DNA from: a virus
Length of the DNA stretch: 20,391 nt
Reading direction: 5' to 3' (one strand)
Virus record (IMG/VR): IMGVR_UViG_3300007759_000036
Coordinates: 1 to 20,391 of that record
In this document: positions 1 through 20,391 of the stretch, piece by piece
Layout of the letters: each line of letters begins with the position of its first letter
Position numbering within the stretch: position 1 is the stretch's first letter
The notes under the pieces: model-generated
What the model was told of the DNA's origin: nothing
The model's input: only the letters and a program-made list of their open reading frames with translations
Databases searched by the model: none
Program-made: the position numbers and the translations under genes

Positions 1-532
1 CAGCCATACCAGTAAAAGCATCTAATGCAGTAAGATCAACGCAAGGAAGTTTAATTAACTGACGACTTAATACGCCGTAGTTTTTACTTCTCATGTCATA
101 GTTTAAGTATTCGCCTCTGAGGTCTTGGTATACGTCATGTTCTGCAACACCAATTGGTGCGTTTGCGGGAATAGTTTTAGTAGCAGCATCTACAGGTGAT
201 GTTACTTCTTTAGCAACTCCACCGTTAGCTGGAACCATCAGTCCCATAATTCCTTTAGGTACACCATAGTAGTCCAGACCATCACCGAGATCACCATCAT
301 TAGATGTGATCGCAGATACGATACGTCCTTTAGGTATTACAACCCAGTCTTCAGTGTTAACGTCCAAAAAACTTTCTTCTAAATGCTTATAAGGCATTAA
401 AGGAAAAGCAGGACGGATCCCATCAGATTGACTGATATTAGGTCTACCTGGGGATTTTTGATATTTCGAAGGGGCTCTCTTCAAGTCTCTTGATGGAGCA
501 CCCTGTGCGCTAAAATTAATTTTGTTAGCCAT
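1..532 (-). CDS. Probable major capsid protein, N-terminal part (3' end outside window)
   Basis: The first 177 residues are visible; the frame is still open at base 1. The start ATG at 530-532 has an AGGAG ribosome site (543-547) that overlaps the stop codon of the upstream gene, so the two are probably translationally coupled. The N-terminus is basic and polar (MANKINFSAQGAPSRDLKR...), followed by a segment with a WVVIPKGRIV stretch near residues 68-77. I do not see a motif diagnostic of a HK97-fold capsid protein. The call rests mainly on position: it directly follows portal, prohead protease and an acidic scaffold-like gene, which is where the major capsid gene sits in SPO1-like and many other phages. 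A head decoration or other abundant virion protein is the main alternative. Confidence 0.6.
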   Translation of the reverse strand, partial: MANKINFSAQGAPSRDLKRAPSKYQKSPGRPNISQSDGIRPAFPLMPYKHLEESFLDVNTEDWVVIPKGRIVSAITSNDGDLGDGLDYYGVPKGIMGLMVPANGGVAKEVTSPVDAATKTIPANAPIGVAEHDVYQDLRGEYLNYDMRSKNYGVLSRQLIKLPCVDLTALDAFTGMA

Positions 533-545
533 TTTTATTTATCTC

Positions 546-1337
546 CTATTTACGTTTCAGATAAGATCTGATAACTTTTCGTGCGTCGCTCATGGCGCCT
601 TCATTGTCTTCTTCTTTGTCCAAACCATCAGGTTTGTCCTCTGAGAGTGTTTCGTCATCCAGACTCTCTGTTGGAGCTTCTACAAAAGTCTCCGTCATTT
701 TGTGAGAGAGGTCTCTGAATATTGTTTTGAGTTCATCGAGATTTTTCTCTATTAAGGATTCTTTATACTCCTTACTGGAATTCCCGATATCTTCTAGGTT
801 AATTTCTGAACAACGCAGTGCTACAGCATTTTGTACGATTGAATCGACTAATACTTCGCGAACTCGTTCTTCTTCTTCCGTAGATTTATCTTCTTCAGAA
901 TCTTCGGTTTCAGTAGCTTCTTCTTCTTCTTCAGCTTCCTCTTCTTCAGATTCTTCGGCCTCAGCTTCTTCTTTAGATTCTTCATCTTCAGGATCTTTTT
1001 CTTCTTCCTCTTCAGCTTCATCTTCCTCTTCTGCTGTCGGCTTTGCATTTTCAAGGCCTTTATTATAGGCTTCTTCTTTTACAGAAGCAATATACTCAGC
1101 CATGCCATCAACTGCTAAAGCTTCGACAAGATCTTCCGGAACATCTTTATTATCATCATTTTCAGAATTTTCTTCTACTGGTTCGATAGAGTCAATAGCT
1201 GCAAAAAAGCCGTCTTTAACTTCTTGAGAAACTTTTGTATTCTTCTCAATAAGAAGGCGTACTCTTTCTAGCTTTTCAGCAGAAGCATCTTCTAGCATTT
1301 CTGATAAGTTTTCTAAAATAGAATCATCGAATTTCAT
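546..1337 (-). CDS. Acidic scaffold / prohead core-like protein
   Basis: A 263-residue highly charged protein with no Cys except one. Residues 1-95 look helical. Residues 102-158 are an almost pure Glu/Asp/Ser/Ala tract. Residues 159-215 are again amphipathic helical, and the C-terminus is short and basic (KVIRSYLKRK). Scaffolding proteins of tailed phages are typically helical, acidic and poorly conserved, with a basic C-terminal helix that contacts the capsid protein. Its place between the prohead protease and the putative capsid gene fits that role. It would act inside the procapsid and be removed or cleaved by the protease. Function is inferred from composition and context, not from a recognised motif. 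Confidence 0.7.
   Translation of the reverse strand: MKFDDSILENLSEMLEDASAEKLERVRLLIEKNTKVSQEVKDGFFAAIDSIEPVEENSENDDNKDVPEDLVEALAVDGMAEYIASVKEEAYNKGLENAKPTAEEEDEAEEEEEKDPEDEESKEEAEAEESEEEEAEEEEEATETEDSEEDKSTEEEERVREVLVDSIVQNAVALRCSEINLEDIGNSSKEYKESLIEKNLDELKTIFRDLSHKMTETFVEAPTESLDDETLSEDKPDGLDKEEDNEGAMSDARKVIRSYLKRK
864..1034 (-). repeat. Low-complexity GAA/GAG (Glu-rich) tract
   Basis: On the plus strand this stretch is a run of TTC/TCT/TCC triplets; on the coding strand it encodes residues 102-158 of the scaffold-like protein, nearly all Glu, Asp, Ser, Ala or Lys. Its imperfect triplet repeats could expand or contract by slippage. It opens long but spurious Ser-rich and Lys-rich frames on both strands. 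Confidence 0.8.
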
Positions 1338-1361
1338 TTTGATATTTCCTCGTATTAAATT

Positions 1362-2501
1362 CTATTGGATAAGTTCTAGTGACTTTAAAACAGAATCAAT
1401 CTGTTCTTGTTTTTCGGTTTCTTTAGCAAGTTCCTTAGCTGTTTCAAGATTATCCTTAAAAGTAGCTTCAGTATATACTAAAATTTCTTGTTGGTCTTCT
1501 GGAGATAATCCATCCCAGTTACCTAACTGTTCTATATATTTTGTAATTTGATCTTCCCAGCTATCATACTTTGTAAGAATATCTTCCATCGTAGGTTTGA
1601 CTGGGGGATTCTCAGGCTTATCACCTTTTAATTTTTGTTTATTCTCATTATCCTCTGATTCTTTATCTGTATTTACATATACTAAGCCTTTAGCTGCTAT
1701 ATACGCTTCTTTATCATGATCTACAGCTTCCCAGAGAATAGAGTTAGCAACACTTTCAATTTCCATATTATCAGATGTGGCATACTCCACTTCCGAGTCA
1801 GAAAATACTAATGCTTCTCTGTGCTTATCTTCTGTATGATACGGAAGGGGTTTTTCACCATCCATCATACTATATGAAACAATTTGAGCAGCACCTTCTT
1901 CAGAGCGATAATCTGCGGGAGCGTTTACGATCGAAACTTCTTTATAGTCCATGGCTCCTATAGTCCAGAAGCACTTTTCTTCTTTACCAGTTTTTTCATT
2001 TTCGTAAACATTTCCACGCATATGACCGCACCATTCATCGGCAGTCAAAATATTAGTTCCACAAATAGAACATTTGACATATTGTAGCTCAGCAGGAGCA
2101 TCTTCCATAGGAGCTCCATGAGTAGATACAGTTAAGTATCGTCCATCTATAATTTTTTGAATAGCTTCCTTGTCAGTAACTTTAACGTCTAATTGGGTAA
2201 AGCCCTCAGCTTCGGATGTTTTAATATAACGAGAAGCAGAAACTCTTCCAAGAGGTTCGCTCTCCATATCGTGATTTTTTAGTAATGGTTTTTCAAAAGG
2301 TTTAATCCACACATCCTGGGAAACAGCATAAGACATTGCGCCTGAATCATAACAAAAACCATTTCTATTAACATAACCGGCATGCGTTGCATCAACAGTT
2401 ATTAATAGAGATTCCGGAATTGCTCCGCTAGGAGTATACGAAACACTCGAAAAATCACTAGTAGTTTCGTCTCTGAAATCATTTTTTAATAGTTTACTCA
2501 T
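1362..2501 (-). CDS. Prohead maturation protease (SPO1-like, with internal Cys/His insertion)
   Basis: 379 residues from the ATG at 2499-2501. That start is chosen because a GGAGG site lies at 2508-2512 with good spacing; an upstream in-frame ATG at 2537 would overlap the preceding gene by 44 bases. Features of the prohead protease class: a KNHD motif with candidate catalytic His77, then DGRYLTVS with candidate nucleophile Ser126, then EVSIVNAPAD (189-198), which resembles the conserved E-x-S-x-V-x-x-PA end of the fold. Between them is CSICG...CGH (Cys144, Cys147, Cys158, His160), a likely zinc site that I associate with SPO1/Twort-like phage proteases. Residues after about 270 are charged and helical and may act as a core or scaffold tail. 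It probably cleaves scaffold and capsid proteins in the procapsid. Confidence 0.82.
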   Translation of the reverse strand: MSKLLKNDFRDETTSDFSSVSYTPSGAIPESLLITVDATHAGYVNRNGFCYDSGAMSYAVSQDVWIKPFEKPLLKNHDMESEPLGRVSASRYIKTSEAEGFTQLDVKVTDKEAIQKIIDGRYLTVSTHGAPMEDAPAELQYVKCSICGTNILTADEWCGHMRGNVYENEKTGKEEKCFWTIGAMDYKEVSIVNAPADYRSEEGAAQIVSYSMMDGEKPLPYHTEDKHREALVFSDSEVEYATSDNMEIESVANSILWEAVDHDKEAYIAAKGLVYVNTDKESEDNENKQKLKGDKPENPPVKPTMEDILTKYDSWEDQITKYIEQLGNWDGLSPEDQQEILVYTEATFKDNLETAKELAKETEKQEQIDSVLKSLELIQ

Positions 2502-2838
2502 AAGTGTCCTCCGACAAAAGTTCCGGAAATTGATCAACGCTACGTGTCATCTTTTTACATCTAGGACACTTCACTTCGACATCTGTTCCAGGAACAATTT
2601 TTGCAAGTAATTTATTACATAGTGTGGGTGCGCCCCATCTTTCAGACTTCTTTTCGTCTAATTCCTGACAACGTAGTTCCACTAAGTTTATTGGAACACA
2701 GTTTGCTTTTACGTTTATATGAGAACATCCTCGCTTTTGGCATTTAATTTCTACCGCATAAGGATTTTCACCGTCTTTGTATTTACAAAGCAAGGCGCCA
2801 CACGCGGGACACCTAAAATCTAGATACTTTTTATTCAT
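2494..2838 (-). CDS. Tandem Com-like zinc-ribbon protein
   Basis: 114 residues containing two copies of a zinc-ribbon pattern. Copy 1: Cys10-x2-Cys13, GALLCK, then EIKCQKRGC with Cys33 and Cys38. Copy 2: Cys57, then LCNKLLAK with Cys74, then VEVKCPRC with Cys91 and Cys94. The LLxK...(E)(I/V)KCxxC arrangement closely resembles phage Mu Com, an RNA-binding zinc-finger translational activator of mom. No mom-like gene is visible here. The gene sits between portal and protease with AGGAG just before its ATG, and its 3' end overlaps the protease start by 8 bases. A role in RNA binding or in head assembly is possible; the sequence does not decide. Confidence 0.8.
   Translation of the reverse strand: MNKKYLDFRCPACGALLCKYKDGENPYAVEIKCQKRGCSHINVKANCVPINLVELRCQELDEKKSERWGAPTLCNKLLAKIVPGTDVEVKCPRCKKMTRSVDQFPELLSEDTYE
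2508..2512 (-). promoter_or_regulatory. Strong ribosome binding site that sets the protease start
   Basis: Reads GGAGG on the minus strand, six bases before the ATG at 2499-2501. It lies inside the end of the upstream zinc-ribbon gene and supports the shorter 379-residue protease over the longer 391-residue reading. Confidence 0.75.
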
Positions 2839-2840
2839 TC

Positions 2841-4595
2841 TTACTCCTTGGTTATATCAGCTTCGAGTGCTGTAAATATTGAATTTACTGCATCTGGTAA
2901 TTTGTTGTCTCTTAGGTACTCTGACACTAGCATCTTTAGTAGAGTTATGTCATACGTCTCTAACTTAGACCCGCTTAGGATCCTGTAAAGGTCCTCTTTA
3001 GAGTCAGCTTTTAAGCAAGTATCCCATAATTTTATGTAATAATCTTTAGATACATTTGGTTTTGCTAATTGAGTACCATGTTGGTTACTAGGTCTAGCAT
3101 TATTCTCCGCAGTGTTTTCTGCCGCGTTAGTCTGTACCGCTGCAGTTGCTTTTGCTAAAGGTATTTGGATTTTACTAATGTATAGTCCCTCCCTCTCTGC
3201 ATCACTTAGGATATCTCTACCTAGTTCTTTTCTAAGCTCGTCTTCTGTGATTGTATTATTATTATATAGGTTAAGATAATGAGCTTCTCTTCTAATTTTC
3301 TCAGCTAGATCGATTTCTGGAATAGATAAATATACCATGTTGTCATCGTCTAGTGTGAACTCTGAGTAACCTACTTCATAAAGTAGTTCTCTGATTATAT
3401 AAAATTCTATAGCATTTTTAATAATTCTTTGAAATTTAGCAGAAGTACTTTGCATTTCTGCACTTAAAGTTTGTGCGGTAGATCTATTTGCAGTAGATCC
3501 ATCACCCATTGCTATTCCTGACATTCCTAACCCGGCCATTACACGAGCTCTGAAATAAGATATAGAGGCTGTTAAAATATTATTAGCTTGTGTAGCTTTT
3601 GCAACATCATCTAAACTAACTCGTTCAGTTGTAACTAATATACCATCCCCAGTAATATTACGAATAGTAGAAGCTAAATCATCTACTTGTTCCTGTGTAC
3701 CGGGCTGTTCCTTTGAGCCTACCTTAGCATGTATTTTTGGGACTGCTACCTTAATAGATTCTAATAAAGATAATTCTTCTAATTCTCGTAGAGCTTCCAT
3801 GTCTGCTAAAACTGGTATTGACATAGGCATTGCAAAGAAATATTGCGATGGAGATGATCCTCGATCTTTAACATGGATAACATTATGAGGTGGCCATTCT
3901 GGAGTTTTTATCTCCTCTTTCTGGCCCAGTCTAGAAATTAAACTAGCAGTAGTACTAGCTGTGGTCGGCAATTGTCTCCATTTTCTAACATTACCAAAAT
4001 CATCTTTATCAACCTCTATGCTTGTTAAATCTACAACATTATAACCGGCAACAGGTACACGTTGATATCCATCAAAAGTTTTACGAGGTTTACCCCCAGA
4101 TGCTTTTCTATTACGGCGTTTAATAATAACTACATTATTATATAATACGATATTAAAAGCAATTTCATCTAAAAAATCATCAGTAGGTTTATTCTGTACT
4201 GTAGCAATTTGATCAAAACGTTTTCTAATATATTTAACAGTGTTAGGATTATTTCCTATAAATTCCCATTTTTGCTTACGAATCTGTTCTACGTATTTTT
4301 CAATAGCACGTCTAAACATTGATTCATTAGTGAAAGCAAGTTGAACTTTAGCCATATCCCACTCCGGAGCACGAAAGATTCCTCTTTGTCCTCCTTTAAA
4401 AGCGCTAAGTACGTTTGATTTTAATGTTTTAAGAATACTTGATAAACTAGAGGAACGCGCATCCTTTACTTGTTTTAAAGGTAAAGAATCTTGCTCAACA
4501 GTTTGATTTCTCTTTTTTAAGACATGTTCGATCTTATCTTCTAGAGTTTCTTTAGGTTCTCTTCTTAAAAAAGAGAAAAATGTTCGTTTGGCCAT
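2841..4595 (-). CDS. Portal protein
   Basis: 584 residues. The portal forms the dodecameric ring at one head vertex through which the terminase pumps DNA. Supporting features are the length, the position between terminase and prohead protease, a basic N-terminus, mixed alpha/beta segments through residue 260, and a conserved-looking segment ISYFRARVMAGLGMSGIAMG followed by STANRSTAQTLSAEM, typical of portal stems and wings where a short Gly-rich loop precedes a long helix. Residues 470-500 are Ala/Asn-rich and probably disordered; the C-terminal 80 residues are helical. It starts at a TAATG junction with the upstream gene and ends two bases before the zinc-ribbon gene. Confidence 0.85.
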   Translation of the reverse strand: MAKRTFFSFLRREPKETLEDKIEHVLKKRNQTVEQDSLPLKQVKDARSSSLSSILKTLKSNVLSAFKGGQRGIFRAPEWDMAKVQLAFTNESMFRRAIEKYVEQIRKQKWEFIGNNPNTVKYIRKRFDQIATVQNKPTDDFLDEIAFNIVLYNNVVIIKRRNRKASGGKPRKTFDGYQRVPVAGYNVVDLTSIEVDKDDFGNVRKWRQLPTTASTTASLISRLGQKEEIKTPEWPPHNVIHVKDRGSSPSQYFFAMPMSIPVLADMEALRELEELSLLESIKVAVPKIHAKVGSKEQPGTQEQVDDLASTIRNITGDGILVTTERVSLDDVAKATQANNILTASISYFRARVMAGLGMSGIAMGDGSTANRSTAQTLSAEMQSTSAKFQRIIKNAIEFYIIRELLYEVGYSEFTLDDDNMVYLSIPEIDLAEKIRREAHYLNLYNNNTITEDELRKELGRDILSDAEREGLYISKIQIPLAKATAAVQTNAAENTAENNARPSNQHGTQLAKPNVSKDYYIKLWDTCLKADSKEDLYRILSGSKLETYDITLLKMLVSEYLRDNKLPDAVNSIFTALEADITKE

Positions 4596-6973
4596 TATAA
4601 ATCTGTTCCTGCTTTATTTAATATTGATTGAAGTTCCTGTATATCATCAGAAGACATGCTCTTTAGACACTCGCCTTTCTTGGATCCTTGAATAGCATCA
4701 GAAGCTTCCTCGGAAGAAAGTCCCATGTATTGCATCATAAATTTTTGTACCTCTGCATCTTCTTGTAAAACTAATAAACCAATAGGGTCTATGTCATTAT
4801 TAGTTATGTCAATCTTATTCCCCGTTGGCATAGAAGTTAGAAAATTTCCTGCCCCACCGCTGCTAACATTAGTTATATTTTGTGAACCTGTATTTCCTGA
4901 GACATTTACACCGGTACCTGTAGTATAGGTACCCTCGCCATTTCCTGTTTGCATTGTAGTTTCTTGGCTAGTTCCATCTTTATCAAGCTCAGAATTAGAT
5001 TTATCTTTATTTTTATATTTATTACAAATAAGAATACCATCAGCATTTAAAGCTAATAACCAATCAATCATATTAATTAATCCTTTAAGCATGGGTACTA
5101 GTCTACTTTCTTCAACTTCTTTATCATCACTGTTCCATGCTTCATTAATAGCTTTATTTTTCTGTTTTAAAAGCATCATATTTTTTATACGCTGAATAAA
5201 GGCCTGAACGGATTTAAAGAAACCATCTTTTCCGAAAATAGAAGTTATTAACATAATTAAAACTTTTTCCCAAGGTAAACATTTTACGGCAGCAGAATAA
5301 TAAGTACTACCAGGTTTCCAGATACCACCATTAGTTTCACATGTTTCTTTATCTCCAAATTCAGTTAAATAACGTCCATCCGTATCAAAGCAATGTCCTT
5401 GGGCAGCGGCTTGTTTATCAGCCTCTTCCTCCCATTCCTTCTTACGGTCAGCCACCCATTTAACCGATTGAGTCATTAGATGTTCTCTAATAACGTCTAC
5501 CATTGTCATTAAAATTAATTGAACACTATTGGTAGTTAATTCAATCATATTAAAACCTAAAGCCGGTAAACCAACTTTACCGTGTTTTGTTTCTAATAAT
5601 ACTAATAATATTTGTGCAATACTTTTAACATCGTCTAGCCATGCCTTTTGCTCTGATAAGAAGTCTTCCAATGACATTGGATTCTCTTTGTAATATACAA
5701 TTTCTTCTAGAATCTTTTCAAGTCTTTTTTCAAGTTTATTTAAAGCCGAAGTCATGGTAGCAAGTGACCATTCTCCGCCCCCTAAATACATATCTACAAT
5801 CGAATCTAAAATCTTTTTTTCAATTTTGCTAGAGGTGCTAGTTTCATCTAATGCATTAATAAAATCACTGGCCACTTCTAACTGAGATATTCCGCTTTCT
5901 AATTTTGATATATTACCAGTAAGCATTGGTTTTATTTTTGTCAAAACTTTTTGCTCTTGCTCAAGTAACCATATTTTAGCCGGAGAGAGGTTATTAGGAT
6001 CAAGTTCATGCTCTGCTAAATAATCTAAAAGTTCTGGTTGATTTTTCATAATTTCATAAAAAATACAACAATAAAATTGAACATCAACAGCAGTGTCCTG
6101 CGCTATTTGCAAGAATCCATTAGTAGTGTCTGCCGCAGTATTTAGTACCCCATTACCTACATCATAAGAAAACCCTCCTAAGAGGTTACTCATCATATCG
6201 TCAACACTGGGCTTTGTAGGATCAACATAATGGCCTAAGAGAAGAGGGGCTTCGTCATACTGATTATCTGAAACTTCTAATGGTACATATTGTTTAAAGT
6301 CTGGACTCGGGAAAGAAGAACCTTTTCCAGGTTTATTATAGAACTCTATTATAAGTTTTCCACCATTCTTCCATAAATCCTCATGCTCTCCTTCTTTAGG
6401 TTCTAACTTTATAGAGCTAACAGCCATGGTAAAAACAGCCGTTTGTTTTTTATTACCACTAACATTGTCGTAAGAAGTATCTTTATCAAAGACGGAAAAT
6501 AAAGTAGCTTTAGTAGGTCCTATCCAAAAATTAGCATCTTTACTATAAATTATGCCATTTTCCTTTGATGCTTTTTTCAGACCGCCACTGGGAATTCTTA
6601 AAGGATCATCACCGGGATAATCTTCAATAATAATTTTATTTGAATCATTGGCTGCCAATTCGCGAAATTGTCCATACCTTATTTCAAAATAATCACTACC
6701 TCCCTTAGTTTTAATCTTAGGATCACGTCCCCAGTCACCTACTTTATATGCAAGAGCATTTTTTAAGATAGATTCAAGTTTCAAAATAGGATGAGATGTG
6801 GCAGTAATTATATCCGGCTTAGCTGTCATAGCCTCGCCTTTATGCATCAGAATATCAACAGTTGCTTGTAACTCTGCTTCAGCTTTTGCTTTAGCTTCGT
6901 CTACAGCTTCATCGGTGTTCTCTTGTAATGTGTCCAAATAGCTTTGAGCTAGTTGTTCCATATCTGATGGCAT
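4595..6973 (-). CDS. Large unknown protein between terminase and portal
   Basis: 792 residues, family not recognised. Residues 1-60 are acidic and helical. About 60-260 is a mixed globular domain rich in Gly/Pro turns. Residues 285-560 are long helices with hydrophobic runs (for example QILLVLLET and QLILMTMVDVI). A small module with CFDTDGRYLTEFGDKETC and ETNGGIW around residues 545-575 has the C...C...GGxW look of short phage structural modules. Residues 675-735 are Thr/Gly/Asn-rich and probably flexible. It shares TAATG junctions with both TerL and portal, so it is expressed with the packaging genes. The start ATG has AGGAG six bases upstream, inside the last TerL codons. A virion structural role is likely but unproven. 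Confidence 0.75.
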   Translation of the reverse strand: MPSDMEQLAQSYLDTLQENTDEAVDEAKAKAEAELQATVDILMHKGEAMTAKPDIITATSHPILKLESILKNALAYKVGDWGRDPKIKTKGGSDYFEIRYGQFRELAANDSNKIIIEDYPGDDPLRIPSGGLKKASKENGIIYSKDANFWIGPTKATLFSVFDKDTSYDNVSGNKKQTAVFTMAVSSIKLEPKEGEHEDLWKNGGKLIIEFYNKPGKGSSFPSPDFKQYVPLEVSDNQYDEAPLLLGHYVDPTKPSVDDMMSNLLGGFSYDVGNGVLNTAADTTNGFLQIAQDTAVDVQFYCCIFYEIMKNQPELLDYLAEHELDPNNLSPAKIWLLEQEQKVLTKIKPMLTGNISKLESGISQLEVASDFINALDETSTSSKIEKKILDSIVDMYLGGGEWSLATMTSALNKLEKRLEKILEEIVYYKENPMSLEDFLSEQKAWLDDVKSIAQILLVLLETKHGKVGLPALGFNMIELTTNSVQLILMTMVDVIREHLMTQSVKWVADRKKEWEEEADKQAAAQGHCFDTDGRYLTEFGDKETCETNGGIWKPGSTYYSAAVKCLPWEKVLIMLITSIFGKDGFFKSVQAFIQRIKNMMLLKQKNKAINEAWNSDDKEVEESRLVPMLKGLINMIDWLLALNADGILICNKYKNKDKSNSELDKDGTSQETTMQTGNGEGTYTTGTGVNVSGNTGSQNITNVSSGGAGNFLTSMPTGNKIDITNNDIDPIGLLVLQEDAEVQKFMMQYMGLSSEEASDAIQGSKKGECLKSMSSDDIQELQSILNKAGTDL

Positions 6974-9330
6974 TAAAATCTCCTGCGTTTTGGTTTAACA
7001 ATTGATCTAGATGTATGTTTGAAACCTGAACGATTAAATAAAGTTCTTTGTTTTATAGGAACAGGTTTACCCTTTCCATCTAATTCATATTCCTCAGGTT
7101 CGCCGCGTGAAATAGACCCGTGGTTATATATAGTCATGTCATCCCGTTGTTGTACCTCTGGTCTAAAAGTTTTCTGTTCCACACTTCTCCATCCGGGTTT
7201 TACTGCAGAAATTCCTTCAAATCCTTCTACATTTTCTGCAGCTAAATCAGAGTCTCTTTTATGAAATACTGAGGTGTCCATTGTATAAGCATAGATACCT
7301 AGCATCATAGCATCTAATCTATGATCTAAGCCATCACGAACTGTGGATGCATACACTTCTCCCTGCTTACCAATTCGCTCTACTACATAACCCCTCATTT
7401 GTCCTATTAATTTTTGCTCCTCATCTTCAACTATTCCACCTTTTAAATCACACGCAGGAATAGCTAATAATCCACTTTCATTCATTAACTGGGCATTCTT
7501 CACCATAACATTTTTTGTGGGTGCTTTAGTAGAAGTTCCGGTTATTTTATCAATAATTTCAGTAGATCCTCCCATGTCAACTGATATCATATTATTTAGA
7601 AAATTTTTCATACCAGCACATGATGTCCCCATCGGGCCTACTCCATTTTCTAAGGATAAACGTAACATTTCATAATTAGCTTCCCCGTGTCCTTTATCAA
7701 AAGCCATTAATTTAAAAGGAATCTTTTTCATCAATTTTAAAATAAAGTCAACGGAACCCATATTGGTGTAAGAAGCGGGATCAATAGCGTCTGCATAGAA
7801 TACACGTAATAGGCCTGACTTTTCAATTCGATTGTTAGGCTCGCCGTTGATATCTTTCCATTCTCCTCCATTATAGGGTAGCAGGTGTTCTGTGTCATTC
7901 ATATATTCAAGTATTACTGCTTGTACTCCAAACTGAGATTCATTCCAATCAACCCCTAATATATAATAGTTATTAGGATTTACTTTCAAACTACTATAAC
8001 TATAGACATATAAATTTTGATCAATAAAATGATTTTTAAAGACACCTTCAGCCATCGATCCAAACTCTGCCATATACTCATGAAGATATTGACTCTCTGA
8101 AGTAACCATTCTAATTTGTTTAGCTTTTTCTTCACTCCACTGGGGAGAAACATTGGAAGGCATATGCCACTCCGAAAAGCCCATTTCGTCTTTATGTTTA
8201 CTGACATTATAAAAGTATTCGCGTTTACCTGTAGGAGTACCCGACACAGTAATTGAAGTATGTGTGTAAGATTGCTCAATAGGAAGAACTGCTTCTACCA
8301 ATAAGGCATTAGGAATAGAATCTACCTCATCAATGTATAAGTCACTAGCTGAGTTATGTACAAGAAATCCTCCGGAGTGTAAGCCATCTATTTTAAAAGA
8401 AGATAATGCATCTGCTCCATAAGGGGTAACTACGGCACCGCTAGAATTTGGAATTTGATTAAAGGCTATAAAATTATGATATTTGTCAATTGTAAGATCA
8501 TATGTTTTTGCTTTTCCAATTTTATGAAATTTCTGAACTCTTGTCCAATAAGCTTTTCCATTAGGATGTACTGTTGCTATAAAATCTGATTTACTACCCT
8601 GGTCCTCCTCAGTATTTAAATCTTTAGCCTCTATCCATCCTCTATACATTGCCATAACTTTATGGTTTTCTGTTAAATGTAATCTGCGCTCACTACTGCT
8701 TTCAATAGCATATATATCTTTTATTCCGTTATCGTGTATAGATGAAACAGTACCAACTCGAGCGTTATTATCAGTCAGTTCCGTGTCTACTGATAAAACT
8801 TTATCACCTTCTTTTATATCTTTAATTTCTTTTAATGTTATTCCATCCGCCATCACTACTAAAGTATCGCCGGGAAGACATTTACCACGAACAGCATTAT
8901 TTCCAACAAAACCCATAATAATAGAATTATTCTTAAATTTTATTTCGTAAGGACGCATTCTAGTTCCCTCAATTGATTTGGAAACTTCAGGAGATTCATT
9001 AACCATGTTCTTAATAAGATTAAACACAGTTTGAACCTGCGAATCATAGCCTGCAACTATAAGAATCTCCCTATATTTATTAGTATAAGCTTTCCAAATA
9101 GCTTCTACAGCTATAGTTACAGATTTACCAACACGACGGCCAATTCTAAGAATTCTTTTAGAGGCTCTATCTCTTAATATCTTCTTCTGGTAGGAGCGTA
9201 ATTCTAGGGGTTCATTGGGATTAGAGGGAGATCGTAAATATATTTCAGCAAAGTAAACTGGGTCTGCCAAAATCTTAGCTTCTAGTAATTGTTCATCGTC
9301 TAATATAGGTTTTTCTATTTGTTCAGACAT
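6973..9330 (-). CDS. terL: Terminase large subunit interrupted by an in-frame mini-intein
   Basis: 785-residue precursor. It is the ATP-driven DNA packaging motor and head-filling nuclease. ATPase part: Walker A RIGRRVGKS at residues 62-70 and Walker B DLYIDEVD at 330-337, with an SGTPTG coupling motif at 363-368. The nuclease part is an RNase H-like fold with candidate metal-binding Asp461 (LGVDW), Asp545 (AFDKG) and Asp669/Asp673 (DGLDHRLDA). Residues 151-326 are an intein; after excision the host protein would be about 609 residues, normal for the family, and would read ...AVRGK-SASDLYIDEVD. The C-terminus is basic (KPKRRRF). The start overlaps the preceding gene by 16 bases. Confidence 0.93.
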   Translation of the reverse strand: MSEQIEKPILDDEQLLEAKILADPVYFAEIYLRSPSNPNEPLELRSYQKKILRDRASKRILRIGRRVGKSVTIAVEAIWKAYTNKYREILIVAGYDSQVQTVFNLIKNMVNESPEVSKSIEGTRMRPYEIKFKNNSIIMGFVGNNAVRGKCLPGDTLVVMADGITLKEIKDIKEGDKVLSVDTELTDNNARVGTVSSIHDNGIKDIYAIESSSERRLHLTENHKVMAMYRGWIEAKDLNTEEDQGSKSDFIATVHPNGKAYWTRVQKFHKIGKAKTYDLTIDKYHNFIAFNQIPNSSGAVVTPYGADALSSFKIDGLHSGGFLVHNSASDLYIDEVDSIPNALLVEAVLPIEQSYTHTSITVSGTPTGKREYFYNVSKHKDEMGFSEWHMPSNVSPQWSEEKAKQIRMVTSESQYLHEYMAEFGSMAEGVFKNHFIDQNLYVYSYSSLKVNPNNYYILGVDWNESQFGVQAVILEYMNDTEHLLPYNGGEWKDINGEPNNRIEKSGLLRVFYADAIDPASYTNMGSVDFILKLMKKIPFKLMAFDKGHGEANYEMLRLSLENGVGPMGTSCAGMKNFLNNMISVDMGGSTEIIDKITGTSTKAPTKNVMVKNAQLMNESGLLAIPACDLKGGIVEDEEQKLIGQMRGYVVERIGKQGEVYASTVRDGLDHRLDAMMLGIYAYTMDTSVFHKRDSDLAAENVEGFEGISAVKPGWRSVEQKTFRPEVQQRDDMTIYNHGSISRGEPEEYELDGKGKPVPIKQRTLFNRSGFKHTSRSIVKPKRRRF
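8353..8880 (-). mobile_element. Mini-intein inside TerL (no homing endonuclease)
   Basis: 176 codons in frame within terL. Block A starts CLPGDTLVVMADG (Cys at precursor residue 151). Block B is LTENHKVM with the TxxH pair Thr220/His223. Block F is TYDLTIDKYHNFIAF (276-290). The end is FLVHN, giving penultimate His325 and terminal Asn326, followed by Ser327 as the +1 nucleophile. All class 1 splicing residues are therefore present. Only about 50 residues separate blocks B and F, too few for a LAGLIDADG endonuclease, so it is a mini-intein. An unusual stretch of roughly 30 residues sits between blocks F and G, where most mini-inteins have almost none. The insertion site is four codons before the start of Walker B. 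Confidence 0.93.
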
Positions 9331-10067
9331 ATAAGTAATCCGCTAATTATGGGAGATGAATTATTTTCAAAAGTAAGCATGAAAGCTGTTTGCTCTGTAT
9401 CTTCTACAAAACGCATACTTTCCTTTTTTAGCACCGGTAGCTCTTTACATATTTCAGGTAATTTAATAGTACCGCATCCTTGTACAGCTTTATGTCCTTT
9501 GACTTGTCCATCAAAAGGTATAAAGAGTTTACTAAGTGTTTGTATCATTATATCTTTACTATCCGTGGTTAAGTGTTTTAATGTTTGTAAGGGTAAAATA
9601 AATTTGTCTAGTATATAGGTTAAGGCGCTTTGACTTAATTTTGTTAAAGCCGCGGGTACCCATTGTTTTGTGTAGTAGTTAGGACGACTATTATTAACAC
9701 GTATTATTGAACTACCTAGGCTATCTAAATATAGTTTAGAAGGAGACCACGTTCCAAAAAAGGGCAGATGCCTAAAAGCACATGCATTAACTTCCCTAGG
9801 AGAGCCTCTAAAAGTTTCTGGATATTCTTTAAGTGATTGCGCTGTTAAGTACTCTTCTTTGCAAAGAGGTCCGCGAGTTAATTTTGTATCTTTCCCGCAA
9901 TATAAATTTCTACCATGAGATGATCGTAAATGCATAATATTTTCTTTAACTTTTTTAATAGATACAATACGATTAAATGTAAATTCATCTTTCCAGGCTA
10001 TGATGGATGGATAAGGAGAATAGTTTCCAAGATCTTCTATGGAAACTATTTCACCTGAAGCGAGCAT
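9315..10067 (-). CDS. Free-standing intein-like (Hint-type) protein with degenerate splicing residues
   Basis: About 250 residues if started at the ATG at 10065-10067, 17 bases after the bS21 stop; an upstream TTG at 10154 would give 279 residues but overlaps bS21. Not identified by a named family motif, but its two ends read like intein ends. The N-terminus LASGEIVSIEDLG resembles the strand after block A, and MHLRSSHGRNLYCGKDTKLT resembles block B with Thr and His replaced by Gly and Thr. The C-terminus AFMLTFENNSSPIISGLL then ICLN aligns well with blocks F and G, retaining the terminal Asn but with Leu for the penultimate His. Cys1 is absent. The central 120 residues are unrecognised and show no clear LAGLIDADG motif. 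It overlaps the terL start by 16 bases. Best reading: a splicing-dead or repurposed intein relative. Confidence 0.75.
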   Translation of the reverse strand: MLASGEIVSIEDLGNYSPYPSIIAWKDEFTFNRIVSIKKVKENIMHLRSSHGRNLYCGKDTKLTRGPLCKEEYLTAQSLKEYPETFRGSPREVNACAFRHLPFFGTWSPSKLYLDSLGSSIIRVNNSRPNYYTKQWVPAALTKLSQSALTYILDKFILPLQTLKHLTTDSKDIMIQTLSKLFIPFDGQVKGHKAVQGCGTIKLPEICKELPVLKKESMRFVEDTEQTAFMLTFENNSSPIISGLLICLNK

Positions 10068-10084
10068 TAAAAGTTGACCTTGGC

Positions 10085-10252
10085 CTAAGACCAGGGTTTT
10101 ACTTTTTTGAATTTGTGCCTTAGACTTGGTTTTATATAAAATCTTCTGTGCCAAAGTTCTTGCATAACTCCTGATTGATCGACTTTTTTCTTAAATCTGC
10201 GAAGCATTCCCTCTACAGATTCGTTTTCATGTTTAGGTGTAACTTTTACCAT
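10085..10252 (-). CDS. rpsU: Ribosomal protein bS21 homologue, phage-encoded
   Basis: 55 residues, start ATG at 10250-10252 with AGGAA upstream, stop TAG at 10085-10087. The protein begins MVKVTPKHENESVEGMLRRF and continues with KKKVDQSGV, a RRFYIKPS motif and a basic tail. The signature of bS21 is clear: V-x-x-x-E-N-E-S near the N-terminus, LRRFK, a G-V/I-helix, and R-R-x-F/Y-x-K-P. bS21 sits on the small ribosomal subunit near the anti-Shine-Dalgarno region. Phage-encoded bS21 is known from many environmental phages and is thought to bias host ribosomes toward phage messages. It starts 12 bases after the stop of the upstream gene. It is slightly shorter than typical host copies (about 65-71 residues). 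Confidence 0.92.
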   Translation of the reverse strand: MVKVTPKHENESVEGMLRRFKKKVDQSGVMQELWHRRFYIKPSLRHKFKKVKPWS

Positions 10253-10263
10253 AACTATTCCTA

Positions 10264-11307
10264 TTATCTTGAATGATGGTACATTGCTTCTGTACCCATT
10301 AATCTATTTGTTGGATTAATTTTATTACCATACGTAGCTCGGACTGCTCGTTGCCTTTCTGTTGCAGCTCCAGCAGATGCCATAGCCATATGTAAACGTC
10401 CTCTTCCAAACTCTGGACGTTGAATTTCTTTTACATATTGAAAAAAAGATCTAGCTGCTTCTCCTACTCCTTCTACAGCAATACTTCCTGCTGCCTTTGC
10501 TATACCTCCAAATAATTCAAACCAGGCATATGTAGAGTATAATCCTAAAGCTGCTGTAAATAAACGAGCACCTCCGCTTGTAGCACCTACTTGTAATCCC
10601 TTTTTCATCATATCTTTTGTAATATTAACTGTAGTTTTTCCTTTTACCCCAGACTCTATAACTTTAGCACCGGCCACGTCTACTCCTCCCATTTTGTATA
10701 GCTTGCTTGCTATTAAATCTTTACCAACTGTGGAGCCTACACTCTTTTCGGACAAGTTTGCCATTCCTGCTAATCCCAAACTTCTAGCATTAGACATAGT
10801 CTGTACAAATTCATATTTTGCCCAGTCAGTGCTTTTAGCAGAAATACCCTGTCCTAAAGCTTGTATACCGGAAAGCATAACGTTGCCAATAGAAGCTCTA
10901 GCTCCCATACCAGCGCCTTCTCCCATACCTAGGAGCAAAGTTTTATAACCAAGCATTCCCCCAAAACGAGTAGTTGCTGCGGTACCTGCTTTATACATTC
11001 TTCCGCCGTCCCCGAATAAGTTAGGCGTAGTGTAATATCCTTTTGCTAAACCTTTAGGAATTTTATTAACTTTTCCAACAAAGTCACCTCCAGCACCAAA
11101 AATACCCTGCTTGGCCATTTTAGCTGCTGTAAGTGGATTAAAGATAAACCCACCATACATAGCACCTGTCCACGGGGTAGGCATCAGGCTTAGAGGATTT
11201 ACACCTGTAGCGCCTTCAATTCCCATATAAGCGCCACCCACTGCAAGGCCTCCCCCTGTGCCTGTAAGAGCTTTGCTCATAACACTAGCTTCTGTCTGTA
11301 AAGGCAT
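10264..11307 (-). CDS. Glycine-rich hydrophobic protein, probable virion component
   Basis: 347 residues, family not recognised. It is rich in Gly, Ala and Met with several hydrophobic or small-residue stretches, for example residues 12-36, 105-150 and 245-285, which could be membrane-active helices or buried core. The C-terminus carries MASAGAATERQRAVRATYGN and ends HHSR, a Gln/Arg/Asn-rich tail seen to my recollection in minor structural proteins of other phages. It shares a TAATG junction with the next upstream gene, which has similar composition, and lies just before bS21 and the terminase. A minor or internal virion protein is the best guess. Confidence 0.72.
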   Translation of the reverse strand: MPLQTEASVMSKALTGTGGGLAVGGAYMGIEGATGVNPLSLMPTPWTGAMYGGFIFNPLTAAKMAKQGIFGAGGDFVGKVNKIPKGLAKGYYTTPNLFGDGGRMYKAGTAATTRFGGMLGYKTLLLGMGEGAGMGARASIGNVMLSGIQALGQGISAKSTDWAKYEFVQTMSNARSLGLAGMANLSEKSVGSTVGKDLIASKLYKMGGVDVAGAKVIESGVKGKTTVNITKDMMKKGLQVGATSGGARLFTAALGLYSTYAWFELFGGIAKAAGSIAVEGVGEAARSFFQYVKEIQRPEFGRGRLHMAMASAGAATERQRAVRATYGNKINPTNRLMGTEAMYHHSR

Positions 11308-11930
11308 TATACTGTACTCCTATGTCTGGCTTTGTGCATTGCAAAAGGCAAACTTCCACTCATACCTAAATGCCCTGGTTTACCCTTAGTGCGCTGATTT
11401 GACCACATACGATAACCTGCTCCTCCTCCTCTAGCACGGTTACCTGGAACTTGTTTCTGGTATGCTGCTCGTCTTGCTGTATTAGCGGCATTAACTACTT
11501 GTAATTGAACTTTTCGAGCTGTATATGCTCCTGCTACAGCGCCAATACCAGTTGCTGCGAGAGCTGCTCCTCCTATAGGTGTCTTAGAAAAAGCACCTAT
11601 TAGTAACGAACCTGCTAGCCCAATTCCGGCACCTGTAACTGCACCTACTCCGACTGGTTTAGTCATAGTAGACTTAGCAATATCAGGAAGTCTTTCTCCC
11701 CAATAGCCAGTAAGAGCGCCAATTCCTCCAACACCCTGTCCTGTAATACCTAAGGTAGCGACAGTTGCCTGTCTTCTCCAAAAACCCGCTTCTCTAAATG
11801 CTTTTGAAGATGTCATACTTTGGCTTCCCGGAGTCTTTGCTACACTCTTTCCGGGGCTATTTAACCATGATCCGGCCATTCCGGCGGCTCCTAACCCAGC
11901 CATTACGGCTAATGTAGATTTAGCTATCAT
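11307..11930 (-). CDS. Small glycine/alanine-rich membrane-type protein, probable virion component
   Basis: 207 residues. A hydrophobic N-terminal segment (residues 5-20, LAVMAGLGAAGMAG) could be a signal anchor. Two further Gly/Ala hydrophobic segments lie at about 96-114 and 118-136 (GVGAVTGAGIGLAGSLLIGA; GGAALAATGIGAVAGA). The C-terminal 55 residues are basic and Gly-rich, with GHLGMSGSLPFAMHKARH near the end. It shares composition with the following 347-aa gene and joins it at a TAATG overlap, so the two probably act together. The family is not recognised. A holin is unlikely: it is long, lies inside a packaging module and has a long basic tail. Confidence 0.7.
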   Translation of the reverse strand: MIAKSTLAVMAGLGAAGMAGSWLNSPGKSVAKTPGSQSMTSSKAFREAGFWRRQATVATLGITGQGVGGIGALTGYWGERLPDIAKSTMTKPVGVGAVTGAGIGLAGSLLIGAFSKTPIGGAALAATGIGAVAGAYTARKVQLQVVNAANTARRAAYQKQVPGNRARGGGAGYRMWSNQRTKGKPGHLGMSGSLPFAMHKARHRSTV

Positions 11931-12711
11931 TTTTCACATCCTCTTTAAAGGCTTCGTCAAGACTCTGTTCGGTGATCTTTTTTTCTTCTTGCTCTATTTC
12001 AACTAATTTTTCAAATTTCTCACGCATTTCTGCAGCCCTTGTTGAAGGATCTGTTTCATCCGTAAGTTTATACTTAGCACGTTGTTCTCTTGTTGCTAAT
12101 AATTCTTTTCTTAGTTGTGTTAAAAGTTTAGAAGATCTAGCTTTTATGTCTACATAAGGAGTAGCCTGCTCTGTATACAAAGCCGTACCTGTGGCTTGAA
12201 TAACGCTAGTTGCTACTTCTTTTACATCTCCATATAAAGCTATCATATTCTGTGCTCTCCGTTTATCGAGTAAGGCTGCTGCATATTCTTGTACCATACT
12301 TACTTCTAAATAATTTTCTAAGTCAACACCCATATCAGTAATTAACTGAGGTATCATTTGATCTAGATACATAATTTCATCGGGACAGCGTTCCCCCTTG
12401 GGAGCAATTCCAGCTTTATAAAAGAAACAAGTCTTATATACTGGACACTCCTCGCCATGACACAGCATGGGTAAAGTATTATTTACTCCGAAAGTAGAGA
12501 TCTTAGAATGCTTTAACAAGCTTGTCACTTGCTTTCTACTAAGCTTTATATCCTCCCTAACCTCTTCAGGATAGGCAGCAAGTATCTTTTCAATCTCTGT
12601 TGTTTTAGGTAGATCAACTAAGGCCACTAGGTCATCTTTACCCATCTTAGCCAAAGCTTTTTCTACCTTATCGGGAACTATGTCCTTATTAGTTATGTCA
12701 TCTTTACTCAT
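11920..12711 (-). CDS. Cys-cluster helical protein; candidate small terminase subunit
   Basis: 263 residues. The N-terminus is acidic. KLSRKQVTSLLKHSKIS at about residues 57-73 could be a helix-turn-helix-like segment. A cluster MLCHGEECPVYKTC (Cys84, Cys89, Cys95) is followed by APKGERCPDE (Cys109) and looks like a metal site. Residues 115-250 are long helices, with SKLLTQLRKELLATREQRAK suggesting an oligomerising or DNA-contacting helix. Proteins with a CP...C...P-x-G-x-x-CP pattern and a helical tail occur beside terminases in other phages, as I recall. No other gene upstream of TerL looks like TerS, so this is the best candidate, but the assignment is an inference. It overlaps both neighbours by 8-11 bases. 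Confidence 0.72.
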   Translation of the reverse strand: MSKDDITNKDIVPDKVEKALAKMGKDDLVALVDLPKTTEIEKILAAYPEEVREDIKLSRKQVTSLLKHSKISTFGVNNTLPMLCHGEECPVYKTCFFYKAGIAPKGERCPDEIMYLDQMIPQLITDMGVDLENYLEVSMVQEYAAALLDKRRAQNMIALYGDVKEVATSVIQATGTALYTEQATPYVDIKARSSKLLTQLRKELLATREQRAKYKLTDETDPSTRAAEMREKFEKLVEIEQEEKKITEQSLDEAFKEDVKNDS

Positions 12712-12925
12712 TCAAAGCCTCTATTTGTGCCTTTATTTCTGGATCCATATCTATCACTTTACACACACTTAGTAGATAATTACACCTAGGTCCAGAATCC
12801 TTATATAACTTAAGAAACATTTTAATCTCTTTGTATTCTTTTAAGAAATCTAATTTACCTTTTTTAGCTAAAGAACATAATTCTTTCCGCATAGGTATAT
12901 ATCTTACTAGAGAATGATTAGACAT
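12704..12925 (-). CDS. Small hypothetical protein
   Basis: 73 residues, Lys-rich, with three Cys and predicted helices (KKGKLDFLKEYKEIKMFLKL at 21-40). It overlaps the start of the Cys-cluster protein and the end of the gene before it by 8 bases each, so it is translated as part of the operon. No family recognised. Confidence 0.65.
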   Translation of the reverse strand: MSNHSLVRYIPMRKELCSLAKKGKLDFLKEYKEIKMFLKLYKDSGPRCNYLLSVCKVIDMDPEIKAQIEALNE

Positions 12926-13283
12926 CCATTTCCAGTATACCTTTTGTAATAGTTTTATTAGAATACTTTTGATTCCATAAAGGAATCATAGTTTCATCTA
13001 TTTCATAAAAGGCAAGAATAGCACATGGTTTATAGTAAGGATCATGTACAATATGTTTAGATTGTATTTTTCGTTTAGCATCTCCTGCTACTACTGCATA
13101 GAACTTATGCTCATTACGCCAAAAAAGCAATTGAGTAACTACATCATCGGTAGTTGCTAAGTTATCGTATTCTTCCATATCAACCTCGTACACTTCGGGC
13201 TCATTGACATCTGCTTCATAGAAGTTTTTAGCCATAGCTCTTACGGGCTGAGGTAATTCTTCGTAACTTTCAACGGGTATCAT
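12918..13283 (-). CDS. Hypothetical protein
   Basis: 121 residues, acidic in its first half (NFYEADVNEPEVYEVDMEEYDNL), then a compact-looking alpha/beta part with Trp and aromatic residues (LLFWRNEHKFYAVVAGDAKRK; ILAFYEIDETMIPLW). No motif or family recognised. Its ATG overlaps the stop of the ClpP-like gene by 4 bases and its end overlaps the next gene, so it belongs to the same transcript. Confidence 0.7.
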   Translation of the reverse strand: MIPVESYEELPQPVRAMAKNFYEADVNEPEVYEVDMEEYDNLATTDDVVTQLLFWRNEHKFYAVVAGDAKRKIQSKHIVHDPYYKPCAILAFYEIDETMIPLWNQKYSNKTITKGILEMDV

Positions 13284-13903
13284 TGTTGCATCATTCCTAT
13301 AATTTCAGCTAAACCTTGTAAATGCATTGCTGCTTCTGCAAAGTTTTTATCTGTTTTATGTTGTATCAGTTCTATGGGCAGCTTATGTTCAATTTGTGTA
13401 ACAATACCTTCTTTTTTAGCTCTATCAGCCCACATAAAGTTTACCTTCGAATGAAGTTTTTCAAATTTCTTTTTGCTTATATTAGCTCGATCTTTGAATA
13501 AATCCTTTACAATTTCGCCTTGACTGCTTAGAGTTTCACTAGTTGTTTTAAAATCTAACGAAGATCCAGTTACATTTAAAGTACTGGGATGTGTCATAAA
13601 TTGTGTGCGAGGAAAAGCTATACGCTTATCCCCTGCAAGGAAAATAAGGACACCTGCCGAAGATACCTCGGACAACCCCAAAGTATGTACGGGAGCAATG
13701 GAGGATCTTAATATATCAAACAAAGATAAGGCTGTTTTTAAGTTTCCCCCATCTGTGTCTATAACAACATAGATAGGATCTTCTGTTGACATGCTATTTA
13801 ATTCTATTATTTGTGCCGCTACTCTTCCAATAAGGGAGTTTTCTCTTGTATCTTCCCCAGAAGTAGAAACAATATTTTCTGTTATAAAAATTATTCTATT
13901 CAC
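13280..13903 (-). CDS. ClpP-like serine protease family protein, catalytic Asp apparently missing
   Basis: 207 residues with the crotonase-like ClpP fold pattern: VVIDTDGGNLKTALSLFDIL (47-66) matches the family's N-S-P-G-G strand-helix; LSEVSSAGVLIFLAG (77-91) holds candidate nucleophile Ser82; RTQFMTHPS (99-107) holds His105. In the third motif, KVNFMWADRAKKEGIV (153-168), alignment to the usual R-D-x-F-(M/L)-S-A-x-E-A-x-x-Y-G-L puts Val154 where the catalytic Asp should be; Asp160 is elsewhere. It may use another residue, be weak, or be structural. Length is normal for ClpP. The phage also has a prohead protease, so this is probably not the main head protease. A role in host or phage protein turnover is inferred. 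Confidence 0.85.
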   Translation of the reverse strand: MNRIIFITENIVSTSGEDTRENSLIGRVAAQIIELNSMSTEDPIYVVIDTDGGNLKTALSLFDILRSSIAPVHTLGLSEVSSAGVLIFLAGDKRIAFPRTQFMTHPSTLNVTGSSLDFKTTSETLSSQGEIVKDLFKDRANISKKKFEKLHSKVNFMWADRAKKEGIVTQIEHKLPIELIQHKTDKNFAEAAMHLQGLAEIIGMMQQ

Positions 13904-14301
13904 TAAGACCTCTTTACTGTTATATATTCTATAATTATCATATAAAATGTTAATGCATCTCTGTTTTTATTAGAGTTTAATTCGCTTTCTTCTATTGTTT
14001 TTTCAGTCATCCAATCATTATTATCTACTCTAATTGATTCATAAACTACTGTACTCTTATAATCTTCCTTTACAGTTCGATCAATATATTGAATACTAAA
14101 ATCTTCAACGGTTACCTCATCTGAACCAGCTTGCGCTGTTAAAGTATTAATTCTTGTATTTACAAATTCAGTAAGTTCTATTGCAGTTGAATTTGCTGAC
14201 ATAAAAGAAACATCTTTAAAAGTTGTTTTCTTTATAACTGCCTGCTTCTGTCGTTTCTTTTTCTTTATTAGTTCCCTAATTCTTTTAGATAAAAATCCCA
14301 T
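13903..14301 (-). CDS. Hypothetical protein with basic N-terminus
   Basis: 132 residues. The first 26 are strongly basic (KRIRELIKKKKRQKQAVIKK), followed by a mixed alpha/beta domain with several Thr/Val strands (QAGSDEVTVEDFSIQYID; STVVYESIRVDNNDW) and a hydrophobic C-terminal strand ending EYITVKRS. No family recognised. It shares one base with the start of the ClpP-like gene at its 3' end. Confidence 0.68.
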   Translation of the reverse strand: MGFLSKRIRELIKKKKRQKQAVIKKTTFKDVSFMSANSTAIELTEFVNTRINTLTAQAGSDEVTVEDFSIQYIDRTVKEDYKSTVVYESIRVDNNDWMTEKTIEESELNSNKNRDALTFYMIIIEYITVKRS

Positions 14302-14302
14302 A

Positions 14303-14557
14303 TTAGTCCTCCATTATGTCAAGCACGTCTCCTTGATCGCGTGCTTCTTGTATTACATCATCGGGTAATTCTACTTTTACTATTTCTGAAATAGAGTATC
14401 TTCTTCCACAATGCGGACATAAAGTATAACTATCTGAGAAAATGTCTAATTCTGGGGCCTTTAAGCAGGAACAAACCACAATAATTTTTTGATCTGCCCA
14501 TTCTACCCGGTAATCGCCCAAATAAATTTCACGTCGATAAATATCGGTATATGACAT
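14303..14557 (-). CDS. Small zinc-ribbon protein
   Basis: 84 residues with CSC (Cys29, Cys31) and, after a 15-residue loop, CPHC (Cys47, Cys50) followed by GRRYSISEIV. Two Cys pairs separated like this form a treble-clef or rubredoxin-like zinc knuckle. The N-terminal part (YRREIYLGDYRVEWADQKIIVV) is beta-rich. A structural or nucleic-acid-binding role is possible. It lies two bases after the preceding gene and one base before the next. No specific family recognised. Confidence 0.72.
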   Translation of the reverse strand: MSYTDIYRREIYLGDYRVEWADQKIIVVCSCLKAPELDIFSDSYTLCPHCGRRYSISEIVKVELPDDVIQEARDQGDVLDIMED

Positions 14558-14559
14558 AA

Positions 14560-15699
14560 TTAATTTCCTTGTTGCTGTGCCTCATAGGCAGCTTTTGATT
14601 TAAGTTTAAATCTTTGTTTCTCATTCTGCCCCATAAAAGCATCTCGATGGTCATAAAATCGTTTTTTATACCTAGGTATATTCTTTGTAGATTGATATAA
14701 ATTATCAATTCTATTTTCGAAATGATCCTTATTTTTAATACTATTACATATTGTACCAAATTTGATAGCCTCATGTTCTGCTCGTTGTTCCCGGGCATTA
14801 AACATGGTTCTAACTTCTTGATTACCTCTGAGACTGGTTTCGCAATATGTCATTACAGTGGCTGCTGCTTCCAGGCAGTCCATGCCTGTTGCTTCCATAT
14901 CATCCGCATCCATCCAAGTATCCTCATCTACATCTAAAGGATCTTCTGCCTCATCTTCCTCAGAACAGGTTTTAGCTTCTCCAGATAAAAGAAACCACGC
15001 AGGGTTTACCATATTACAATTTACCCAACGAATTGCTTTATTAACTGGTCGCCTAACCCATCTATTTCTAATTTTTTTAAGAAACTTAACAATGTCCAAA
15101 CCTGGAAAATATTTAAAAATTCTGTAAAGTTTTCCAAGAATATCTAAAGAATTAGTTTGATGTACTTCCCTAGAAATATCATCTATTTTAGAAGTCTCAT
15201 AATTAGGATCACTAGGACTGCTGATGCCTTCTAAATTCTGCATAGCTTGGCAATCTTGAAATACAGTAGGAATAGGGGCATTCGGAACACCATCAGTAGC
15301 TCCGTGTAATCCTAAAGCAGCTGCAACAGGATCAAAACCCACCCCATGTGTAAAGCCATCCATAGCTAAATCTAAAGCCATTTCAATAGTTTTACCATCC
15401 AACAAAAGGGAAGGCTCAGCTTTTAATACAGATATTGCTTGAACCATTGCTGTTTGACCCGGATCCATTAAGATAGTTAGATCATTCATTGCTTTATCTA
15501 CCAAATCTTCCAATTCTTTTAGATCTTTCTCAGCGGTCTCCAGAAGAGCTAAACGGACTTCATCATCATAAAGACTTTCTACTAAGGTAATGTCAGTTAT
15601 ATCTTCCTGTTCTGCTTTTTTAGCAGCAGGTTCTATAACTCTATCACCAGAGATGGGCTTTCTAATATATTTACGTTTATCTCTTCTTATGTAACTCAT
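14560..15699 (-). CDS. Hypothetical protein, probable structural component
   Basis: 379 residues, family not recognised. The N-terminus is basic (YIRRDKRKYIRK); residues 30-110 are helical and acidic; about 110-150 is a Gly/Ala/Pro-rich part (MDGFTHGVGFDPVAAALGLHG); 190-235 is basic and aromatic (FLKKIRNRWVRRPVNKAIRW). A strongly acidic Cys-containing part follows (SEEDEAEDPLDVDEDTWMDADDMEATG), and the C-terminal 90 residues are charged and helical. No transmembrane segment is convincing. It sits in a run of tightly spaced late genes, so a virion or assembly role is likely, but no motif fixes it. Confidence 0.72.
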   Translation of the reverse strand: MSYIRRDKRKYIRKPISGDRVIEPAAKKAEQEDITDITLVESLYDDEVRLALLETAEKDLKELEDLVDKAMNDLTILMDPGQTAMVQAISVLKAEPSLLLDGKTIEMALDLAMDGFTHGVGFDPVAAALGLHGATDGVPNAPIPTVFQDCQAMQNLEGISSPSDPNYETSKIDDISREVHQTNSLDILGKLYRIFKYFPGLDIVKFLKKIRNRWVRRPVNKAIRWVNCNMVNPAWFLLSGEAKTCSEEDEAEDPLDVDEDTWMDADDMEATGMDCLEAAATVMTYCETSLRGNQEVRTMFNAREQRAEHEAIKFGTICNSIKNKDHFENRIDNLYQSTKNIPRYKKRFYDHRDAFMGQNEKQRFKLKSKAAYEAQQQGN

Positions 15700-15706
15700 A
15701 TTCTAG

Positions 15707-16033
15707 TTATGTCTTACTATGTTTTAATTTATGCCTATACATATTATCGTGTCCTTGACATAGGCCATTTGCATGATGTTTCTTAATACAACCCGGATAA
15801 GTACAAGTTCCACCAGTTCCTTTGTTGGGAGCTTCTCTAGGCCCCCAACGAATTACAGTTTCATAATCAAACCCAGCTGCTTCCACAGCAGCTCCCCATG
15901 AACCAAAGTGACGTTGAGCCGCTTTCCATAAAGCGCCATTAGTTTGCTTTACGTATGTAGAATAGCATTTACTTTGTCCTAGTTCCTGAATAGCATCTAC
16001 TATTTTATCTTCTGTCCATTTACGTACTGGCAT
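15707..16033 (-). CDS. Small DNA-binding-type protein with C-terminal zinc cluster
   Basis: 108 residues in two parts. Residues 5-56 match the short repeat W-x-x-x-x-I-(x)n-L...LWKAAQRHFGSW-x-x-A-V-x-A-A-G, a helical module found in many phage proteins and next to homing-endonuclease-type domains, where it is thought to bind DNA. Residues 76-100 (Cys77, Cys82, Cys92, His95, with HHANGLCQGH) look like a small zinc finger of the C-x4-C...GLC-x2-H type. No nuclease motif is visible. It may be a transcription regulator or a remnant of a mobile endonuclease. It is separated from GroES and the next gene by 2 and 7 bases. Confidence 0.75.
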   Translation of the reverse strand: MPVRKWTEDKIVDAIQELGQSKCYSTYVKQTNGALWKAAQRHFGSWGAAVEAAGFDYETVIRWGPREAPNKGTGGTCTYPGCIKKHHANGLCQGHDNMYRHKLKHSKT

Positions 16034-16035
16034 GC

Positions 16036-16302
16036 TTATTCGTAGGAGGCTATTACATCCTCTTCTCTTATTATGAGAAATGTTTCATCATCTAAATTAA
16101 CAACTGTACCAGCGTATTTAGAAAATACTATTTTTTCTCCAACGACTATATCCTTAACATCAGGACCTATCTCAGTAACTACTGCTTTGTGTGGACGTCC
16201 TTTAGATTTTTCAGGTATAATAATACCGCCATCTGTAACGTCTTTTTGTTTTTCGGCCACAATTATAAGCCGATCTTTTTTAGGTTTTACTTTATAACTC
16301 AT
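16036..16302 (-). CDS. groES: Phage co-chaperonin, GroES / Cpn10 family
   Basis: 88 residues. It begins VKPKKDRLIIVAEKQKDVTD, matching the GroES start (V/I-x-P-x-x-D-R-(V/L)-x-V). It continues with the mobile-loop/GGIIIP region (residues 25-31), the VVTEIGPDV strand, VVGEKIVFSKYAGTVV, and ends IIREEDVIA as Cpn10 proteins do. It caps a GroEL ring during folding; T4 gp31 and other phage co-chaperonins replace the host cap to fold large capsid proteins. It is slightly shorter than the usual 95 or so residues. No GroEL-like gene is in the window, so it would work with the host chaperonin. A strong AAGGAG ribosome site precedes the ATG. Confidence 0.93.
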   Translation of the reverse strand: MSYKVKPKKDRLIIVAEKQKDVTDGGIIIPEKSKGRPHKAVVTEIGPDVKDIVVGEKIVFSKYAGTVVNLDDETFLIIREEDVIASYE

Positions 16303-16326
16303 TAGTTTCTCCTTATTTTAGGTACG

Positions 16327-16349
16327 AAAAATTACAACTATTTCTAGTT
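16327..16349 (-). promoter_or_regulatory. Small hairpin with GAAA tetraloop between two genes
   Basis: On the minus strand AACTA-GAAA-TAGTT forms a perfect 5-bp stem that includes the stop codon of the 243-aa gene, followed after four bases by a T run. It could be a weak terminator or an RNA processing/stability element before groES. The stem is AT-rich and the T run is offset, so confidence is low. Confidence 0.3.
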
Positions 16350-17075
16350 AACATGCAAGCCTTTTGTTGCATTTTCTCTAAATAAATTTACTGGAGGTAA
16401 TTTAATCCAATCCTTTTCAAAATTAACACTAAGTAAATCTAAAAGATTTACTATAAGATTTTGAGCTCCATTCTTGTGAAGAGTAATATCTCCTACTCTT
16501 TCAAATGTTTCTGCTATTTTTTCTATCTCTGTTGCTTGAATATAGCATTTAAATTGTCTACTTATTTTTTTATTTGATTCTATTACATTACTTATATTTA
16601 TGTAGTTCATAGGAACTGAATCTGGATTACCTGGAATAATACCACGACTGGCCCATATAATTCTTTGTAAATTTGCAGAAAAGTCAAAAGTCGGGTCAAA
16701 TTCCTGCACATTATCTAAAGGAATCATACTGATCTCAGGTGCATTAGAAGATGTGACTTTAAATTCTCTGTTAAAGATTCCTATATTATAAGCTACCGGA
16801 GAATTAGGACATTTAATAAGTTTTAACATAAAACTTTTTTCTTTTCCTTTTACAGGTTTAATATCGGGATTAACTAAGAATAAATTAGATTTATTCGGTA
16901 ATCCTTCATATTCTATATAAACTGCTTCTGCGGGAATACCCATTTGATATGCAGCAAAACCCATTAATTCTTCACGTTCATATTGTAAACGAAAATGGTC
17001 CTGCATCATGGTTTTTAGGATCGTATTTGCTTTATAATCCTCTGCTCCAGGAGTAGGAGTGGGATTGGTTTCCAT
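16344..17075 (-). CDS. Hypothetical protein, probable structural component
   Basis: 243 residues from the ATG at 17073-17075. The N-terminus is Pro/Thr-rich (METNPTPTPGAE), then helical (MMQDHFRLQYEREELMGFAAYQMG). A beta-rich globular part with hydrophobic strands (FMLKLIKCPNSPVAYNIGIF; EISMIPLDNV) follows, then helices to the end. No family recognised. The frame stays open for about 45 codons upstream of this ATG with protein-like sequence but no ATG, GTG or TTG start, so the true start is uncertain. It lies downstream of the fibre-like gene and upstream of groES in the same transcript. Confidence 0.72.
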   Translation of the reverse strand: METNPTPTPGAEDYKANTILKTMMQDHFRLQYEREELMGFAAYQMGIPAEAVYIEYEGLPNKSNLFLVNPDIKPVKGKEKSFMLKLIKCPNSPVAYNIGIFNREFKVTSSNAPEISMIPLDNVQEFDPTFDFSANLQRIIWASRGIIPGNPDSVPMNYINISNVIESNKKISRQFKCYIQATEIEKIAETFERVGDITLHKNGAQNLIVNLLDLLSVNFEKDWIKLPPVNLFRENATKGLHVN

Positions 17076-17170
17076 TAATTCACTAAACCCCAGATATGCT
17101 GAATAATGTAGAAAATCTCCTCGAAGACTTTCTCTGACATCATTTAGAGGGAAGGTTTGCAGATAATCTG
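17076..17170 (-). other. Short gap with open frame in phase with the downstream gene
   Basis: These 95 bases contain no stop in the frame of the 243-aa gene, which stays open back to about 17212 inside the 64-aa gene. The translation contains ADYLQTFPLNDV and RESLRGDFLHYSAYLGF, which look like protein. No usual start codon is present. A 22-codon frame starting ATGATG also fits here but has no ribosome site. Confidence 0.35.
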
Positions 17171-17365
17171 CTATTTCTGTGCTTCGATTATTGATTTGTA
17201 CGTTTCCTGTAGTTTACCGATAGTAATAACAGCTTGTTCCAAATCTTTTAATCGAATATTTGCCGATTGTAAGGTTTTAAGAAGAAATTCAAAATCTTCT
17301 TTATTAAAGGATATTTCTGGTTTTTTACGTTTAGAATCGGTTGTATATTTTGGTAATATTGCCAT
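17171..17365 (-). CDS. Small hypothetical helical protein
   Basis: 64 residues, charged. The first 17 are basic and the rest form one likely coiled-coil helix (FLLKTLQSANIRLKDLEQAV and onward). An AGGA site lies upstream of the ATG, and the gene begins 16 bases after the fibre-like gene. Small coiled-coil proteins at this position can be chaperones or linkers of fibres, but nothing here is specific. Confidence 0.62.
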   Translation of the reverse strand: MAILPKYTTDSKRKKPEISFNKEDFEFLLKTLQSANIRLKDLEQAVITIGKLQETYKSIIEAQK

Positions 17366-17381
17366 ATACTTAGTTCCTATA

Positions 17382-18305
17382 TTAAGTTAATCTTACCCAC
17401 AGTACGCCATCATCTGCATTATGACAAAGTGATCCCACTCCGCTGCCCAGATCAGTTACGTCACTTGGTAAAGCTCCAGCGCCACTAATTGTATAGAAAC
17501 CCACAATAGGTAAATCCTGATAAGTATCATTAGTATCCACTTTTGATTTCATTTTCCATTGGGCGCCATCATTTTCATCCCAGGCTAAAACTGGTTCATT
17601 ATTTTCGGCGCTTCGTATTGCATTTAACTGTAGAGAGGCAGTATCCCCTAGTAGGGTTAAAGAAGCATCTCCTCCAAGAGCCATTTGTTCAAAAGAATCT
17701 CCATCTGCTACTAGTAAGGTTGATGCTGTATAATCTATATCTCCGAGATCCTGCATGCCCGCTATTTCCTGTATACCAACATATTTTGGAGAAATCTTTT
17801 GCAGAGTACCAGATATATTGTCATAAATTAATAGCTTATCATCATCCACTCCAGCAGTAGCTTTCTCATCACTTGTAGTATAATCAGTTAGTAATTTTGA
17901 GGCAACTCTATCGTCCGTATAGAATATATTAGAGGTTCCTTCAGTGATATCATCTGTATCAAATTCTGTAAAATCTATATTTAAAAGAACTTGATTATTT
18001 ACTGCATCTTCTTCTGCAGAAATACCAGTACCGCCCTCGAATAATGGAACTAACTGTTCAACTAGTAACTCTGATAAATCAACAGATAAAGTTAATTGAT
18101 CTTGATCATCATCGTAATCTATATCAATTCCTGATGTATTAGAATCTACTAAAAGGTCTACTAATCTGTCATCAATGAATTCTCCTGTGAACTCATTGGC
18201 TACATAATTAGCTATCTGCTTGAAATTACTATCAAGTTCAGCAATTGATAAAGGAAACCCTTTTTCTTCTCTAGTTGTTATATTTAATGGTCCATATGCT
18301 GGCAT
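17382..18305 (-). CDS. Fibre-like / tail appendage structural protein
   Basis: 307 residues, acidic and rich in Asp, Thr, Ser and Leu. It begins with the PLSIAELDSNFKQIANY motif (18-34), which resembles the N-terminal attachment segment of many phage tail fibre or neck appendage proteins. It contains TEGTSNIFYTDDRVASKLL (121-139), a classic short fibre motif (x-G-x-x-N-x-(F/Y)-Y-T-D-x-R-V), then repeated strand/turn units (TASTLLVADGDSF; SLTLLGDTASLQL). The C-terminus GSLCHNADDGVLWVRLT looks like a compact tip. No receptor-binding or enzymatic domain is recognised. It is probably a trimeric fibre or a linker for the collagen-like protein upstream. Confidence 0.78.
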   Translation of the reverse strand: MPAYGPLNITTREEKGFPLSIAELDSNFKQIANYVANEFTGEFIDDRLVDLLVDSNTSGIDIDYDDDQDQLTLSVDLSELLVEQLVPLFEGGTGISAEEDAVNNQVLLNIDFTEFDTDDITEGTSNIFYTDDRVASKLLTDYTTSDEKATAGVDDDKLLIYDNISGTLQKISPKYVGIQEIAGMQDLGDIDYTASTLLVADGDSFEQMALGGDASLTLLGDTASLQLNAIRSAENNEPVLAWDENDGAQWKMKSKVDTNDTYQDLPIVGFYTISGAGALPSDVTDLGSGVGSLCHNADDGVLWVRLT

Positions 18306-18325
18306 TTTAATTTACCTCTTTAGAT

Positions 18326-18337
18326 AGATATGTCATA
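18326..18337 (-). promoter_or_regulatory. 12-bp motif shared with the promoter region at 19949-19960
   Basis: The minus strand reads TATGACATATCT here, about 20 bases before the start of the fibre-like gene, and the same 12 bases occur at 19949-19960 upstream of the GAF-like gene. It may be a phage promoter element or a protein-binding site. Only two copies were seen, so chance is not excluded. Confidence 0.3.
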
Positions 18338-18338
18338 G

Positions 18339-19169
18339 TTAGTAAGGCTGGAATCCTGATTTAGGTTTACTTTTTGCCTCTTTTTGAAATTCAATTTCTT
18401 TTCCTCTTTGCTTCTTTTTAGGTGGAGTATCCTCTAAATTTATAGATAAAACCTTAGTATGATGGTGTTCTTCTAATACTATATTAACCGCAATTACAAG
18501 AGCTAAAGCAAGTGGATCGAATACAAAGATTAAAATAAAAATTAACCATTTTGCTACATTATCCATAGTTGTATCAAAGGCGTTAGCCACATATAGAAGA
18601 GGTCCCACATCAACTCCGGTAGTAAGTAATTTTTGTTTTAACTCTCCCAAATTAGAAGTAACCTTTATAATATCTTCAGATAAAGCTTGCACTTGAGGAG
18701 AGTATTGTTCTCTTAATTTACGCTTTGCCGTAATATAATTAGGAGGCAAAGTACTTATTTGTTCCTCTAATTCTTGTTGTAAATATACCTTATCTTCCTT
18801 TAACTGTGCAAGCCTTTCTTCTAAAAATTTAGTTTCTAAATTACTTTGCTCTAGCTCTAATGTAGATCCTTGATAAGCTTTAGATAAAAAACCAAATATA
18901 CCTGTAGAAGTTATTCCTACTAAAGTTATAATTCCAATTAATAAATAAGCTTTTAATACTGTATTTATTTTATCCCAAAAACGATATAAAAAACTAGCTG
19001 CTACTAATTTTCCTAGTTCTAAAGAAGAAGCCATAATTATAACAGACCAAAATGCTCCTGCAAAAAAATGAGAAAGGCCAGTGATGCTAAAAAAGGCAGC
19101 ATTACCGGCCACAAAGAGAGCTGTTCCTGCTAATAAAAGCAGGAAAGCTTTTGAATTACTAGCTATCAT
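18339..19169 (-). CDS. Multi-pass membrane protein with periplasmic or cytoplasmic coiled coil
   Basis: 276 residues. Likely transmembrane segments lie at about 8-28, 33-61, 73-95 and 207-231. The third and fourth are separated by a long charged coiled coil (101-183: LELEQSNLETKFLEERLAQL and onward). The tail (235-276) is basic and Lys/Gln-rich. Motifs such as ASSLELGKLVAASFLYRFW and FDPLALALVIAVN look conserved; similar proteins occur in other phages to my knowledge, but I cannot name a function. It overlaps the GAF-like gene by 11 bases, which suggests the two membrane proteins act together in the host envelope. Possible roles are lysis timing, superinfection control or envelope remodelling. 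Confidence 0.8.
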   Translation of the reverse strand: MIASNSKAFLLLLAGTALFVAGNAAFFSITGLSHFFAGAFWSVIIMASSLELGKLVAASFLYRFWDKINTVLKAYLLIGIITLVGITSTGIFGFLSKAYQGSTLELEQSNLETKFLEERLAQLKEDKVYLQQELEEQISTLPPNYITAKRKLREQYSPQVQALSEDIIKVTSNLGELKQKLLTTGVDVGPLLYVANAFDTTMDNVAKWLIFILIFVFDPLALALVIAVNIVLEEHHHTKVLSINLEDTPPKKKQRGKEIEFQKEAKSKPKSGFQPY

Positions 19170-19866
19170 CTTCAGGTAAATTTATAATAGACTGAATATC
19201 AGTAGCTGCATTTTCCATAAATGGAAATAAAGTCTCTCCCTTTTTAGTTCGTTTAGTAGTCCAAGATACTCCAATAAAACCAATTAATAAACCGCTATCC
19301 GGATCAGGGATAGGAATAGTTGCAATAGCCTTGGTATCACTTTTTTGATACATATTTTTTTCAATAGTAAATTCTTGAGGTATATCCTTTACTTTTGTAA
19401 CAGCGGCTTCACCCTCTAATAACTTATCTAATATAAAAGGATGCCCGTGTACTGGTACATTTTGATATAGTGCCATAATAGGAGTTGTGCCTCCGCTCAC
19501 TACTTCGACCTCACAAGTACAACGAGTTTGATGTTTGTTAGTGTAATATTTGGTACCGTTATGGAATTTAAAGAGATAGGCTCTGTTAGCCCCGGCATTG
19601 CTCAATAATTTTTTTAGTACTTCTCTGACAGAAGATCTTTCAGCTACTTCTTTCTTTAAGTCAGTATAGCTTAAGGTAGGTGTTTGTATTTCTTTTTCAA
19701 TCTTCTCTACTCTATCAGCTAAAGAAGTTCTATGTTCTAGTGTTTGTAAATTAGTTTTTTTATAAGCTAAATATCCTAAAAAAGCTACAACTAATGTTGT
19801 TAATGTATCTGAATTATTAGAAACTAATGTGGCTAATTGTTTTAATAAAAGTATAAATGGGTCCAT
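19159..19866 (-). CDS. Membrane-anchored GAF-like protein
   Basis: 235 residues. One transmembrane segment at about 20-36 (DTLTTLVVAFLGYLAYKK) is followed by a short coiled coil (44-62) and a soluble domain from about 75 to 228. That domain has AGANRAYLFKFHNGTKYYTN (91-110), a hydrophobic loop, two strands (TKAIATIPIPDPDSG; LLIGFIGVSWTTK) and a final helix, which is the layout of GAF/PAS-type ligand-binding domains. CTCE (residues about 116-119) gives a nearby Cys pair. The start ATG has AAGGA upstream and is the first gene after the terminator and probable promoter. It could sense a small molecule or partner at the membrane together with the next gene; this is inference. Confidence 0.8.
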   Translation of the reverse strand: MDPFILLLKQLATLVSNNSDTLTTLVVAFLGYLAYKKTNLQTLEHRTSLADRVEKIEKEIQTPTLSYTDLKKEVAERSSVREVLKKLLSNAGANRAYLFKFHNGTKYYTNKHQTRCTCEVEVVSGGTTPIMALYQNVPVHGHPFILDKLLEGEAAVTKVKDIPQEFTIEKNMYQKSDTKAIATIPIPDPDSGLLIGFIGVSWTTKRTKKGETLFPFMENAATDIQSIINLPEDDS

Positions 19867-19930
19867 TTTCTTTTCCTTGATATATCATCGTAATTAAACT
19901 CTAGGTTATTTTCTCTATGGAATTAACTAT

Positions 19931-19959
19931 AGTATGTCATTTCGACTAAGATATGTCAT
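19931..19959 (-). promoter_or_regulatory. Probable sigma70-like promoter for the downstream late genes
   Basis: On the minus strand ATGACA (19954-19959; 5 of 6 to TTGACA) and CATACT (19931-19936; 4 of 6 to TATAAT) are separated by 17 bp; an overlapping TATAGT is an alternative -10. It lies just after a terminator and about 65 bases before the first start codon, where a promoter is needed. The TGTCAT element occurs twice about two helical turns apart, so an operator is also possible. Confidence 0.4.
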
Positions 19960-19971
19960 ACTGGCATATAC

Positions 19972-19995
19972 AAAAAAGGGACGAATTAATGTCCC
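19972..19995 (-). terminator. Rho-independent terminator
   Basis: On the minus strand GGGAC, an 8-base loop, GTCCC, then six T (19972-19977). The stem is short but GC-rich and the T run follows at once. It ends the transcript carrying the collagen-like gene and the structured region that follows it. Confidence 0.75.
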
Positions 19996-20148
19996 AAAGA
20001 GAGCGCGGGCAGGGTGTCTAAAGAGTTTTCCACCGAAAACAAATTGACCTAACCTGCCCTACCCTTTTACACTTAGCCCCATTATGGGCAGCCTTGGACT
20101 TAGAAAGCACTTTATGCGTAAAGTAATGATGCAGTCACAATAGTCCAA
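19972..20148 (-). ncRNA. Candidate structured RNA or structured 3' UTR with nested hairpins
   Basis: About 177 bases without a plausible gene. In minus-strand order: (1) a 7-bp stem TTGGACT/AGTCCAA (20142-20148 with 20094-20100) enclosing a 6-bp hairpin ACTTTA-CGCA-TAAAGT (20109-20124); (2) a GCCC/GGGC hairpin (20076-20089); (3) a 7-bp stem GGGCAGG/CCTGCCC (20053-20059 with 20007-20013) enclosing a perfect 6-bp hairpin GTTTTC-GGTG-GAAAAC (20025-20040); (4) the terminator. Five perfect stems in a row are unlikely by chance. It begins three bases after a stop codon, so it may be a 3' UTR, a processed 3' RNA or a separate small RNA. It does not match a tRNA, and I recognise no known RNA family. 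Confidence 0.55.
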
Positions 20149-20151
20149 AAT

Positions 20152-20391
20152 CTATGATTTTAAAGTAATAACTAAGTATCCATCTGTATCTTTTTCAATA
20201 GAAGATACATTACTTAGATGTTGGTTACCTGTATCTCCTTTTACACCTTGTATACCCTGTATACCTTGATCACCTTGATCACCTTTTAAACCTTGAGCAC
20301 CTTGTTCACCTTGTATACCTTGATCACCTTGTATACCTTGATCACCTTGTTCACCTTGTATACCTTGATCACCTTGATCACCTTGTGCACC
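20152..20391 (-). CDS. Collagen-like tail fibre protein, C-terminal part (5' end outside window)
   Basis: The last 79 residues are visible. The first 57 are 19 uninterrupted Gly-X-Y triplets, mostly G-D-Q, G-I-Q and G-E-Q, with two G-x-K. The final 22 residues ([22 protein letters not shown]) leave the repeat and probably form a short beta cap. Collagen-like triplets form a trimeric rod in many phage tail fibres and appendages. Gln at nearly every Y position, with no Pro, points to a bacterial/phage collagen. It is followed directly by the hairpin-rich region and terminator. Confidence 0.85.
20221..20391 (-). repeat. 9-bp codon-phased repeat (Gly-X-Gln)
   Basis: Nineteen consecutive 9-base units of the form GGT-xxx-CAA (with minor variation) encode the collagen-like triplets. 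Nucleotide identity between units is high, so the array can change length by recombination or slippage. Confidence 0.85.

Follow-up and report, generated by a model that had tools for sequence, protein, structure and literature searches.

Directly upstream of the large terminase gene (terL), the 20,391-nucleotide stretch of viral DNA analysed here (the window) encodes a free-standing degenerate intein, which we call the pseudo-intein (PSI). We consider PSI likely to be an ancient domesticated intein that serves as a non-catalytic binding protein; it is stably co-inherited with TerL and the mini-intein inside TerL. Our computations show a whole intein, with a Hint splicing fold and a LAGLIDADG remnant, made as its own extein-less protein. 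Inteins are usually viewed as selfish elements that either survive through homing or decay. In this case a whole intein seems to have left its host gene, shed both its splicing and its nuclease chemistry, and lasted through a long stretch of evolution as a phage gene next to a terminase that has an intein of its own. Selection maintains PSI in all the related phages sampled, so this once selfish element has probably acquired a new function in the phage.

The PSI gene occupies an open frame on the minus strand at 9315–10154 (279 aa counted from a TTG at 10154). A sequence-only reading of the window had assigned the gene this full extent; the frame stands, but its 5′ end does not. The first ~14 codons of the TTG-started frame run, in another frame, inside the gene for ribosomal protein bS21 (10085–10252, minus strand; 55 aa; Pfam Ribosomal_S21, 1.2e-14; TIGR00030, 2.2e-13; phrog_21469), and the orthologues begin further in, at an ATG that overlaps the bS21 stop or adjoins it. 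The start in the window is probably the AUU codon at 10112–10110, which aligns with the orthologue starts and lies 5 bases after AAGG. If AUU serves as the start codon, as we infer, PSI has 265 aa (9315–10112, minus strand), an assignment that draws on the orthologue starts, AF2 models, Foldseek, hhalign against shuffled controls and purifying selection. A fusion of the bS21 and PSI frames through a −1 frameshift in the A6 run (10103–10108) was considered for the window and rejected, as the gene has an ATG of its own in most relatives.

Scans of the PSI sequence alone against Pfam, NCBIfam, PHROGs and the PDB returned no match, and scans of genome contigs yielded no relative. A match to the Nesbitt phage (E = 0.04) was discarded, since it covers small hypothetical ORFs on the opposite strand. 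The next-best matches of the PSI HMM were intein-bearing phage proteins, at weak E-values of 0.0018–0.014. We compared the PSI family profile with nine phage LAGLIDADG inteins in hhalign, using 100 column-shuffled controls per family size. The 10-member family scored 35.1 (shuffled maximum 24.2) and the 16-member family 45.4 (shuffled maximum 22.3); the likeness of PSI to intein blocks exceeds chance. The AF2 model of the window PSI, built with 7 homologues (pLDDT 75, pTM 0.73), matched only inteins or Hint domains in Foldseek searches of the PDB at E < 1e-3, the best being TliVMA (6e-8), followed by PhoVMA and PI-SceI. For the homologue L211, which is 15% identical to the window PSI (pLDDT 80, pTM 0.77), the top match was PhoVMA (2.5e-6), with inteins and Hint domains throughout the matches listed. 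Nearly all matches listed for the two models were thus of this kind, although TM-scores of ~0.6 mark partial matches of a fold that is predicted only. By computation, then, PSI is predicted to have the horseshoe-shaped Hint fold of inteins, as the sequence-only reading had supposed.

LAGLIDADG (DOD-type) inteins such as PI-SceI/VDE, TliVMA and PhoVMA share with PSI this predicted Hint domain and an inserted LAGLIDADG-type region, and the ends of PSI fall near intein position 1 and a few residues from the intein C-terminus. Unlike them, PSI lacks exteins, a splicing nucleophile, the block B Thr/His pair and a terminal His-Asn, and all that is left of its endonuclease is a few helices devoid of acidic residues. 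The N-terminal Hint half (approximately 9870–10091, minus strand), placed on intein position 1 and block B by hhalign and the family alignment, contains a block A-like stretch, VLGQGQLLMLASGEIV, and a block B-like stretch, HGRNLYCGKDTKL, in which the block B Thr has become Gly and the His Thr. The collapsed LAGLIDADG region (approximately 9510–9745, minus strand), identified from hhalign 14–189 against inteins and AF2 secondary structure, consists of a motif-1-like helix (LYLDSLGSS), RPN, a motif-2-like helix (LTYILDKFI), a short strand (TLKHL) and a helix, SKDIMIQTLSKLF. The C-terminal Hint half (9315–9410, minus strand), defined by family alignments, contains the block F/G-like stretch FMLTFENNSSPIISGLLICLNK, in which the penultimate His is aligned with Cys and the terminal Asn is lost.

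The sequence-only reading had seen both gene ends align with intein blocks A/B and F/G and had noted the loss of Cys1, of the block B Thr/His and of the penultimate His; the alignment is confirmed, and the loss holds in all complete family members. Position 1 is neither Cys nor Ser in 16/16 aligned members; where it could be read, the residue is V, I, L, K, T, Y, E or R. The block B His is replaced throughout the family, mostly by Thr, and the block B Thr in most members, with L211 keeping the Thr alone. C-termini without the terminal His-Asn include SFLCQ(IS), GLLICLNK and GLFIWRQS; those of the deep members L213 (ADNICDGLFIWRQS) and L218 (ADNICDGLMVWRQS) both match the intein pattern ...HNFIANGLxVHNS. 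No member of the family alignment has the complete set of splicing residues. Flanking exteins are also missing: PSI starts no more than a few residues ahead of intein position 1 and ends at most a few past the intein end, with bS21 and terL in separate frames on either side. Helices resembling the LAGLIDADG motifs align, with no Asp or Glu at the catalytic positions. In repeat 1, the stretch from the motif-1 helix to the motif-2 lead-in has shrunk from ~90 to ~17 residues, so that the first-repeat half of the DNA-binding saddle has collapsed; the second-repeat hairpin is shortened. The models lack the two four-stranded DNA-binding sheets, and 1–2 short strands are predicted in their place. Given the lost acidic residues and the collapsed saddle, PSI is not expected to cleave DNA or to bind it normally, and it is predicted to be able neither to splice nor to home. 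We therefore rejected splicing activity and active homing, for which necessary residues are missing. A Cys pair, in block B and at the penultimate position, seemed an invariant active site in ten sequences, but one or both residues are gone in the deeper members L202, L213, L215 and L218; we therefore claim no enzymatic role for PSI. No zinc finger domain was detected in the window PSI.

Looked for beside terL in relatives, the same gene was present directly upstream of terL in 18 distinct phage lineages, and no clade member without it was seen. It forms with bS21 and terL a tightly overlapping same-strand cluster, in which its place upstream of terL is invariant; in the window, the last 16 nt of the PSI gene also belong to terL. 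The bS21 gene precedes it in 16/18 lineages, the exceptions being a contig that starts inside the PSI gene and L215, in which bS21 is not detectable. Although identity falls to 14% across the family, the frame is still open, while in neutral simulations no frame was left open at d ≥ 0.5. NG86 dN/dS was 0.15–0.42, with dS saturated. PSI is therefore under purifying selection by computation, which, together with its fold, its lost catalytic residues and its fixed place, supports the earlier suggestion that a dead intein was captured and given a new job. Its dN is ~2–4x that of the TerL exteins; because PSI evolves fast, the constraint is moderate. PSI distances followed TerL extein distances (rho = 0.865; 0/2000 permutations as high), which shows stable vertical co-inheritance. 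Nearness to terL is common to a dozen head genes and is not special to PSI.

Other proteins have put mobile-element or Hint folds to further use. WhiA, a regulator of actinobacteria and Gram-positive bacteria, retains a homing-endonuclease fold for another purpose (PMC3781837), as PSI may. WhiA keeps its DNA-binding LAGLIDADG domain together with an HTH (PMC11701221); PSI differs in keeping the Hint domain and losing the saddle, and no HTH was detected in it. Weaker Foldseek matches of PSI were to bacterial intein-like (BIL) and Hedgehog Hint domains, which also have the Hint fold outside ordinary inteins. BIL and Hedgehog domains autoprocess and sit within larger proteins, whereas PSI is an entire protein and appears inactive from its residues.

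What does PSI bind? In the mechanism we propose, an intein freed from its host gene lost its splicing and cleavage residues and was kept as a phage protein that would work by binding a partner, without enzymatic activity. Its translation would fall late in infection, alongside that of bS21 and TerL, and PSI probably belongs to the late packaging module. The likeliest partner is TerL, as unspliced precursor, intein or packaging motor, though we give this somewhat less than even odds; PSI may plausibly act on TerL or its intein. The terL gene (6973–9330, minus strand; phrog_2, 8.6e-26; Pfam Terminase_6N; Intein_splicing, 1.2e-12) contains an in-frame mini-intein (8353–8880, minus strand; 176 aa, C1...HN, +1 Ser) with intact splicing residues and, as the sequence-only reading had noted, no endonuclease. 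Its insertion point lies immediately ahead of the Walker B strand (VRGK|C...HN|SASDLYIDE). Phage TerL inteins, for example in mycobacteriophages, lie in the ATPase domain near functional motifs (PMC5050341); they share the neighbourhood of PSI, and they are in-frame and splice, whereas PSI is a gene of its own.

It is conceivable, though unlikely, that PSI is a dedicated trans-acting regulator of TerL splicing. Bound to the precursor or to the mini-intein, it would hold splicing back or speed it up, and the packaging ATPase, which the intein interrupts next to Walker B, would become active only late; that the dead intein thereby sets when packaging switches on is no more probable. In all 18 PSI lineages, TerL carries an endonuclease-less mini-intein at the same site, with C1, TxxH and HN intact in the 17 readable through, and no relative was seen with one partner and not the other. 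Because the two always occur together, PSI is a possible trans-acting partner of the TerL intein. Retention of the endonuclease-less intein down to 39% TerL identity suggests that it has a use, and PSI belongs to the fold class of this target. PSI was not found at loci whose TerL has an empty intein site, nor upstream of terL in ME3, KLEB27-3 and MTATph1. However, a search for TerLs with an empty RGK site turned up only a different TerL family, so no intein-free relative is close enough to test the linkage. The association is one nested clade and may be a single ancestral event. Co-occurrence may reflect shared descent, since PSI divergence follows that of the TerL intein no more closely than neighbouring control genes do (partial correlation given exteins, 0.40; control neighbours, 0.39–0.59). 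Intein splicing, moreover, normally needs no cofactor. Should TerL or its intein prove to be the target of PSI, there would be a protein devoted to regulating conditional splicing, and a switch of a new kind in phage packaging; we know of no dedicated trans-acting splicing regulator of this kind in the open-access literature.

Somewhat less probable is a partnership with bS21 or the ribosome, for example in tuning late translation. In nearly all lineages the bS21 gene runs up to or into the PSI gene, and other, Bacteroidetes-infecting phages express bS21 with a function-unknown neighbour of similar phylogeny (PMC9723584). That neighbour, however, is on the opposite strand and is not linked to PSI there, L215 has PSI with no detectable bS21, and no RNA-binding fold was found for PSI.

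We think it improbable that PSI is a mere passenger, a dead free-standing mobile element, either WHO-like or once a collaborative-homing endonuclease for terL. Its intein ancestry and the likely target alongside recall the yeast WHO (weird HO) genes, which adjoin a particular gene, FBA1 (PMC7282806), and the clade's TerL is a hotspot for inteins, those at Walker A included. Like PSI, HO and WHO are free-standing, non-splicing and intein-derived, and they are the known parallels to it; unlike PSI, they keep the endonuclease domain and a zinc finger, and PSI is passed vertically between bS21 and terL in phages. Against a passenger, the PSI frame stays open under purifying selection though dead as an enzyme in every lineage, PSI distances follow TerL, and no clade member was seen to lack the gene.

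That PSI is an active homing endonuclease mobilising the mini-intein in trans, a split-off mobility function as the sequence-only reading allowed, is very improbable: its sole support is an endonuclease-less intein adjoining a LAGLIDADG-derived protein, against which stand the loss of both acidic residues and of the saddle. Equally improbable is that PSI is a small terminase or other head protein with an accidental intein likeness. Its place directly upstream of terL is a common one for terS, but its Foldseek matches are inteins, and family scans and Foldseek found no TerS-like sequence or fold in it. The small terminase is probably another gene, a conserved terS-like candidate ~2 kb upstream (11920–12711, minus strand), whose region matches Pfam Terminase_4 in 5/7 orthologues (best 3.9e-5; 24.4 bits vs. 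a 24.7 cut-off).

Judged by its sequence, the pseudo-intein gene (PSI; 9315-10154, minus strand, as a 279-residue frame), which lies between bS21 and the large terminase gene terL, encodes a whole intein without exteins, and a dead one. Its alignment with inteins begins at intein position 1; in three related phage lineages (L017, L021 and L215) the initiator Met immediately precedes that position and the stop falls within a few residues of the last one. In deep members the C-terminal blocks are easily recognised, as in L213 (ADNICDGLFIWRQS vs. HNFIANGLxVHNS in inteins). The sequence-only reading had Cys1, the block B Thr/His and the penultimate His replaced, and this extends to the family: every complete member carries other residues at position 1, at the Thr-x-x-His pair of block B and in place of the terminal His-Asn, apart from a block B Thr that survives alone in L211. 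Two motif-like helices are left in the LAGLIDADG region, without acidic residues. Because ~17 residues separate the motif-1 helix from the motif-2 lead-in in the window PSI (vs. ~90 in inteins), and the prediction shows no more than one or two short strands in this region, the DNA-binding saddle appears to be gone. Computation argues against a splicing intein, and residue content against an active endonuclease; the proposed split-off mobility function is not supported. The Cys of block B and the penultimate Cys are invariant in the near clade, L110 and L211; one or both are lost in the deeper PSI of L202, L213, L215 and L218.

PSI had no match in any sequence library searched, and its homologues came from a portal- and terL-guided search, giving alignments of 8, 10 and 16 members. 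Structural statements on PSI all refer to predicted structures. For the AlphaFold2 model from the 8-member alignment (pLDDT 75, pTM 0.73), PDB matches with E<1e-3 were inteins or Hint domains in 24 of 24 cases, headed by the LAGLIDADG-bearing TliVMA, PhoVMA and PI-SceI; the L211 homologue (pLDDT 80, pTM 0.77) again matched inteins or Hint domains. Compared profile to profile with a set of nine phage LAGLIDADG inteins, the 10-member family scored 35.1 over 174 columns (shuffled maximum 24.2) and the 16-member family 45.4 (shuffled maximum 22.3). Against the TerL mini-inteins the 16-member family scored 30.4 (shuffled 17.8), and the 10-member score (20.5) was exceeded by 1 of 100 shuffles. The best matches of the PSI HMM outside the family were intein-bearing phage proteins, at weak E values (0.0018-0.014). 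The two predicted Hint-like models and the LAGLIDADG-intein scores above shuffled maxima support the earlier description of a free-standing degenerate intein.

Contigs identical to this viral window (20,391 bases) occur in IMG/VR. Its minus strand holds a T4-like head module, transcribed in the order terS candidate (small terminase; 11920-12711), two Gly/Ala-rich proteins, bS21 (10085-10252), PSI, terL (6973-9330) and a 792-residue protein, followed by portal, a zinc-ribbon-like protein, and protease and capsid genes, these last putative roles being assigned through gene order. The Terminase_4 match belongs to the separate terS candidate (5 of 7 orthologues), which sets aside PSI as small terminase, an identity named earlier as telling against an intein. 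A ClpP-like protease gene (13280-13903, minus strand; Pfam CLP_protease, 2e-23) also lies within the module. Other minus-strand products are an 88-residue protein, GroES co-chaperonin-like by eye (16036-16302), a small protein with an HNH-associated repeat (15707-16033; Pfam HNH_repeat, 4e-5), perhaps what is left of a homing endonuclease, and a collagen-like Gly-X-Y repeat protein (20152-20391) that runs past the contig end.

PSI stands directly upstream of terL in 18 distinct lineages (the window, L007, L016, L017, L018, L020, L021, L023, L108, L110, L189, L194, L202, L210, L211, L213, L215 and L218; cut off at the contig end in L007, and frame-broken in an ambiguous assembly in L210). A bS21 gene comes before it except in L215, where none was detected, and in L007, at the contig end. 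PSI identity drops as low as 14%, with TerL exteins at 39% or above. The proposed dN/dS comparison (NG86) gave 0.15-0.42 for PSI vs. 0.06-0.18 for TerL exteins, rough values given saturated dS. Simulated neutral drift left no open frames at ≥0.5 substitutions per site, and computation argues against a decaying passenger. PSI distances follow those of TerL (rho 0.865), and thus PSI looks vertically inherited, not mobile.

TerL itself contains an in-frame, endonuclease-less mini-intein of 176 residues (8353-8880, minus strand; C151-N326, then Ser; Pfam Intein_splicing, 1.2e-12), between VRGK and SASDLYIDE, right before the Walker B strand. All 18 PSI lineages carry an endonuclease-less mini-intein at this site, with C1, TxxH and HN intact wherever it could be read through. 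Across contigs of IMG/VR and a small set of phage records, PSI was not found in loci whose TerL has an empty intein site; upstream of terL in ME3, KLEB27-3 and MTATph1 (a record that starts at terL) neither PSI nor bS21 was found. In this comparison of loci with and without the intein, PSI was seen only beside an intein-bearing TerL, which is suggestive of a link to the TerL intein, but the lineages form a single nested clade. When partial correlation was compared with that of six neighbouring genes, no co-divergence specific to PSI emerged (PSI 0.40, controls 0.39-0.59). The window mini-intein has a long extra F-to-G segment (NQIPNSSGAVVTPYGADALSSFKIDGLHS), shorter in some deeper members, and that of L007 is without the linker joining blocks B and F. 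Within this clade, TerL stands out as a multi-intein hotspot. In L023, L210 and L215 Walker A is interrupted by a second intein (GRR, the intein from C to N, then TGKT), with a LAGLIDADG in L023 (L023:3768-5000), and L211 has one more, downstream. Walker A inteins also occur in ME3 and KLEB27-3; mycobacteriophages offer well-documented TerL inteins close to functional motifs (PMC5050341).

PSI is probably a domesticated, non-catalytic scaffold. Its nearest precedents are yeast HO and WHO, likewise free-standing and intein-derived, but endonucleases (PMC7282806), and WhiA, a regulator related to homing endonucleases (PMC3781837); in the open-access literature, searches turned up no phage example of a dead intein that stands free. 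The likeliest partner would be TerL or its intein, since the PSI frame lies between those of bS21 and TerL and overlaps them, and a fold-alike intein interrupts TerL beside Walker B. That TerL in any form is the partner is a tentative view, somewhat short of an even chance, and specific control of TerL splicing by PSI seems rather unlikely. The next alternative, improbable in our estimate, would pair PSI with bS21 or the ribosome; phage bS21 is known near head genes (PMC9723584, whose main text does not mention inteins).

The 279-residue frame opens at TTG 10154 and overlaps bS21 in a different frame. In relatives the PSI ATG lies at the bS21 stop or just inside it, and alignment with them puts the expected start in the window at about 10112. 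An AUU codon there, five bases after AAGG, probably serves as start; L110 is likewise without an obvious ATG at the aligned position. Towards the end of bS21, a run of six A on the coding strand (10103-10108) stands in a -1 relation to the PSI frame, and could give a bS21-PSI frameshift fusion in the window phage, which is without an ATG at the aligned place.
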